Assembly: GCF_000225345.1 (NCBI RefSeq)
Contig: NC_015977.1
Span: 1,037,501-1,101,500, forward strand
Length of the DNA: 64,000 nt
Reading direction: 5' to 3'
Source of the DNA: Roseburia hominis A2-183
GTDB lineage: Bacteria > Bacillota > Clostridia > Lachnospirales > Lachnospiraceae
Notes under the pieces: model-generated
What the model saw: the letters and a program-made list of their open reading frames with translations, nothing else
Told to the model about the DNA's origin: nothing
Database searches by the model: none
Position numbers and translations under genes: made by a program
Shown: positions 1-64,000 of the stretch, piece after piece
Layout: every line of letters starts with the position of its first letter
How positions within the stretch are numbered: position 1 is the stretch's first letter

Positions 1-85
1 GAACGAAAGTTCAAGATCGAAGCAATTCGATCCGCGTTATTAAACGCAAAGACCCAGTTTCTAACGCTATAGAAACTGTAAACGA
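1..85 (+). other. 16S-23S spacer, 3' part
   Basis: This stretch lies directly upstream of the 23S rRNA. It holds a short hairpin (CAGTTTCT...AGAAACTG, about 55-77) and no tRNA or 5S gene. It is read as the end of the internal transcribed spacer because of position only. Confidence 0.6.
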
Positions 86-2972
<2,887 letters not shown>

Positions 2973-3056
2973 AAAAAGTTTGTTGGATGATTTCTGTATG
3001 AAGTTTTGAAGGTACAATATACCATTGATTTTTTGTGAGATATCTAGTAAGATAAT

Positions 3057-3085
3057 AAATGACGTATCTGATACGTCATTTTTAT
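3057..3085 (+). terminator. rRNA operon hairpin terminator
   Basis: A perfect 11-bp inverted repeat (AAATGACGTAT / ATACGTCATTT, 3-nt loop, 3057-3081) runs into a T-rich tail. It lies about 85 nt after the 23S 3' end, which leaves no room for a 5S gene. It may be a terminator or a processing hairpin, since tRNA-Trp follows only 10 nt later. Confidence 0.6.
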
Positions 3086-3091
3086 AAATAT

Positions 3092-3162
3092 AGGGGATTG
3101 GTCAAATGGTATGATAGGGGTCTCCAAAACCTTTGGTGGGAGTTCGATTCTCTCATCCCCTG
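3092..3162 (+). tRNA. tRNA-Trp (anticodon CCA)
   Basis: Cloverleaf with acceptor stem AGGGGAT/ATCCCCT, anticodon loop CTCCAAA (anticodon CCA, reads UGG) and T-arm GGGAGTTCGATTCTCTC. The anticodon stem relies on two G-T pairs. The 3' CCA is not encoded, so it must be added after transcription. It follows the 23S gene and is followed by its own terminator, so it is probably co-transcribed with the rRNA operon unless the hairpin just upstream stops transcription. Confidence 0.93.
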
Positions 3163-3170
3163 CTCTAAAA

Positions 3171-3194
3171 ACACCGTAAATTCGGTGTTTTTTT
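3171..3194 (+). terminator. intrinsic terminator after tRNA-Trp
   Basis: Stem ACACCG / CGGTGT with a 6-nt loop, followed by a run of seven Ts. It ends the rRNA-tRNA transcription unit. Confidence 0.85.
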
Positions 3195-3497
3195 CATGCT
3201 GTGCTGCATTTCATGTTATATCATATCCTTTCTTTTCCCTTCTGTAAGAATCTTTTTCCCGTTATATTTTTCTATTTGTATCCTACGATGAAACAGCCGG
3301 CTCAATTCTGAGCCGAAGAATCTTTTTTTACAGTTAAGATCAGATAAAGAAACCAGGCGATCATGATCTCACCTCCTACAGGATAGTATATGCAAAGGCG
3401 GGATCACAATACGGGCGTTTTACATATTCTTACAGATTGTAAACGGGATCGCATTGTGATGGCGGCAGACGGTCAGTATATCAATTTTCATAGGGAG
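3195..3497. other. intergenic region with one possible tiny gene
   Basis: A gap of about 300 nt between the tRNA-Trp terminator and the next plus-strand promoter. The only structured content I see is a minus-strand 20-codon reading frame with a strong ribosome binding site (listed separately), and a short inverted repeat CGGCTC/GAGCCG at about 3299-3316 which overlaps its 3' end. Nothing else is recognisable. Confidence 0.5.
3302..3364 (-). CDS. possible 20-aa hydrophobic peptide
   Basis: Reading on the minus strand, AGGAGG lies 7 nt before an ATG that opens a 20-codon frame starting MIAWFLYLILTVKK and ending in TGA. Residues 2-12 are strongly hydrophobic, followed by two lysines and a short polar tail, the layout of a single membrane-spanning peptide. 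A TATACT -10-like hexamer lies about 25 nt upstream, without a convincing -35. The stop overlaps an inverted repeat. The shape recalls small membrane peptides such as type I toxins, but no family is recognised and the frame is short enough to be accidental. Confidence 0.35.
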   Translation of the reverse strand: MIAWFLYLILTVKKDSSAQN

Positions 3498-3526
3498 TTG
3501 TGAAAAAAGGAAAATTGCGGTATAAT
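3498..3526 (+). promoter_or_regulatory. sigma-70 promoter for HTH-NifX gene
   Basis: TTGTGA (3498-3503), 17-nt spacer, TATAAT (3521-3526). It lies 40 nt before the start codon of the next gene. Confidence 0.75.
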
Positions 3527-3566
3527 AGTTTTTGACATATGACGGAAATAGGCATGAGGAGAAAAG

Positions 3567-4355
3567 ATGGCACGACCGACAAAAGCAAGAAGAATCTGTA
3601 TGGAAGCGGCATATGATAATTTTTGCCCGAATGGTGTTCCGGCAAGGGAAAAAGTCATTATGACGATGGATGAGTATGAAACGATTCGTCTTGTAGACCT
3701 TGAGAAGTGTACGCACGAACAATGTGCGAAGCAGATGGGGATTGCCCGCACAACAGTGACCGAAATTTATGAGTCAGCCAGATATAAAATGGCGGACAGC
3801 ATCGTAAACGGAAAGACACTGGAGATTTCAGGCGGGAATTATCGATTGTGTGATGGAACGGCCCTGTTTTGTTGCAATAAAATATGCAGGCGCACCTCAA
3901 CGTCCGTCGGAAAAGATGATATTCAAAGAAAGGAAACAGATCGGATGAGAATTGCAGTTACCTATGAAAATGGAGAAATATTTCAGCACTTTGGACACAC
4001 GGAACAGTTTAAATTATATGATATTGAGAATAGCCAGGTGGTAAGATCCCAGATTGTCGACACAAATGGACAGGGACACGGGGCACTTGCCGGATTTTTG
4101 ACGGAGGCGGGTGCGGATGTGCTGATCTGTGGCGGAATCGGAGGCGGTGCGCAAAGCGCACTTGCAACTGCCGGCATAAAGCTGTATGGTGGAGTGTCCG
4201 GTGCGGCAGATGAAGCGGTAGAAGCTTATCTTGCAGGAAAATTAGATTACAATCCCGATGTGAGATGTTCTCATCATGAGCATGAGCATTCCTGCGCGGA
4301 ACATAAGTGTGGTGAAGACAAGCATGGATGTGCCGGCAATGAAATGTTATCATAA
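3567..4355 (+). CDS. DUF134 HTH - NifX-domain fusion protein
   Basis: 262 aa. Residues 1-100 match the UPF0251/DUF134 family of DNA-binding proteins: the opening MARPTKARRIC, the segment FCPNGVPAREKVIMTMDEYETIRLVDLE, and a helix-turn-helix around CAKQMGIARTTVTEIYESAR. From about residue 126 (MRIAVTYENGEIFQHFGHTEQF) to 230 it matches the dinitrogenase iron-molybdenum cofactor (NifX/NifB C-terminal) domain, which binds iron-sulfur cofactors or precursors. The tail (about 233-258) is rich in His and Cys and probably binds metal. The two domains are often separate neighbouring genes, so this is either a natural fusion or a read-through of two adjacent genes; no frame break is visible. No nif genes are nearby, so a nitrogenase role is unlikely. 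ATG is preceded by GAGGAG. A metal- or cluster-responsive regulator is inference. Confidence 0.8.
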   Translation: MARPTKARRICMEAAYDNFCPNGVPAREKVIMTMDEYETIRLVDLEKCTHEQCAKQMGIARTTVTEIYESARYKMADSIVNGKTLEISGGNYRLCDGTALFCCNKICRRTSTSVGKDDIQRKETDRMRIAVTYENGEIFQHFGHTEQFKLYDIENSQVVRSQIVDTNGQGHGALAGFLTEAGADVLICGGIGGGAQSALATAGIKLYGGVSGAADEAVEAYLAGKLDYNPDVRCSHHEHEHSCAEHKCGEDKHGCAGNEMLS

Positions 4356-4376
4356 AAACACGGGACGGGAGAAATT

Positions 4377-4997
4377 ATGATAAACAGAGAAGATATGCTG
4401 GAGCTGACACGCAGAATGACGCCCAGCCGTACTTCCTTTACGCGTGTGGCAGGCGGCTATATGGAGCCGGACGGAGAGATCGATGAGAGTTTTAATGTGA
4501 ACTTTCTCAATCTGTCTGCGGCGGAAAAGGAGAAAAATCTGGCGATTGCCAAAGCGGTTCCGTTTGCAGCAACCAATGTAAACCTGCGCAGCTACGCATT
4601 CGGGGATGGCGCAGAACAGAGGAAAATGCGCCAGTTGTTGTACGGAATGCGCGAGTGCGGACTGAAAAATGATGCGCTGCTGTACACGTTTTATGAGCTT
4701 GTGGGTGCCCGGTACCGTAGCAGGGAGCCGTATGCGATTCTGGTCTTTCACGACCGCTATGATGTGCCGGTAAAGGCATCGGACAAGGAGCGGCAGGGGG
4801 AGTCGGAGGAGGTATATGAATATCTGATCGGTGCAGTCGCTCCGTTGGTGGGAGAGTACGAGCCGGGGCGGCCGGTCTGCGGGTTTTTATATCCGGCATT
4901 TGCCGACAGGAGCACAGACGATGCGCATGTTGCGATCTTTCAGGCGGATCCGGAACACAAAATCCCGGTGTTTGAAGAACTGTTTCTCACACGGTAG
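4377..4997 (+). CDS. DUF4317 family protein
   Basis: 206 aa, soluble, no signal peptide. The N-terminus (MINREDMLELTRRMTPSRTSFTRVAGGY, then FLNLSAAEKEKNLAIAKAVPF) has the pattern of the DUF4317 family common in Clostridia; function unknown. It is short relative to longer DUF4317 members, but the frame ends cleanly and is followed by a terminator, so it need not be truncated. It starts 21 nt after the HTH-NifX gene with a GACGGGAGAA ribosome site and no intervening promoter, so the two probably share a transcript. Confidence 0.6.
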   Translation: MINREDMLELTRRMTPSRTSFTRVAGGYMEPDGEIDESFNVNFLNLSAAEKEKNLAIAKAVPFAATNVNLRSYAFGDGAEQRKMRQLLYGMRECGLKNDALLYTFYELVGARYRSREPYAILVFHDRYDVPVKASDKERQGESEEVYEYLIGAVAPLVGEYEPGRPVCGFLYPAFADRSTDDAHVAIFQADPEHKIPVFEELFLTR

Positions 4998-5082
4998 CCG
5001 AGGAAGATTGTGCCGGAAAAGGTACAAAAATGGCGGGATTTGCGACAGCAGAAACCGCGCAGGAATATTGGAAGGAATATAG

Positions 5083-5111
5083 AAAACATCCCGTTTCGGG
5101 ATGTTTTTTTT
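5083..5111 (+). terminator. intrinsic terminator after DUF4317 gene
   Basis: Perfect 11-bp stem (AAAACATCCCG / CGGGATGTTTT) with a TTT loop and a continuing T run. Confidence 0.9.
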
Positions 5112-5242
5112 GTGAGTTTGAGCAGTTCTATTTTAACACATCAAAGCATTCCTCGGAAGTATTGGATACGACAGAACACGCTTTTGCCGCATTTCTGGGA
5201 AAATGTAAAGAAAAATTTTCTGGAATTTTGTGAATGGGAAAT

Positions 5243-5270
5243 TTGACTTTTGGGAAGAATCTAGTATGAT
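5243..5270 (+). promoter_or_regulatory. promoter for SleB-like hydrolase
   Basis: TTGACT (5243-5248), 16-nt spacer, TATGAT (5265-5270), 56 nt before the start codon. Confidence 0.7.
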
Positions 5271-5326
5271 GAAACAACGAGTGCGAGAGCAGCTCACAGA
5301 GTATCATTCTTGAGGAAAGGAGCAAA

Positions 5327-6097
5327 ATGAACAGAAAAATATTGGACGTGACAATGCTGTGCACTTTATGCATTTGTCTTATGGTTGCGGCCAACATTGA
5401 GGAGAAGAACACGATACGGGAGAGCAGAGAAGAGATCAGCAGCGCGTATGTAATTTCTGCGGCAGACGGAACTGAGGTTCCGGTTGCGGGTGTGTGCCGT
5501 GTTTTATCCGGATATTCATTTACGACAGAATCAGATGAAGCGACAGGAATCACAAAGAACCCCAGAACAATGGTAGCAAGTGCGGCACCGTCCGATGCGG
5601 CACAAGAAGTACAGGCAGCATCGGAGAAAGCAGAGACGCCGGAAGCCAAAGTACAGGCAGCATCGGAGGAAGCAGAGGCGCCGGAGGCGGCAGAGAGCAA
5701 GCCTGCGACGGCAGAGACGACGGCCGGTGCAGAGAACCGCTGGAATATCACATTGACGCAGGAGGAGATAGATTTGTTGGCAAAAATCGTCTGGCTGGAA
5801 TCGCAGGGCGAGCCGACAGAAGGGCAGGAAGCCGTGGTCGAGGTAGTTTTTAACCGGATGGCTTCCGAAAAATATCCAGATACCTTGTATGACGTGCTCA
5901 GTCAGGGAAACCCGACGCAGTTCTGTTCCTGGAAGAACAGAGAGCGGGCAAACCCCACGGAGAAGGAATACACTTCGATTCATGAGGTATTGAATGGAAA
6001 TACACATATATTAAGAAATGATACGTTATATTTTTCTACGGAACCGTTGACGCCGAGACTGGACCAAAAGATCGGCGGACACAGCTTCTGCTATTAG
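5327..6097 (+). CDS. SleB-like cell wall hydrolase
   Basis: 256 aa. A hydrophobic N-terminal segment (about residues 7-22) serves as signal or membrane anchor. Residues 85-135 form a low-complexity Ala/Glu/Pro/Thr linker containing two near-copies of a VQAASE(K/E)AE(T/A)PEA unit. Residues 140-256 match the Hydrolase_2 (SleB) domain: LTQEEIDLLAKIVWLESQGEPTEGQ with the catalytic Glu of the WLES-type motif, then AVVEVVFNRM and the end GGHSFCY. Family members are peptidoglycan hydrolases acting in spore germination or vegetative wall remodelling. No ypeB-like partner lies next to it, so a vegetative role is possible. Start ATG has a GAAAGGAGC ribosome site 7 nt upstream. Confidence 0.85.
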   Translation: MNRKILDVTMLCTLCICLMVAANIEEKNTIRESREEISSAYVISAADGTEVPVAGVCRVLSGYSFTTESDEATGITKNPRTMVASAAPSDAAQEVQAASEKAETPEAKVQAASEEAEAPEAAESKPATAETTAGAENRWNITLTQEEIDLLAKIVWLESQGEPTEGQEAVVEVVFNRMASEKYPDTLYDVLSQGNPTQFCSWKNRERANPTEKEYTSIHEVLNGNTHILRNDTLYFSTEPLTPRLDQKIGGHSFCY

Positions 6098-6135
6098 TAA
6101 GGAAGTTTAGGTTAAACCGGAAGGAAAATACGAAG

Positions 6136-6172
6136 GGAACCCGCAGGGACGAAAGAACCTTTGGGTTCCTTT
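6136..6172 (+). terminator. possible terminator after SleB-like gene
   Basis: GGAACCC near 6139 pairs with GGGTTCC just before TTTT at about 6169, enclosing a loop that can itself form GAACC/GGTTC. The T tract is short, so it is a modest terminator. Confidence 0.45.
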
Positions 6173-6291
6173 TGCGTTGCGGGACAAAGCGGCAGACCGG
6201 ACAAAAGAGAGCGAAAAATGGAAAGAGTTCCCTGTAGATTCCATGTGGTTCCTTTGTTACAATACGGTTGTTGCAGAAATGAAATATTTTT

Positions 6292-6308
6292 GTAACAAAT
6301 AAGTAACA
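6292..6308 (-). promoter_or_regulatory. WalR (YycF)-like box
   Basis: On the minus strand the sequence reads TGTTAC-TTATT-TGTTAC, an exact match to the published WalR consensus TGT(A/T)A(A/T/C)-N5-TGT(A/T)A(A/T/C). It lies 40 nt upstream of a secreted SH3-NlpC/P60 peptidoglycan hydrolase, the type of gene WalRK controls in Bacillus and Staphylococcus. A third TGTTAC occurs on the plus strand at 6255-6260. Binding is inferred; walRK itself is not in the window. Confidence 0.6.
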
Positions 6309-6348
6309 ATATGGAAGCATATGGAATAAATCGGGAGGATTCTACATA

Positions 6349-7704
6349 ATGAAGAAAAGAATGACAATACTGGCGCTTCTGCTGGCGGGAGCCGTCACAC
6401 TGGGAAGCTATGGAATGGTGCAGGCAGGACAGGAAAAACGTGAGGTGCCGGTGGCGGGCGTGACACAGACGCTGGCACAGGTGCTTAAGGAAGCGGGAGG
6501 AGTGCAGGCGCAGACGGCGGATGTTGTGGAGGAACTGCAAAGTAACGCGGCTGTGGCGCGGATGATGGAACCGGAGATGGTGGCAGAGGAAGCGTGGGAG
6601 ACGGCGGAGATTGCGGAAAATGAACTTCCGCAGACCGCGTCAGAGTTTGCGGATATTGCAGTGGCGCAGGTGAATCACTATGTCAACGTGCGGCAGGAAC
6701 CGGATACGGAGAGTGAAATTCTTGGAAAACTTTACGACAAATCCGCAGCCACTGTGCTGGAGACGACGGAGGACGGGTGGTACCGGATTACGTCCGGAAA
6801 TGTGAACGGATATGTCAAGGCGGAATATGTGGTCGTGGGGGATGAGGAGCTTGCCAGAAGTGTGGGAACGCGCCTGGCGACCGTCACAACGACGACCCTG
6901 TTCGTGCGGACGGAGCCGACAACCGAGGCGAAGGTGCTTACCATGCTGCCGGACGGCGATGACGTTGTGGTAACCGACGAGTCGACGGAAGGCTGGGCGA
7001 AAGTGTCCACCGCGGACGGTGACGGTTATGTGGCACTGGATTATGTGACGCTGTCCACAGAGTACATTCATGCAGAGTCAAAAGCGGAGGAAGAGGCGCG
7101 GCTTGCCAGAGAGGAAGCAGAACGGCAGGCGGCAGCCCGTGCGGCGGAGGAAGCGCGCAAAGCCAGAGAGGCGGAGGCGGCACGTGCGGCAGCAGAACAG
7201 GAAGCAGCCCGCAAAGCGGCAGAAAAACAGGAGGTGAAAAAATCCGGCGCGGGCAGCAGTGCGGGAAGCAGTTCCGGAAGCAGCGCGGGAAGCAGTTCCG
7301 GAGGCAGCGCGGGAAGCGGTTCCGGAAGCAGTGCGGGGCAAAGTGCGCAGACGGCTTCCTCCAACGGTCAGGCGGTGGTCGATTACGCGAGACAGTTTCT
7401 GGGAAACCCTTATGTATACGGCGGCAACAGCCTGACAAACGGAACCGACTGCTCCGGATTTGTCAAGGGCGTGTATGCGGCATTTGGAATCAATCTGCCG
7501 CGCACATCGTCGGAACAGCGGAGTGTGGGATATGCCGTCAGCCTGTCGGAAATCCAGCCGGGCGACATTGTCTGCTATAGCGGCCACGTCGGCATCTATG
7601 CGGGCAATAACACACTGATTCATGCGAGCAATGAAAAGACAGGCATTACGCTGACTTCTCCGGTAACCTACCGCAGCGTGCTGGCGGTGCGGAGAATTTT
7701 CTAA
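6349..7704 (+). CDS. secreted SH3b - NlpC/P60 endopeptidase
   Basis: 451 aa. Signal peptide (residues 1-26, MKKRMTILALLLAGAVTLGS, cleavage near VQA-G). Two bacterial SH3 domains follow at about 103-160 (AQVNHYVNVRQEPDTESEILGKL) and 177-235 (TTTLFVRTEPTTEAKVLTML). Residues 240-300 are an Ala/Glu/Arg coiled coil and 301-335 a Gly-Ser linker of imperfect GSSAGSSSG repeats. Residues 340-451 are NlpC/P60 with the catalytic Cys in NGTDCSGFV, His in YSGHVGIY and the following HAS motif. It probably cleaves D-Glu-diaminopimelate bonds in peptidoglycan stem peptides outside the membrane. RBS GGGAGGA. A WalR-like box upstream suggests control by cell-wall demand. Confidence 0.92.
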   Translation: MKKRMTILALLLAGAVTLGSYGMVQAGQEKREVPVAGVTQTLAQVLKEAGGVQAQTADVVEELQSNAAVARMMEPEMVAEEAWETAEIAENELPQTASEFADIAVAQVNHYVNVRQEPDTESEILGKLYDKSAATVLETTEDGWYRITSGNVNGYVKAEYVVVGDEELARSVGTRLATVTTTTLFVRTEPTTEAKVLTMLPDGDDVVVTDESTEGWAKVSTADGDGYVALDYVTLSTEYIHAESKAEEEARLAREEAERQAAARAAEEARKAREAEAARAAAEQEAARKAAEKQEVKKSGAGSSAGSSSGSSAGSSSGGSAGSGSGSSAGQSAQTASSNGQAVVDYARQFLGNPYVYGGNSLTNGTDCSGFVKGVYAAFGINLPRTSSEQRSVGYAVSLSEIQPGDIVCYSGHVGIYAGNNTLIHASNEKTGITLTSPVTYRSVLAVRRIF

Positions 7705-7809
7705 TTCATCCGGGAGGGCTGCTGTCTCTTAAATATTCCGGTTCTTTGAAATATGACTGGCGGAGAGAACTCCGAAGTGGTATATATAAGAAAAGGGAGG
7801 AAGAGAAGG

Positions 7810-8733
7810 ATGCGGATTGGTGGAATAGAAGCGGGCGGCACCAAGATGGTGTGCGCGATCGGGGAAGTGCAGACAGACAAAGGACAGCCGGGAGAAAATC
7901 AGGTCACAATCACAGAGCGTGTGACGATTCCCACAGAGAAGCCCAAGATTACCCTGCCGCGCATGGCTGCGTTTTTTGAGGGAAAAGGAATCTCGTCACT
8001 CGGAATCGGGTGTTTCGGACCGGTGGATCTGCACCGTGCGTCCCCGACCTATGGATATATTACCAGCACGCCGAAGCTGGAATGGCAGAATGTCGATATG
8101 GTGGGAACTTTTACACGGGCGCTCGGCGTCCCGGTCGGATTTGATACGGACGTGAATGCGGCGGTGCTTGGCGAAGTTACCTGGGGAGCCGCAAAAGACT
8201 GCGACACGGCAATCTATATTACCGTCGGCACCGGCGTTGGCGTGGGCGTCTACTGTAACGGGGCGCTCATGCACGGGCTGGTGCACCCGGAGGCAGGACA
8301 TCTTCTTCTGCAGCGTCACCCGAAAGACACCTACGCCGGAAAATGCCCGTACCATGCCAACTGTCTGGAAGGGCTTGCAAGCGGTCCGGCGGTGGAGGCG
8401 CGCTGGGGCAGACCGGCAAAGGAACTGGCGGACCGGGAGGATGTCTGGGAGATGGAGGCGTTCTATCTCGCGGAGGCGGTTGCAAATTATGTTCTGACGT
8501 ATTCTCCGCAGAAGATTGTGCTGTGGGGCGGAATTATGCACCAGAGCCAGCTCTTTTCAATGGTGCGCACGAAAGTGCAGGAACTGCTGGGCGGGTATAT
8601 TTCCAATGAGAAAATCTTAAAGGAGATCGATACCTACCTCGTGCCGCCGGCACTTGGAGAAAATCCGGGTATTATGGGAGCGTTTGCGCTCGGTATGCGG
8701 GAGGCAGAGTACCGGAAGCCTAAGGAAGCGTAG
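7810..8733 (+). CDS. ROK family fructokinase-like sugar kinase
   Basis: 307 aa from the ATG at 7810, chosen because the ROK fold begins there (MRIGGIEAGGTKMVCAIG, phosphate-binding loop) and a GGGAGG motif precedes it; an upstream in-frame ATG at 7753 would add 19 residues lacking family similarity. It has the ROK signature: GCFGPVDL, FDTDVNAAVLGEVTWGAA with the catalytic Asp, TVGTGVGVG and the zinc site HPEAGH...CPYHANCLEGLASGPA. The pattern fits ScrK/YdhR-type fructokinases, which phosphorylate fructose with ATP. No sugar transporter or sucrose gene is adjacent, so the substrate is inferred from family only. Confidence 0.85.
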   Translation: MRIGGIEAGGTKMVCAIGEVQTDKGQPGENQVTITERVTIPTEKPKITLPRMAAFFEGKGISSLGIGCFGPVDLHRASPTYGYITSTPKLEWQNVDMVGTFTRALGVPVGFDTDVNAAVLGEVTWGAAKDCDTAIYITVGTGVGVGVYCNGALMHGLVHPEAGHLLLQRHPKDTYAGKCPYHANCLEGLASGPAVEARWGRPAKELADREDVWEMEAFYLAEAVANYVLTYSPQKIVLWGGIMHQSQLFSMVRTKVQELLGGYISNEKILKEIDTYLVPPALGENPGIMGAFALGMREAEYRKPKEA

Positions 8734-8796
8734 GGGCGCCGGAGAACAGGATCGCGGAATCGGCGGGAGTGAAAACAGAATTTAGAAGAACAGAAA

Positions 8797-8841
8797 ACGG
8801 GAGCGCTATGCCGGAGATTTTTCCTGACACAGCGCTCCCGT
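8797..8841 (-). terminator. hairpin terminator between convergent genes
   Basis: Inverted repeat ACGGGAGCGCT / AGCGCTCCCGT (11 bp, 23-nt loop). On the minus strand it is followed by TTTTCTG, so it mainly serves the ABC-F gene; a second small hairpin (AAGAC/GTCTT then six Ts on the minus strand) overlaps that gene's stop codon. It could also stop the ROK kinase transcript. Confidence 0.6.
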
Positions 8842-8866
8842 GTGATTTTGTAAAAAAGACCGGGTC

Positions 8867-10507
8867 TTAGTTATCGCCCTCGTCATCCGATGACATGGAG
8901 TATACCTGACGTTTTCTTGCCATCTCATCATTCTCGAGGTATTCGTCGTAGGTGGATACCTTGTCGACAAAGGTGCCGTCCGGCAGGAACTCGATGATAC
9001 GGTTCGCTGTGGTCTGGACAACCTGATGGTCACGGGAGGCAAAAAGAATAACGCCCGGGAACTTGATGAGTCCGTTGTTTAATGCGGTGATGGACTCCAT
9101 ATCCAGATGGTCGGTCGGTTCATCTAAGATCAGCACGTTGCTTCCCATAATCATCATGCGGGAAAGCAGGACACGTACTTTTTCTCCACCGGAGAGGACA
9201 CGCATTTTCTTGGTACCGTCATCTCCGGCGAACAGCATACGTCCGAGGAAACCGCGGACATAGGTTGCATCCTTGATCTCGGAGAACTGTGTCAGCCAGT
9301 CAACGATCAGAAGATCGGTATCAAAGATCTCGGTGTTATCCTTCGGGAAGTAGGACTGGCTGGTCGTCACGCCCCACTTGTAGGTGCCGGAATCCGGCTC
9401 CATCTCACCGGCAAGAATCTTAAAGAGCGTTGTCTTTGCCAGCTCGTTGCTTCCGACAAACGCGATCTTGTCGTCATGTCCGACGATAAAGGAGACATTG
9501 TCGAGCACCTTGACGCCGTCGATGGTCTTGGTAATGCCTTCGACGGTCAGAACTTCATTGCCGATCTCACGGTTCGGACGGAAATCGATATACGGGTATT
9601 TACGGCTGGACGGACGGATTTCGTCGAGCTGAATCTTTTCCAGGGCACGCTTTCTGGAAGTCGCCTGCTTGGATTTGGAAGCATTCGCGGAGAAACGGGA
9701 GATGAATTCCTGCAGCTCCTTGATCTTCTCCTCTTTTTTCTTGTTGGCTTCCTTCATCTGCTTTACGAGAAGCTGGCTGGACTCATACCAGAAATCATAG
9801 TTGCCGGCGTAGAGCTGGATCTTTCCGTAGTCGATATCTGCAATGTTTGTGCAGACTTTGTTTAAGAAGTAGCGGTCGTGGGAAACAACGATGACCGTGT
9901 TCTCAAAGTTGATTAAGAATTCTTCTAACCAGCTGATCGCATCGAGATCCAGATGGTTGGTCGGCTCATCCAAAAGAAGAATGTCCGGGTTGCCGAAGAG
10001 CGCCTGTGCAAGGAGAACCTTGACCTTTAAGGCACTTGGCATATCCGCCATGAGCGTGTAGTGATCCTCCGTCGGGATGCCAAGACCGTTTAACATGGTG
10101 GCTGCATCGGATTCAGCATTCCAGCCGTCCATATCTGCGAACTCGGCTTCAAGCTCACTGGCGCGGATACCGTCCTCGTCCGTGAAATCCTCTTTCATGT
10201 AGATCGCGTCTTTTTCCTTCATGATATCGTAGAGACGCTTGTTGCCCATGATAACGGTATCGAGTACCGTGTACTCGTCATATTTAAAATGATCCTGCTG
10301 CAAAAAGGAAAGACGCTGACCCGGCGTGATGATGACTTCTCCGCTCGTCGGTTCAAGCTGGCCGGACAGAATCTTGAGGAACGTAGATTTTCCGGCGCCG
10401 TTTGCACCGATCAGACCGTAGCAGCAGCCCTCTGTGAATTTGATGTTGACATCTTCAAAGAGAGCTTTTTTTCCGATTCGTAAAGTGATGTTGCTTGTAC
10501 TGATCAT
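8867..10507 (-). CDS. ABC-F ATPase, YbiT/YkpA type
   Basis: 546 aa, soluble, two ATP-binding domains and no membrane segments, the ABC-F layout of translation factors that act at the ribosomal E site. Domain 1: Walker A GANGAGKST, Walker B ILLLDEPTNHLDLD; its signature is weak (DMPSALKVKVLLAQALF in place of LSGGQ). A charged linker (about 255-300, KKKEEKIKELQEF) joins domain 2, whose Walker A reads GSNELAKTT and whose signature is LSGGEKVRVLLSRM with Walker B VLILDEPTDHLD. The altered motifs are, as far as I recall, typical of the YbiT/YkpA subgroup rather than decay. RBS AGGAG is 8 nt before ATG. It is single, between convergent and divergent neighbours. Confidence 0.9.
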   Translation of the reverse strand: MISTSNITLRIGKKALFEDVNIKFTEGCCYGLIGANGAGKSTFLKILSGQLEPTSGEVIITPGQRLSFLQQDHFKYDEYTVLDTVIMGNKRLYDIMKEKDAIYMKEDFTDEDGIRASELEAEFADMDGWNAESDAATMLNGLGIPTEDHYTLMADMPSALKVKVLLAQALFGNPDILLLDEPTNHLDLDAISWLEEFLINFENTVIVVSHDRYFLNKVCTNIADIDYGKIQLYAGNYDFWYESSQLLVKQMKEANKKKEEKIKELQEFISRFSANASKSKQATSRKRALEKIQLDEIRPSSRKYPYIDFRPNREIGNEVLTVEGITKTIDGVKVLDNVSFIVGHDDKIAFVGSNELAKTTLFKILAGEMEPDSGTYKWGVTTSQSYFPKDNTEIFDTDLLIVDWLTQFSEIKDATYVRGFLGRMLFAGDDGTKKMRVLSGGEKVRVLLSRMMIMGSNVLILDEPTDHLDMESITALNNGLIKFPGVILFASRDHQVVQTTANRIIEFLPDGTFVDKVSTYDEYLENDEMARKRQVYSMSSDDEGDN

Positions 10508-10637
10508 ATTTATGTTCTCCTAACTTTTCTTGTAAATCACCTGCTTTTATTGCACCAATTCGTATCATACTAAAAAATACGGAGAAATGCAACCGGAACT
10601 TCTTATTAAAAAGGGCTTTCACGCTGTGACAAATTGT

Positions 10638-10665
10638 TTGGATTTCGTTAAAAATTTGATATAAT
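10638..10665 (+). promoter_or_regulatory. promoter for GGDEF-EAL gene
   Basis: TTGGAT (10638-10643), 16-nt spacer, TATAAT (10660-10665). The -10 overlaps the most upstream ATG of the reading frame at 10664, which rules that codon out as the start if this promoter is used. Confidence 0.6.
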
Positions 10666-10732
10666 GTACGGGAAGGCAATCGGAGTTATCTTAAGTATGA
10701 CAGAGGAAATTGCATCTCAGGAGATTGATTTT

Positions 10733-13700
10733 ATGGAGTATGGGGATACGCAAATAAATACAATAGACATGGAGCGGGGGCAGAGAAAAGATCTGATCGG
10801 CAAGATGCCGGTCGGAATAGCGGTAGTCCGCGGCGGGAATGAGCTGTATATTGAGATGGTGAACCGGGAATTTTTGCATGCAGAGGGGTATGACAGGGAG
10901 GAACTGACCGGAAATACGCCGTTTGTGGAGTATTTGTACCGGGACGATACCGGTGTGTTCGAGGATGCCATCGAAGTGTGCCGGGAACTAAGAACCACGG
11001 AGGAGATTGAACTGCGCATCCGTACGAAGAGCGGCGGCGTCTGCTGGGAACTGATGCGGTGCAGACTGTATTATTACCGGGACGCGGTACCTTACTATAT
11101 CCTGGCAAGCTGGAACATAGACAAGCGGAAGAATCTGGAGGAAGAACTGCGCCTGATGGAGGAGCAGTACAGCATGTTAGAAGAGGTCACCGATGAATTC
11201 CCGCTAGAGTACGACGTTGCACAGCGGCGTTTCAGGGTGCCGCGCAAATATCGCGGGAACGGGCAGCCGGGAACGGCAGGGCGCAGATATATGGATTATG
11301 AGGAGATGCTCGCGGATATCTGCGAGGAGGATCGTGCCGCGTATGCCAGGGTGCTGGAGGCAGCCAGCAGGGATGTGCGGACAGGAAGTATTGATTACCG
11401 GATGAATGTGGCGGCTGCCGGGGAGGAACCTGTATATGTGTGGTACCGGACGATTTACCGGAGCATTGTCGGGGACAACGGACAGATTATCCGCATCATC
11501 GGACGCAGCTACGATGTCAGCTCCGACCGCAGGATTCAGGAGGAACTGTCGGAGGAGGCGAAGCGCGACCCGCTGACAAGGCTTTATAATAAGGTGGCGG
11601 CATCCGGAGAGGTAGAACGGATTTTAAAAAGTGAGCCGGAAAAACAGCATGTGCTGTTCCTGATCGATATTGATAATTTTAAGCGGATCAACGATACATT
11701 CGGGCATACCGTCGGAGATACGGTAATTACTGATATTGCCGGCGTGCTGCAAAGCCAGTTTCAGGAGACAGATGTCACCGCAAGAGTCGGAGGAGATGAA
11801 TTTCTGGCGCTGATGCGGGATGTGGCTCCAAAGGAGGCAGAAGCGTGCGCCGCGGCGCTGGGCCGGGAAGCCAGAAAAAAGCTGATCGGCGACGACGCCA
11901 TCGTTGAGGTGACGCTCAGCATCGGCATGGCAGTATACGGCGAGGATGGAAGAGATTATGAGACCCTGTTTGCGATGGCTGACCGGGCGATGTATGCCAC
12001 GAAGCGGGAAGGAAAAGACCACTATTCGTTTGCGGGCAAAAAGCAGCAAGAGGGAGCAGAGCGGGAGCGCAGGCGCGACAGGATTGAATATGCTCCGGAA
12101 AGCGGGCAGAAGGTGGATAAAGAGTTCCTGAATTTTGCGTTCAGCCTTCTCTCGCATGCGAAAGATATCAACGGATCTTTGAACGTGCTGATCGAACAGA
12201 TTGGGAAAAAATACGGGCTGGGCTTTGCCATGGTGTTTGAGTACCGGGAAGAACAGCAGGAAATGGTGTTGATGAATTACTGGAACCGGGATGGCAGCCG
12301 GGTGGAACAACAGGTATTCCCACAATCGGTTACAGTGTTCCGGGAGGCGGAAATCGGGCGTTTTGTCTCGACGCCAACGGAAGATATATTAACGGAGGTT
12401 CCCCAGTTGGGGGCGGAGAAATATCATGGAACTTCCATCAAAAACTGTGGAAATGTAAAGTTTGAATTTTCCGGTAACAGAAGTGGCTGCCTGTGTGTGG
12501 GAAGCAGCAGTGCAGAGGGATTTTCCAAAGAGGAAGCAGGGATGCTCAGTGAACTCGCGCGGGTGGTTGCTGTATTTGTCTCCCTTCGCAGCAGGCAGAG
12601 CGATGACCAGGCAGAGATACGGCATCTGCAGAATCAGGATATGCTGACGGAACTGTATAATCTGGACACATTCCGCAGGCTGATCCGGAAAAAATTAAAG
12701 AGCGGTGGGCTTGCGCAGGATGAGAACATGGTGTACGCGCTGGTAAATCTGGACGTGAACAACTTTGCCTATGTAAATGAAAATTATGGACAGGAGGCCG
12801 GCGACAGTATTCTGCAGGAGCTTGCAGCGTTAATCCGCAGCGAGTCCCATGTCGTGGAGGCCTGTAGAATGTATTCGGATTATTTCATTGAGTTGGTCAG
12901 AGGAACGGACAAAAAGAACATTCTGGGGCTTGTGGAGAGAGAGGATCAGATGTTTGGCGAACAGTTAAAGATCCGCTATCCGGCGGGAGCCATGCAGCTT
13001 TCGGCTGGAATCTGCTTTATCGATGACGGGGAAGAGACGTTTGAGAAGATACTGGAGGGAGCCAATCTGGCACGAAAGCTTGCCAAGGAGCAGAATGTGG
13101 GAGCGGTCGTTTACCGGGATGACATGAGGAAAAAACGTGATGAGGGAATCCGGATTACCGGAAGATTTTACGCGGCACTGCAGCGGGGCGAGTTCGAGGT
13201 ATATTTACAGCCGAAGTTCCTGCTCCGCGAGGAGCGGGTCTACGGCGCCGAGGCGCTTGCACGCTGGCGTCTGGAATCCGGCGAGATTCTGTCTCCCGCA
13301 CGGTTTATCCCTGCACTGGAAAATATAGGCTATATCGTGGATCTGGATTTTTATATTCTGGAACAGCTGCTTCGGGCAATGCGCCGCTGGAGGGATTCCG
13401 GAAGAGAACTGTTTACGATCTCCACCAATTTTTCCAGGAGAAATTTTGAGAACGGCGGCGACGATTTTATCGAACGCCTGCAGAATACCCTGCAGCGGTA
13501 CGGGATTGATCCGTGCTACATAGAGATCGAGGTGACGGAGAGTGTGATTGTGGAGAAGTTAGACAGCTTAAAGGCGTGTCTTACCAGACTTGGCAAACTC
13601 GGCTACCGCATCGCCATCGATGATTTTGGAACCGGCTACTCGTCGCTGAGCGTGCTGTTGGAAATCCCGGCGAATGTAGTGAAGATCGACAAGAGCTTTA

Positions 13701-13906
13701 CCGACAAAATCCACCAGAACGGACAGAGTGCTTTTGTCTATCAGATGGGGCAGTTCATCCAGTCGGCAAAGGAGGAGGTGATTTTTGAGGGAATCGAGGA
13801 GGAGCAGCAGCGGACGTTTTTGATGGAGTGCGGTTTTAACTACGGTCAGGGCTATTATTTTGACCGCCCGCTGCCCCTGGAGGAGTTTGAAAAAAAGTAT
13901 ATCTGA
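10733..13906 (+). CDS. PAS-GGDEF-GAF-GGDEF-like-EAL protein
   Basis: About 1057 aa from the ATG at 10733, chosen because CAGGAGATTG precedes it and because the farthest upstream ATG (10664) sits inside the -10 box. It is cytoplasmic, without membrane segments. Order: PAS at about 20-110, a second PAS-like region to 265, an active-looking GGDEF domain (RDPLTRLYNK, then RVGGDEF at about 350-356), a GAF-like segment (about 440-590), a second GGDEF fold whose signature is degraded to RMYSDYF, and a C-terminal EAL domain (from about 812) with EALARW, EVTES, DDFGTGYSS, VKIDKSF and EGIEEEQ intact. It should both make and break cyclic di-GMP, or use one activity as a sensor. It is monocistronic. Confidence 0.9.
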   Translation: MEYGDTQINTIDMERGQRKDLIGKMPVGIAVVRGGNELYIEMVNREFLHAEGYDREELTGNTPFVEYLYRDDTGVFEDAIEVCRELRTTEEIELRIRTKSGGVCWELMRCRLYYYRDAVPYYILASWNIDKRKNLEEELRLMEEQYSMLEEVTDEFPLEYDVAQRRFRVPRKYRGNGQPGTAGRRYMDYEEMLADICEEDRAAYARVLEAASRDVRTGSIDYRMNVAAAGEEPVYVWYRTIYRSIVGDNGQIIRIIGRSYDVSSDRRIQEELSEEAKRDPLTRLYNKVAASGEVERILKSEPEKQHVLFLIDIDNFKRINDTFGHTVGDTVITDIAGVLQSQFQETDVTARVGGDEFLALMRDVAPKEAEACAAALGREARKKLIGDDAIVEVTLSIGMAVYGEDGRDYETLFAMADRAMYATKREGKDHYSFAGKKQQEGAERERRRDRIEYAPESGQKVDKEFLNFAFSLLSHAKDINGSLNVLIEQIGKKYGLGFAMVFEYREEQQEMVLMNYWNRDGSRVEQQVFPQSVTVFREAEIGRFVSTPTEDILTEVPQLGAEKYHGTSIKNCGNVKFEFSGNRSGCLCVGSSSAEGFSKEEAGMLSELARVVAVFVSLRSRQSDDQAEIRHLQNQDMLTELYNLDTFRRLIRKKLKSGGLAQDENMVYALVNLDVNNFAYVNENYGQEAGDSILQELAALIRSESHVVEACRMYSDYFIELVRGTDKKNILGLVEREDQMFGEQLKIRYPAGAMQLSAGICFIDDGEETFEKILEGANLARKLAKEQNVGAVVYRDDMRKKRDEGIRITGRFYAALQRGEFEVYLQPKFLLREERVYGAEALARWRLESGEILSPARFIPALENIGYIVDLDFYILEQLLRAMRRWRDSGRELFTISTNFSRRNFENGGDDFIERLQNTLQRYGIDPCYIEIEVTESVIVEKLDSLKACLTRLGKLGYRIAIDDFGTGYSSLSVLLEIPANVVKIDKSFTDKIHQNGQSAFVYQMGQFIQSAKEEVIFEGIEEEQQRTFLMECGFNYGQGYYFDRPLPLEEFEKKYI

Positions 13907-13966
13907 CCAGGGACAAACAGAACATGACAAATGTAGATTGCACACGTTTTCGTACAGTCTGAAACC

Positions 13967-13995
13967 TTTACAATCGACAAATTAAATGCTAAAAT
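13967..13995 (+). promoter_or_regulatory. promoter for PFOR gene
   Basis: TTTACA (13967-13972), 17-nt spacer, TAAAAT (13990-13995), 51 nt before the start codon with an AAGGAGGAATAATA ribosome site. Confidence 0.7.
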
Positions 13996-14046
13996 TAGTC
14001 TTAAGTCGGAATATGACACTCTATTTTAATTTAAGGAGGAATAATA

Positions 14047-17000
14047 ATGTCCAGAGCAAAACAGTCAATGGACGGTAATACAGCGGCAGCTCACGTAGCT
14101 TATGCGTTTACAGATGTTGCAGCTATTTACCCAATTACACCTTCCAGCCCGATGGCAGATACCGTAGATCAGTGGTCTGCAGCAGGACAGGAGAATATTT
14201 TTGGCAATCAGGTCAAAGTCGTAGAGATGGAGTCTGAGGCAGGTGCAGCAGGTGCCGTACACGGTTCCCTTGCAGCAGGTGCGCTGACCACAACCTTTAC
14301 AGCATCTCAGGGTCTGTTACTTATGATCCCGAACATGTACAAAATCGCAGGCGAGCAGCTTCCTTGTGTATTCGACGTATCCGCGCGTACCGTAGCTACC
14401 CAGTCTTTAAATATTTTTGGTGATCACAGCGATGTTTACGCCTGTCGTCAGACCGGTTTCGCTATGCTGTGCGAGACCAACCCGCAGGAAGTTATGGACT
14501 TAAGCCCGGTAGCTCATCTTGCTACAATCGAGGGTAAGGTTCCGTTCATCAACTTCTTCGACGGATTCCGTACTTCCCATGAGATCCAGAAGATCGAGAA
14601 GTGGGATTATGCAGATCTCAAAGAGATGTGCAACATGGATGCAGTTGCAGAGTTCCGTGCACATGCACTGAATCCGGAGCATCCGGCTATGCGTGGTTCC
14701 CACGAGAACGGAGATGTTTTCTTCCAGCATCGTGAGGCTTGCAACACAGCTTACAATGAACTCCCGGCAATCGTTGAGAAGTACATGAAGAAAGTCAACG
14801 AGAAGCTTGGCACAAACTATGATCTGTTCAACTACTACGGAGCACCGGACGCAGAGCGCGTTATCGTAGCTATGGGTTCCATCAACGACGTAGCTGAAGA
14901 GGTAATCGACTACTTAACCGCTAAGGGTGAGAAGGTCGGACTTGTAAAGGTTCGTCTGTATCGTCCGTGGGTATCAGAGGCATTTTTAAAGGCTCTTCCT
15001 AAGACAGCTAAGAAGGTTGCTGTTCTTGACAGAACAAAGGAGCCGGGTGCACTTGGTGATCCGTTATACCTTGATGTTGCAACCACACTCCGTGAGGCTG
15101 GTCTCGACACTGTTGTCCTGACAGGCGGACGTTACGGATTAGGTTCCAAGGATACACCTCCTTCAAGTGTATTCGCTGTATACAAAGAGCTGGAGAAAGA
15201 TGCTCCGAAGGCTCGTTTCACAATCGGTATCGTAGATGATGTTACGAACTTAAGCTTACCAGAGGTTAAGCCGGCTCCGATCACATCTGCAGAAGGTACT
15301 GTAGAGTGTAAGTTCTGGGGTCTCGGCGGTGATGGTACTGTTGGTGCGAACAAGAACTCCACCAAGATCATCGGTGACCACACAGACAAGTACATCCAGG
15401 CATACTTCCAGTATGACTCCAAGAAGACCGGTGGTGTTACCATTTCCCACTTAAGATTCGGTGACAAGCCAATCAGAAGCCCGTACTACATCAACCAGGC
15501 AGACTTCGTTGCATGTCATAACCCGTCTTATGTAACCAAGGGATTCAAGATGGTTCAGGACGTTAAGCCGGGCGGAGTATTCATGATCAACTGCCAGTGG
15601 TCTGATGAAGAGTTAGCTCATCATCTGAATGCAGATGCGAAGAAGTACATCGCAGAGAACAACATTCAGTTATATACAATCAACGCAATCGACAAGGCAA
15701 TCGAGATTGGTATGGGCAAGCGTACCAACACGATCTTACAGTCTGCATTCTTCAAACTTGCAAACGTTATGCCGATCGATCAGGCAGTAGAGTTCATGAA
15801 AGCTGCAGCTAAGAAGTCCTACGGTAAGAAGGGCGACGCAGTTGTAGAGATGAACTACAAGGCAATTGATGCCGGTGTAGACGCAGTACATAAGGTAGAG
15901 GTTCCGGCTTCCTGGAAGAATCCGGAGGCAGACGCAGCTCCTGCAGAGCTTAAGGGTCTTCCGAAGACTGTTAAGATGGTAAGAGACTTAATGGAGCCGA
16001 TCTCCTTAATGGATGGCGATTCCCTTCCGGTATCCGCATTCAAGGAGAACCCGGACGGACAGTTCGAGCTTGGCGCTGCTGCATATGAGAAGCGTGGTAC
16101 AGCCGTAACCGTTCCGACATGGAATGCTGAGAAGTGTATCCAGTGTAACCAGTGTGCATTTGTATGTTCTCATGCAACCATTCGTCCGTTCATGCTGAGC
16201 GAGGATGAGGTGAAGGCAGCTCCTTCCAACATCAAGCTTGCAGATACAAAGCCGAAGGCAAGCGAGTACAAGTACACCATGAGCGTATCTCCGTTAGACT
16301 GTATGGGATGCGGTGAGTGTATCACTGTCTGCCCGGTAGGCGCAATCGAGATGGTTCCGCAGGAGTCTCAGGCAGAAGAGCAGCCGGTATTCGATTACCT
16401 GGTAGCAAACGTAGGCAAGAAGCCTGGCATGCCGGCAGACAACACTGTAAAGGGATCCCAGTTCAACCAGCCGCTGCTTGAGTTCTCTGGTTCCTGTGCA
16501 GGATGTGCTGAGACATCTTACGCTCGTCTGATCACACAGCTGTTCGGTGAGCATATGTACATCAGTAACGCAACCGGATGTTCCTCTATCTGGGGTGGTC
16601 CGGCAGCTACATCACCATATACGGTAAACAAAGATTCCAAGAAGGGACCGGCATGGGCAAACTCCTTATTCGAGGATAACGCTGAGCATGGTCTTGGTAT
16701 GGAAATCGGTCAGAAGGTACTTCGTGAGCAGGCAATCGCTTCTGCAGAGAAGTGCGCAACATCTGACAAGGCAAGCGCTGAGTTAAAGGCAGCATTTGAC
16801 AAGTTCGTTGAGACAAAGAACGATACAAAGGCAAATACTCCTGCAGCAGCAGCTCTTGTAGCAGAGTTAGAGAAGGCAGCAGCAGCCGGATGCCCGGATG
16901 CAAAGGCTGCAGTTGAGAAGAAAGATTACCTCGCTAAGAAGTCCGTATGGATCTTCGGTGGTGACGGTTGGGCATACGATATCGGATTCGGCGGTCTGGA

Positions 17001-17592
17001 TCACGTACTTGCTTCCGGTGAGAACGTAAACGTTATGGTATTCGATACCGAGATGTACTCCAATACAGGTGGTCAGGCTTCCAAGGCTTCCAACATCGGT
17101 GAGGTTTGCCAGTTCGCAGCTTCTGGTAAGGAAGTTGGCAAGAAGAGCCTTGCAGAGATCGCTATGAGCTACGGTTATGTATATGTAGCACAGATCGCTC
17201 TCGGTGCAAACATGGCTCAGGCTGTCAAGGTTATCGCTGAGGCTGAGGCTTACAACGGACCGTCTCTGATCATCGGTTACGCTCCATGTGAGCTGCACGG
17301 TGTAAAGGGTGGTATGAACCACTGCCAGGATGAGATGAAGAAAGCAGTAGCAGCAGGTTACTGGAACCTCTTCTCCTTCAATCCGCAGCTCAAGGCAGAG
17401 GGCAAGAATCCGTTCACTCTGACATCCAAGCCGGGCGACGGTTCTTATCAGGATTTCCTGAACAACGAGACACGTTACAGCCGTCTGACCAGAGCATTCC
17501 CGGAGAGAGCAGAAAGACTGTTCAAGGCTTCCGAGGAAGCTGCAAAGGCTCGTTACGAGCACTTACAGAGACTGGTAGAGCTGTACAAATAA
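14047..17592 (+). CDS. nifJ: pyruvate:ferredoxin (flavodoxin) oxidoreductase
   Basis: 1181 aa, the full length of the single-chain homodimeric enzyme. It oxidises pyruvate with CoA to acetyl-CoA and CO2 and reduces ferredoxin, the central step from glycolysis to butyrate, acetate and H2 in anaerobes. N-terminal pyrimidine-binding domain (AAIYPITPSSPMADTVDQW), the gamma domain, then two [4Fe-4S] ferredoxin motifs (CIQCNQCAFVCSHA near 700 and CMGCGECITVCPVGA near 755), and the TPP domain with SGSCAGCAETSY, NATGCSSIWG and GDGWAYDIGFGGLDH. Codon use is visibly biased towards a restricted set (many GCT, GTT, TCC), unlike its neighbours, as expected of a highly expressed gene. It has its own promoter and terminator. 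Confidence 0.98.
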   Translation: MSRAKQSMDGNTAAAHVAYAFTDVAAIYPITPSSPMADTVDQWSAAGQENIFGNQVKVVEMESEAGAAGAVHGSLAAGALTTTFTASQGLLLMIPNMYKIAGEQLPCVFDVSARTVATQSLNIFGDHSDVYACRQTGFAMLCETNPQEVMDLSPVAHLATIEGKVPFINFFDGFRTSHEIQKIEKWDYADLKEMCNMDAVAEFRAHALNPEHPAMRGSHENGDVFFQHREACNTAYNELPAIVEKYMKKVNEKLGTNYDLFNYYGAPDAERVIVAMGSINDVAEEVIDYLTAKGEKVGLVKVRLYRPWVSEAFLKALPKTAKKVAVLDRTKEPGALGDPLYLDVATTLREAGLDTVVLTGGRYGLGSKDTPPSSVFAVYKELEKDAPKARFTIGIVDDVTNLSLPEVKPAPITSAEGTVECKFWGLGGDGTVGANKNSTKIIGDHTDKYIQAYFQYDSKKTGGVTISHLRFGDKPIRSPYYINQADFVACHNPSYVTKGFKMVQDVKPGGVFMINCQWSDEELAHHLNADAKKYIAENNIQLYTINAIDKAIEIGMGKRTNTILQSAFFKLANVMPIDQAVEFMKAAAKKSYGKKGDAVVEMNYKAIDAGVDAVHKVEVPASWKNPEADAAPAELKGLPKTVKMVRDLMEPISLMDGDSLPVSAFKENPDGQFELGAAAYEKRGTAVTVPTWNAEKCIQCNQCAFVCSHATIRPFMLSEDEVKAAPSNIKLADTKPKASEYKYTMSVSPLDCMGCGECITVCPVGAIEMVPQESQAEEQPVFDYLVANVGKKPGMPADNTVKGSQFNQPLLEFSGSCAGCAETSYARLITQLFGEHMYISNATGCSSIWGGPAATSPYTVNKDSKKGPAWANSLFEDNAEHGLGMEIGQKVLREQAIASAEKCATSDKASAELKAAFDKFVETKNDTKANTPAAAALVAELEKAAAAGCPDAKAAVEKKDYLAKKSVWIFGGDGWAYDIGFGGLDHVLASGENVNVMVFDTEMYSNTGGQASKASNIGEVCQFAASGKEVGKKSLAEIAMSYGYVYVAQIALGANMAQAVKVIAEAEAYNGPSLIIGYAPCELHGVKGGMNHCQDEMKKAVAAGYWNLFSFNPQLKAEGKNPFTLTSKPGDGSYQDFLNNETRYSRLTRAFPERAERLFKASEEAAKARYEHLQRLVELYK

Positions 17593-17625
17593 TCAGTCCG
17601 ATCAGCAGATTGTGTAATGCATAGA

Positions 17626-17665
17626 AGGATCGCAGTTCATGTTTCCATGGACTGCGATTCTTTTT
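17626..17665 (+). terminator. intrinsic terminator after PFOR
   Basis: Stem ATCGCAGT...ACTGCGAT with an inner CATG/CATG pairing, followed by TTCTTTTTG. Confidence 0.85.
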
Positions 17666-17676
17666 GTGCGTTATAC

Positions 17677-17706
17677 TTGCACGTTTGTAATTAGATATGT
17701 TAAAAT
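17677..17706 (+). promoter_or_regulatory. promoter for lipoprotein gene
   Basis: TTGCAC (17677-17682), 18-nt spacer, TAAAAT (17701-17706), 46 nt before the start codon. Confidence 0.5.
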
Positions 17707-17751
17707 AAGCCGAAGTATATTAGACAATAACGTATAGGACAGGAAGAGAAA

Positions 17752-18483
17752 ATGATGCAGTTAAGCAGAGAGAAAAAACATTTTTTGCACTGCAAATACA
17801 GAGTGGCACTGGCATGTCTGACAGCAGTCAGCCTTATTGGCGGCTGCGGATATCATAAAAGCTATCATCTGGAGCGGAAATACGGCGACGTTCTGAAATC
17901 GTTTTTGCCGGACGGGTATGAGATCACAAGGACCGAGAAGGAAGATAAGGTAAACGGAAAACACTATTATACCAGCAATAATCATCCTACTTTAGACGGA
18001 TACGTATACGACACCTATGATTATTACAGCATTGATTACGGATATAACAATTCCCACTCCTGGTATATCAGCACGTATCTGGTCGCAAACGGAACATACG
18101 AGGATGACGACTGGATGGCATCACAGGTATGGGGGCAGATTATCTATGAGATCGAGCGTCTGATACGCAGCACGACAACAACGTATAAGTATGAGGATGA
18201 AAACGGAGACTCCCAGAATTTTGGAGCAGTGTGCACGCTGCATGGAATGGAACTCTACTGTGATATGGATGACCTGGAGATTTTGAATAACCCGACCGGG
18301 ATCAATCTGGCTGAATTTACGTGGGATGATGTGAGAAGTCTCGGTAATCCGGAGATCAAAATGTATGCAAAATCTTCTACTAACAAGGATGCGCTGCAGG
18401 AAGATGTGATTCAGGGTGTGCAGGAAGCGATTCAGGAAGATGCGGGAGATGGAATTGTAATCACAATCGAAGTGGACAGGTAG
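17752..18483 (+). CDS. predicted lipoprotein, function unknown
   Basis: 243 aa. The N-terminus has a basic region, a hydrophobic stretch (VALACLTAVSLIGG) and a lipobox IGGC, so the mature protein should be lipid-anchored at Cys32 on the outer face of the membrane. The remainder is rich in Tyr, Asp and Asn (for example a YDYYSIDYGYNN segment), with an acidic C-terminal part. No known domain is recognised. The start could be either of two adjacent ATG codons after GGAAGAGAAA. It lies upstream of an HD hydrolase, 89 nt apart, and may be co-transcribed. Confidence 0.7.
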   Translation: MMQLSREKKHFLHCKYRVALACLTAVSLIGGCGYHKSYHLERKYGDVLKSFLPDGYEITRTEKEDKVNGKHYYTSNNHPTLDGYVYDTYDYYSIDYGYNNSHSWYISTYLVANGTYEDDDWMASQVWGQIIYEIERLIRSTTTTYKYEDENGDSQNFGAVCTLHGMELYCDMDDLEILNNPTGINLAEFTWDDVRSLGNPEIKMYAKSSTNKDALQEDVIQGVQEAIQEDAGDGIVITIEVDR

Positions 18484-18572
18484 GACTTGAAACAGAGGTG
18501 GTTTTGATCTTGCCATGCAGCCGAATGAGATCCGGTGGTTATCAGATCTGACAGAGGAAGTGTTTAAGGGAA

Positions 18573-19082
18573 ATGGACAGAAAAAAGAAGCGGATTCATT
18601 TGTCAAAAGAGAATGAGAAAGTTTTTCGGGAGATTCTTACGGAGGTATGCAAAAATTCCAGGTTTCTCTCCTCCAGCCGGTTTATGCAGCATGGTTCCAC
18701 GAGCGTATTCCGCCACAGCGTGGCGGTGGCGTACGTCAGTTTTTACATTGCGGAAAAGTATAGAATCCGCGTGAACTGCCATGCGCTGATCCGCGGGGCG
18801 TTACTGCATGACTATTTTCTGTACGACTGGCATGAGAAGGACGATTCCCATAAGTGGCATGGATTTTATCATGCAGGAAAAGCGCTGCAGAATGCGATGG
18901 AAGATTTTGAACTGAGTGAGATTGAGAAGGAGACGATCCGTCGGCATATGTTTCCGCTCAATCCGATTCCGCCGTGCTGCAGGGAGGCATGGATCGTGAC
19001 ACTGGCGGATAAGATCTGCTCCGGCGGGGAGACTGTCGAAGGATTTTGGGAGAAGTTTGAGGAGATTAGGAATCCCTCATAA
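18573..19082 (+). CDS. HD-domain phosphohydrolase
   Basis: 169 aa, soluble. It carries the HD superfamily metal motif: a conserved His in SVFRHSVAVAYVSFYIAEKY, the HD pair in ALLHDYFLYDWHE, and a later His-rich stretch (HGFYHAGKAL...IRRHMFPL) with a final Asp in VTLADKICSGGE. Enzymes of this family hydrolyse phosphate esters, often nucleotides; substrate unknown. RBS AAGGGAA precedes ATG. Its stop codon abuts the outer end of the giant inverted repeat, which overlaps its last bases. Confidence 0.8.
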   Translation: MDRKKKRIHLSKENEKVFREILTEVCKNSRFLSSSRFMQHGSTSVFRHSVAVAYVSFYIAEKYRIRVNCHALIRGALLHDYFLYDWHEKDDSHKWHGFYHAGKALQNAMEDFELSEIEKETIRRHMFPLNPIPPCCREAWIVTLADKICSGGETVEGFWEKFEEIRNPS

Positions 19083-19681
19083 AATAGATTGCCGCAATAA
19101 GCATAGACCTTTTTTGGGTGATAAGTAATATTATGAGAAACGCACTTCGGGATTTCATGTGGAAATGCAGATGGAAATTCGTTTGAGAAAAATGTGAGAA
19201 TTTCTTCCGGCTGAATGTTTGCATCGGATTCCGTGTCTCTTCCACGTTTGGATAATCCGACGGGTGCATGTCCGACACACCGGAGACAATGGGCGGACTT
19301 TCTGGTGTCCCTAATGGCACCTCTTCACAGACGATATAAAACCGCGCGAACCGAAACTCGTTGCCATCTGCTATTAAAAACATGGCAGATGGCAATTCAG
19401 ACATCGGCTTCGCGCGGTTATGTTTTGTTCAGAGGTGCCAATAAGGGACACACACAAAAGTCCTACAAATTGTCTCCGGGATGCGGACATGACCCGCGGA
19501 GTGCTCCAAACTTGGAAAGACACGGATCATCGAAGATGCAAACATTCGGTTGGTTAGAAATTCCACATTTTTTGAACCGAATTTCCGGCTGCATTTCCAT
19601 CTGAAATCCCACGGTGTGGTCCTCTAATAATATTACTTATCAGAGCAAAGCACGCTATGCTTAGTGCGACAGTTCTATTTT
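19081..19681. repeat. giant imperfect inverted repeat (about 600 bp)
   Basis: The whole region between two convergent genes is one long imperfect palindrome. Outer ends: AAAATAGA (19081-19088) against TCTATTTT (19674-19681). A perfect 16-bp block TGATAAGTAATATTAT (19119-19134) pairs with 19627-19642. Matching blocks then continue inward in the same order on both arms: GGGATTTCA, GGAAATGCAG, GGAAATTCG, GAATGTTTGCATC, CCGTGTCT, CATGTCCG, CCGGAGACAAT, GTGTCCCT, GGCACCTCT, CCGCGCGAA. The tip is an 11-bp stem (TTGCCATCTGC 19361-19371 / 19385-19395) with a 13-nt loop. By eye roughly three quarters of positions pair, broken by short internal loops. No transposase and no convincing ORF is inside. It may be a foldback/MITE-like element, a long structured RNA gene, or a double terminator. 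Confidence 0.85.
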
Positions 19682-19712
19682 TTTGGGAGTTTCATCTTCC
19701 GCTGGAATTACA

Positions 19713-19741
19713 CGGGAATTTAGCCTTCCGCTAAATTCCCG
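19713..19741 (-). terminator. hairpin at the end of the ABC exporter operon
   Basis: Inverted repeat CGGGAATTTAG / CTAAATTCCCG (11 bp, 7-nt loop) overlapping the stop codon of the minus-strand ABC gene. No T run follows on the minus strand, so it may protect the 3' end rather than terminate on its own. Confidence 0.4.
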
Positions 19742-21654
19742 GTATACAGCTGATAGTATTTGCCGTGTTTTTCAATCAGCTGATCGTGGCTGCCGCGCTC
19801 GATGACGCGTCCCTGTTCCAGGACAATGATGCAGTCACTGTTGCGCACGGTCGAGAGACGGTGCGCGATCACGAACGTGGTGCGTCCCGCCATCAGCTTA
19901 TCCATACCGTCCTGCACAATCTTTTCGGTGCGGGTATCGATGGAACTTGTCGCTTCGTCCAGAATCAGAACCGGCGGATCGGCGATGGCAGCTCTTGCGA
20001 TGGCAAGCAGCTGACGCTGTCCCTGGCTTAGGTTGGCACCATCGCCGGTCAGCAGGGTGTCATAGCCGTTCGGAAGCTGCTGGATAAATGTATCTGCGTT
20101 GGCGAGTCTGGCAGCTGCCATGACTTCCTCATCTGTGGCATCCAGCTTGCCGTAACGGATATTTTCCATAACCGTAGCCGTGAAAAGATGGGTGTCCTGC
20201 AGCACGATTCCGAGAGAGTGGCGCAGGTCATCTTTTTTGATCTTGTTGATATTGATGCCGTCATAGCGGATCTTGCCGTCCTGGATATCGTAGAAACGGT
20301 TGATCAGGTTGGTGATGGTCGTCTTTCCGGCGCCGGTGCTGCCGACAAAGGCAATTTTCTGACCCGGCGTAGCGTAGAGATCTACGTTGTGAAGAACGGT
20401 CTTCTCTGGAACATAGCCGAAATCGACATCATCAAATACCACGTCGCCCTTTAATTCAATATAATCGATACTGCCGTCTGCCTGATGGGTGTGCTTCCAT
20501 GCCCACATACCCGTACGCTCTTTGGATTCCACAATCTGTCCGTTCTCCTGTCTGGCGCGGACAAGTGTGACGTAGCCGTCGTCCACTTCCGGCTGCTCAT
20601 CGAGCAGAGCGAAGATACGCTCTGATCCGGCGAGTGCCATCACGATATTGTTAAGCTGCATGGAGAGCTGGTTGATCGGCTGCCCGAAGCTCTTATTATA
20701 GGTAAGAAAACTTGCGAGCTTTCCGAGCGTAAATCCGCCATATCCGCCCAGAGCAAGAATACCGCCGACGATCGCGCAGAGCACGTAGCTGATATTACCG
20801 ATCTGTGCATTGACCGGCATTAAAATGTTACCGAACTTATTGGCATTGTCTGCACTGTGGAACAGCTGGTCATTGAGCCGGTTGAAATCGGCGATACTTT
20901 CCTCTTCATGGGTGAAGACCTTGACCACCTTCTGACCGTTCATCATCTCTTCAATGTAGCCGTTGACCGTCGCAATATCTTTCTGCTGTGCGATAAAGTA
21001 GCGGGCACTTAAGGCACCGATCTTCTTTGTGGCAAACAGTGTGACACCGACCATTACAAGTGTGACGAGCGTCAGCGGAATGTTGAGAAGAAGCATACTG
21101 ATAAAGACGCTCACGATGGAGATGATGCTGTTCAAAAACTGCGGCATACTCTGGCTGATCATCTGGCGCAGGGTATCAATATCGTTGGTATAAGTTGACA
21201 TAATGTCTCCATGGGAGTGTGTGTCAAAATACCGGATGGGAAGCTCTTCCATGTGGGTGAACATGTCGTCGCGCAGATGCTTTAAAGTACCCTGTGAGAC
21301 ATTGACCATAATTCTTGTGTATATGTAGGCTGCGATAGCGCCGATGCCGTAGAAGACGGCAACGCGTAAAATGGCGTGTGCGAGACCAGAAAAGTCCGGA
21401 TCGCTCTGCTTCATCAGCGGCAGGATATAGCCGTCGATTAAGGTCTGCATGAACCAGGTTCCCTGCACACTTGCGAGAACCGTGATAAAAATACAGATCA
21501 CGACAATGACGCAGTGTACGGCATAATTTTTCATAATATAGGAAAGCAGGCGCATAAAAAGCTTTCCCGGATTCTTGACATTCGGTCTGGGACCGTGACC
21601 GCCGCGGCCGCCCGGTCCGCCGATCGGCTTTGCATTTTTTTCATTCTGTGGCAT
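19720..21654 (-). CDS. ABC exporter, subunit B (catalytic NBD)
   Basis: 644 aa half-transporter: Gly/Pro-rich start (GGPGGRGGHGPRP), a six-helix membrane domain (about 30-345) and a nucleotide-binding domain (about 400-640). The ATPase motifs are all canonical: Walker A GSTGAGKTT, signature LSQGQRQLLAIARA, Walker B VLILDEATSSID with catalytic Glu, H-loop IAHRLST. Its first codon overlaps the stop of the upstream partner by one base (TGATG), so the two are translationally coupled and form a heterodimer of the multidrug-exporter type (similar in layout to YheHI or LmrCD). An insertion between the two domains (about 360-400, VRARQENGQIVESKERTGMW) is unusual. Control by the divergent MarR protein is likely. 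Confidence 0.9.
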   Translation of the reverse strand: MPQNEKNAKPIGGPGGRGGHGPRPNVKNPGKLFMRLLSYIMKNYAVHCVIVVICIFITVLASVQGTWFMQTLIDGYILPLMKQSDPDFSGLAHAILRVAVFYGIGAIAAYIYTRIMVNVSQGTLKHLRDDMFTHMEELPIRYFDTHSHGDIMSTYTNDIDTLRQMISQSMPQFLNSIISIVSVFISMLLLNIPLTLVTLVMVGVTLFATKKIGALSARYFIAQQKDIATVNGYIEEMMNGQKVVKVFTHEEESIADFNRLNDQLFHSADNANKFGNILMPVNAQIGNISYVLCAIVGGILALGGYGGFTLGKLASFLTYNKSFGQPINQLSMQLNNIVMALAGSERIFALLDEQPEVDDGYVTLVRARQENGQIVESKERTGMWAWKHTHQADGSIDYIELKGDVVFDDVDFGYVPEKTVLHNVDLYATPGQKIAFVGSTGAGKTTITNLINRFYDIQDGKIRYDGININKIKKDDLRHSLGIVLQDTHLFTATVMENIRYGKLDATDEEVMAAARLANADTFIQQLPNGYDTLLTGDGANLSQGQRQLLAIARAAIADPPVLILDEATSSIDTRTEKIVQDGMDKLMAGRTTFVIAHRLSTVRNSDCIIVLEQGRVIERGSHDQLIEKHGKYYQLYTGNLAEG

Positions 21655-23402
21655 CAGGCAGCACCTCCTTCATCAAAATCACCGCCGCCGCCGGTCTGTG
21701 ACTCGTAGACATCGCGGTAAATGGCATTGGTCTGCAATAATTCTTCGTGTGTGCCGAAACCGTTCAACTCTCCGTTATCCAGCACAATGATGCGGTCTGC
21801 ATCCTGAACGGAGGAGATCCGCTGTGCGATAATCAGCTTGGTCGTGTTTGGAATCTCCGTGAGAAAAGCGCGACGGATTTTGGCATCGGTAGCGGTGTCC
21901 ACCGCGCTGGTGCTGTCGTCTAAAATCAGAATCTTCGGCTTCTTTAAGAGCGCGCGGGCAATACACAGACGCTGTTTCTGACCGCCGGAGACGTTGGTTC
22001 CGCCCTGCTCGATGTAGGTGTTGTAACCATCCGGAAAACGCTCGATGAATTCGTCGGCACATGCCAGTTCGCACGCGTGACGGCATTCTTCGTCGGTCGC
22101 ATGTTCATCTCCCCAGCGGAGATTCTCATAGATGGTTCCGGAGAAAAGCACATTGTTCTGCAATACGACAGAGACCTCGTTGCGGAGGGTGTCAAGATCG
22201 TAGGAACGGACGTCTTTTCCGCCGACGAGAACACGGCCTTCGGATACATCGTAGAGACGGCTGATGAGGTTGACGAGCGAGGACTTGGAACTTCCGGTTC
22301 CGCCGATGATACCGATCGTCTCGCCGGATTTTATGGAGAGGTCAATATCGGAGAGCACTGGCTTTGCGGATGTCCTGCTGTAACGGAAGGTCACATGGTC
22401 AAAGGTGATGCTTCCGTCCGGCACGGTCTTATCCGCATTTTCCGGATTGGTGATGTCACTCTTCTCATTTAATACTTCACAGATACGCTCGGCGCTTGCC
22501 ACACTCATGGCCAGCATGACGAACACCATGGACAGCATCATCAGGCTCATCATGATATTCATACAATAGGTAAGAAGACTCATTAGTTCTCCGGTTGTCA
22601 ATGTTCCGCCGACAATCATTTTTGCGCCCACCCAGCTGATCGCAAGAATACAGCTGTAAACGGTGATCTGCATGACCGGGTTGTTGAAAGCCAGAATGCT
22701 TTCCGCCTTGACAAACATGTTGTAAATATTCTGGCTGGCTTTGCGGAACTTGTTTTTCTCGTAATCTTCACGCACATAAGCCTTGACCACGCGGATGGCG
22801 GATACGTTTTCCTGCACGGAGGCATTTAGGTCATCGTACTTTGGAAAAACTTCCATAAAATAGTGATGCGCGCGCACGGTGATGATGGCGAGAATGATGC
22901 CCAGAATGATGACGGCAACAAGATAGATGCTCGCCAGTCTCGGGCTGATGAAAAACGCCATGCACATCGCGCAGATCAGACTGATCGGCGCACGCACACA
23001 CATGCGCAGCAGCATCTGGTAGGCATTCTGCAGGTTGGTCACATCTGTGGTCAGACGGGTGACAAGACCTGCGGTACTGAATTTGTCGATGTTGGAAAAC
23101 GAAAAACTCTGGATGTTCTCGTACATCGCTTTTCTTAAGTTACGTGCAAAACCTGCGGAGGCTCTTGCACCGTATTTTCCGCCCATGACACCGCAGAAGA
23201 GGGAGAAACAGGCGGCGACAACCATCCAGGCACCCATGACGTAGATATGGTGGATGTTGCCCGCTTCCACACCCTGATCGATAATGGAAGCCATCATCAG
23301 AGGAATGATTGTTTCCATGAAGACTTCCAGAATCATGAAGACGGGAGTAAGCAGGGAATCTTTTTTGAACTCCCTGATCTGTGCTCCAAGTGTTTTTAAC
23401 AT
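21654..23402 (-). CDS. ABC exporter, subunit A (degenerate NBD)
   Basis: 582 aa: six-helix membrane domain (about 15-310) and nucleotide-binding domain (about 340-575). Its catalytic motifs deviate: Walker A GGTGSSKSS (Ser before Lys), Walker B ILILDDSTSAVD with Asp in place of the catalytic Glu, and H-loop AQRIS with Gln in place of His. The signature VSGGQKQRL is intact. This is the usual asymmetry of heterodimeric exporters, in which one ATP site binds but hardly hydrolyses ATP. It is the first gene of the operon, directly behind the MarR-type operator and promoter, and is probably a multidrug or toxic-peptide efflux subunit. Confidence 0.9.
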   Translation of the reverse strand: MLKTLGAQIREFKKDSLLTPVFMILEVFMETIIPLMMASIIDQGVEAGNIHHIYVMGAWMVVAACFSLFCGVMGGKYGARASAGFARNLRKAMYENIQSFSFSNIDKFSTAGLVTRLTTDVTNLQNAYQMLLRMCVRAPISLICAMCMAFFISPRLASIYLVAVIILGIILAIITVRAHHYFMEVFPKYDDLNASVQENVSAIRVVKAYVREDYEKNKFRKASQNIYNMFVKAESILAFNNPVMQITVYSCILAISWVGAKMIVGGTLTTGELMSLLTYCMNIMMSLMMLSMVFVMLAMSVASAERICEVLNEKSDITNPENADKTVPDGSITFDHVTFRYSRTSAKPVLSDIDLSIKSGETIGIIGGTGSSKSSLVNLISRLYDVSEGRVLVGGKDVRSYDLDTLRNEVSVVLQNNVLFSGTIYENLRWGDEHATDEECRHACELACADEFIERFPDGYNTYIEQGGTNVSGGQKQRLCIARALLKKPKILILDDSTSAVDTATDAKIRRAFLTEIPNTTKLIIAQRISSVQDADRIIVLDNGELNGFGTHEELLQTNAIYRDVYESQTGGGGDFDEGGAA

Positions 23403-23439
23403 AATTTCACATCCTTTTTGAATTTTCTGTTGATTTTTA

Positions 23440-23459
23440 ATTGTTAGTGTGCTAACAAT
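23440..23459. promoter_or_regulatory. MarR operator palindrome
   Basis: Perfect inverted repeat ATTGTTAG-TGTG-CTAACAAT between the divergent marR and ABC genes. It lies 3 nt downstream of the -10 box of the ABC promoter, over the expected transcription start, so bound repressor would block initiation. Confidence 0.75.
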
Positions 23460-23462
23460 AAT

Positions 23463-23491
23463 GTTATACGATAATTAAAAACAGAAGTCAA
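23463..23491 (-). promoter_or_regulatory. promoter of the ABC exporter operon
   Basis: On the minus strand: TTGACT (23491-23486), 17-nt spacer, TATAAC (23468-23463). Confidence 0.75.
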
Positions 23492-23527
23492 TGATTATTT
23501 TAGAAAACAGACAGAAGAGAGGAAGAG

Positions 23528-24013
23528 ATGGAACGAATCAAAAGGTCGGAGACCATCGGATACAAAATACGCCTGCTCCACAACCAGCTCCATAAGAATA
23601 TGGAAGCAAAACGGGAGGAAAACGAGGACAATCTGACGGGAATGCAGCGCTGGACGCTCGGCTTTTTAAAGGATCACGCAGACCGGGAGGTCTATCAGAG
23701 GGACATTGAGGAGGCGTTCTCGGTCTCGAGAGCTACGGCGTCCAATATGCTTGCCGTGATGGAACGAAAGGGGCTGATCGAGCGCGCCCAGGTCTCACAC
23801 GACGCGCGCTTAAAACGTCTGGTGCTCACAGATAAGGCCGCTGCGCTTTTGGATGGCGCGGAGCGCGATATACGGGAGATGGAAGCGCGCCTGACGGCGG
23901 GGCTTTCGGAGGAGGATGTGGAGCACCTGAAGCGCTGCCTGGATCAGATGCTACAAAATCTGGATGTGACAATAGCAGAAGACACAAGATGTTGTTGTAA
24001 ACCAAAACAATAA
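23528..24013 (+). CDS. MarR family transcriptional regulator
   Basis: 161 aa. Winged helix-turn-helix centred on QRDIEEAFSVSRATASNMLAVMERKGLIERAQVSHDARLKRLVLTDKA, followed by dimerisation helices. Encoded divergently from a two-subunit ABC exporter, with a palindromic operator between them, the standard layout of a local repressor released by the exported compound. An odd feature is the tail, which carries three consecutive cysteines (DTRCCCKPKQ) and might sense redox state or metal. RBS GAGGAAGAG before ATG. Confidence 0.88.
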   Translation: MERIKRSETIGYKIRLLHNQLHKNMEAKREENEDNLTGMQRWTLGFLKDHADREVYQRDIEEAFSVSRATASNMLAVMERKGLIERAQVSHDARLKRLVLTDKAAALLDGAERDIREMEARLTAGLSEEDVEHLKRCLDQMLQNLDVTIAEDTRCCCKPKQ

Positions 24014-24081
24014 AAAGTGACGAAGTTTTGGTGTTAATTTTGTTCAAAAGGTAAAATAACCACAGAATCTAGGAAAACGCA

Positions 24082-24109
24082 TTGACAACAATACTAGATA
24101 TTGTATAAT
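24082..24109 (+). promoter_or_regulatory. promoter for nrdD, with dyad
   Basis: TTGACA (24082-24087), 16-nt spacer, TATAAT (24104-24109). An imperfect dyad ACAATA-N5-TATTGT spans the spacer and the -10; its size and position recall an NrdR box, but the match to that consensus is loose and no second copy is seen. Confidence 0.75.
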
Positions 24110-24144
24110 GAAAAAGCAATTAACAGAAAGGATTCTGAACGGTT

Positions 24145-26337
24145 ATGAAGATTATTAAGAGAAGTGGCAGCGAGGACATTTTTGACATCAGCAAGATCGA
24201 GGCTGCAATCCGCAAGGCAAACGACAGCGTCATTGATTATGAAAAGCTTGGAGACGACAAGATTCAGGCGATTCTTTCCAATGTTGAGAAAGCCTGCGAG
24301 AATATGAAGCGCTCCCCGAGTGTGGAGGAGATTCAGGATATGGTGGAGAACCAGATCATGAGTCAGAAAGCGTTTAATGTTGCCCGCAACTATATTACTT
24401 ATCGTTATAAGAGAGAACTGGTGCGCAAGTCCAACTCTACCGATGAGCAGATTTTAAGTCTGCTGGAATGCAATAACGAGGAAGTAAAACAGGAGAACTC
24501 CAACAAGAATCCGACTGTAAACAGCGTACAAAGAGATTATATGGCCGGTGAGGTCAGCAAGGATATCACCAGAAGATTCCTGCTTCCGCCGGAGATTGTA
24601 GAGGCGCATGAGAAAGGAATCATCCATTTCCATGACGCGGATTATTTTGCACAGCACATGCATAACTGCTGTCTGGTCAATCTGGAGGACATGCTTCAGA
24701 ACGGTACGGTCATCAGCGAGACGATGATCGATACGCCGAAGAGCTTTTCTACTGCCTGCAATATTGCCACACAGGCAATCGCGCAGATCGCAAGCTCCCA
24801 GTACGGCGGACAGAGTATTTCCCTTTCTCATCTGGCTCCGTTTGTGCAGGTGAGCCGTGAGAAGTTCCGCAAGCAGGTGCGCAAGGAGCTTGAGACTGCC
24901 GGAATCGAGGCGACGGAAGAGAAAGTCAACCAGATGGCGGAAATGCGGGTCAAAGAGGAGATTAACCGCGGTGTGCAGATGATCCAGTACCAGGTCATCA
25001 CGCTGATGACGACCAACGGGCAGGCTCCGTTTATCACGGTGTTTATGTATCTGGATGAGGTGCCGGAGGGACAGCTTCGGGACGATCTGGCAGCAGTGAT
25101 CGAGGAGATGCTTCATCAGAGGATTTTAGGGGTCAAGAATGAGCAGGGCGTTTATATTACGCCGGCGTTCCCGAAACTGATCTATGTGCTTGAGGAGGAC
25201 AATATCAGGGAGGGGTCCAAATACTGGTACCTGACCAGGCTTGCGGCTGAATGTACCGCAAAGCGCATGGTGCCGGATTATATCTCTGAGAAGATGATGA
25301 AAAAGTTAAAAGACGGCGACTGCTATACCTGTATGGGATGCCGTTCTTTCCTGACGGTAGACCGCACGACGGGCAATCTGGCACATGCCAAGAATTATAA
25401 AGAAGGAAAGCACAAGTATTACGGACGCTTTAACCAGGGCGTAGTGACATTGAATTTGGTGGATGCGGCATGCTCTTCCGGAGGAGATGAGAAGAAGTTC
25501 TGGGAGATCATGGATGAGCGTCTGGAAATGTGCTATCAGGCATTGATGATCCGCCACAACCGCTTAAAGGGAACACCTTCCGACGTGGCGCCGATTCTCT
25601 GGCAGAACGGTGCGCTTGCACGTCTGAAGAAAGGCGAGACGATCGATGAACTTCTCTATCACGGTTACTCGACGATTTCTCTCGGCTATGCGGGACTCTG
25701 CGAGTGCACACGCTATATGAAGGGCGTATCCCACACGGAGCCGGAAGGCACGGAATTCGCGCTTGCAGTGATGCGTCGTCTGAATGATGCATGCGCCAAG
25801 TGGAAGAAGGAGACGGACATTGATTTCAGTCTCTACGGAACCCCGCTTGAGTCGACGACTTACAAGTTTGCAAAATGCTTACAGAAGCGTTTCGGCATTA
25901 TCCCGGGTGTGACGGACAAGAACTACATCACAAACAGCTATCATGTACATGTGACAGAGCAGATCAACGCGTTCGATAAGTTAAAGTTCGAGTCACAGTT
26001 CCAGGAACTGTCCCCGGGCGGAGCAATCAGCTACGTGGAGGTTCCGAATATGCAGAACAATCTGGAAGCGGTACTTTCCGTGATGCAGTACATCTATGAA
26101 AATATCATGTATGCGGAACTCAATACAAAGAGTGACTACTGCATGGAGTGCGGATATGCCGGAGAGATCAAGATTGTGACAGACCGGGACGGCAAGCTGG
26201 TATGGGAGTGCCCGAACTGCGGCAACCGCGATCAGAACAAGATGAGCGTGGCAAGACGTACCTGCGGCTATATTGGAACGCAGTTCTGGAATCAGGGCAG
26301 AACACAGGAGATCAAGGAACGGGTATTACATTTATAA
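24145..26337 (+). CDS. nrdD: anaerobic ribonucleoside-triphosphate reductase
   Basis: 730 aa class III ribonucleotide reductase, which makes dNTPs without oxygen using a glycyl radical. An N-terminal ATP-cone (residues 1-95, MKIIKRSGSEDIFDISKIEAAIRKAN) gives allosteric control by ATP/dATP. The catalytic barrel follows (HFHDADYFAQHMHNCCLVNLEDML, CNIATQAIAQIASSQYGGQSIS). The C-terminus has the zinc site CMECGYAG...CPNCGNRD and the glycyl radical motif RRTCGYIG, with the radical at Gly708. The activating enzyme NrdG follows 71 nt downstream. RBS GAAAGGATTCT is modest. Confidence 0.97.
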   Translation: MKIIKRSGSEDIFDISKIEAAIRKANDSVIDYEKLGDDKIQAILSNVEKACENMKRSPSVEEIQDMVENQIMSQKAFNVARNYITYRYKRELVRKSNSTDEQILSLLECNNEEVKQENSNKNPTVNSVQRDYMAGEVSKDITRRFLLPPEIVEAHEKGIIHFHDADYFAQHMHNCCLVNLEDMLQNGTVISETMIDTPKSFSTACNIATQAIAQIASSQYGGQSISLSHLAPFVQVSREKFRKQVRKELETAGIEATEEKVNQMAEMRVKEEINRGVQMIQYQVITLMTTNGQAPFITVFMYLDEVPEGQLRDDLAAVIEEMLHQRILGVKNEQGVYITPAFPKLIYVLEEDNIREGSKYWYLTRLAAECTAKRMVPDYISEKMMKKLKDGDCYTCMGCRSFLTVDRTTGNLAHAKNYKEGKHKYYGRFNQGVVTLNLVDAACSSGGDEKKFWEIMDERLEMCYQALMIRHNRLKGTPSDVAPILWQNGALARLKKGETIDELLYHGYSTISLGYAGLCECTRYMKGVSHTEPEGTEFALAVMRRLNDACAKWKKETDIDFSLYGTPLESTTYKFAKCLQKRFGIIPGVTDKNYITNSYHVHVTEQINAFDKLKFESQFQELSPGGAISYVEVPNMQNNLEAVLSVMQYIYENIMYAELNTKSDYCMECGYAGEIKIVTDRDGKLVWECPNCGNRDQNKMSVARRTCGYIGTQFWNQGRTQEIKERVLHL

Positions 26338-26346
26338 AAACAGGGG

Positions 26347-26388
26347 GACTGTGGTGTGCACGGGATTGTGCAGCCACAGTCTTTCTTT
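26347..26388 (+). terminator. hairpin between nrdD and nrdG
   Basis: Stem GACTGTGG / CCACAGTC with an inner TGCAC/GTGCA pairing, followed by TTTCTTTCC. It is probably a partial terminator that lowers nrdG relative to nrdD. Confidence 0.55.
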
Positions 26389-26408
26389 CCCTGTTGAGGA
26401 GAAAAGAT

Positions 26409-26927
26409 ATGAATTATTCGGCAATCAAATATTGTGATATTGCAAACGGAACCGGTGTGCGCACCGTTCTCTTTGTGTCGGGCTGCAGAAATCACTGCAA
26501 AGACTGTTTTCAGCCGGAGACGTGGGCTTTTGAATACGGGAATCCTTTCACCGGAGAGGTGGAAGATGAGATCATTGCGTCCTTGAAGCCGGATTACATC
26601 CGGGGACTGACGCTGCTCGGAGGAGATCCTTTTGAACCGGAGAATCAGAAGGCGCTGCTTCCGTTTATGCGGAGAGTGAAGGCGGAGTGTCCGGGGAAGG
26701 ATGTGTGGGCCTACACCGGCTATGTGTTAGACCGGGATCTTGTGCCGGGCGGAAAATGCTGTACCGCAGATACCGCGGAGCTGCTTCACATGATCGATGT
26801 GCTGGTGGACGGACCGTTTGTGACGGAGCTTCATGATATATCCCTGCTGTTTAAGGGGTCTTCCAACCAGCGGGTGATCGACTGTGCAGAGTATTGCCGG
26901 TCGGGAGAGATCCGGGAGCTGATGTAG
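26409..26927 (+). CDS. nrdG: anaerobic RNR-activating protein
   Basis: 172 aa radical SAM enzyme which uses S-adenosylmethionine to generate the glycyl radical on NrdD. The cluster motif CRNHCKDC (CxxxCxxC) is at residues 26-33, followed by the GGDPFEPEN glycine-rich segment. It begins at ATG 26409 after GAGGAGAAAAG; a longer frame starting upstream at 26148 overlaps nrdD and is not supported. Confidence 0.95.
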   Translation: MNYSAIKYCDIANGTGVRTVLFVSGCRNHCKDCFQPETWAFEYGNPFTGEVEDEIIASLKPDYIRGLTLLGGDPFEPENQKALLPFMRRVKAECPGKDVWAYTGYVLDRDLVPGGKCCTADTAELLHMIDVLVDGPFVTELHDISLLFKGSSNQRVIDCAEYCRSGEIRELM

Positions 26928-26941
26928 AAGAGGGAAGGATT

Positions 26942-26970
26942 TTGCATCTTCCTGCGGTTTGTGTTACAAT
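26942..26970 (+). promoter_or_regulatory. promoter for small membrane protein gene
   Basis: TTGCAT (26942-26947), 17-nt spacer, TACAAT (26965-26970). Confidence 0.65.
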
Positions 26971-27008
26971 AAACGCGGTATTGCAGGATCAACAAGGGAG
27001 AATTAGAT

Positions 27009-27260
27009 ATGAAAATAACATGGAAGGCATTGCTGGCGTTGTTTTTTTACACGCTGGGGGTTGTTGGCTGGTTCTATGTAGGAGGATGGATGATCTTAAG
27101 AGGACCGGTCAGAGGAGTGATTCTGGCGCATATGGCAGGAGATTTGTCTCTGATCAAGCTGGCGGTCGCACTGGTGCAGGGGTTTGTGTATCTCTCACTG
27201 GCGGGAGGCGTCTGGTGTATCGGCTATATGTTGAGCGATCATTTCCGGAAAGATGAGTAG
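27009..27260 (+). CDS. 83-aa membrane protein, unknown function
   Basis: Two predicted membrane helices: about residues 6-30 (LLALFFYTLGVVGWFYVGGW) and 49-72 (KLAVALVQGFVYLSLAGGVW), with a basic-acidic tail (DHFRKDE). No known domain is recognised. It has its own promoter and terminator and an AAGGGAGA ribosome site 8 nt before ATG, so it is a convincing independent gene. Confidence 0.75.
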   Translation: MKITWKALLALFFYTLGVVGWFYVGGWMILRGPVRGVILAHMAGDLSLIKLAVALVQGFVYLSLAGGVWCIGYMLSDHFRKDE

Positions 27261-27266
27261 GATTAC

Positions 27267-27296
27267 AAAAAGGTGCGGCGGATGACGCACCTTTTT
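27267..27296 (+). terminator. intrinsic terminator
   Basis: Perfect 11-bp stem AAAAAGGTGCG / CGCACCTTTTT with an 8-nt loop. Confidence 0.9.
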
Positions 27297-27350
27297 GCAC
27301 CGTAAATGGATATAAAATGGCGCAGGAAGAGGCGCAGACAGGAGCAAACG

Positions 27351-28592
27351 ATGATATTAAAAGTACCGTCTTACTATGAAAAGTTTCACTGTATTGCAGA
27401 TCAGTGCAAGGATAATTGCTGCTATGGCTGGGAGATCGACATCGATGAGGGTACGATGGATTACTACCGCAGTCTGGGCGGAGAGCTGGGAAAAGAGATT
27501 ACCTCGCATATCAGGGAGGGTGAGGAGAACACCATGATTATGCGCGAGGACGGGTACTGCCCGTTTTTAAATGAAAAAAAGCTCTGCGACATCTGCATTA
27601 AGATGGGCGAGGAAGCACTGAGCGAGATCTGCACCGAGTTCCCACGCTTTACCATGGAGTATGAGGACGTCCGGGAGAAGATCTTAAGTCTGGCATGTGA
27701 GGAGGTCGGAAACATTATGTTTTCCACCGACGAGAAGATCACCTGGCAGGAGCATGAGATGCCGGATTTCTGCGGGACCGGGGACGACGCCGAGGCAGCT
27801 TATGATGCCGACGGGGCATTGTACGGTAATGATGAGGCAGCGTGTGAGGATGATACCTCCGACGGTGAGGGGTATGACGACGATGAGGAAGTGTCTGTGG
27901 ATGCCGATCAGCTGAATGCCGTTTCTAAGGCGGCGGTGGCATTGCTTCAGAACCGGGAGAAGCCGGTGGCAGAGCGCGCGGCGGAGTATCTTCTATATTG
28001 TAAGAGGATGCAGCAGGAACTTTACGGATACCACACAGGCGGGGAAGTAAGCGGGCAGGAGCAAGAGCAGCGTGAGAGCCGGCTGATTGCCGAGTGCAGG
28101 GAGAAAGAGGTAACGCCTGGGGAGGCGTATGCGGCGTTTCTTGCACGCATGGAGCGCTACGAACAGCTGGAAGTGCTCGACCAGAACTGGGAGGAAGAAA
28201 AGAAACGTCTTCGTGCAGCATTCCATGAGGACAATTATCTGGAATGTATCAGGAACTTTCACGCAGCGCAGCAGGGAAGGGAATATGAGTATGAGCATCT
28301 GCTGGTCTACTTTACATTCCGGTATTTTATGAGATCGTATTATGATGACAACATTTTAAATAAGGCACAGTTTGCGGTGGCGGGTATTCTGATGATCCGC
28401 GATATGGATGCACTGCGTTTTCTGGAGAACGGAGGAACATTCTCCGTGGAAGACCGGGTGGCAGTGGCAAAGCTGTATTCAAAGGAAGTAGAACATTCCG
28501 AGGAAAATATGGAATTCCTGGAGGAGGATTTCCAGTTTGAGGATATTTTTGCACCGGAACAGATGATACGGCAGCTTTTCTTTGCTTCATAG
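27351..28592 (+). CDS. FliB-like lysine-N-methylase family protein
   Basis: 413 aa from ATG 27351, preceded by CAGGAGC; the upstream in-frame ATG at 27306 adds 15 basic residues without a ribosome site. The N-terminal part has the family's cysteine pattern: FHCIADQCKDNCCYGW, then CPFLNEKKLCDICIKMGE and ICTEFPR, likely an iron-sulfur site. FliB methylates lysines of flagellin; many Clostridia carry homologues far from flagellar genes and no flagellar gene is in this window, so the substrate is open. Odd feature: an Asp/Glu-rich insertion at about residues 143-190 (GDDAEAAYDADG...DDDEEVSVDAD), probably a disordered loop. Confidence 0.75.
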   Translation: MILKVPSYYEKFHCIADQCKDNCCYGWEIDIDEGTMDYYRSLGGELGKEITSHIREGEENTMIMREDGYCPFLNEKKLCDICIKMGEEALSEICTEFPRFTMEYEDVREKILSLACEEVGNIMFSTDEKITWQEHEMPDFCGTGDDAEAAYDADGALYGNDEAACEDDTSDGEGYDDDEEVSVDADQLNAVSKAAVALLQNREKPVAERAAEYLLYCKRMQQELYGYHTGGEVSGQEQEQRESRLIAECREKEVTPGEAYAAFLARMERYEQLEVLDQNWEEEKKRLRAAFHEDNYLECIRNFHAAQQGREYEYEHLLVYFTFRYFMRSYYDDNILNKAQFAVAGILMIRDMDALRFLENGGTFSVEDRVAVAKLYSKEVEHSEENMEFLEEDFQFEDIFAPEQMIRQLFFAS

Positions 28593-28727
28593 GGAAGACG
28601 GAGAACATCAATGGAGCGATTCCGACCCACCCAAGGCAGGAAGCACTTTATATTTCATAAGCGTACGATCACAGGGAAAGTGGCATAGAATAGAAGGCAG
28701 GAAATCTGCCAGGATGGAGGAAAGAAC

Positions 28728-29348
28728 ATGAAAGTAATATTGGTAAACGGAAGTCCGAGGGAAAAGGGATGTACTTATACAGCGCTCTGCGAGGTGGCAG
28801 GGGCTCTCGAGAAGAACGGCATTGAGACCGAGATTTTTCAGGTGGGTGCAAAGCCGATCGCCGGCTGCATCGGCTGCAATGTCTGTCTTAAGAACGGACG
28901 CTGCTTTGTGGACGATCCGGTCAATGAATTTGTTGAGAAAGCAAAAACGGCGGACGGTTTTGTGTTCGGCTCGCCGGTGCATTATGCGGCGGCATCCGGT
29001 GCCATCACCTCGTTTCTCGACCGCGCATTCTACGGAAAGGGAAATGTGTTTGCCGGAAAGCCGGGGGCAGCAGTGGTGAGCTGCAGACGCGGCGGCGCGG
29101 CATCCGCGTTTGATCAGCTGAACAAATATTTCACGATCAATTCCATGCCGGTGGTTTCCTCCCAGTACTGGAACCAGGTACACGGAAATACGCCGGACGA
29201 GGTACGGCAGGACGCAGAGGGACTGCAGACCATGCGCACGCTGGGCAGCAATATGGCATGGCTGCTCAAATGTATTCAGGCAGGAGCGGCAGCGGGAATC
29301 ACATTCCCGGAGCGGGAACCTGCAATGAAAACAAATTTTATTCGGTAA
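28728..29348 (+). CDS. iron-sulfur flavoprotein / FMN reductase
   Basis: 206 aa flavodoxin-fold protein. The phosphate-binding loop for FMN is VNGSPREKGCTYTAL (residues 6-20); GSPVHYAAASGAITSFLDR is the second FMN loop. Cys47, Cys50, Cys53 and Cys59 form CX2CX2CX5C, the compact motif that binds a [4Fe-4S] cluster in archaeal and clostridial iron-sulfur flavoproteins. It likely shuttles electrons between ferredoxin and small oxidants. Upstream 135 nt hold no clear promoter. RBS GGAGGAAAGAAC. Confidence 0.85.
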   Translation: MKVILVNGSPREKGCTYTALCEVAGALEKNGIETEIFQVGAKPIAGCIGCNVCLKNGRCFVDDPVNEFVEKAKTADGFVFGSPVHYAAASGAITSFLDRAFYGKGNVFAGKPGAAVVSCRRGGAASAFDQLNKYFTINSMPVVSSQYWNQVHGNTPDEVRQDAEGLQTMRTLGSNMAWLLKCIQAGAAAGITFPEREPAMKTNFIR

Positions 29349-29416
29349 AAGTTCAGTGGAAATTAAGAGAAATTAAGACAAATTTAAAACACAGAAATTC
29401 TCATCTGATGTAAGAT

Positions 29417-29439
29417 AAAAAAGAAGGGAAAAGCCTTCT
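29417..29439 (-). terminator. terminator of the 43-aa gene
   Basis: Reading on the minus strand: AGAAGG-CTTTTC-CCTTCT followed by six Ts. The hairpin begins at the stop codon. Confidence 0.75.
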
Positions 29440-29569
29440 AGTAACGACCTGTGATAAAGTGCAGGAAAGATACCGGCTTTTTCCCAGCAGCCTTGGCAGC
29501 AGTGAGATATTCTTCATAAAAGAGAACTGCTTCGCTGTAAGTCATAGTTGGATCTATGGTATATTTCAT
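29438..29569 (-). CDS. 43-aa small protein, unknown
   Basis: A complete small gene in a gap of about 400 nt. ATG at 29569 is preceded by AAAGGAGGCG at good spacing, a strong promoter lies 33 nt upstream of the start, and an intrinsic terminator begins at the stop. The peptide starts MKYTIDPTMTYSEAVLFYEE and ends SFLHFITGRY; it is soluble, with an amphipathic middle (YSEAVLFYEEYLTAAKAAGKK). No known family is recognised. The rest of the gap (29349-29416 and 29631-29753) shows no other gene. Confidence 0.7.
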   Translation of the reverse strand: MKYTIDPTMTYSEAVLFYEEYLTAAKAAGKKPVSFLHFITGRY

Positions 29570-29601
29570 CGTGATACGCCTCCTTTCTTTTTCCTTGACA
29601 G

Positions 29602-29630
29602 AGTATAGCACTTGTTTTAGAAGAAAGCAA
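29602..29630 (-). promoter_or_regulatory. promoter of the 43-aa gene
   Basis: On the minus strand: TTGCTT (29630-29625), 17-nt spacer, TATACT (29607-29602). Confidence 0.7.
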
Positions 29631-29753
29631 CAAAAAGATAGTAAAAATTTTGTAAAAAATCACGAAAATAATTGTGCATAATGAAAAAAGAGGCGCGCGT
29701 GGAACCGCAGAGAGAGCACGACAGAATGAACGGACAGATGGGAAGATGGAGCA

Positions 29754-30509
29754 ATGCGAGAGGAACAGGAAGAGAAATACAGGCGAGAAGAACGGCGTAG
29801 GTATGAGGAGAAAAGGCGTAGACGGCGCAAAAGGCTTCGGAGAAGACGCCGGCTGCGCATAGTGCTTTTGATCGGCATTCCGCTGCTTTTGGTGCTGGCG
29901 GTCTGGTTTGGCACACGACAGATCAAAAAGCTTCTATATGAAGAAAAGCCGGTGATGGCGTACGAGGTAAAGTATGTGGCACAGGCGCCGGACTATCAGG
30001 TAGAACTGCTGGATTACAACGAATATTCGCGGCCGGGAACGGCGCTTTCCCAGGTGAACGGCATCGTGATCCACTATACTGCGAATCCGGGCACGACAGC
30101 GGAGCAGAACCGCAGCTATTTTGAGAATCTGAAAGACACAGGGGAGACGTATGCCAGCAGTCATTTCGTCATCGGCATGGACGGGGAGATTGTGCAGTGC
30201 ATTCCGTGCAACGAGATTGCCTACGCGTCGAATGACCGGAATGAAGACACGATAGCCATCGAGTGCTGTATTCCGGATGAGACGGGAGAGTTTACCGATG
30301 CGACCTACCAGTCGCTGATAGAGCTTACCGCCTGGCTGATGGGACGCTATGACCTGACTACGGATGATGTGATCCGCCATTATGATGTGACGGGGAAAAT
30401 GTGCCCGAAATACTATGTGGAGCATGAGGATGCGTGGCTTGTGTTCAAGCAGGACCTGCTGACCTACATTGATGTGAATGGTATTGCCAAAAATGAGGAA
30501 ATATCGTAG
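29754..30509 (+). CDS. membrane-anchored N-acetylmuramoyl-L-alanine amidase
   Basis: 251 aa. The first 35 residues are extremely Arg/Glu-rich (a run of basic residues RRRRRKRLRRRRRLR just before the membrane), then one membrane helix (about 36-53, IVLLIGIPLLLVLAVWF) so the enzyme faces outward. Residues 80-235 form an Amidase_2 domain with zinc ligands His in GIVIHYTANPG and RHYDVTGKMCPKYY, plus SSHFVIGMDGEIVQCIP. It cleaves the lactyl bond between muramic acid and the stem peptide. The start is followed by an operon with a methyltransferase 33 nt downstream. The weak ribosome site (GGAAGATGGAGC) leaves the exact start uncertain. Confidence 0.85.
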   Translation: MREEQEEKYRREERRRYEEKRRRRRKRLRRRRRLRIVLLIGIPLLLVLAVWFGTRQIKKLLYEEKPVMAYEVKYVAQAPDYQVELLDYNEYSRPGTALSQVNGIVIHYTANPGTTAEQNRSYFENLKDTGETYASSHFVIGMDGEIVQCIPCNEIAYASNDRNEDTIAIECCIPDETGEFTDATYQSLIELTAWLMGRYDLTTDDVIRHYDVTGKMCPKYYVEHEDAWLVFKQDLLTYIDVNGIAKNEEIS

Positions 30510-30542
30510 AATACCTAGTATCAAGGGTAGTAGGTATACGGT

Positions 30543-32042
30543 ATGATTCACGAATATTATAAAGAATTACAGAACAATCAGAATATAAGAGAGAACTTGA
30601 GTCTGCTGCGAAGCGAGTGCAAGGACCCACAGGCAAGGGAAACCCTGCTGTCTCTGGTGGGAGACGGGGCACTGCTCACAGGACTGCTGGAGAGCGATGA
30701 GCCGAAGGTGCGCAAAAATGCGGCGCTTCTGCTTGGAAGTCTCGGGCTTTTACAGACGGCAGGTTCTCTTTTTCATGCATACGAGAGAGAGCAGACGCTG
30801 TTCGTAAGGAGCGCGTATCTCACGGCTTTGTCAGGGATGGAGGTATCCCCGTATCTGGAAGCGTTAAAAGAACACAGGGATGCACTTTTGGCGCGGGAGA
30901 TTCCCGAGAATGAGAAAAAGCATGTGAATGAGGAACTGCGAGAACTGGAACGTATCATTACGGCGGCGGAGGGAATTACCCGTCACACGTTTGTGGGATT
31001 CACAGAGCCGCAGGATTTTCTGCTCGCGACAAACCGGGAGCAGCGCGGCGTGACGCTTGAGGAGGTAAAAGCGGTGTCCGCATCGGTCAGACGCAGTGAG
31101 AAACTGCACCCGCTCGGTGTGCTGGTTCATGCGAAGGACGTCCGCCCGTTTGCGTCGATAAGGACTTACCGCGAGTTATTGTTTCCGGTGCGCACGGCGC
31201 AGCCGGTGCCGGAAGATGCCTTAGGAGCCGCGGAGGCGGTCTGGGATTCCAATCTGCGGGAGCTCCTTACACAGGCGCACCGGGAGACGACGCCGTTTTA
31301 TTTCAGACTGGAAATAAAGAGCCACATGCCGTTAGACAAAAAGAGCACGTTTGCCAGACGGTTTTCCGCGGAGCTGGAGCGGCTGTCCGGCAGGATGCTT
31401 GTGAATGCACCGTCGGATTATGAGATTGAACTGCGGCTTCTGGAGAAAAGAGACGGCGGTTACGCCTGCTTTCTGAAACTTCTTACGATTGCGCATGGAC
31501 GCTTTGCCTACCGCAAAAATGCGGTGGCAGCTTCGATTCATCCGGCGACGGCGGCAATGATTGTGGCGCTGGCAGAGCCGTATTTAAAAGAAAACGCGCA
31601 GATTCTCGATCCGTTCTGCGGTGTCGGCACGATGTTGATCGAGCGGGATATCCGTGTCCCGGCACGGGAAAAATACGGAATTGATATCTTTGGCGAGGCG
31701 ATCCGGGGAGCCAGGGAGAATGCATCATATGCGGGGGAGAAAATCAATTTTATCAACCGTGATTATTTTGATTTTACACATGCATATCTATTTGACGAGA
31801 TCATCACCAATATGCCTGTCCGGGGAAGAAAGTCAAAGGAAGAGACGGACACTTTTTACGGCAGATTTTTTGAAAAATCAGCCGGACTTTTAAAAGCGGA
31901 CGGAATTCTTGTGCTCTATTCCAATGAGCAGGGATTTATCAGAAAACAGCTTCGCATAAGAAGCGCTTACCGGCTGCTTGCCGAGCAGTGTATCCGGGAA
32001 AAGGATCAGTTTTATCTGTTTGTAATTCAGTATAAAGGATGA
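30543..32042 (+). CDS. HEAT-like repeat RNA methyltransferase (UPF0020)
   Basis: 499 aa. The N-terminal part (residues 1-140) is helical and HEAT-like (LLESDEPKVRKNAALLLGSLGLLQTAG). The C-terminal Rossmann methyltransferase (about 330-499) has motif I LDPFCGVGTMLIE, an acidic ribose-binding position in YGIDIFGEAIRGARENA, and EIITNMPVRGRK at the position of the NPPY motif. The methyltransferase belongs to the Trm11/RlmL-related UPF0020 group, which modify guanines in tRNA or rRNA. The NMPV in place of NPPY is unusual but found at the same place. It probably shares a transcript with the following GGDEF-EAL gene (7-nt gap). Confidence 0.75.
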   Translation: MIHEYYKELQNNQNIRENLSLLRSECKDPQARETLLSLVGDGALLTGLLESDEPKVRKNAALLLGSLGLLQTAGSLFHAYEREQTLFVRSAYLTALSGMEVSPYLEALKEHRDALLAREIPENEKKHVNEELRELERIITAAEGITRHTFVGFTEPQDFLLATNREQRGVTLEEVKAVSASVRRSEKLHPLGVLVHAKDVRPFASIRTYRELLFPVRTAQPVPEDALGAAEAVWDSNLRELLTQAHRETTPFYFRLEIKSHMPLDKKSTFARRFSAELERLSGRMLVNAPSDYEIELRLLEKRDGGYACFLKLLTIAHGRFAYRKNAVAASIHPATAAMIVALAEPYLKENAQILDPFCGVGTMLIERDIRVPAREKYGIDIFGEAIRGARENASYAGEKINFINRDYFDFTHAYLFDEIITNMPVRGRKSKEETDTFYGRFFEKSAGLLKADGILVLYSNEQGFIRKQLRIRSAYRLLAEQCIREKDQFYLFVIQYKG

Positions 32043-32049
32043 GGAAGAT

Positions 32050-34701
32050 ATGGCACTTTCAAGGGGGATGAATCAGGAAGCGTCGCAGGATACCGATCTG
32101 GGATTGTTAGATGCGACATTGATGCAGAATCTGCAGGACCGGTTTTGCGATGCCAATAATGTGTATCTGGTGTGTCTGAGCAGAACGCGCGGAGTTGTCA
32201 CAAAGGCATACGGTTCTAAGGAGGAACTGGCGTACATTCACGGACTGACCGGAGTGGAACGGCATATGACGCTCATGAACCGGCTTTTAGATGACGGAAT
32301 CGAAAGTGTGCTCGAAGAGGATTGTGGAAATGATCTGGTGAAAATGTGCGGCGTGTCCATCAAGATCGGCGGGAAGACGGCGGCAATCTGGATCGTCATC
32401 GGAATTATGGATCGGGAAGGCGGGGATGTTCCATCTTATGTCATGCGCACGACGCCGGAACGGTATGATAAGTCACTGGAATTTCTGGAGACATTGTCCA
32501 AGCAGATGTTCGCCGTGAAGATGGAAGAACTGATGGCACAGGAGGCGGTGTTAAAGAGCCGCGAGTCTGAGACGCAGATGGAAGCGGAACTTCACAGGAA
32601 TGAGGTGATGACTTCCATCGTAAAGATGTTAGAGTCGGAAAACAGCTTTGAGGAGATCGTGCACGACATTCTGCGGGAATGCTGCGCGTATATGGAGATT
32701 TCGCGCGGTGCGCTCTTAAAAGAGAACAAAGAGCACTCGAAGATCGAGATGATCTGTGAATATGCGGCGCCCGGAATGGACTCAGTGCGTGGGGAATGGT
32801 CCGGCGTGTCGCGTGAGAAGATGCCCTTTTTTAACGGAAAACCGTATATGATTTCTTCAAACAGTATGATGCCGGAGGTGTTCCGGCAGTTTTTTGATGC
32901 GCACGGGCTTTTGGCAGGCATTTTTCTGCCGGTCGAGGTCAATACCAGGGCGGAGATGTACCTGTGCTTTTTGGAAGAACACGAGGAGCGGAACTGGGAA
33001 GTGACGGACGTCAAGTTCGTCAACGATGTCAGACGGATTATTCAGAGTATTCTTCTGAAGCGTATTGCAAAAAATTCGTTGGCGAGTTCGTATGCGTCCC
33101 TTGAGGCGATTTTAGAGAACGTGGGCTGCGGAATCTATGTGAAGGATCCGGTCAGTGGAAGGATTCTCTACAGCAACCAGCGGCTGCGCGCATTTCTGCC
33201 GGACGATGCCGCGCCGGACATGTTGGAGAACTGCTGGCGGGAAGAATCGGGCGGCATTGATACGGACTGCTTCCACGAGATCTATCTGGAGCAGGAAAAA
33301 CGCTGGTTTGACTATCACCGGACAGGAATCCACTGGGTCGACGGAAGAAGTGTATTTTTGTATACCATCTATGAGGTGACGGACAAAAAGCTGTATCAGC
33401 AGAAGATCGAACGGCAGGCAAACAACGATTTTTTGACCGGGCTTTACAACCGTATGCGGTTTGAGCAGGATCTTGCGCACTGCATTGAACAGACAAAGGA
33501 GTTCGGCGGCGAAGGAGCGCTGCTCTACATCGATCTCGATGATTTTAAGCATATCAACGACGGACTGGGACACCAGTACGGGGATATCCTGTTAAAAAAT
33601 ATATCGGACAGCCTGCGTCGGATTCCGGGTGTGGAAAATAACTGTTACCGCATGGGCGGAGATGAGTTTATCATTATTCTTGCACATCGGCAGATCATGA
33701 TGCTGCAGAAGATTCTGAACGACATCCGCACGCTGTTTTCCAAGCCGTGGATGCTTAAGGGGGCGGATTACTACTGTACGATGAGTATGGGCGTTGTGCG
33801 TTTTCCGACAGAGGGCGACACGGTGGAGGAGCTGATCAAGAAGGCGGATATTGCGCTTTACGCCGCAAAATGTTCCGGCAAGAACCGTGTGGAGTTCTAC
33901 GATGAGAACGTGGAGTCCACATCGTTCCGCCGCCTCGATATGGAAAAAAATATGCGCAATGCGACCAACAATGCATTTTCCGAGTTTGAGGTGGTCTATC
34001 AGCCGATCGTGGATGTGACCAGGGAATCCAATCCGTGCGTGGGTGCGGAGGCGTTGATCCGCTGGAATTCCGGGGAACTGGGATTGATTGCTCCGACGGA
34101 TTTTATACCGCTGGCGGAGTATCTGGGGCTGATTAACCCGATCGGTGCGTATGTCCTCGAGGAGGCGTGCAAGCGGTGCAAATACTGGAACGATATGGGG
34201 CATCCGGATTACAAGGTAAATGTCAATCTCTCCGTGGTGCAGCTGCTGCAGAATGACATTGTAGAGCAGGTGCGCTCGGTCATCAAACGGACGGGGATTG
34301 TACCGGAGAATCTGACCCTGGAGGTCACGGAGGGGCTGGCGATCAACGATATGAGCCGGATGAAGAAGATTCTTTCCGAGATTCGCGCACTTGGCGTGCG
34401 TGTGGCGCTGGATGATTTCGGGACGGGGTATTCCTCACTTAATCATATCCGGGAAATGCCGATCGACGTCATCAAGATTGACCGCTGTTTTATCATTGAC
34501 ATCGGGAAGGATGAATTTTCCGCCGCCTTCGTGAAAATGGTGGCGGAACTTGCCCAGACGATCGGCGTTCATGTCTGTGTGGAGGGCGTCGAGACGAAAG
34601 AACAGGTTGATGCGCTCAAGCAGACGAAAATCCAGTTGATTCAGGGATTTTACTTTGGAAAGCCGCTGCATAAAGAGGAGTTTGACGAGAAATATCTGTA
34701 G
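32050..34701 (+). CDS. PocR/GAF/PAS-GGDEF-EAL protein
   Basis: 883 aa, cytoplasmic. An N-terminal PocR-like ligand domain is suggested at about 15-130 (LDATLMQNLQDRFCDANNVYLVCL), then a coiled coil, a GAF-like domain (about 180-340), a PAS domain (about 350-440), GGDEF (about 455-620) with intact RMGGDEF at about 533-540, and EAL (about 640-883) with AEALIRW, LEVTEG, DDFGTGYSS, IKIDRCF and EGVETKEQ. Both catalytic signatures look intact, so it may switch between making and degrading cyclic di-GMP. RBS GGATGAGGAAG. It follows the methyltransferase by 7 nt. Confidence 0.88.
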   Translation: MALSRGMNQEASQDTDLGLLDATLMQNLQDRFCDANNVYLVCLSRTRGVVTKAYGSKEELAYIHGLTGVERHMTLMNRLLDDGIESVLEEDCGNDLVKMCGVSIKIGGKTAAIWIVIGIMDREGGDVPSYVMRTTPERYDKSLEFLETLSKQMFAVKMEELMAQEAVLKSRESETQMEAELHRNEVMTSIVKMLESENSFEEIVHDILRECCAYMEISRGALLKENKEHSKIEMICEYAAPGMDSVRGEWSGVSREKMPFFNGKPYMISSNSMMPEVFRQFFDAHGLLAGIFLPVEVNTRAEMYLCFLEEHEERNWEVTDVKFVNDVRRIIQSILLKRIAKNSLASSYASLEAILENVGCGIYVKDPVSGRILYSNQRLRAFLPDDAAPDMLENCWREESGGIDTDCFHEIYLEQEKRWFDYHRTGIHWVDGRSVFLYTIYEVTDKKLYQQKIERQANNDFLTGLYNRMRFEQDLAHCIEQTKEFGGEGALLYIDLDDFKHINDGLGHQYGDILLKNISDSLRRIPGVENNCYRMGGDEFIIILAHRQIMMLQKILNDIRTLFSKPWMLKGADYYCTMSMGVVRFPTEGDTVEELIKKADIALYAAKCSGKNRVEFYDENVESTSFRRLDMEKNMRNATNNAFSEFEVVYQPIVDVTRESNPCVGAEALIRWNSGELGLIAPTDFIPLAEYLGLINPIGAYVLEEACKRCKYWNDMGHPDYKVNVNLSVVQLLQNDIVEQVRSVIKRTGIVPENLTLEVTEGLAINDMSRMKKILSEIRALGVRVALDDFGTGYSSLNHIREMPIDVIKIDRCFIIDIGKDEFSAAFVKMVAELAQTIGVHVCVEGVETKEQVDALKQTKIQLIQGFYFGKPLHKEEFDEKYL

Positions 34702-34749
34702 TTGCACGAATTGTTTGAACAATTTATTTAAAATTTTTTGAAAAAAGCA

Positions 34750-34778
34750 TTGACATTTTAAAATACGTTTGTTATTAT
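34750..34778 (+). promoter_or_regulatory. promoter for two tRNA-Leu genes
   Basis: TTGACA (34750-34755), 17-nt spacer, TATTAT (34773-34778), about 30 nt before the first tRNA. Confidence 0.85.
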
Positions 34779-34808
34779 TATCAAGTCGTCACGATGAGTG
34801 ACCGAAAT

Positions 34809-34893
34809 GCGGAAGTGTCGGAACTGGCAGACGAGCAAGACTAAGGATCTTGTGTTCATTGCGAACGTGTGGGTTCAAGTCCCATCTTCCGCA
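34809..34893 (+). tRNA. tRNA-Leu (anticodon TAA)
   Basis: 85 nt with acceptor GCGGAAG/CTTCCGC, anticodon stem-loop CAAGA-CTAAGGA-TCTTG (anticodon TAA, reads UUA), long variable arm typical of leucine, T-arm GGGTTCAAGTCCC. No encoded CCA. Confidence 0.93.
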
Positions 34894-34921
34894 TTACATC
34901 ACAAATATTCGTGGAGATTAT

Positions 34922-35005
34922 GCAGGAGTGGCGGAATTGGCAGACGCGCAGGCTTCAGGTGCCTGTGGTAGCAATATCGTGTGGGTTCAAGTCCCATCTC
35001 CTGCA
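34922..35005 (+). tRNA. tRNA-Leu (anticodon CAG)
   Basis: 84 nt with acceptor GCAGGAG/CTCCTGC, anticodon stem-loop CAGGC-TTCAGGT-GCCTG (anticodon CAG, reads CUG), long variable arm, T-arm GGGTTCAAGTCCC. No encoded CCA. Same transcript as the preceding tRNA. Confidence 0.93.
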
Positions 35006-35016
35006 TTTTTTATTTG

Positions 35017-35051
35017 CGGGAAGCCTTGAGAGTGAAGGCTTCCCGTTTTTT
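35017..35051 (+). terminator. terminator of the tRNA-Leu pair
   Basis: Perfect 11-bp stem CGGGAAGCCTT / AAGGCTTCCCG, 7-nt loop, then six Ts. It touches the stop codon of the convergent minus-strand gene. Confidence 0.9.
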
Positions 35052-35617
35052 CATTTCCTGTATTCTATATACTGCAAAATTAATTCGGCAGCTTTCTCGA
35101 TACCGATTTTCCCTGTATCAATACAAAGGTCATACTCGTTGCCGTCGCCCCAGCGGGTTGCCGTGCACTGTTCCTGAAATGCAGAACGCTTTTCATCTAC
35201 TTCCCGCAATGTCTCCGCAGCCTCTTTTTCAGATACGTGGTCGCGCTCCTGGATTCTCTTTTTCCGTATGTCCGGATCGGCGTGGAGATAAACGGACACA
35301 CAGTCCGGGTCATCCTTGTAGATTATGTTTGCGCATCTGCCGATGATAATACAGGATTCCTGCTCCGTGACATCCTTTACAAAACGGATATATCGTTCAC
35401 GCGGATTTTTGGAACCGTAGCTCATGATAAGACTGTAAAGAAAACTGTCGATCGGTTTCTCGTTCAGAAAATTTGCGTTTTCATCATAGACGTTTCTTCT
35501 TTTAGACTCTTCGATAAATCTTTTTTTGTCAAAAATCTCCATACCCAGTTTTTCGGACAGAATGTCGGCGACTTTGTGCCCGCCGCTTCCACACTGTCTT
35601 GCGATTGTTATTTTCAT
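35051..35617 (-). CDS. cytidylate kinase-like protein
   Basis: 188 aa of the Cytidylate_kin2 family. The nucleotide-binding loop at the N-terminus, ITIARQCGSGGHKVADILSE, has GSGGHKV where a classic P-loop has GxxGxGK(S/T), a form usual in this family. SCIIIGRCANIIYKD and DPDIRKKRIQERDHVSEKEA are the family's nucleotide-binding and lid parts. It is expected to phosphorylate a nucleotide or similar substrate; the real substrate of this group is not established to my knowledge. It has a weak GGCAGG ribosome site. Confidence 0.8.
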   Translation of the reverse strand: MKITIARQCGSGGHKVADILSEKLGMEIFDKKRFIEESKRRNVYDENANFLNEKPIDSFLYSLIMSYGSKNPRERYIRFVKDVTEQESCIIIGRCANIIYKDDPDCVSVYLHADPDIRKKRIQERDHVSEKEAAETLREVDEKRSAFQEQCTATRWGDGNEYDLCIDTGKIGIEKAAELILQYIEYRK

Positions 35618-35651
35618 GCTTATTGACCTGCCTTTCTCATTTTATAATAAA

Positions 35652-36161
35652 TTAAAAATAAAAATCTGTTGCAATGATAGTGCCGCCGATCAGGAACCGG
35701 AGAATCCATATCGTGTAGTAATCTTTTGCGATATCTTCCGGGCAGAACATCTTCTTCGGCTTTTTCGGATGGTAGAAAATTTCACATTCTGCGCTTTTGG
35801 CTTCCGCATGCAGCTTCTTATTATACGGATAGATGCTATGCACGTTGGTATAATCCGTGCCGTCCACCTCATAGGCATAATAGTACTGCTCCGTGGTGTA
35901 CGTGGAGTGATCCGCGTCGGTGGTTGTCGATTCGTGAAATGTTCTTGTCGCTTTTGTCTGCCGGTAGTTTGTCTTGCGAAGCCAGGGGGTGCCCAGCTGG
36001 CAGTAGAGAACAAATACCACAAACGAAACCGGAACCGGGATGTTCAGAGAACTGCCCCCGATTAAAAAAAGAAAGCCGAGCAGCAGACCTCTTAGAATTC
36101 CCCACATTGGTCTCCAATATACCGAAATCATAATAAGGATGATGAGCAGAAATAAAACCAT
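35652..36161 (-). CDS. DUF3592-like membrane protein
   Basis: 169 aa from ATG 36161, chosen because AAGGAG lies 8 nt upstream; the longest frame begins at 36263 with no ribosome site. Two N-terminal membrane helices (MVLFLLIILIMISVYW and LLLGFLFLIGGSSLNIPV with FVVFVLYC) and one near the C-terminus (TIWILRFLIGGTIIATDFYF) flank a soluble part that reads YYYAYEVDGTDYTN...CEIFYHPKKPKKMF, the pattern of DUF3592 proteins. Function unknown. A TATACT box preceded by TG (extended -10) lies upstream at 36194-36199 on the minus strand. Confidence 0.6.
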   Translation of the reverse strand: MVLFLLIILIMISVYWRPMWGILRGLLLGFLFLIGGSSLNIPVPVSFVVFVLYCQLGTPWLRKTNYRQTKATRTFHESTTTDADHSTYTTEQYYYAYEVDGTDYTNVHSIYPYNKKLHAEAKSAECEIFYHPKKPKKMFCPEDIAKDYYTIWILRFLIGGTIIATDFYF

Positions 36162-36328
36162 GGTACCACACTCCTTGTTCATTTGGTGGTTATAGTATAG
36201 CATTTTTAGCGCAAGGAAACATGATTTTTTCAAACTGTGTCGAAAAAAATAGAGGAAATCCACTCCGGACGCAGAATTATATATATGGAGTCACTGCGTA
36301 GTGCGTGACGAAAAAGAGGAGATAATAC

Positions 36329-37342
36329 ATGTCGATACGGGAAGAAATAGAGAGAATGGAGTGCGAGACCTTAAGTCCGTACGCCACGCTCAGCATTCAT
36401 TCTAAGGGCAGAGATGTGTATGAGGAGCCGTGTGATATCAGACCGGTATTTCAGCGTGACAGAGACCGCATCCTGCACAGCAAGGCGTTCCGGCGTCTCA
36501 AGAACAAAACGCAGGTGTTTCTGACGCCGAAGGGCGATCATTACCGGACGAGGCTGTCCCATACACTCGAGGTATCGCAGAATGCCAGAACGATCGCAAA
36601 GGCACTGCGCCTCAATGAGGATCTGGTCGAGGCGATTGCGCTCGGACACGATATCGGGCATACGCCGTTTGGACATGCCGGCGAGTTCGTGTTAAACGGG
36701 CTCTGCGAGAATGGATTCCGGCACAACGAACAGAGTGTGCGTATCGTGGAGAAGCTGGAGAAGGATGGAAAGGGGCTGAATCTCACATGGGAAGTGCGGG
36801 ACGGTATTTTGAACCATCAGTCCAGACTGATGCCGCATACGCTCGAGGGAAAGATTGTGCGTTTTTCGGATAAGATTGCCTATATCAACCACGATATTGA
36901 CGATGCGATCCGTGCGCTGGTCTTAACGGAGGACGATATTCCGCTTGAACTCAGAAAGACCCTTGGTTTTTCCACCAAGCAGCGCCTCAATACGCTGATA
37001 CATAACATTATCATGAACAGCAGGGAGAAGGATGACATCATGATGTCGCCGGAGATCGAGGAGGCGATGATCGATCTGCGCAAGTTCATGTTTGAGAACG
37101 TCTACAAGAACCCTGTGGCAAAGGGAGAGGAAGTCAAGGCGAAGGCGATGATCGAGCAGCTCTTTTACTTTTACAAGGAGCATCTGGATCAGCTCCCGGC
37201 AAAATATCTGCGCATGATGGACGAGGGCGAGAGCGCGGAGCGCGTGGTCGCGGACTACATCGCAGGAATGACGGATCAGTATGCCATCACCAAGTTTTCG
37301 GAGTACTTTTTGCCTCAGGCCTGGCAGGTGGACGGCTATTAA
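36329..37342 (+). CDS. dgt: dGTPase-like deoxynucleotide triphosphohydrolase
   Basis: 337 aa HD-domain protein. Motifs in order: FRRLKNKTQVFLTPKGDHYRTRLSHTLEVSQ, then ALGHDIGHTPFGHAGE with the HD metal pair, and FSDKIAYINHDIDDAIRA with the final Asp. Family enzymes hydrolyse dNTPs to deoxynucleosides and triphosphate. The length is that of the short bacterial branch. It is upstream of dnaG and rpoD, an arrangement common in Clostridia. RBS AAGAGGAG. Its last 24 bases are duplicated downstream. Confidence 0.9.
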   Translation: MSIREEIERMECETLSPYATLSIHSKGRDVYEEPCDIRPVFQRDRDRILHSKAFRRLKNKTQVFLTPKGDHYRTRLSHTLEVSQNARTIAKALRLNEDLVEAIALGHDIGHTPFGHAGEFVLNGLCENGFRHNEQSVRIVEKLEKDGKGLNLTWEVRDGILNHQSRLMPHTLEGKIVRFSDKIAYINHDIDDAIRALVLTEDDIPLELRKTLGFSTKQRLNTLIHNIIMNSREKDDIMMSPEIEEAMIDLRKFMFENVYKNPVAKGEEVKAKAMIEQLFYFYKEHLDQLPAKYLRMMDEGESAERVVADYIAGMTDQYAITKFSEYFLPQAWQVDGY

Positions 37343-37393
37343 GACTGTGTCATGCCTGAGGCGTCCCAGGGCCTGGCAGGTGGACGGCTATTA
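37318..37393 (+). repeat. 24-bp direct repeat at the dgt 3' end
   Basis: Identical 24-nt copies beginning GGCCTGGCAGGTGGACGGC occupy 37318-37341 and 37370-37393. The first is the end of dgt including its stop, the second lies in the gap before dnaG. Similar GCCTCAGG/GCCTGAGG bases precede each copy, suggesting a tandem duplication of about 52 nt. Confidence 0.85.
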
Positions 37394-37429
37394 GAATGGA
37401 AATAAAAAGCGGGAAGAAAGGAGCGGAAG

Positions 37430-39235
37430 ATGCCGCGTTATTCGGATGAATTGATAGAAGAAGTGCGTTCGCGCAACGATATCGTGGACGTCATTTCGCA
37501 GTATGTGCGGCTGTCAAAAAAGGGCAGTACCTACTTCGGGCTGTGCCCTTTCCATAATGAGAAGACCGGTTCTTTTTCGGTCTCTCCCAATAAACAGATG
37601 TACTATTGTTTTGGCTGCCACGCGGGAGGCAATGTTTTTACCTTCCTGATGCAGTACGAGAATTACACGTTCGGGGAAGCGATGGAAGCGCTTGCTGAGC
37701 GGGCGGGCGTCGACCTTCCGAAGCAGGAATATACGGCAGCGCAGCGGCAGGAGGCGGATCGGCGGGCGCGTCTTTTGGAGATCAACAAGGAGGCGGCAAA
37801 GTATTTTTTCGTGCTGCTTCGCGGGGAGCGCGGAAAACGTGCGCTTGATTATTTTAAAAAGAGGGCGTTGTCCGATGAGACGATCCACAAGTTCGGGCTG
37901 GGATATTCGGATCAGTACAGCGATGATCTGTACCGGTATCTGCGGTCGAAGGGCTATGACGACGAGATCTTAAAGGATTCCGGTCTTGTCACGATCGATG
38001 AGGTGCGGGGCGGACATGATAAGTTCTGGAACCGTGCCATGTTTCCGATCATGGATGTGCACAATAAGGTGATCGGATTTGGCGGGCGCGTCATGGGAGA
38101 TGGAGAGCCAAAGTATCTCAATTCCCCCGAGACGAAGATTTTCGACAAGAGCCGCAATCTTTACGGACTCAATTTCGCACGGGCGACAAAAAAGCCGCAG
38201 CTGCTCTTGTGCGAGGGATATATGGATGTGATTGCACTGCACCAGGCAGGGTTTGACAATGCCGTGGCGTCGCTCGGTACGGCGCTCACAAGCGGTCATG
38301 CCAATCTGCTCAAGCGCTATACCAAGGAAGTCTATCTGACGTATGACAGCGACGGGGCGGGGATCAAGGCGGCGCTCAGGGCCATCCCGATTTTAAAAGA
38401 AGTCGGAATCACGACCAAGATCATCAACATGAAGCCGTATAAGGATCCCGATGAGTTTATCAAGGCGCTTGGCGCGGAGGCGTATCAGGAGCGCATCGAC
38501 CAGGCGGAGAACAGTTTTCTGTTTGAGGTGCGCATGGAAGAGCAGCAGCACGACATGCACGATCCGGAGGGCAAGACGGCCTTTTACAATGCGGTCGCGA
38601 AGATGCTTTGCGGATTTACGGAGAAGTTAGAGCGCGATAATTATATCGAGGCGGTTGCAGCCAAATACATGATCTCGTCGGACGATTTGAGAAGGCTGGT
38701 CAACCAGCAGGGATTAAAGGCCGGACTTGCCGGAGGAGGCAGGGCGTCGCAGAGCGTCGCGGACGCACAGGACGGTGCGCGCACAGAATACAAAAAGAGT
38801 GCGAAAAAGCGCGAGGACGGCATGGTGCAGTCGCAGAAGCTTCTGCTGACGTGGCTGACGAACAGTCCGGCGTTGTTTCCAAAGGTGCAAAGATATGTTG
38901 GTGCAGATGATTTTACGGATCCGATCTGCCACAGTGTGGCAAAAATGCTGTTTGAACAGTATGAGAAGGACGGGACAGTCAATCCTGCGCGGATCATCAG
39001 CACCTACGAGGATGAGGAGCAGCAGCGGGAGGCAGCGGGAATCTTAAACGCGACAATCCACCGGGTGGATACCAGGGAGGAACGCGAAAAAGCGCTGCGC
39101 GAGACCGTGATCCGCGTGCGGGAGAACAGCATCAATCATAAGCTGGCAAACACGTTTGACGTTCAGGAGATGGCGGCTCTGGCAAAAGAAAAGAATGAGC
39201 TGCCGGGAACGGTTCATATTCCGCTGGAGGAATGA
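37430..39235 (+). CDS. dnaG: DNA primase
   Basis: 601 aa. N-terminal CHC2 zinc finger (CPFHNEK at about 39-45, YYCFGCHAGG at about 58-67), catalytic Toprim domain (LLCEGYMDVIALHQAGFDNAVASLGTALT near 260 and YDSDGAGIKAALRA near 305), and a C-terminal helicase-binding domain (from about 450). It makes RNA primers for replication. RBS GAAAGGAGCGGAAG. It is followed by rpoD after 83 nt, as in the conserved macromolecular synthesis operon. Confidence 0.97.
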   Translation: MPRYSDELIEEVRSRNDIVDVISQYVRLSKKGSTYFGLCPFHNEKTGSFSVSPNKQMYYCFGCHAGGNVFTFLMQYENYTFGEAMEALAERAGVDLPKQEYTAAQRQEADRRARLLEINKEAAKYFFVLLRGERGKRALDYFKKRALSDETIHKFGLGYSDQYSDDLYRYLRSKGYDDEILKDSGLVTIDEVRGGHDKFWNRAMFPIMDVHNKVIGFGGRVMGDGEPKYLNSPETKIFDKSRNLYGLNFARATKKPQLLLCEGYMDVIALHQAGFDNAVASLGTALTSGHANLLKRYTKEVYLTYDSDGAGIKAALRAIPILKEVGITTKIINMKPYKDPDEFIKALGAEAYQERIDQAENSFLFEVRMEEQQHDMHDPEGKTAFYNAVAKMLCGFTEKLERDNYIEAVAAKYMISSDDLRRLVNQQGLKAGLAGGGRASQSVADAQDGARTEYKKSAKKREDGMVQSQKLLLTWLTNSPALFPKVQRYVGADDFTDPICHSVAKMLFEQYEKDGTVNPARIISTYEDEEQQREAAGILNATIHRVDTREEREKALRETVIRVRENSINHKLANTFDVQEMAALAKEKNELPGTVHIPLEE

Positions 39236-39318
39236 GAGCGGGCAAAGAAGCAGGAATGTGGATGAAAATCTGCATTTAAGGACAAAATAGTAACGAACTA
39301 TGAGAGGATGAAGCGAAA

Positions 39319-40527
39319 ATGGCAAAAAAGAAAGAAAACACCGACAATAAGGAAGTTCTGGGAGAAAACAAGGAGAACTCTGCTGCAAAAACTGCCGATG
39401 CGGGAGCAGAGAACGGGGTGGCAAGTGCCCAGGAGAAGTTCCAGATAAAGTTAAGAGAACTGCTTGCGCTGGCAAAAAAGAAGAAAAACATGCTGGAGTA
39501 TCAGGAGATCAGCGACTTCTTTTCCGACATGCAGCTGGATGCAGAGCAGTTTGAGAAGATTCTTGATTTCCTTGAGGCAAACAACATCGACGTGCTTCGT
39601 ATTACGGATGACGACGTTGACGATGAGATGCTTCTTGACGTCGATGATGAGGATGAGATTGAGGTCGAGAAGATTGATCTTTCCGTTCCGGACGGTGTCT
39701 CCATTGAAGATCCGGTGCGTATGTATTTAAAAGAGATCGGAAAAGTGCCGCTTCTGTCCGCGGAGGAGGAGATTGAGCTGGCAAAGCGTATGGAGCTCGG
39801 CGATCAGGAGGCGAAAAAGAGACTGGCAGAGGCCAATCTTCGTCTGGTTGTCAGCATTGCAAAGCGCTATGTCGGTCGTGGAATGTTGTTTCTGGATCTG
39901 ATTCAGGAGGGAAATTTAGGACTGATCAAGGCGGTGGAAAAGTTTGATTACCGCAAGGGATATAAGTTCTCCACCTACGCGACATGGTGGATCCGTCAGG
40001 CAATCACGAGAGCCATTGCAGATCAGGCGAGAACCATCCGTATTCCGGTGCATATGGTCGAGACGATCAACAAGCTGATCCGTGTCAGCAGACAGTTACT
40101 GCAGGAGCTGGGACGCGAACCTACTCCGGAGGAGATCGCTGCGGAGATGAACATGCCGGTGGAGCGTGTGCGTGAGATCTTAAAGATTTCGCAGGAGCCG
40201 GTATCCTTAGAGACTCCGATCGGTGAGGAGGAGGACAGCCATCTCGGTGATTTTATCCAGGACGACAACGTTCCGGTACCGGCGGATGCAGCGGCATTTA
40301 CCCTGTTAAAAGAACAGTTGGAGGAAGTGCTCGGAACGCTGACAGAGCGTGAGCAGAAGGTGCTGACACTGCGTTTTGGACTGGAGGACGGACGTGCGAG
40401 GACACTTGAGGAAGTCGGAAAAGAGTTCAATGTCACACGTGAGCGTATCCGTCAGATCGAGGCGAAGGCGCTGCGCAAGCTGCGTCATCCGAGCAGAAGC
40501 CGCAAATTAAAGGATTATCTGGAGTAA
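39319..40527 (+). CDS. rpoD: RNA polymerase sigma factor RpoD (SigA)
   Basis: 402 aa primary sigma factor. Region 1.1 is acidic (about 45-110), region 1.2 begins [21 protein letters not shown], region 2 contains [40 protein letters not shown] and [18 protein letters not shown] (melting and -10 recognition), region 3 follows, and region 4.2 ends [30 protein letters not shown] (-35 recognition). The start has a GAGAGGATG ribosome site. The next gene starts 3 nt after the stop. Confidence 0.98.
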
Positions 40528-40530
40528 TCT

Positions 40531-41253
40531 ATGGTAAAAATATCAGAACGTTTAAGAACGGCGGCAGGACTCATCGGAGAGGGAGAGCGGCTGGCGGATG
40601 TGGGAACCGATCACGGGTATGTACCGATTTATCTGGTGGAACGAAAGCACATCCCCAGTGCGATTGCGATGGATATCCGGACGGGACCGCTGGAGCGTGC
40701 CAGGGAACACATCCGGATGTACGGCATGGAAGACTACATACAGACTCGTCTGTCGGACGGCGTTGCGGCGCTAAAGCCGGGTGAGGCGGACACCATCCTG
40801 ATTGCGGGGATGGGCGGCGGACTGGTCAAACATATTCTGGAGAGCGGGAGAGTCATCTGTGAGCAGGCACATGGGCTGGTTTTGCAGCCGCAGTCAGAGC
40901 TTCCGAAGGTGCGGCGTTTTCTGATGGAGAACGGTTATGTCACAGAGAGAGAAGAGATGGTCATGGAGGATGGAAAATATTACCCCATGATGCGCGTTCA
41001 CTTTGATGCTTCCGCAGTCTCTCATGCAGACAGCTTTACAGAAGAACAGGAACTGGAATTCCGCTATGGAAAGCAGCTTCTTACAGAAAAACATCCGGTG
41101 CTTCTGGCGTATCTCCGCTGGGAAGCGCAGATCCAGCAGGATATTTTAACACAGCTATCCGGTCAGCCGGCGACGGAGCAGATTGCAGCCCGGATTGACG
41201 ACGTAAAACAGATCCTCGCGCAGAACGCCAGGGCGCTTGCGTATTATGAATGA
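40531..41253 (+). CDS. trmK: tRNA (adenine22-N1)-methyltransferase
   Basis: 240 aa. Class I SAM methyltransferase: motif I ADVGTDHGYVPIYL, AIAMDIRTGPLERAREH for the SAM ribose, and TILIAGMGGGLVKHIL. This combination and its position right after rpoD fit TrmK, which methylates N1 of A22 in tRNA in Firmicutes. Three-nt gap after rpoD means a shared transcript and likely coupling. Confidence 0.9.
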   Translation: MVKISERLRTAAGLIGEGERLADVGTDHGYVPIYLVERKHIPSAIAMDIRTGPLERAREHIRMYGMEDYIQTRLSDGVAALKPGEADTILIAGMGGGLVKHILESGRVICEQAHGLVLQPQSELPKVRRFLMENGYVTEREEMVMEDGKYYPMMRVHFDASAVSHADSFTEEQELEFRYGKQLLTEKHPVLLAYLRWEAQIQQDILTQLSGQPATEQIAARIDDVKQILAQNARALAYYE

Positions 41254-41293
41254 CAAAAAGCCTTGAAGAAAAGGCAGAGGGGGAGAGATTCGT

Positions 41294-42976
41294 ATGGGGA
41301 AAGATATGGTCAGCTTGACAATTGAAGGGGAAGTAAGACAATATCCGGCGGGAACCAGTTTCCTTGCAATTTCGCAGGAATATCAGGAAAAATATCCGGA
41401 TGACATCGTGCTTGTGGTGTATAATAACCGGCTGCGGGAATTGAATAAGACGGCACAGCGGGACGGAACGCTTTCGTTTGTGACAACAGCCGATAAGACG
41501 GGAAAAAAGACATACCGCAGAAGCGTTACGCTTCTGATGCAGAAGGCGGTCTACAATCTCTGGGGAAGCGAACATATCAGCGTCCGTGTACTCTATTCCA
41601 TCGGTCAGGGATATTACTGCGAGCTGCGTGAAAAGGCAGACGGACAGGAGCGCGTGATTGCGGTGGACGAAGAGCGCGCCATAGCGCTGAAAAAGGAGAT
41701 GTACCGTCTGGTGACGGAGGATATCGAGATTGAGAAGCGCAGCATGAACACAGATGATGCGATTGCACTGTTCCATGACCTCGGGATGGAGGATAAGGAA
41801 AAGCTTTTTAAATACCGCCGCAGTTCCAGAGTTAATATCTATGTGCTTGATCACTATAAGGACTATTTTTACGGATTCATGGTGCCGTCTACGGGCTATC
41901 TCCGCTACTACGATATTGTGACGTATGAGGATGGATTTGTACTTCTGTTCCCGAATGAGAATACAAGAGAAGTGGCAGAGTTTGCACCTTCCGGGAAGCT
42001 GTTCCACACGCTGAAGGCTTCGCGTGAGTGGGGGCGCATGCTAGAGATCGGCACGATTGGCGCGCTTAATGACGCGATTGCGGAAGGACGCATGCAGGAA
42101 ATTATTCTGACGCAGGAGGCACTGTTTGAGGAACGGATCGGTCATCTGGCAGATACGATTGTAAAGTCGGGAGGCAAAAAGTTTATCATGATTGCCGGAC
42201 CGTCTTCCTCCGGAAAGACCACCTTTTCACACCGCCTTTCTATCCAGCTTGCTGCGAAGGGATTAAAGCCGCATCCGTTCCCTCTCGATGATTATTATGC
42301 GAACAGGGATCAGTGCCCGCGCGATGAGAACGGGGAACTCGATCTGGAATGTCTGGAAGCGCTGGATGTGGAGCTGTTTAACCACGACATGAATGAACTG
42401 CTTGCGGGCAAGCGCGTCAATCTGCCGGTCTTCAATTTTAAGACCGGCAAGCGGGAATACAAGGACCGCTACATGCAACTTGGAAAAGAGGACGTACTGG
42501 TCATCGAGGGAATCCACGGACTCAACGACAGGCTGTCCTGCTCGCTCCCGGTGGAGAGCAAGTTCAAAATCTACATCAGTGCGCTGACCCAGCTCAACAT
42601 CGACGAGCACAACTGCCTGCCAACAACGGACGGCAGAATGATCCGCCGGATTGTGAGAGATGCGCGCACGAGAGGAACTTCCGCAAAGGAGACCATTGCC
42701 ATGTGGGATTCGGTGCGCCGCGGTGAGGAGCGCTACATTTTCCCGTTCCAGGAGGGGGCGGACGTGATGTTTAACTCGGCGCTGATCTATGAACTGGCAG
42801 TGTTAAAGATGTATGCCGAGCCGCTGCTGTTTGCCATTGACAAGGATTGTCCGGAATATCTGGAGGCAAAGCGCCTGCTCAAGTTTCTGGATTATTTCCT
42901 TCCGATGCCGAGCGACGGTATCAGCCAGAATTCGATTATCCGCGAATTCATCGGCGGTTCCTGCTTCAATGTATAG
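41294..42976 (+). CDS. TGS/ThrRS-like - uridine kinase fusion
   Basis: 560 aa. The N-terminal half (about 5-210) resembles the TGS and second additional domains of threonyl-tRNA synthetase (SLTIEGEVRQYPAGTSFLAISQEYQ; MNTDDAIALFHDLGMEDKEKLFKYRR). The C-terminal half (about 290-520) is a uridine-kinase-like P-loop domain: Walker A GPSSSGKTTFSHRLS, PLDDYYANRDQCPRDENGELDLE, VIEGIHGLN. It probably phosphorylates a nucleoside with ATP or GTP; the role of the tRNA-synthetase-like part is unknown. RBS GGGGGAGAG. It follows trmK by 40 nt. Confidence 0.88.
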   Translation: MGKDMVSLTIEGEVRQYPAGTSFLAISQEYQEKYPDDIVLVVYNNRLRELNKTAQRDGTLSFVTTADKTGKKTYRRSVTLLMQKAVYNLWGSEHISVRVLYSIGQGYYCELREKADGQERVIAVDEERAIALKKEMYRLVTEDIEIEKRSMNTDDAIALFHDLGMEDKEKLFKYRRSSRVNIYVLDHYKDYFYGFMVPSTGYLRYYDIVTYEDGFVLLFPNENTREVAEFAPSGKLFHTLKASREWGRMLEIGTIGALNDAIAEGRMQEIILTQEALFEERIGHLADTIVKSGGKKFIMIAGPSSSGKTTFSHRLSIQLAAKGLKPHPFPLDDYYANRDQCPRDENGELDLECLEALDVELFNHDMNELLAGKRVNLPVFNFKTGKREYKDRYMQLGKEDVLVIEGIHGLNDRLSCSLPVESKFKIYISALTQLNIDEHNCLPTTDGRMIRRIVRDARTRGTSAKETIAMWDSVRRGEERYIFPFQEGADVMFNSALIYELAVLKMYAEPLLFAIDKDCPEYLEAKRLLKFLDYFLPMPSDGISQNSIIREFIGGSCFNV

Positions 42977-42983
42977 GATTGCT

Positions 42984-43012
42984 TTGACATTTTGCGGAAA
43001 GCACATTATAAT
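42984..43012 (+). promoter_or_regulatory. consensus promoter for RNase P RNA
   Basis: TTGACA (42984-42989), 17-nt spacer, TATAAT (43007-43012): an exact match to the sigma-70 consensus, starting 8 nt after the stop codon of the kinase. Confidence 0.92.
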
Positions 43013-43027
43013 AAGCAATAGTTGCGG

Positions 43028-43401
43028 TGATAAGTAGAACAAATGATCGCGGCCCAGCATTGCTGGGGTGAGGAAAGTCCGGGCTTCACAGGGCAGGATG
43101 CCGGATAACGTCCGGTGGAGGCGACTCCAAGGATAGTGCAACAGAAATATACCGCCGGTTCCGGTAATGCCGGAATACGGTAAGGGTGGAAGGGCAGTGT
43201 AAGAGACTACCGCCGCGCTGGTAACAGAGCGGGCATATGTAAACCCCATCCGAAGCAAGACCGAACAAAAGCGTTGACGCGGCCCGCCAGCTTTAGGTAG
43301 GTTGCTTGAGGTGGCTGGCAACAGTCATCCTAGATAGATGATCATTCCGACTGTGGCTTGCCACGGTTTAGACATAACCCGGCTTATCGTTCTGCTTATC
43401 A
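43028..43401 (+). ncRNA. rnpB: RNase P RNA (bacterial class A-like)
   Basis: About 374 nt. Helix P1 is formed by TGATAAGTAGAAC at the start and GTTCTGCTTATCA at the end. The universally conserved core is present: GAGGAAAGTCCGGGC (43071-43085) with CACAGGGCAGGATGCC, ACAGAAATATACCGCC, GGTAAGGGTGGAA and the 3' element TTTAGACATAACCCGGCTTAT. It is the catalytic subunit which matures tRNA 5' ends. Its own promoter and terminator flank it. Short ORFs on either strand here are accidental. Confidence 0.96.
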
Positions 43402-43421
43402 TTGTCACATAGAAGTATCTG

Positions 43422-43445
43422 AGAGTCGCGCAGCGGCTCTTTTTA
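43422..43445 (+). terminator. terminator of rnpB
   Basis: Stem AGAGTCGC / GCGGCTCT with a 3-nt loop and TTTTTA. Confidence 0.85.
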
Positions 43446-43562
43446 TTTCATAGGGAATACCGTGATACATTAATGTGTGAAAGTAGAACCTTCCTAGAAA
43501 TAAAAAACGCTCTGCGGGGATGCATTGCATTTCCCTATGAAGCAATAAGAAGGAGTTTTTCT

Positions 43563-44645
43563 ATGAACGGCATAAAACTTTTTAATGATCTTATGGAATA
43601 TGCGGATGGCAAAGGTGCATCGGATGTACACCTTGTCCCGGGAAGAACGGCGATGCTTCGGATTGACGGAGAACTGACTGCCGCAGGGCAGGAGGACGCC
43701 GCAGAATGGCAGGATGCGGATCTTACAGAGGTGACGGAGCAGATCTTGTCCGGGGATCAGCTGGAAGAGTACCGCACGAAAGGCGCGCTGGTATGTAGCT
43801 ATTCATTTTCCAAAGCGTTGCGTCTGCGTGTGTCCATATACAGACAGCAGGGAAGAGATGCCATGTCCGTAAGACTGCATCCGACCGGGGTTCCTGCCCC
43901 GGAGAAACTTCTGTTACCGGAGGAGATTACGGAGCTTGTGAAAAACGGGCGCGGGCTGCTTCTTGTCACGGGAGGCAGAGGAAGCGGAGTGACGACGACG
44001 GTGGCATCACTTGCCGCACAGATTGCCGCAACACAGTCAAAGGTCATTGTCTCTGTGGAGGATACGACAGAATACATCCTTCCGCAGGGAAGGGGACTGG
44101 TTGTGCAGCGGGAGATCGGAGCGGACTGCGCTTCCAGGGAGGAAGCCCTTGCGATGGCGCTGCAGCAGGATGCCGATGTGATCCTTCTGGATGGAATCGG
44201 GAATGAGCGGGAGGCCGGGCTTTTGTTTGCAGCAGTCAGGAGAGGGCAGTTTGTGATTCTGGCAGAGAAGGAGGACAGTGTGACGGCGGCATTGCTCCAT
44301 CTGGTACAGTGCGGCGGGAGCACATCCGGTTCGCAGATCCTTCTGGAAAGTCTGGCGCAGGGACTGGCGGGGGCTATGGCGCAGAAGCTGCTGCGGCGGC
44401 AGGATGAAGCCGGGCGCGTGGCTGCCTATGAGGTTCTGGTGGCGGATGCCGGGGTGCGCAGTCTGATTGCGGAGAACCGGATACAGCAGCTGGATACGTC
44501 CGCCGGAGCAGAGAAGGAGCGTGGCAGAGTGCAGATGGATGATGCGATTTACAATCTTTATATGAAGAGCTGCATTACGTCCGGGACGGCGATCGCAGGA
44601 GCAAAAGATCCGGAGGATATGAGGAGAAAGGTGCGCCTGTTTTGA
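43563..44645 (+). CDS. degenerate PilT/GspE-type ATPase homologue
   Basis: 360 aa from ATG 43563, chosen because GAAGGAG lies 8 nt upstream. The layout is that of PilT: an N-terminal PAS-like part (LMEYADGKGASDVHLVPGRTAMLRIDGEL), then a RecA-like core. The catalytic motifs are altered: Walker A reads GGRGSGVTTT with Val143 in place of the essential Lys; the Asp box is VSVEDTTEYILPQGRGLVVQREIG; Walker B is DVILLDGIGNE instead of a GEMRD type; the His box LSTLHT is absent (VILAEKEDS). ATP hydrolysis is therefore unlikely. No other type IV pilus genes are adjacent. Perhaps a regulatory or structural relic of PilT. Confidence 0.8.
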   Translation: MNGIKLFNDLMEYADGKGASDVHLVPGRTAMLRIDGELTAAGQEDAAEWQDADLTEVTEQILSGDQLEEYRTKGALVCSYSFSKALRLRVSIYRQQGRDAMSVRLHPTGVPAPEKLLLPEEITELVKNGRGLLLVTGGRGSGVTTTVASLAAQIAATQSKVIVSVEDTTEYILPQGRGLVVQREIGADCASREEALAMALQQDADVILLDGIGNEREAGLLFAAVRRGQFVILAEKEDSVTAALLHLVQCGGSTSGSQILLESLAQGLAGAMAQKLLRRQDEAGRVAAYEVLVADAGVRSLIAENRIQQLDTSAGAEKERGRVQMDDAIYNLYMKSCITSGTAIAGAKDPEDMRRKVRLF

Positions 44646-44702
44646 CAGGCAGCCTGAAATCTAATCAAAGTCTAAAATGTTTCTAAAAAGACGATAGGAA
44701 GG

Positions 44703-44731
44703 TTGACAGTCTATTTTGCAGGGCTTAACAT
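44703..44731 (+). promoter_or_regulatory. promoter of the zinc-ribbon gene cluster
   Basis: TTGACA (44703-44708), 17-nt spacer, TAACAT (44726-44731). Confidence 0.65.
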
Positions 44732-44756
44732 GATCTCATGATCCGGAAAGGAAGGA

Positions 44757-45170
44757 ATGGATATGAGAGAAAAACTGCAGCGTTTTATGACTGGACGGTA
44801 TGGAGCGGATGAGCTTGGGAGAACCTTGAACATCGTGGTATTGGTGAGTCTGGTTGTGTCGATGTTTAGCGGGCTTCTGCCGGTGCTTTCCATTTTTTAC
44901 TGGTTTGGAATTGCGCTGATGATTTATAATTGTTTCCGTATGTTTTCAAAGAACGTCTCGAAGCGTTACGAGGAGAATCAGCGGTATCTGAGCAGGCGCT
45001 ACAAAGCAGTTGTGAAGCGGGATCAGTGGAAGAAGCGCTTCGCACAGAGAGATACCTACCGCTTTTTCAAGTGTCCTGGATGCAGGCAGAGAGTGCGGGT
45101 GCCGAAGGGAAGAGGCAAAATCTGTATTACCTGCCCGAAGTGCAGGAGAGAATTCATCAGAAGAAGCTGA
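44757..45170 (+). CDS. membrane protein with zinc ribbon
   Basis: 137 aa (or 135 aa from the second ATG at 44763, which has the better spacing to AAGGAAGGA). Residues 23-60 hold one or two membrane helices (LNIVVLVSLVVSMFSGLLPV and LSIFYWFGIALMIYN). A basic linker (YLSRRYKAVVKRDQWKKRF) leads to a C-terminal zinc ribbon, FFKCPGCRQRVRVP...CITCPKCRREF (two CxxC pairs). No specific function known. It heads a probable operon with a DUF5685 protein (26 nt gap) and a J-domain protein. Confidence 0.75.
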   Translation: MDMREKLQRFMTGRYGADELGRTLNIVVLVSLVVSMFSGLLPVLSIFYWFGIALMIYNCFRMFSKNVSKRYEENQRYLSRRYKAVVKRDQWKKRFAQRDTYRFFKCPGCRQRVRVPKGRGKICITCPKCRREFIRRS

Positions 45171-45196
45171 TCTGGCAGGGCAAAGGAGAACTTGGA

Positions 45197-46060
45197 ATGT
45201 TCGGTTACATAAATATCAATCAGAAGATCATGACAGAGGAGAACCGGAAGGCATATCAGGCATATTACTGCGGACTGTGCCAGAGACTCAAATCCAACTG
45301 TGGTGCAAAAGGACAGATGCTGCTCAACTATGATATGACATTTCTGATCGTTCTTCTGACGGGCTTGTATGAGCTTACGAATGAATCCTCCGAGATTACC
45401 TGCGCGCTGCATCCGACCAGGAAGCGGCAGGTGTGGATCAATGAGGCGACAGATTATGCGGCGGATATGAATCTGATTGTAGCCTATCATAATCTGATTG
45501 ACGACTGGAAGGACGAGAAAGCCTATACGAAGAAGGCGTTTGCAAAGATGCTGGATAAGGACTATGCGCGCGTGATAGAGAAGTATCCGCGCCAGGTTCA
45601 CGCAGTGGAAGAGTTCATGCGAAAAACAGACGAGGTGGAGGCAAGAGGCGAGACGAACCTTGATGTGGTGGCAGGTCTGACCGGAGAGATGCTGGGTGAG
45701 ATTTTCTGCTGGAGAGAGGATGAGTGGCAGGAAGAGCTGCGCACACTTGGCTTTTACATGGGAAAGTTCATCTACATTATGGATGCCTATGAGGATTACG
45801 ATGAGGATCGCAGGAAAAAGGAGTACAATCCACTCGTCTATGCGATGCGGGAGAGTGCGGATGACATGGATACGCTCTGCCGTCTGCTGCTCACGAGCAT
45901 GATGTCCGAGTGCGCCAAGTCGTTTGAGCGCCTTCCGATTTTATTACATGCGGATATACTGCGGAATGTGCTGTATTCCGGCGTATGGTCAAAATACGAG
46001 TATCTTCAGCTGAAAAAACGCAAGGCGGAAGAGAAGAATAAGAAAAAAGCGCGCAAATAG
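45197..46060 (+). CDS. DUF5685 family protein
   Basis: 287 aa from ATG 45197 (AAAGGAG 9 nt upstream); an upstream in-frame ATG at 44930 overlaps the previous gene and lacks similarity. N-terminus MFGYININQKIMTEENRKAYQAYYCGLCQRLK with two cysteines; helical throughout; includes MNLIVAYHNLIDDWKDEK and KFIYIMDAYEDYDEDRRKKEYNP, acidic motifs reminiscent of metal or isoprenoid-synthase-like folds, though no activity is established. Basic C-terminal tail KKRKAEEKNKKKARK. Middle gene of the cluster, 15 nt before the J-domain gene. Confidence 0.7.
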   Translation: MFGYININQKIMTEENRKAYQAYYCGLCQRLKSNCGAKGQMLLNYDMTFLIVLLTGLYELTNESSEITCALHPTRKRQVWINEATDYAADMNLIVAYHNLIDDWKDEKAYTKKAFAKMLDKDYARVIEKYPRQVHAVEEFMRKTDEVEARGETNLDVVAGLTGEMLGEIFCWREDEWQEELRTLGFYMGKFIYIMDAYEDYDEDRRKKEYNPLVYAMRESADDMDTLCRLLLTSMMSECAKSFERLPILLHADILRNVLYSGVWSKYEYLQLKKRKAEEKNKKKARK

Positions 46061-46075
46061 CGAGGTTACACATAT

Positions 46076-46714
46076 ATGACAGATCCATATCAGGTGCTCG
46101 GCGTATCGCGGGGAGCCTCAGATGAAGAGATAAAAAAGGCATACAGAGCACTCAGCAGAAAATACCATCCAGATGCGAATGTGAACAATCCGAACAGGGA
46201 TGAGGCTGAGGAGCATTTTAAGGAAGTACAGCAGGCATATGACCAGATCATGAAGGAGAAGCAGCAGGGCGGTGGATACGGTTATGGCGGCGGCTACAGC
46301 AGCAATTCCGGCGGTTACAGTTACGCCGGCAGCCATGGATTCGGTCAGAATGAATCGCCGAAGATGCAGGCGGCTGCAAATTATATTGCAAGCAGACACT
46401 ATGTGGAGGCGTTGAATGTGCTGAACGGAATTCCGTTTGGGGAACGCCGGGCGCGCTGGTACTATTTCAGCGCGATTGCCAATCAGGGCATGGGCAATAA
46501 CATCAACGCGATGGAACACGCAAAGCGTGCGGTGGAGATGGAGCCGAGCAATATGGAATACCGGCAGTTTTTACAGCATCTTCAGTATGGCGGCACATGG
46601 TATACCAGCATGGGAAGTGACTACGACAGACCGTATGCGAGCGCAGGGAACTGGTGCTTAAGCCTGCTCTGTCTGGATCTCCTCTGCAACTGTTGCTGTT
46701 TCCGACCGTTTTAG
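46076..46714 (+). CDS. J-domain protein with TPR-like part
   Basis: 212 aa. J domain at residues 1-65 ([34 protein letters not shown] motif intact), then a Gly/Tyr/Ser-rich linker (about 66-90), then a helical, TPR-like segment ([49 protein letters not shown]). It ends with a hydrophobic cysteine-rich tail [15 protein letters not shown], possibly a membrane anchor or metal site. It lacks the zinc-finger domain of true DnaJ, so it is a specialised DnaK co-chaperone; the substrate may be its cluster neighbours (inference). RBS GAGG is weak. Confidence 0.82.
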
Positions 46715-46792
46715 CGGAAGTTTTCCGCCTGACGGGCGGATATAGATGGAGAGAAATGTGTATTCTATTATAATAGAAGAAAGTGATGCGGG

Positions 46793-46830
46793 AATCCTCC
46801 GGAGGACATGGAACCTTCGGAGGATTTTTT
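46793..46830 (+). terminator. terminator before the heat-shock operon
   Basis: Stem AATCCTCCG / CGGAGGATT with a 16-nt loop, followed by six Ts. Confidence 0.85.
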
Positions 46831-46888
46831 CTATTTATAAACAAACTATAAAATCACAAATAAAACACAACTTTTATGAAAAATCCTG

Positions 46889-46917
46889 TTGACAAAGAAA
46901 TAGGTTGGTGCTATCTT
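46889..46917 (+). promoter_or_regulatory. promoter of hrcA-grpE-dnaK-dnaJ
   Basis: TTGACA (46889-46894), 17-nt spacer, TATCTT (46912-46917), directly upstream of the CIRCE operator. Confidence 0.85.
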
Positions 46918-46931
46918 AAGTACGTAAGGTG

Positions 46932-46958
46932 TTAGCACTCCATAGCAACGAGTGCTAA
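46932..46958. promoter_or_regulatory. CIRCE operator (HrcA binding site)
   Basis: TTAGCACTC (46932-46940), 9-nt spacer, GAGTGCTAA (46950-46958): a perfect match to the CIRCE consensus. It lies just after the promoter, where HrcA represses the operon until heat shock titrates it through GroE. Confidence 0.97.
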
Positions 46959-47000
46959 TAAGACAAAAGGAACTGCAGGAAAAGCAGCAGGAGACCAGCG

Positions 47001-48053
47001 ATGGACGAGATGGAATTAGATGAACGTAAAGTAAAAATTTTAGATGCGATCATCCGCAATTATCTGGAGACAGGCGAGCCGGTTGGGTCGAGAACCATTT
47101 CAAAATATACAGATCTGAATCTGAGTTCTGCGACCATCCGCAATGAGATGGCAGACCTGGAGGAACTGGGTTATATCCTGCAGCCGCATACTTCCGCAGG
47201 ACGTATTCCTTCCGATAAGGGGTATCGGTTTTATGTAGATCACCTGATGGAAGAGAAGAACCGTGAGGTAGATGACATGAAGAAGTTCGTCATTGAACAC
47301 ACGGAAAAAGTAGATCAGGTTCTTCAGCAGGTGGCAAAGATGCTGGCGGCAAATACCAACTATGCGACGATGGTGTCGGCACCGAGCTACCACCGCAACA
47401 AGGTAAAGTTCATACAGCTTTCCAATGTGAATGAAGAACAGATACTGGCAGTGATTGTCACGGAGGGTAATCTGGTCAAGAACAAGATTATTCCAGTATC
47501 CGAGCCGATCGACAATGAGACGATGCTGAAGTTAAATATTCTGCTGAACTCGAATCTCAACGGTCTTGCCTTGCAGGATATCAATCTCGGCACGATCGCC
47601 AAGTTGAAGGAGCAGGCGGGAATCCACAGCGACATCATCAGTGATGTGCTGGATACCGTGGCAGAGACGATGGGACAGGATGAGGATATCCGGATCTATA
47701 CGAGCGGGACAACGAACCTGTTCAAATACCCGGAGTTAAGTGATTCCACAGAAAAAGCGAGTGAACTGATCTCCACATTTGAGGAGAAGCAGCAGCTTGC
47801 ATCACTTGTCACTGAGAACCTGTTGGAAGATAAGAGCACAGGGATTCAGGTTTATATAGGAAATGAAAGCCCGATTCAGACGATGAAGGACTGCAGCGTG
47901 GTTACAGCAACCTATGAATTGGGAGAAGGGATTCGCGGAACCATCGGTATTGTAGGACCGAAGCGAATGGATTATGAGAAAGTCATGGATAACCTGAAGG
48001 TATTGAAGAATTCTCTCGATGGAATTTTGGACAGACCAAAAGGTGAGACATAG
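47001..48053 (+). CDS. hrcA: heat-inducible repressor HrcA
   Basis: 350 aa. N-terminal winged helix (LDERKVKILDAIIRNYLETGEPVGSRTISKY...SSATIRNEMADLEELGYILQPHTSAGRIPSDKGYRFYVD), the HrcA signature, then the family's GAF-like and dimerisation part ending VMDNLKVLKNSLDGILD. First gene of the operon it controls through the CIRCE element 43 nt upstream. Confidence 0.97.
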   Translation: MDEMELDERKVKILDAIIRNYLETGEPVGSRTISKYTDLNLSSATIRNEMADLEELGYILQPHTSAGRIPSDKGYRFYVDHLMEEKNREVDDMKKFVIEHTEKVDQVLQQVAKMLAANTNYATMVSAPSYHRNKVKFIQLSNVNEEQILAVIVTEGNLVKNKIIPVSEPIDNETMLKLNILLNSNLNGLALQDINLGTIAKLKEQAGIHSDIISDVLDTVAETMGQDEDIRIYTSGTTNLFKYPELSDSTEKASELISTFEEKQQLASLVTENLLEDKSTGIQVYIGNESPIQTMKDCSVVTATYELGEGIRGTIGIVGPKRMDYEKVMDNLKVLKNSLDGILDRPKGET

Positions 48054-48066
48054 ATGGAGGATTGGA

Positions 48067-48726
48067 ATGGCAGAGAAAAAAGAAGAAATGATGGAAGAAG
48101 TATTAGAGGATCTTGAAAAAGATGCCGCAGAGAAGCAGGCAGAAGAGGTAAGCGAGGCGGAGGAGACAGAGGCTGAAACAGAAACAGCTGAATCCGGCGA
48201 GCAGGCAGAAGAGACAGAGGAATCTGAGGCAGAGGACGGACAGGAAGCACCTGCCGATGAGAAGAAGGGATTCTTTAAGAAAAAGAAAGATAAAAAAGAC
48301 GAACAGATCGAGGAACTGAATGATAAATTAAAACGTCAGATGGCAGAATTCGACAACTTCCGTAAGCGCACAGAGAAAGAAAAAACACAGATGTACGATA
48401 TGGGAGCAAAAAGTATCATTGAGAAGATCCTTCCGGTGATTGACAATTTTGAGAGAGGACTGGCAGCAGTACCGGAGGAGCAGCGAGAAGATGCGTTTGT
48501 CGTCGGGATGGATAAAGTATACAGACAGATGCTTACCGAGCTTGATGCAAGCGGAGTAAAGCCGATCGAGGCAGTCGGTCAGGAATTTGATCCGAACTTC
48601 CACAATGCAGTGATGCAGGTGGAAAGCGAGGAGTACGATTCCGGAGTGGTCGCACAGGAGTTACAGAAGGGTTATATGTATAAGGATTCTGTTGTGCGCC
48701 ACAGCATGGTTGCAGTGGTATCATAG
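48067..48726 (+). CDS. grpE: nucleotide exchange factor GrpE
   Basis: 219 aa from ATG 48067 with GGAGG 6-10 nt upstream; the longest frame starts at 48019 inside hrcA and is rejected. The first 85 residues are very acidic and Glu-rich, then a coiled coil (KDEQIEELNDKLKRQMAEFDNFRKRTEKEK) and the beta domain ending GYMYKDSVVRHSMVAV. It releases ADP from DnaK. Starts 13 nt after hrcA. Confidence 0.96.
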   Translation: MAEKKEEMMEEVLEDLEKDAAEKQAEEVSEAEETEAETETAESGEQAEETEESEAEDGQEAPADEKKGFFKKKKDKKDEQIEELNDKLKRQMAEFDNFRKRTEKEKTQMYDMGAKSIIEKILPVIDNFERGLAAVPEEQREDAFVVGMDKVYRQMLTELDASGVKPIEAVGQEFDPNFHNAVMQVESEEYDSGVVAQELQKGYMYKDSVVRHSMVAVVS

Positions 48727-48762
48727 CAGCCGTTTTATCAGTCAGACGTGCCGGCATCGTAA

Positions 48763-50721
<1,959 letters not shown>

Positions 50722-50789
50722 TCTGACAGAAGCTGCGGCATTTACAAAGAAGCCAGAGTGTGTTACGATATTTCAACGCAGTGTATAAA

Positions 50790-50829
50790 ACATGGGGTTT
50801 CTGGATGGTGACATCTGGAAACCCCGTGT
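50790..50829 (+). promoter_or_regulatory. GNRA-capped hairpin between dnaK and dnaJ
   Basis: An 18-bp RNA stem (three G-U pairs) closed by a GTGA tetraloop of the GNRA class, about 27 nt before the dnaJ start. No T run follows, so it is not a normal terminator; it may be a cleavage or stability element separating dnaK and dnaJ levels. Confidence 0.6.
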
Positions 50830-50856
50830 GCAGTAGAGAGGAATAGAGGAAAAGTT

Positions 50857-52050
50857 ATGGCGGATAAGAGAGATTATTATGAGGTCTTGGGTGTAAGCAA
50901 GACCGCATCGGACGATGAGATCAAGAAAGCATTCCGTACTCTTGCCAAAAAGTATCATCCCGACATGCACCCTGGGGATAAAGAGTGTGAAGAAAAGTTC
51001 AAGGAAGCACAGGAAGCCTATGCAGTGCTTTCCGATGCAGAGAAGAGAAAGCAGTACGATCAGTTTGGTCATGCAGCGTTTGACGGCACCGGTGGCGGAG
51101 CGGGCGGATTCGATTTCTCCGGCATGGATATGGGAGACATTTTTGGAGACATTTTTGGAGATTTCTTTGGCGGTGGTTCCAGAAGAAGAACAAATGATGG
51201 TCCTATGAAGGGCTCCAACTTAAGAACCAGTGTCCGCATCACATTTGAGGAGGCAATCTTCGGATGTGAGAAAGAGATTGAGATGGTGTTAAAGGATGAG
51301 TGCCATACCTGCCATGGAACAGGTGCAAAGCCGGGGACAACGCCGGAGACCTGTCCGAAGTGTGGCGGTAAGGGAAAGGTTGTATTTACACAGCAGTCTT
51401 TCTTTGGCACGGTGCAGAATGTGCAGACCTGTCCGGACTGTGGCGGTTCCGGAAAGATCATCAAAGACAAGTGCCCGGATTGCCGGGGTACCGGATACAT
51501 TGCAAGCAAGAAAAAGATTCAGGTGTCGATTCCGGCAGGTATCGACAACGGACAGAGCGTCCGTATCCGGGAGAAGGGCGAGCCGGGAATCAACGGCGGA
51601 CCGAGAGGCGATCTGCTCGTAGAGGTTGTCGTATCGAGACATCCGACCCTGCAGCGGCAGGATATGAATATTTATTCCACCGCACAGATTTCCTTTGCCC
51701 AGGCAGCACTTGGCGGAGAGATCCGTATTCATACGGTGGACGGAGATGTGTTGTATGAAGTGAAGCCTGGAACACAGACGAACACAAGAATTCGTCTGAA
51801 AGGAAAAGGTGTGCCGTCGCTCCGCAACAAATCGGTTCGCGGCGATCACTATGTGGATCTGGTGGTACAGACACCGACCGGGCTTTCCGCAGACGCAAAG
51901 GAGGCGTTACGTCAGTTTGATGCGCTGACGGGTGATTCCTTAAACCGAACCGGCGCCCAGGACGGGGCAGGTTCTTCCGATAAGCAGGAGAAGCCTAAGA
52001 AAAAGAAGGGATTCATGGATAAGATCAAAGAATCCCTGGACGATATTTAA
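50857..52050 (+). CDS. dnaJ: chaperone DnaJ (Hsp40)
   Basis: 397 aa. J domain (1-70, HPD intact), Gly/Phe-rich region with repeats of GDIFGD (about 85-105), zinc-binding domain with four CxxCxGxG motifs ([32 protein letters not shown], about 148-215), C-terminal substrate domains and a basic tail [29 protein letters not shown]. Last gene of the heat-shock operon. Confidence 0.98.
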
Positions 52051-52067
52051 ATCAAATTATAAAAAAC

Positions 52068-52115
52068 AAAGGGTGTAAAGTCTTTATTGAGAGATTGAGA
52101 CGTTACACCCTTTTT
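52068..52115 (+). terminator. terminator of the heat-shock operon
   Basis: Stem AAAGGGTGTAA / TTACACCCTTT with a long loop, followed by TTCTTTG. Also usable by the convergent luxS on the other strand, since the other arm begins with A-rich sequence. Confidence 0.75.
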
Positions 52116-52128
52116 CTTTGATAAGATT

Positions 52129-52608
52129 TTATTCCGGATAGATGAGATGCGCTGCATCAATGTGATACAGAGTATTCTCCAGATAACGATTCGCAAGATA
52201 ATTCGCCATGCCAAGATTCATATCCAGATAGTTTCCGCAGTCCTTTGGTGCGGCACCAGGTACATCGCCCCGAAAATCCCGGATAAATTCAAACATTTCA
52301 ATCATTAACGGAACGATGTCCTTCGACTCGTAATCCCCGGCAAGGAGAAGATAGAAGCCGGTGCGGCATCCCATTGGTCCAAAGTAGACGGTCTTATCGG
52401 AGAAGTCCTTGTGATTCCGCAGGAAGGTAGCACCCAGATGCTCGATCGTGTGCACTTCTGCCGTGTTCATGACCGGTTCGTCGTTCGGTGAGGTCATGCG
52501 AAGATCGAAGGTAGTGATGACTTCCGCTCCGACATGATCCTTTCTGGACACATAGACACCCGGCTGTAATTTGATGTGGTCTATGGTAAAGCTGGCAATT
52601 TTTTCCAT
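52129..52608 (-). CDS. luxS: S-ribosylhomocysteine lyase LuxS
   Basis: 159 aa. The metal ligands are His53 and His57 in HTIEH and a Cys in KDCGNYL (about residue 123); the catalytic Cys81 is in GPMGCRTGFYL. It converts S-ribosylhomocysteine to homocysteine and the AI-2 precursor DPD. Strong RBS AGGAGGA. It is divergent from a nucleosidase gene of the MTA/SAH type, which would supply its substrate. A TATAAT box lies at 52628-52633 on the minus strand. Confidence 0.97.
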   Translation of the reverse strand: MEKIASFTIDHIKLQPGVYVSRKDHVGAEVITTFDLRMTSPNDEPVMNTAEVHTIEHLGATFLRNHKDFSDKTVYFGPMGCRTGFYLLLAGDYESKDIVPLMIEMFEFIRDFRGDVPGAAPKDCGNYLDMNLGMANYLANRYLENTLYHIDAAHLIYPE

Positions 52609-52683
52609 ATAAAAATCCTCCTGTCTGATTATACTAAAACCTTAAAACAGAAAGCGGTATCCGTCAAGAAAAAAATACGTCCC

Positions 52684-52713
52684 TTGACATCGGGAAGTTT
52701 AACAACGTATAGT
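52684..52713 (+). promoter_or_regulatory. promoter of nucleosidase-kinase-HD operon
   Basis: TTGACA (52684-52689), 18-nt spacer, TATAGT (52708-52713), 54 nt before the start codon, in the region shared with luxS. Confidence 0.75.
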
Positions 52714-52766
52714 AGATACAACAGAAATGAGAATGTGCTAGAAGAAAAGACAGAAATGAGGAAAAC

Positions 52767-53546
52767 ATGCCAAATTACGATTTCAAAAAACAGCCGGTGC
52801 TTCTGATTCAGGGAGCGATGGACACGGAGACGGAGTATCTGATCGGACAGCTTGACGAACCGGAGGAGATAACCTGCGGCAACTGGAAATTCTATACGGG
52901 ATTCTTGGGGAAGCACGCGGAGCCGGTCGTTATCTCGCGCACCTATCAGGGGATGGTGAATGCGGCGGCGGCAACCGCCATTGCCATGACACAGTTCTGC
53001 CTGTGGGCGGTGATTAACCTGGGGATTGGCGGAGGTCATGATGCGCGATTCCATCGGGGAGACATCGTGGTGGGGGAGCGCGTGGTTCCGATGGGAGCCA
53101 TGATCCGGAAATACGCGCCCGAGGGAGCCGGAATCGATGAGTGTGATTTTGAGCCGCTGCCGATTGAAATTTTCGATAAAACACTTGGACAGACAAGGAA
53201 AGTACTCGATTTCCCGTGTGATGAGAGGCTTGGGGATGCGGCGATGAAGGTACAGACGGATGTTTATGTGGGCAGAGGAGTGATCGGCTCGGCGGATGAG
53301 TGGAACAACCAGCTGGACCGGATCGCACTGCTAAGAGAGCGGTATAAGACTGCGGTAGAAGATATGGAATCCGCAGCTCCGGCAGAGCTTTGCCTGGCGT
53401 ATGGCATACCGTTTCTGGGAATCCGCATTATCTCCAACTCGATCGTTACGGGAGAGAGCTTTGAGGAAGCGGTAGGCGTGGATGTGCAGAAATTTGCGGT
53501 ATCCTTTGTGGAGCGGCTGCATGGTATGAGGGAGGAACAAGAGTGA
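52767..53546 (+). CDS. MTA/SAH-nucleosidase-like phosphorylase-family protein
   Basis: 259 aa, COG0775-like fold: GAMDTETEYLIGQL at the N-terminus, VINLGIGGGHDARFHRGDIVVGERVV, and VEDMESAAPAELCLAYGIPFLGIRIISNS. It should cleave a nucleoside such as methylthioadenosine or S-adenosylhomocysteine to adenine and the thiosugar, upstream of LuxS. The residue matching the catalytic Asp of E. coli MTAN (in its RAISD motif) is Asn here (RIISN), so the preferred base may differ. The hybrid kinase gene overlaps its stop by 4 nt. Confidence 0.75.
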   Translation: MPNYDFKKQPVLLIQGAMDTETEYLIGQLDEPEEITCGNWKFYTGFLGKHAEPVVISRTYQGMVNAAAATAIAMTQFCLWAVINLGIGGGHDARFHRGDIVVGERVVPMGAMIRKYAPEGAGIDECDFEPLPIEIFDKTLGQTRKVLDFPCDERLGDAAMKVQTDVYVGRGVIGSADEWNNQLDRIALLRERYKTAVEDMESAAPAELCLAYGIPFLGIRIISNSIVTGESFEEAVGVDVQKFAVSFVERLHGMREEQE

Positions 53547-56407
53547 CCGGAAGATACAGACGCGTGGCGGCGCTGATCTGCTTTGTTTGCTGTGTGCTGT
53601 GCAGTACCTTGAGCGTGACGGCGGCAGTGGCGGATCAGGAGAAAAGGCATGTAATCAAAGTCGGGTATATCGATTACGACGGATTTATCACTGAAGAAAA
53701 GGACGGAACCTACACGGGCTACGGTGTGGAATACCTGCACAAAATTGCAGAATATACCGGCTGGGAGTATGAATTCGAGTATGACAGCTGGGATCAGCAG
53801 TTAAAAAAACTTGAGACCGGTGAGATCGATATGATCTGCCAGGCGCAGAGAACAAAAGAGCGGGAGAAGCAGTATCTTTTTTCGGACTATGCTATCGGGG
53901 CGGAGACGAGTGTTCTGTACGTGAGTAAAGAGAACGATATTTACTACTACAATGACTATGCCGCCTATAACGGCATGCGCGTGGGAATGCTGAAGGACAG
54001 CTTCCAGAATCAGGAATTCAGGGACTATGCCGCCGAAAAGGGATTTTCCTACGAGGAGAGCATCTATGACACGCAGGAGGCATGTTTTGGTGCGCTCGAT
54101 CGCGGCGAGATTGACGCGGTTGCCATGGGAAGTCTTGCACTCAAGACGGATTACAAGATCATCTGCCGCTTCGGTTCCGATCCGTTCTATATTATGACTG
54201 GGAGGCAGAACAAGGAACTGCTTGCCGAGGTAAACGAGGCGCTCGGGCAGATTGCCGAGGCTGGAGCTTCGTTTCAGGCGGATCTCTATCAGAAATATTA
54301 CGGGGAGAAGGAGGCGGAGGGAGAGGTCGTCTTTACCAGAGAGGAAGCAGAATACATTCAAGGGTCAGGCGTGATTACGGTGGCGTTTATTGCTTCAAGA
54401 GCACCGTTGTCCTACTGGAACGCGGAAGGAAATGTCGACGGTATTACAGTTGACATTCTGGATCTGCTGTCAGAGCGCAGCGGTCTGACATTTCAGTATG
54501 TGATGATGCCGCAGGGAATGCGCACGGCGGACTATCTGTCCAAGTATCCGGACAGTCTGGTTGCAGGGGTGCTCTCGGACAATCCTGATTTCCAGAAGGA
54601 GCCCTATATTCTGACGGACAGCTTTTATACGGATGACGTCGCACTGGTCGGAAGAAACGGACAGGAATATGATGTGGATGCGGACGATGTTTCATACCGT
54701 CTGGCAATTCCGGCAAGCTATGTCGGGCTGGAACATTATATCCAGCTCAATGCCCCGCAGTTTGAGATCTGTGAGGAGAAGAACTTAGAAGACTGTCTGG
54801 CCATGGTTTTGGACGGAAAAGCAGATTTTGCGGCGCAGAATGTCAGCGTGCTGACGCCGTATCTGGCAAATCCCTATTATGAGGAACTTGCTGCTGTTCC
54901 GACTTTTTTTATGGAGGAAAATACGGGAATCGTCGGGTTGGACAGCGAGGAACACCGCATGCTGATAAAGATTTTGAACAAGTGCATTGGGATGATATCA
55001 GAAAAAGAGATTGCCCAGTTTAAGGTGGATCACACGCTGGCAACCGCCTATGAGCCGACACTCTCCGATATGGTGTACAAGTTCCGTTATCCGATAGCCG
55101 TGATCGGCATCCTTCTGCTGCAGATTGTCGCATGGATGGTTGCATTTGAACTTTTGAGACGCAGAAATTACCACAAGCTGGAAGAGAAAAACGAGCAGCT
55201 CGCTGTGGCGGTGGCACAGGCCAACAGTGCCAATGAGGCAAAGGGACAGTTCCTTGCGCGGATGAGCCATGAGATTCGTACGCCGATCAATGCCATTGTG
55301 GGGCTGACTGAGATCGCAAGACACCGCAGCGATGAAGGGGGAGGGGTAGAAGAGTGTCTGGATAAGATCGATACCTCATCCAAAGTGCTGCTTGCGATTG
55401 TAAATGACGTACTTGATATGTCTGCGATCGAGAGCAACAAGATTAAAATTGCGCAGGCACCGTTTTCCTTAAAAGAGGTGTTGGATTCAATTTCAGCAGT
55501 ATATGGAACGCAGTGTGAGCAGAAAAAGATTGCCTTTACCGTGGAGATGGACGAGGTACAGGTGGAACAGGTCCAAGGCGATGTGCTGCGCCTCAATCAG
55601 GTATTGCTGAATCTGATTTCCAACGCCTATAAGTTTACGCCAGAGGGCGGGAGTATCCGCGTGACGGTCAGCGAACTGCCAATGCAGCAGGAACAGTTCT
55701 TCTATAAATTTGTGGTGACGGATACCGGCGAGGGAATGAGCGAGGAAATGCAGGAGCGGCTGTTCCTGCCGTTTGAGCAGGAGGAGGCCGAGACGGCACA
55801 GCATCACGGCGGAAGCGGACTCGGACTTTCTATCGCCAAGAATCTGGTGGAACTGATGGGTGGATCGATCTCCTGCCAGTCGAAGAAGGGTGTCGGAACA
55901 ACCTTTACAGTATCCCTGCCGCTGGCACACGCAGTGGATGAGAAAAAGCAAAAAGCAGAAGAGACGGGGGAAGGTGAAGCAGAAGAAGATGCGTCAGAGT
56001 CTTATGATTTTGGCGGCAGACGGATTCTTCTTGCGGAAGATACCGAGATGAACGCGGAGATTGTCACGGAGCTGCTGGAGCTTGTGAACATGCATGTGGA
56101 TCATGCGTGGAACGGTGAGGAAGCAGTGGAGCGGTATATGGAATCAGCACCGGGAACCTATATGGCAGTCCTGATGGATGTCCAGATGCCGGGAATGAAT
56201 GGCTATGAAGCGGCGAAAGCGATCCGCGCACAGAAGAGCAGCCGCCCGGATGCCGGGGAGATACCGATCTATGCAATGACTGCAAATGCATACACCGAGG
56301 ACATCAGTGCGGCGTTGAATGCGGGAATGAACGGACATATTGCAAAGCCGGTGGATACCGCCGCGTTGTATCGTCTTTTGAAGAAGAGCATGGAGGAAAC
56401 GGGATGA
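53543..56407 (+). CDS. EvgS-like hybrid sensor histidine kinase
   Basis: 954 aa with GTG start (53543), preceded by GGGAGG; the start overlaps the nucleosidase stop as GTGA. Signal-anchor at 8-28; two periplasmic-type solute-binding domains of SBP_bac_3 type (about 36-255 and 270-500); membrane helix 513-533; short coiled coil; HisKA with His576 in FLARMSHEIRTPINAI; HATPase (about 670-795) with LNLISNAYKFTPEGG and GSGLGLSIAKNLVELMGG; a Glu-rich linker; and a receiver domain (about 825-945) with Asp879 in LMDVQMPGMNG and Lys in GHIAKPVD. It senses small extracellular ligands, perhaps amino acids. No separate response regulator lies in the operon. Confidence 0.93.
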   Translation: MTGRYRRVAALICFVCCVLCSTLSVTAAVADQEKRHVIKVGYIDYDGFITEEKDGTYTGYGVEYLHKIAEYTGWEYEFEYDSWDQQLKKLETGEIDMICQAQRTKEREKQYLFSDYAIGAETSVLYVSKENDIYYYNDYAAYNGMRVGMLKDSFQNQEFRDYAAEKGFSYEESIYDTQEACFGALDRGEIDAVAMGSLALKTDYKIICRFGSDPFYIMTGRQNKELLAEVNEALGQIAEAGASFQADLYQKYYGEKEAEGEVVFTREEAEYIQGSGVITVAFIASRAPLSYWNAEGNVDGITVDILDLLSERSGLTFQYVMMPQGMRTADYLSKYPDSLVAGVLSDNPDFQKEPYILTDSFYTDDVALVGRNGQEYDVDADDVSYRLAIPASYVGLEHYIQLNAPQFEICEEKNLEDCLAMVLDGKADFAAQNVSVLTPYLANPYYEELAAVPTFFMEENTGIVGLDSEEHRMLIKILNKCIGMISEKEIAQFKVDHTLATAYEPTLSDMVYKFRYPIAVIGILLLQIVAWMVAFELLRRRNYHKLEEKNEQLAVAVAQANSANEAKGQFLARMSHEIRTPINAIVGLTEIARHRSDEGGGVEECLDKIDTSSKVLLAIVNDVLDMSAIESNKIKIAQAPFSLKEVLDSISAVYGTQCEQKKIAFTVEMDEVQVEQVQGDVLRLNQVLLNLISNAYKFTPEGGSIRVTVSELPMQQEQFFYKFVVTDTGEGMSEEMQERLFLPFEQEEAETAQHHGGSGLGLSIAKNLVELMGGSISCQSKKGVGTTFTVSLPLAHAVDEKKQKAEETGEGEAEEDASESYDFGGRRILLAEDTEMNAEIVTELLELVNMHVDHAWNGEEAVERYMESAPGTYMAVLMDVQMPGMNGYEAAKAIRAQKSSRPDAGEIPIYAMTANAYTEDISAALNAGMNGHIAKPVDTAALYRLLKKSMEETG

Positions 56408-56976
56408 GAGAGAAGATTTGCACATTTTCCGGGATACATATATCACCGGCAGATCCTAGACCGGAAGAAATCTGTATCGAGGATATTGCACATGCGCTGT
56501 CGTTAATGACACGTGCCAACGGGCATTTTCCGGTATTTTATTCTGTTGCGCAGCATAGCCTGGACTGTGCTGCAATGGCGCAGGCCGAAGGGCGCAGCAG
56601 CAGGGAGGTTCTGGCGTGTCTGCTGCACGATGCGAGCGAGGCATATCTGTCGGATATCACCAGACCGGTGAAGGGCTGTCTGCCCGAATACCGCAGGATT
56701 GAGCAGGTGCTTCAGGAGATGATCTATGAAAAATACCTGATTGCGCCGCCGACGGAGCGGGAGCGCGAGATTGTAAAGCGCATGGATGATACCTGCCTGT
56801 ATTATGAATTTGAACATTTCACGGGAGAAAAATTATTCGATGTGGCGCCGCAGGCGGCGGTGCTGCCGGAATACCGGGAGTGTCCGATGCGGGAAGTGGA
56901 AAAAAAGTTCCTGGCACTGTTTGAGAAACTGATGGCGCAAACAGTGCAGGAAGATGGCGTGCGTACGGATCAGTAG
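56404..56976 (+). CDS. HD-superfamily nucleotidase-like protein
   Basis: 190 aa. HD motif: SVAQHSLDCAAMA for the first His, then CLLHDASEAYLSDITRPVK, and a final Asp in KRMDDTCLYYEFE. The pattern is that of YfbR-like 5'-deoxynucleotidases often found in phage and Firmicutes. It begins inside the stop codon of the hybrid kinase (ATGA overlap), so it is translated from the same mRNA. Its role in that operon is unknown; its stop is very close to the convergent minus-strand gene. Confidence 0.8.
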   Translation: MREKICTFSGIHISPADPRPEEICIEDIAHALSLMTRANGHFPVFYSVAQHSLDCAAMAQAEGRSSREVLACLLHDASEAYLSDITRPVKGCLPEYRRIEQVLQEMIYEKYLIAPPTEREREIVKRMDDTCLYYEFEHFTGEKLFDVAPQAAVLPEYRECPMREVEKKFLALFEKLMAQTVQEDGVRTDQ

Positions 56977-57260
56977 TTGCTTAAGATCAGTCTGCGCCGG
57001 AAAGAAGTGTCCAGCTGGTCGATGGTGCGTCTTGCCTGCCCGTAGCGGTTGCGGTTTGTACGGATCACATAGATCTGATGTGCACCGCGGTATTTTTCCC
57101 GAAGAAAAAACGGAACCTTGATCCAGCCCCGGGTAAAGGGGATCTGGTTCTCAATCAGAAGCTGTGCCGCCTGATTGCTGATGCGTTCATTGGTGGTGCG
57201 GCACAGCTCCACGTCTTTGTCAATCTGGTGAATATCACCTAAAATCTTTCCTTTTGTCAT
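56970..57260 (-). CDS. 96-aa basic protein, partner of XRE regulator
   Basis: 96 aa from ATG 57260, which has AAGGAGGAG 7 nt upstream; a longer frame to 57323 overlaps the XRE gene and is rejected. The protein is rich in Arg and Lys, particularly the C-terminal half (YVIRTNRNRYGQARRTIDQLDTSFRRR), with WIKVPFFLREKY in the centre. No family is recognised. It begins 19 nt after the XRE gene on the same transcript, whose promoter carries a palindromic operator, the layout of antitoxin-toxin pairs. Its 3' end overlaps the end of the HD gene by 7 nt. Confidence 0.65.
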   Translation of the reverse strand: MTKGKILGDIHQIDKDVELCRTTNERISNQAAQLLIENQIPFTRGWIKVPFFLREKYRGAHQIYVIRTNRNRYGQARRTIDQLDTSFRRRLILSNY

Positions 57261-57279
57261 AAAAACTCCTCCTTCATGC

Positions 57280-57501
57280 TTAACGAATCCTGATCTGAAT
57301 CTGCTTCCCAAGACTGTCGGCAACCTTAATCAGAAAATCAAGGCTGGGATTGTAACGGCCGCTCTCAAAACGGGATATATTGGATTTCTTGGTGCCTACG
57401 CGCTCTGCGAGCACCTCCTGCGTCACATTCTGCGCCTTGCGCGCGCTCTTTAGCTGTTCCACGACCTCATAGCGCGGGGTAAGCGGGCTTTGTTCCTTCA
57501 T
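57280..57501 (-). CDS. XRE family small regulator
   Basis: 73 aa, almost entirely a Cro/C1-type helix-turn-helix: VVEQLKSARKAQNVTQEVLAERVGTKKSNISRFESGRYNPSLDFLIKVADSLG. The short tail (KQIQIRIR) is basic. It probably binds the 24-bp palindrome in its own promoter and controls itself and the 96-aa downstream gene. Could be an antitoxin; alternatively an isolated regulator. The start is preceded by GAGAATTGAGGG, a weak ribosome site. Confidence 0.82.
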   Translation of the reverse strand: MKEQSPLTPRYEVVEQLKSARKAQNVTQEVLAERVGTKKSNISRFESGRYNPSLDFLIKVADSLGKQIQIRIR

Positions 57502-57555
57502 GAATCCCTCAATTCTCCTGAAAAATACAGGTGTTCCGTAAAAAATCGTCTGCTA

Positions 57556-57585
57556 TAAAGTTATCATATATGATAACTTTTGTCA
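57556..57585 (-). promoter_or_regulatory. promoter and palindromic operator of XRE pair
   Basis: A perfect 24-bp palindrome (57556-57579): AAAGTTATC, centre ATATAT, GATAACTTT. On the minus strand TTGACA (57585-57580) is followed by a 17-nt spacer and TAACTT (57562-57557), so the palindrome covers the spacer and -10 completely. This is the expected site for autorepression by the XRE protein. Confidence 0.75.
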
Positions 57586-57701
57586 ATGAAATCAGGAAGA
57601 GGAGTGAGGTGTGAAAAGTGAAAAATGTGGTTGCAATATGAAGGAGGGTATGATATGATAAATCGTGCGTGAGCGAGACGGAGAGATCCGATCGCAAGAC
57701 T

Positions 57702-57784
57702 GCCGGCGTGGCGGAATGGCAGACGCATCAGACTCAAAATCTGACGGGGGCAACCTCGTGCCGGTTCAAGTCCGGCCGCCGGCA
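57702..57784 (+). tRNA. tRNA-Leu (anticodon CAA)
   Basis: 83 nt with acceptor GCCGGCG/CGCCGGC, anticodon stem-loop TCAGA-CTCAAAA-TCTGA (anticodon CAA, reads UUG), long variable arm, T-arm CGGTTCAAGTCCG. No encoded CCA. Confidence 0.93.
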
Positions 57785-57797
57785 TTATATTGAAAAG

Positions 57798-57846
57798 AGC
57801 ATACAAAAGGAGCTGTGAATATCATTCACAGCTCCTTTTGTATGCT
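57798..57846 (+). terminator. 23-bp perfect hairpin after tRNA-Leu
   Basis: Two perfectly complementary 23-nt arms with a 3-nt loop (ATC). The inner AAAAGGAGC/GCTCCTTTT part acts as the terminator in either direction; it also lies downstream of the convergent hemerythrin gene. Confidence 0.8.
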
Positions 57847-57928
57847 GGATCCGCAGCGCATGTTTAAGAACTTGAAATGCGTACGGCATAAATGTGTACG
57901 GTATATTGTCTGTGCCTGTCCGCAGCGG

Positions 57929-58753
57929 TTATGCCTGGACAGGAATCTTTTTGTCGGAATAGAGGATATGGTTGATCAGCCATCCAAGCAGAAATTCGAT
58001 CAGGCTCTCCATATATTTTTGCGGATTTTCGTCCAGCTCGATCAGGTTGATGCTCTCAAGTCTGGCGACGAAGGAAGCGTGCGCATTTTTCTGTGCGGCA
58101 AGCCCCTCATAACCGATCTTCTCCATGTAAGCCTCTTCGTCGGCAAAGTGGGTTACGGTATATTCCGTGAGTTCGTGAATGATAGATAAAAGCTCATCGT
58201 AGCACGTAATGACGTCGTTGGATTTTACCAGCTGATAGGCGCGCTCCACGATGCAAAAGAGCTGCTGATGCTCCAAATCAACTATTTCAATGCCGGTCAG
58301 ATAATCGTCTGTGAATTCACACGGGTTGTCGCGGATCATCCATTCCTCTAACGGCGGCAGCTTGCCGATCATGATGTCGCTTCCGAGAATATGGTGATAC
58401 AGCCATTTGGCAAGGAAATTCAAAAGATCGGTGACAACCTGCTGCTGCTTTCCGGGGTCATCGATGTCTGCAAAGGAAAAATCGCGGATTTTGTCGCGGA
58501 AAAGAGAGTGCTGCATGCGCTGACGGATCAGCTCCGGATCGCGGATCTGCTCCATGTAAGCCTCCTCATGTGCAAAATGGGTATCGGCATACCGCGTCAG
58601 CTCCTCCAGCAGATGGGTGATCTGGGTGCAGCGGTCGTTGGAATCGGTATGGTTGAGTACATCCATAGCCTGATTGATCAATGAGAACAGACGGCGGTGC
58701 TCGTCGTCCAGCTCCTTGATCCCGATCAGGCAGTCATCTGTAAATTGGAACAT
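57929..58753 (-). CDS. tandem bacteriohemerythrin
   Basis: 274 aa made of two hemerythrin domains, about residues 1-132 and 143-270. Each has the diiron motif pieces: DDEHRRLF, then HFAHEEAYME, then QHSLF, then HHILGSD; and DLEHQQLF, HFADEEAYME, AHASF, NHILYSD. The position that is His in the usual HxxxH helix is Gln in both copies (QRMQH and QKNAH), leaving one fewer His ligand. Such proteins bind O2 or sense it, often in anaerobes for oxygen removal. No signal domain is attached. RBS is modest (CGGAGGATAAAACC). Confidence 0.88.
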   Translation of the reverse strand: MFQFTDDCLIGIKELDDEHRRLFSLINQAMDVLNHTDSNDRCTQITHLLEELTRYADTHFAHEEAYMEQIRDPELIRQRMQHSLFRDKIRDFSFADIDDPGKQQQVVTDLLNFLAKWLYHHILGSDIMIGKLPPLEEWMIRDNPCEFTDDYLTGIEIVDLEHQQLFCIVERAYQLVKSNDVITCYDELLSIIHELTEYTVTHFADEEAYMEKIGYEGLAAQKNAHASFVARLESINLIELDENPQKYMESLIEFLLGWLINHILYSDKKIPVQA

Positions 58754-58832
58754 GGTTTTATCCTCCGTGAAATCATGTGTTGTAAAAGATAGTTTTCTGT
58801 GTGCTTATTATAACACTGTCACACGAAGAAAG

Positions 58833-58973
58833 CTACTTTTGCAATCCAGGTTTTTTCTCGCCCAGAATAAAATAATCAATCATGCGGTTGATGGTATTCT
58901 GCTGTGTCTGAATAATTTTTTTGAAATTATCGTTTTCTTTTGCTAAGCGGTCCAATTCGAGATTCTCGTTCAT
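58833..58973 (-). CDS. 46-aa coiled-coil small protein
   Basis: Minus-strand frame of 46 codons with ATG at 58973 preceded by AAAAGGTGG; a consensus-like promoter lies 38 nt upstream. The peptide (start MNENLELDRLAKENDNFKK) has a heptad-like run of hydrophobic residues (LxxDRLAKENDNFKKIIQTQQNTINRMIDYFIL) suggesting a short coiled coil, then a basic tail EKKPGLQK. No known family. An in-frame ATG 18 nt upstream lacks a ribosome site. The rest of the gap 58754-59233 shows nothing else of note. Confidence 0.6.
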   Translation of the reverse strand: MNENLELDRLAKENDNFKKIIQTQQNTINRMIDYFILGEKKPGLQK

Positions 58974-59011
58974 AACAGCCACCTTTTCCATGAATTTATC
59001 ATACAAGTGTA

Positions 59012-59040
59012 AGCATAGTCGAAGAACTTCCGGATGTCAA
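59012..59040 (-). promoter_or_regulatory. promoter of the 46-aa gene
   Basis: On the minus strand: TTGACA (59040-59035), 17-nt spacer, TATGCT (59017-59012). Confidence 0.7.
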
Positions 59041-59233
59041 TGAAAGTTGTTTGAATTGTGCGAATCAAAGCGGTCTATTAACAAGATGTGTCAAAAAATG
59101 AGCCATATTCGACAAAGTATGTGGAAAACTGGAAGAACATACGGAAATGCTTTTGTGAATTTTTTGCGAATTAAATAGGAAAAACAAATGCAGTGTGCTA
59201 AAATAAGAACCAAAATAATATGAGGCAGTCAAA

Positions 59234-61096
59234 ATGAGTCAGAAAAAAACTTTATCAAAATATACAAAGTATGTGATGTGGGGAACTGTGGCATTGATTC
59301 CTCCCGCCGCATTTTTTTATTTGCTGGAATTTTACACACACAATCCGTTTGCGGAGGTACGGCCATGGGCGCAGCTTTTTAACATTGTATTGTTTGAACT
59401 GCTCGCCGGGATTTTTTTGTGCATTACCGGACGGCTCCGGGCAGCATATCGGATCGAGGGTACCGCGGCGCTGGTATTCGGGCTTGCCAATGCCTATGTG
59501 GTGCGTTTCCGCACCAACCCGCTGGTACCGTGGGACATTCTGTCCTGGAGGACGGCGGTAAGTGTGTCCGGCAATTATGACTTTACACCGGATACGCGTA
59601 TGATCGTTGTGACAATTCTGTTTCTGGCGCTGATCATTGGATTGCAGCCGGTGAAGTTTAAAATTGGCAGACCCGGATTTTTTAAGCGGTGCCTGCCGGG
59701 CGTGGTGCTTGGCGCGGTGCTTGTGATGTTTGCGGGAACCTTGCAGCAGGAGAATTTCCAGAACGAGCACAGGCTTTACAATAAGCTGTTTACACCCGTC
59801 TTTATGACACAGGTGGACGGAATACCGGTTACTTTTGTGATGAACCTTGCGTATATGTCGATTGAGAAACCGCAGAAATACAGTGTAGGCGAGGCAAAGG
59901 AATTTTTAAAAAAATACGAGGAACCGCAGGAGACGGAGGAGTCGATCGATGCAATCCTGGAGGAAGAGGGAAAAGATGCCTCGGATGACACTTCGCAGAG
60001 CGGTGCAGATACCGGGATGCCGAATATCATTGTCGTGATGAATGAGTCGTTTTCGGATCTGTCCGTGTTAGGAGATTTTAAGACCAATGAGGACTATATG
60101 CCGTTTCTGCACAGCCTGCAGCAGGGGGCGGAAAATACCGTGACCGGCATGTTGAATGTCTCGGTGTGCGGTGGAAATACCGCAGATACGGAGTATGAGT
60201 TCCTGACCGGGAATACGATGGCGTTCCTGCCGCAGGGAAGCATCCCGTATCAGCAGTATGTGAGCGGAGAACGCCCGTCGTTAGCATCCTATCTGCAGTC
60301 GCTCGGGTATGAGACGGTGGCGACCCATCCGTATTATGCCACCGGCTGGAACCGTGACAAGGTCTATCCATGGCTGGGATTTGAGCAGAGCATTTTTAAA
60401 GATCAGTATTACGGGGCACGTTTTGTCAGAGATTATGTGAGCGATGCAAGTTGTGCGGACAAAATCATCCAGCTGTATGAGCAGAAGGAGGAGGGCAGAC
60501 CGCTGTTTGTCTTTAATGTGACGATGCAGAACCACGGGGGATACGACCAGACCTACACGAACTTCTCGCCGGGTATTTCGGTGGACGGAGTGAACAGCAT
60601 ATCGGTCAGCCAGTATTTTTCGTTGATAAAGCTGTCGGATCAGGCATTAGAGCAGCTGATCGATTATTTCTCCGGTGTGGATGAGCAGACGGTCATCGTC
60701 TTTTTCGGGGATCATCAGCCGAGCGATACGGTGGCGGCGCCGATCCTCGCCATGAACGGCATGCAGTGGAATGCGCTGGATGAGGAACAGCAAAAGCTGC
60801 GTTACCAGGTGCCGTATGTCATCTGGGCGAATTACGATATTGATGAGGAACAGAATGCGGATACCAGCGCAAATTATCTGGGAGCAGAGGTGCTAAAGCG
60901 CGCCGGGGTACCCACGGATGCCTATCAGAATTTTCTGCTGACATTAAAGGAATCGTATCCGGTGATATCGGCGGTGCGTACCGTGGAAGCGGACGGAAGT
61001 GAGACTCCGGCGAAGGAGGAGCACGGCGAGATGGATATTTACCGCAAACTTCAGTATTATTTCATGTTTGACTGGGAAGAGGAGTCTGGAGAATGA
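59234..61096 (+). CDS. LTA synthase-like sulfatase-fold membrane enzyme
   Basis: 620 aa. Five predicted membrane helices in the first 185 residues, then an extracellular catalytic domain (about 255-560). Active-site motifs of the LtaS group: NIIVVMNESFSD (metal-binding Glu), SVCGGNTADTEYEFLTG (catalytic Thr), ATHPYYATGWNR (His) and FFGDHQPSDT (Asp-His metal pair). LtaS polymerises glycerol phosphate from phosphatidylglycerol; related enzymes transfer phosphoglycerol or phosphoethanolamine to wall glycans or lipids, so the exact reaction is open. The following YfhO-like gene overlaps by 4 nt (ATGA). Confidence 0.85.
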   Translation: MSQKKTLSKYTKYVMWGTVALIPPAAFFYLLEFYTHNPFAEVRPWAQLFNIVLFELLAGIFLCITGRLRAAYRIEGTAALVFGLANAYVVRFRTNPLVPWDILSWRTAVSVSGNYDFTPDTRMIVVTILFLALIIGLQPVKFKIGRPGFFKRCLPGVVLGAVLVMFAGTLQQENFQNEHRLYNKLFTPVFMTQVDGIPVTFVMNLAYMSIEKPQKYSVGEAKEFLKKYEEPQETEESIDAILEEEGKDASDDTSQSGADTGMPNIIVVMNESFSDLSVLGDFKTNEDYMPFLHSLQQGAENTVTGMLNVSVCGGNTADTEYEFLTGNTMAFLPQGSIPYQQYVSGERPSLASYLQSLGYETVATHPYYATGWNRDKVYPWLGFEQSIFKDQYYGARFVRDYVSDASCADKIIQLYEQKEEGRPLFVFNVTMQNHGGYDQTYTNFSPGISVDGVNSISVSQYFSLIKLSDQALEQLIDYFSGVDEQTVIVFFGDHQPSDTVAAPILAMNGMQWNALDEEQQKLRYQVPYVIWANYDIDEEQNADTSANYLGAEVLKRAGVPTDAYQNFLLTLKESYPVISAVRTVEADGSETPAKEEHGEMDIYRKLQYYFMFDWEEESGE

Positions 61097-63624
61097 AAAA
61101 GAGAGGACCGTTACTGGCAGCGTTTTGCATACCGCTTCTGATCACGCTGATCATCTGTGTGAACCGGGAAATCTATCCGTTCGGGGATCAGTGTATGCTT
61201 CATATTGATATGTACCATCAGTATTGTCCGTTTTTTACAGAGCTGATGGAAAAACTCAAAACGGGAGGCAGTCCGTTCTATTCGTGGAACATCGGGCTGG
61301 GAGCGGATTTTGTATCCCTGTATGCGTACTACCTTGCCAGCCCGTTAAACTGGCTTTTGATTCTGTGGCCGAGGGGATATGTGATTGAATTTATGACGGC
61401 TCTGTCCATCCTTAAGATTGCACTGAGCGGTCTTACGTTTACCTATTATCTGGGAGAGCATTTTCTTGTGTGGCAGGATGCCGGAAATGCGGCGGCAGTC
61501 ATACGGACAGAGAAGAAGACGGCAGTGCGGCTTCCGGCAGATGTGGCATCCTATGCGGCGGCTGTATGCGGCGCGGCGTATGCGCTGTGCGCGTTTATGG
61601 CGGCATATGCCTGGAATCTGATGTGGACGGACTGCATGGTGCTTGCGCCGCTTGTGATTCTGGGATTAGAGCGGCTGATCCGTGATAACAGACCAGGGCT
61701 TTATTATGTGTCGCTGGCGGTCTGCATTCTGAGCAATTACTATATTTCGATCATGATCTGCATTTTTCTGGTGTTGTGGTTTTTGCTCTACTGGATGGAA
61801 CACCGGGCATCGGGGTACCGGGCATGGATCCGCTTTGCGTGGTATTCGCTGCTTGCGGGAGCCACAGGCGCAGTGCTGATCCTTCCGACGGCAAAGGTGC
61901 TCTCCTTAAGCGGTGCATCCGGAATATCGTTCCCGGAGACGATGGAGTGGTATTTTAATATCGTATCGGAGCTGGCGCGGTCCCTTCTGGCAGTCGATGT
62001 ATACACGGGAGATTCCCACTGGCCCAATCTGTACTGCGGAATTTTTGCGCTCTTTCTGCTGTTTCTGTATGTGTGGAACAGAGCGGTTCCATGGAAGAAA
62101 AAACTGCCAAGGCTGGCACTCGTCGTGTTTTTCTGGCTTAGCTTTTCAAATAATATGCTGGATTTTATCTGGCATGGCCTTCATTTCCCGACATCGCTTC
62201 CGGGAAGACAGTCTTTTTTGTACGCGTTTCTGGTACTTGTGATTGCCTATGAGGCGCTGCTTTACATCCGTGAATTAAAGCTGTGGCAGGTGTTTGCAGC
62301 GGGTGGAATGAGCGTTGTATTCCTGCTTTTCTGCAATCATTTTATGGACGAAACGACGATGGAGCAGACCTCCATATGGGCAAGCGGGGCATTCTTTGCC
62401 TGCTATTTTGTGATTGTACTCGGCATACTCATAGGAAAAAAGAGAATCCGGCAGCTGATGCTGGCGACCGGGTGTCTTGCGGTTGTGGCGGAGCTTGTGA
62501 TCAACTATAACCTGACAGGGCTTGACACGATAAGCAGGACGGATTATGTGAAAAATCTGGCGGATTACCGGGCGGTTCTTTCGGAGACGGCGGAAAAAAG
62601 TGATGAAGATTCCGTGTTTTACCGGACGGAGGAACTGGAGCGCAAGACCAAAAATGATGCGGCGCTGTCCGGCTATCACTCCGGTACACAGTTCTCATCC
62701 CTGATGAATCTGAATGTCAGCCATTTTTATCAGGATGTCGGAATGGAGGGCGGCAAGAACTTTTATTGTGCCGGCGGTGCGACACCGCTTCTTTCGGCAA
62801 TGCTTTCCATCCGCTATGTGCTTGCGGACAATGCGATGGAGGAAGGACCGCTCCGCACACTTGTGGCGCAGCGTGGAGACACGTATCTGTATGAGAACGC
62901 GTATGTGCTGCCGCTGGGATTCATGATGGATGAAGATGTGGCGGAAAAATGGGACTATGCCGGCGGAGGCGACATCGGCACACAGAATCAGCTCGCCAAT
63001 CTTCTGGGAAGCGACAGACTGCTTCTTACCGCGGTGGAATCCGAATCAAAGGCGGGAGAGAGCTCTTTTGTCGCGCAGGATTCCGCATATTATTATGCCA
63101 CCTACAGCAAGACGGGCGTTGACAATCTGCAGGAGCAGGTAAGCTCGGGAAGAACCAGAGGCTTTACAAAAGTTTCCCACGGATATATTCTGGATTTGGG
63201 ATATTGTGAGGCGGGAGAAGAGGTAAAAGTTACCAACACCGCCAATGAGCTGGTGCAGCTTGTGGTTTACCGGCTGGATCTCATGGCGCTTCGTACGGCC
63301 TATGAGGCGTTTGCCGCACAGGCGGTGGAAGTGACGGAAGTTTCCGATACCAGGGTAAAGGGAAACGTGGACGTCACACAGGCGGGCAGACTGATTTTTT
63401 CCATCGCGGATGAGGATGGCTGGACGCTGTATGTGGACGGAAAGAAAACGGACAGTGAGACGTTTGGCGGCGCTTTTATCAGCACCTATCTGACGGAAGG
63501 CACACATGAGTTTGAACTGCGGTACAAAAGCCCCGGATTTCTGACGGGAGCCGTAATATCGGCGGCAGCCGTGGTGCTCTTTGCGGCGACCATGGCAGTG
63601 AGAAGAAAGAGGAAAAAAGGATGA
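61093..63624 (+). CDS. YfhO family membrane protein
   Basis: 843 aa. N-terminal helix, then FGDQCMLHIDMYHQYCPFFTELMEKLKTGGSPFYSWNIGLGADF, the YfhO hallmark, about a dozen further membrane helices, a large extracellular beta-rich part (about 490-815), and a C-terminal helix followed by RRKRKKG. The family is linked to glycosylation of lipoteichoic acid or other envelope polymers in Bacillus; it is a GT-C-like putative glycosyltransferase. Coupling to the LtaS-like gene by a 4-nt overlap fits an envelope polymer role. Its stop overlaps the next start by 4 nt as well. Confidence 0.85.
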   Translation: MKKRGPLLAAFCIPLLITLIICVNREIYPFGDQCMLHIDMYHQYCPFFTELMEKLKTGGSPFYSWNIGLGADFVSLYAYYLASPLNWLLILWPRGYVIEFMTALSILKIALSGLTFTYYLGEHFLVWQDAGNAAAVIRTEKKTAVRLPADVASYAAAVCGAAYALCAFMAAYAWNLMWTDCMVLAPLVILGLERLIRDNRPGLYYVSLAVCILSNYYISIMICIFLVLWFLLYWMEHRASGYRAWIRFAWYSLLAGATGAVLILPTAKVLSLSGASGISFPETMEWYFNIVSELARSLLAVDVYTGDSHWPNLYCGIFALFLLFLYVWNRAVPWKKKLPRLALVVFFWLSFSNNMLDFIWHGLHFPTSLPGRQSFLYAFLVLVIAYEALLYIRELKLWQVFAAGGMSVVFLLFCNHFMDETTMEQTSIWASGAFFACYFVIVLGILIGKKRIRQLMLATGCLAVVAELVINYNLTGLDTISRTDYVKNLADYRAVLSETAEKSDEDSVFYRTEELERKTKNDAALSGYHSGTQFSSLMNLNVSHFYQDVGMEGGKNFYCAGGATPLLSAMLSIRYVLADNAMEEGPLRTLVAQRGDTYLYENAYVLPLGFMMDEDVAEKWDYAGGGDIGTQNQLANLLGSDRLLLTAVESESKAGESSFVAQDSAYYYATYSKTGVDNLQEQVSSGRTRGFTKVSHGYILDLGYCEAGEEVKVTNTANELVQLVVYRLDLMALRTAYEAFAAQAVEVTEVSDTRVKGNVDVTQAGRLIFSIADEDGWTLYVDGKKTDSETFGGAFISTYLTEGTHEFELRYKSPGFLTGAVISAAAVVLFAATMAVRRKRKKG

Positions 63625-64000
63625 AATTTGATTTTACAACGATTATGGATCGAAAAGGAAAAGACGCACTGGCAGTAGATAAGATTCCCTGTAAAGATGT
63701 AACGGTGCAGGAGGGGTTTTCTACCATCCCGATGTGGGTGGCAGATATGAATTTTGCCACGGTGCCGTCGGTACAGAAGGCGATGACAGATCGTATCGCA
63801 CATCCGGCATTTGGGTATTTTGAGCCAAGAGAGGAATATTTCGATGCAATAATCCGCTGGCATGCGAAAAGGAATGGCGTACAGGGGCTGACGAGAGAAT
63901 GCATCGGCTATGAGAACGGGGTGCTCGGCGGTGTCTTAAGCGCACTCAATGTGTTCTGTTCGCGGGGAGATAAAGTGCTCGTGCATTCGCCGACCTACAT
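63621..64000 (+). CDS. MalY/PatB-type PLP enzyme (partial)
   Basis: First 126 residues of a gene cut by the window end. N-terminus MKFDFTTIMDRKGKDALAVD, then STIPMWVADMNFATVPSVQKAM and HPAFGYFEPREEYFDAIIRWHAKRNGV, characteristic of the MalY/PatB branch of aminotransferase class I (cystathionine beta-lyase-like). The PLP lysine would be beyond the end. The start is the ATGA overlap with the YfhO gene and has AAAAAAGG upstream. It could cleave cystathionine to homocysteine, or act as a regulator like MalY. The product is incomplete here, not broken. Confidence 0.8.
   Translation, partial: MKFDFTTIMDRKGKDALAVDKIPCKDVTVQEGFSTIPMWVADMNFATVPSVQKAMTDRIAHPAFGYFEPREEYFDAIIRWHAKRNGVQGLTRECIGYENGVLGGVLSALNVFCSRGDKVLVHSPTY

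Follow-up and report, generated by a model that had tools for sequence, protein, structure and literature searches.

A family of long foldback elements at gene ends of Roseburia hominis A2-183, with co-evolving arms and conserved internal loops

Locus and foldback structure

The window analysed here is a stretch of 64,000 nucleotides from the genome of Roseburia hominis A2-183 (contig NC_015977.1, positions 1,037,501 to 1,101,500); the genome, designated G000, is represented by one contig (C1) of 3,592,125 bp. Within the window, the gap between two convergent genes, for an HD-domain protein and an ABC transporter, is filled by an imperfect foldback of about 600 bp (19081-19681), as an earlier note on this DNA had described; its left end overlaps the TAA stop codon (19080-19082) of the HD-domain open reading frame (18573-19082). 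The features of the locus are as follows.

18573..19082, plus strand: HD-domain protein gene, upstream convergent neighbour (Pfam PF01966, E 3.8e-9)
19081..19681, no strand assigned: whole foldback element, one of at least 77 genome copies (self-alignment and genome searches)
19081..19106, no strand assigned: left outer terminator-like half-stem, A-tract followed by TTGCCGCAATAAGCATAG (by eye)
19119..19134, no strand assigned: left member of the perfect 16-bp pair: TGATAAGTAATATTAT, which recurs identically or with small differences in many copies
19135..19320, no strand assigned: left middle rod, with the cross-species loop motifs AAAAATG..AATTTC, TTCCGTGTCT, GAGACAA, CTTTCTGG and CTAA (alignment of 16 sequences from 8 genomes)
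19321..19434, plus strand: tip domain, corresponding to the match of covariance model R1 (hit G000:C1:1056821-1056934; covariation)
19342..19417, no strand assigned: GC-rich tip hairpin of 76 nt between ATAAAA and TTAT
19354..19360, plus strand: AAACTCG, the left-hand part of a conserved asymmetric internal loop, of which TTCAGACATC (19396-19405) is the right-hand part
19435..19626, no strand assigned: right middle rod, with the cross-species loop motifs ATAAGG, CACAAAAGT, TTGTCT, GAAAGACACGGATCAT and TTAGAAAT (alignment of 16 sequences from 8 genomes)
19627..19642, no strand assigned: right member of the 16-bp pair
19655..19684, no strand assigned: right outer half-stem CTATGCTTAGTGCGACAGTTCTA with T-tract (by eye)
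19720..21654, minus strand: ABC transporter gene, the other convergent neighbour (Pfam PF00664 and PF00005)

The two arms share 75.4% of their positions in a self-alignment of 629 columns (E 1.6e-80), above the 55% below which the earlier note would have given up the claim of a foldback, and the predicted RNA fold of 19075-19690 has an energy of -342.7 kcal/mol, compared with -165.9 +/- 7.5 in 20 shuffles (z -23). The foldback is thus real, and the perfect 16-bp pair lies exactly where it had been reported. A chance or single-copy foldback is excluded by this fold and by the copies found throughout the genome. Other inverted repeats of the window (those listed within 2.5 kb) measure 24-68 bp and are far shorter than the foldback; among them are those at 57798-57846, 57557-57580, 3052-3085 and 52057-52124.

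The two longest open reading frames of the gap (129 and 112 amino acids) carry no Pfam domain. A protein-coding role was rejected on this ground and because the copies vary by insertions and deletions; the alignment of 58 of 59 copies spans 759 columns for about 600 bases. No Rfam family was matched in positions 17000-22000 of the window, and a terminator scan of the gap, in which a loop limit of 8 excludes the foldback, listed no site.

Anatomy of the element

From the outside inwards, many copies share the same order of parts, i.e. an A-tract, an outer stem, TGATAAGTAATATTAT or a variant of it, the middle rod, and finally the tip domain (about 170 nt). The outer stem, often GG(G/A)(A/G)(C/T)TG(T/C)CGCA, resembles an intrinsic terminator. 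The outer stems vary among loci, yet the two ends of one copy match each other: private outer stems were recognized by eye in copies L110, L056, L055 and L081, and both ends of L081, and of L221 from another species, carry an entire terminator in inverted orientation. Copy ends were read by eye, and the alignment of the arms overran in many copies.

Intrinsic terminators, the stem of which is about 10 bp, share with the element the A-tract, stem and T-tract and the position at gene ends and convergent sites; the stem of the element, in contrast, is nearly 300 bp long, repeated in the genome, and interrupted by conserved internal loops. A function as bidirectional terminator, one of four identities proposed before, is likely to be part of the anatomy, as predicted from the A- and T-tracts at the ends of many copies, the convergent sites, and the plain terminators in three relatives described below.

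Extra small hairpins are located within the right arm in L012 and, in genome G010, in L215 and L222; L013 and L017 are lengthened in the same way as L012. A plain terminator, AAAAAGAAGGGGCTGCCGCATGAAACGGGCTGCCCCTTCTTTTTT, is found at about position 4535 of L288 (G000:C1:1980001-2000000), and its start is the same as that of many outer stems of the element.

Copies in the genome of R. hominis

The genome contains at least 77 copies of the element, several of them truncated. DNA searches yielded 59 copies, and a further 18 were added by an 18-nt pattern of the tip (up to 2 mismatches), which is found at 76 places (42 forward, 34 reverse; none for the reversed pattern as control); copy L023, among the 59, lacks the pattern. 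Identity of a copy to its nearest other copy is 76-97%, with a median of 93% (over at least 350 bp; 72 of the 77 copies scored). A single copy with no covariation, the outcome that had been set against mobile and RNA models, is excluded by these copies and by the strong covariation described below.

By a rough gene call, based on the longest open frames on each side, the neighbouring genes are convergent at 42 copies, tandem at 33 and divergent at two; promoters hence seem to be avoided. Among the tandem copies, the plus strand of the element is opposed to the direction of transcription in 24 and follows it in nine; the orientations are spread nearly evenly over the two halves of the genome (22, 19, 20 and 16). 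Neighbouring copies are spaced 3.2 to 187 kb apart, with a median of 32.8 kb.

Some further remnants and repeats were observed. Beyond the 77 copies there are tipless remnants in L167, L168 and L169, of which L167 and L168 (G000:C1 from 810300 and 987900) are short foldbacks with the element ends and no tip, a form that would result from loss of the palindrome centre. One copy (L120/L172; G000:C1 1987957-1990061) is split by about 1.5 kb, in which an open reading frame looks like a putative IS110-type transposase gene, judged by its sequence. A second repeat family, GATATAATGAATC..GATTCATATTAGAAGTTCCTGCGGAACTTC, is found in L167, L169 and L170 (G000:C1 from 810300, 2288500 and 3171700); it is repeated in tandem in L167 and, in L169, follows closely on a truncated left arm of the foldback. 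With up to 5 mismatches it has no match in the window.

Relatives in other genomes

The HD protein is 80-81% identical to its named relatives from Roseburia. The whole element has no DNA match among 59 relatives, and its core matches four other genomes of the genus with 67-78% identity. The covariance model of the tip (R1) has matches in nine of 62 genomes of the genus, R. hominis included: at least 60 in G000, 14 in G073, 12 in G062, seven each in G077 and G010, six in G070, three in G028, and one each in G082 and G020, those in G028 and G020 being weak (E about 1e-3). A broader model (R2), for which nine candidates were scored per genome, has matches in four of 392 genomes of the order (G000, G070, G368 and G401); two of these belong to other genera of the family, G368 with at least five matches and G401 with one weak match. 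The tip pattern was found neither in genome_contigs nor in IMG/VR, from both of which near records are possibly left out, and an origin from a plasmid or phage was rejected, there being no match among plasmids or phages.

In an alignment of 16 copies from eight genomes (about 490 columns), a common succession of short motifs, present in 70% or more of the rows, runs along both arms, and the helices between them are replaced. The kept motifs include AAAAT, ATTT, CGTGTCT, AGACA, CTAG, CTA, ATAAAA and AACTCG in the left arm, and TCA.ACA, TTA.GTTTTG, AAG, CAC.AAA, TGT, AAAGACACG.AT.AT and TA.AAAT in the right arm; the same series was recognized by eye in G368, which belongs to another genus. Between species, helices are swapped and remain complementary while the sequences of the internal loops are conserved, and this conservation implies a partner that reads sequence. 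The surprise of the finding lies in a rod that keeps its loops while its helices are exchanged. A fossil of two opposed element copies, as also proposed for this foldback, does not explain a shared rod with conserved internal loops across eight genomes.

The elements seemingly represent an undescribed family that extends within the Lachnospiraceae. No description of such an element was found in the literature covered, outside of which lie most subscription papers.

Covariation of the arms

Pairing is conserved through change on both sides. In the cross-species alignment of the rod, 148 pairs were found on both strands, and 80% of the cells are Watson-Crick pairs, against 25-32% when the pairs are slid. 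In the cross-species alignment of the tip (A1; 28 sequences from five genomes, L012 with an insertion and L023 with a rewritten arm being left out of the 30 extracted), both sides have changed in 44 of 63 pairs, and pairing holds in 92.6% of the cells, against 35-41% for slid pairs. Within R. hominis, eight truncated or interrupted copies (L105, L113, L119, L120, L121, L122, L123 and L127) were dropped before covariation, wobble and pairing were counted. On a tree of the remaining 69 of 77 copies, double Watson-Crick changes on the same branch number 312 at true pairs and 17-44 at slid pairs; the median pairing observed is 0.86, against 0.74 expected for independent arms. On the branches, double changes lie next to each other more often than by chance (57 neighbouring, and 31.5 +/- 4.4 when shuffled).

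If pairing acted in the RNA of one strand, G-U intermediates should outnumber A-C. Within the genome, 230 strand-neutral pairs give 396 G-U and 353 A-C; the sense strand, counted in 30 tandem copies, gives 251 and 242, and the rod aligned across species 109 and 93. When the rod is divided into seven bins, a preference for G-U on the plus strand is seen in one, 160-200 nt from the tip (46 to 20, p 0.002). The cross-species tip (five genomes) shows 72 A-C against 33 G-U, a balance that would speak for the minus strand.

These counts bear on the undescribed structured RNA that had been considered for this locus, i.e. a long-rod RNA as the functional product, the pairing of which would be selected and the loops of which would bind a protein. 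The massive covariation, the conserved loop sequences, the orientation bias of the tandem copies and the wobble balance of the tip would fit such an RNA; however, G-U and A-C are about equal in the first three comparisons, and no Rfam family is matched (a search with six loci gave four matches to miRNA precursors, all far below gathering scores). The proposal is weakened by this near-equality within the genome, and we regard it as unlikely.

Arm-to-arm copying and concerted evolution

Several copies show one arm rewritten from the other. In the tip of L023 the right arm complements the left one exactly, as one tip arm does the other in L255 of G368, and in both the conserved asymmetric loop is gone. 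In L123, sequence of the right arm is carried by the left arm. Template switching between arms can create and maintain hairpins, according to PMC8794818, and has in common with the present case the matched changes of several bases and the correction of one arm by the other. It would explain the pairing of the element without selection on RNA. That work treats RNA genes, however; here template switching would act on a dispersed 600-bp repeat, the conserved loops of which resist it. Given that G-U is not favoured and that arms are copied from each other, pairing of the element looks to be at the level of DNA.

Mean tip identity is 0.82-0.84 within species and 0.55-0.75 between species, and among the R. 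hominis copies, with the same eight left out, mean identity is 0.91 at the tip and declines to 0.55 at the ends. At four of 14 loci in other species a flanking gene matches the flank of an R. hominis copy, on both sides for L182-L079, L185-L009 and L180-L123 and on one side for L176-L020; weaker flank matches were seen for L183-L029 (54 residues) and L174-L012 (53%). The orthologous pair L079/L182 is 0.65 alike, no more than other cross-species pairs. Shared flanks together with likeness within species indicate that some gene ends seem to be long-term carriers, the sequences of which are renewed in each species.

Immobile repeats that serve the host, as two-way terminators or as hairpins that organise the chromosome, and that are spread and homogenised by recombination between copies only, would account for the shared flanks, for tips more alike within than between species, as in concerted evolution, and for the gradient from tip to ends; cleavage of hairpins by SbcCD is a possible trigger of such recombination. 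Two observations described below speak against immobility, namely a nested copy, which together with the unequal copy numbers suggests that copies reach new places, and the plain terminator in three of the four relatives that keep the HD-ABC site. We consider immobile repeats a rather improbable explanation.

Proposed movement by replacement

Mobility of the element is suggested by a nested copy (G000:C1:96811-97403), in which 593 bp are found inside an older copy and replace its 76-nt tip hairpin, with ATAAAA and TTAT left in place; the nested copy is 94.6% identical to L053 (positions 1-591). This is the single case of replacement seen, and the lost tip of the older copy was inferred from intact copies. 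At the HD locus, four of ten loci in relatives keep the ABC gene beside the HD gene; a plain terminator occupies this site in L132, L138 and L140, and another foldback, of about 175 bp, in L135. The plain terminators fit a replacement of hairpins, though they do not constitute a before/after pair.

The search for target duplications, proposed as a check, was negative for lengths of 3-9 bp in all 18 anchorable copies (of 77), with one 2-bp match. Bacterial MITEs and foldback elements are short and non-coding, have inverted ends and occur in many copies, and a MITE mobilised by a DDE transposase would suit the inverted ends, the many copies and the lack of a Pfam domain in the present element. 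An ordinary MITE of this kind, with target duplication, is nevertheless highly doubtful: no duplication was found in the anchored copies, and the ends of several copies are locus-specific stems. The present element further differs from known MITEs and foldback elements in that a hairpin is replaced, the arms co-evolve over 600 bp, and helices are exchanged between species with the loops kept. Of the foldback MITE suggested by the earlier note, the mobile foldback is thus the best supported of its four candidates (at least 77 copies, clean nested replacement), and the ordinary MITE is not supported (no target duplication in the 18 anchorable copies, no transposase known).

The nested replacement resembles the transposition of IS1272 (IS1182 family), which is reported to replace inverted repeats of 21-85 bp and to leave no target duplication (PMC5678879). 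The analogy is close; in both cases a stem-loop (here the site of the 76-nt hairpin) is replaced by an element with terminal inverted repeats and no target duplication. IS1272, unlike the present element, encodes a transposase; the latter encodes none, and is a single long foldback with conserved internal loops.

Candidate enzymes were sought in 864 kb (24%) of the R. hominis genome. One motif of IS1182-type enzymes had no match in the 193 open reading frames of 380-640 amino acids in this part, and no DDE transposase was recognized among 10 of 11 basic open reading frames scanned there. Inverted end pairs were not detected in the same 864 kb by a test that also missed the known copies there.

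REPINs are about 100 bp in size. They and REP sequences are, like the present element, intergenic hairpins with many diverged copies per genome (PMC3116915), and their palindrome of 20-40 bp carries a GTAG or CGTC tag at one end (PMC3733652). A REPIN-like element, on the single-stranded hairpins of which a Y1 transposase (RAYT or IS200-type) would act, accords with these features and with the presence of PF01797 (Y1) proteins in the carriers G000, G070, G020 and G028, among 22 of 62 genomes. PF01797 was, however, not found in the five carriers G077, G073, G082, G062 (84% complete) and G010 (83% complete), and at 600 bp the present element is several times longer and forms a rod with conserved internal loops. 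On this presence pattern, in which Y1 transposases do not track the element, a REPIN/RAYT system was rejected, and we consider it very improbable.

Interpretation

With moderate confidence we favour the reading that the repeats represent a non-autonomous foldback DNA element, about 600 bp long in R. hominis, that replaces terminator hairpins and the shape of which is maintained in DNA. The observations on which it is based are dispersed copies at gene ends, co-evolving arms, conserved loops, copying between arms, one nested replacement, and the absence of target duplications in testable copies.

For the proposed mechanism, the element would move by replacing stem-loops, usually intrinsic terminators, and once inserted would itself serve as a two-way terminator, so that insertion would be cheap for the host. 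Pairing would matter in DNA, in that a recombinase may recognise the hairpin or cruciform via the conserved loops, and template switching between arms during replication may keep the arms matched. For its movement the element would depend on an enzyme provided in trans, with an IS1182-type (IS1272-like) transposase as the leading candidate, because such an element has been reported to replace inverted repeats without target duplication. As counterpoints, the A-C excess in the tip (72 to 33) and the orientation bias of tandem copies (24 to 9) would fit an RNA of the minus strand.

A more far-reaching reading is offered tentatively, as a possibility that we would not yet bet on: mobile DNA of a new class, the identity of which is a shape, i.e. 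a cruciform-forming rod of 600 bp in which only the internal loops are read as sequence and the helices change in step. Its movement would swap hairpins and so give a self-replacing terminator, homogenised in each species from the tip outwards.

Biological significance

The finding is larger than could be seen from the window, in that the foldback is one of at least 77 copies in the genome of a gut bacterium, located mostly at gene ends. If the favoured reading is true, the family combines strong covariation, commonly taken to prove a functional RNA, with no general preference for G-U, and would therefore allow a natural test of whether template switching causes covariation. Hairpin-replacing transposition would extend from an insertion sequence to a non-coding element that occupies terminators, and a gut genus would gain dozens of long hairpins that are predicted to break, to recombine, and to end transcription.
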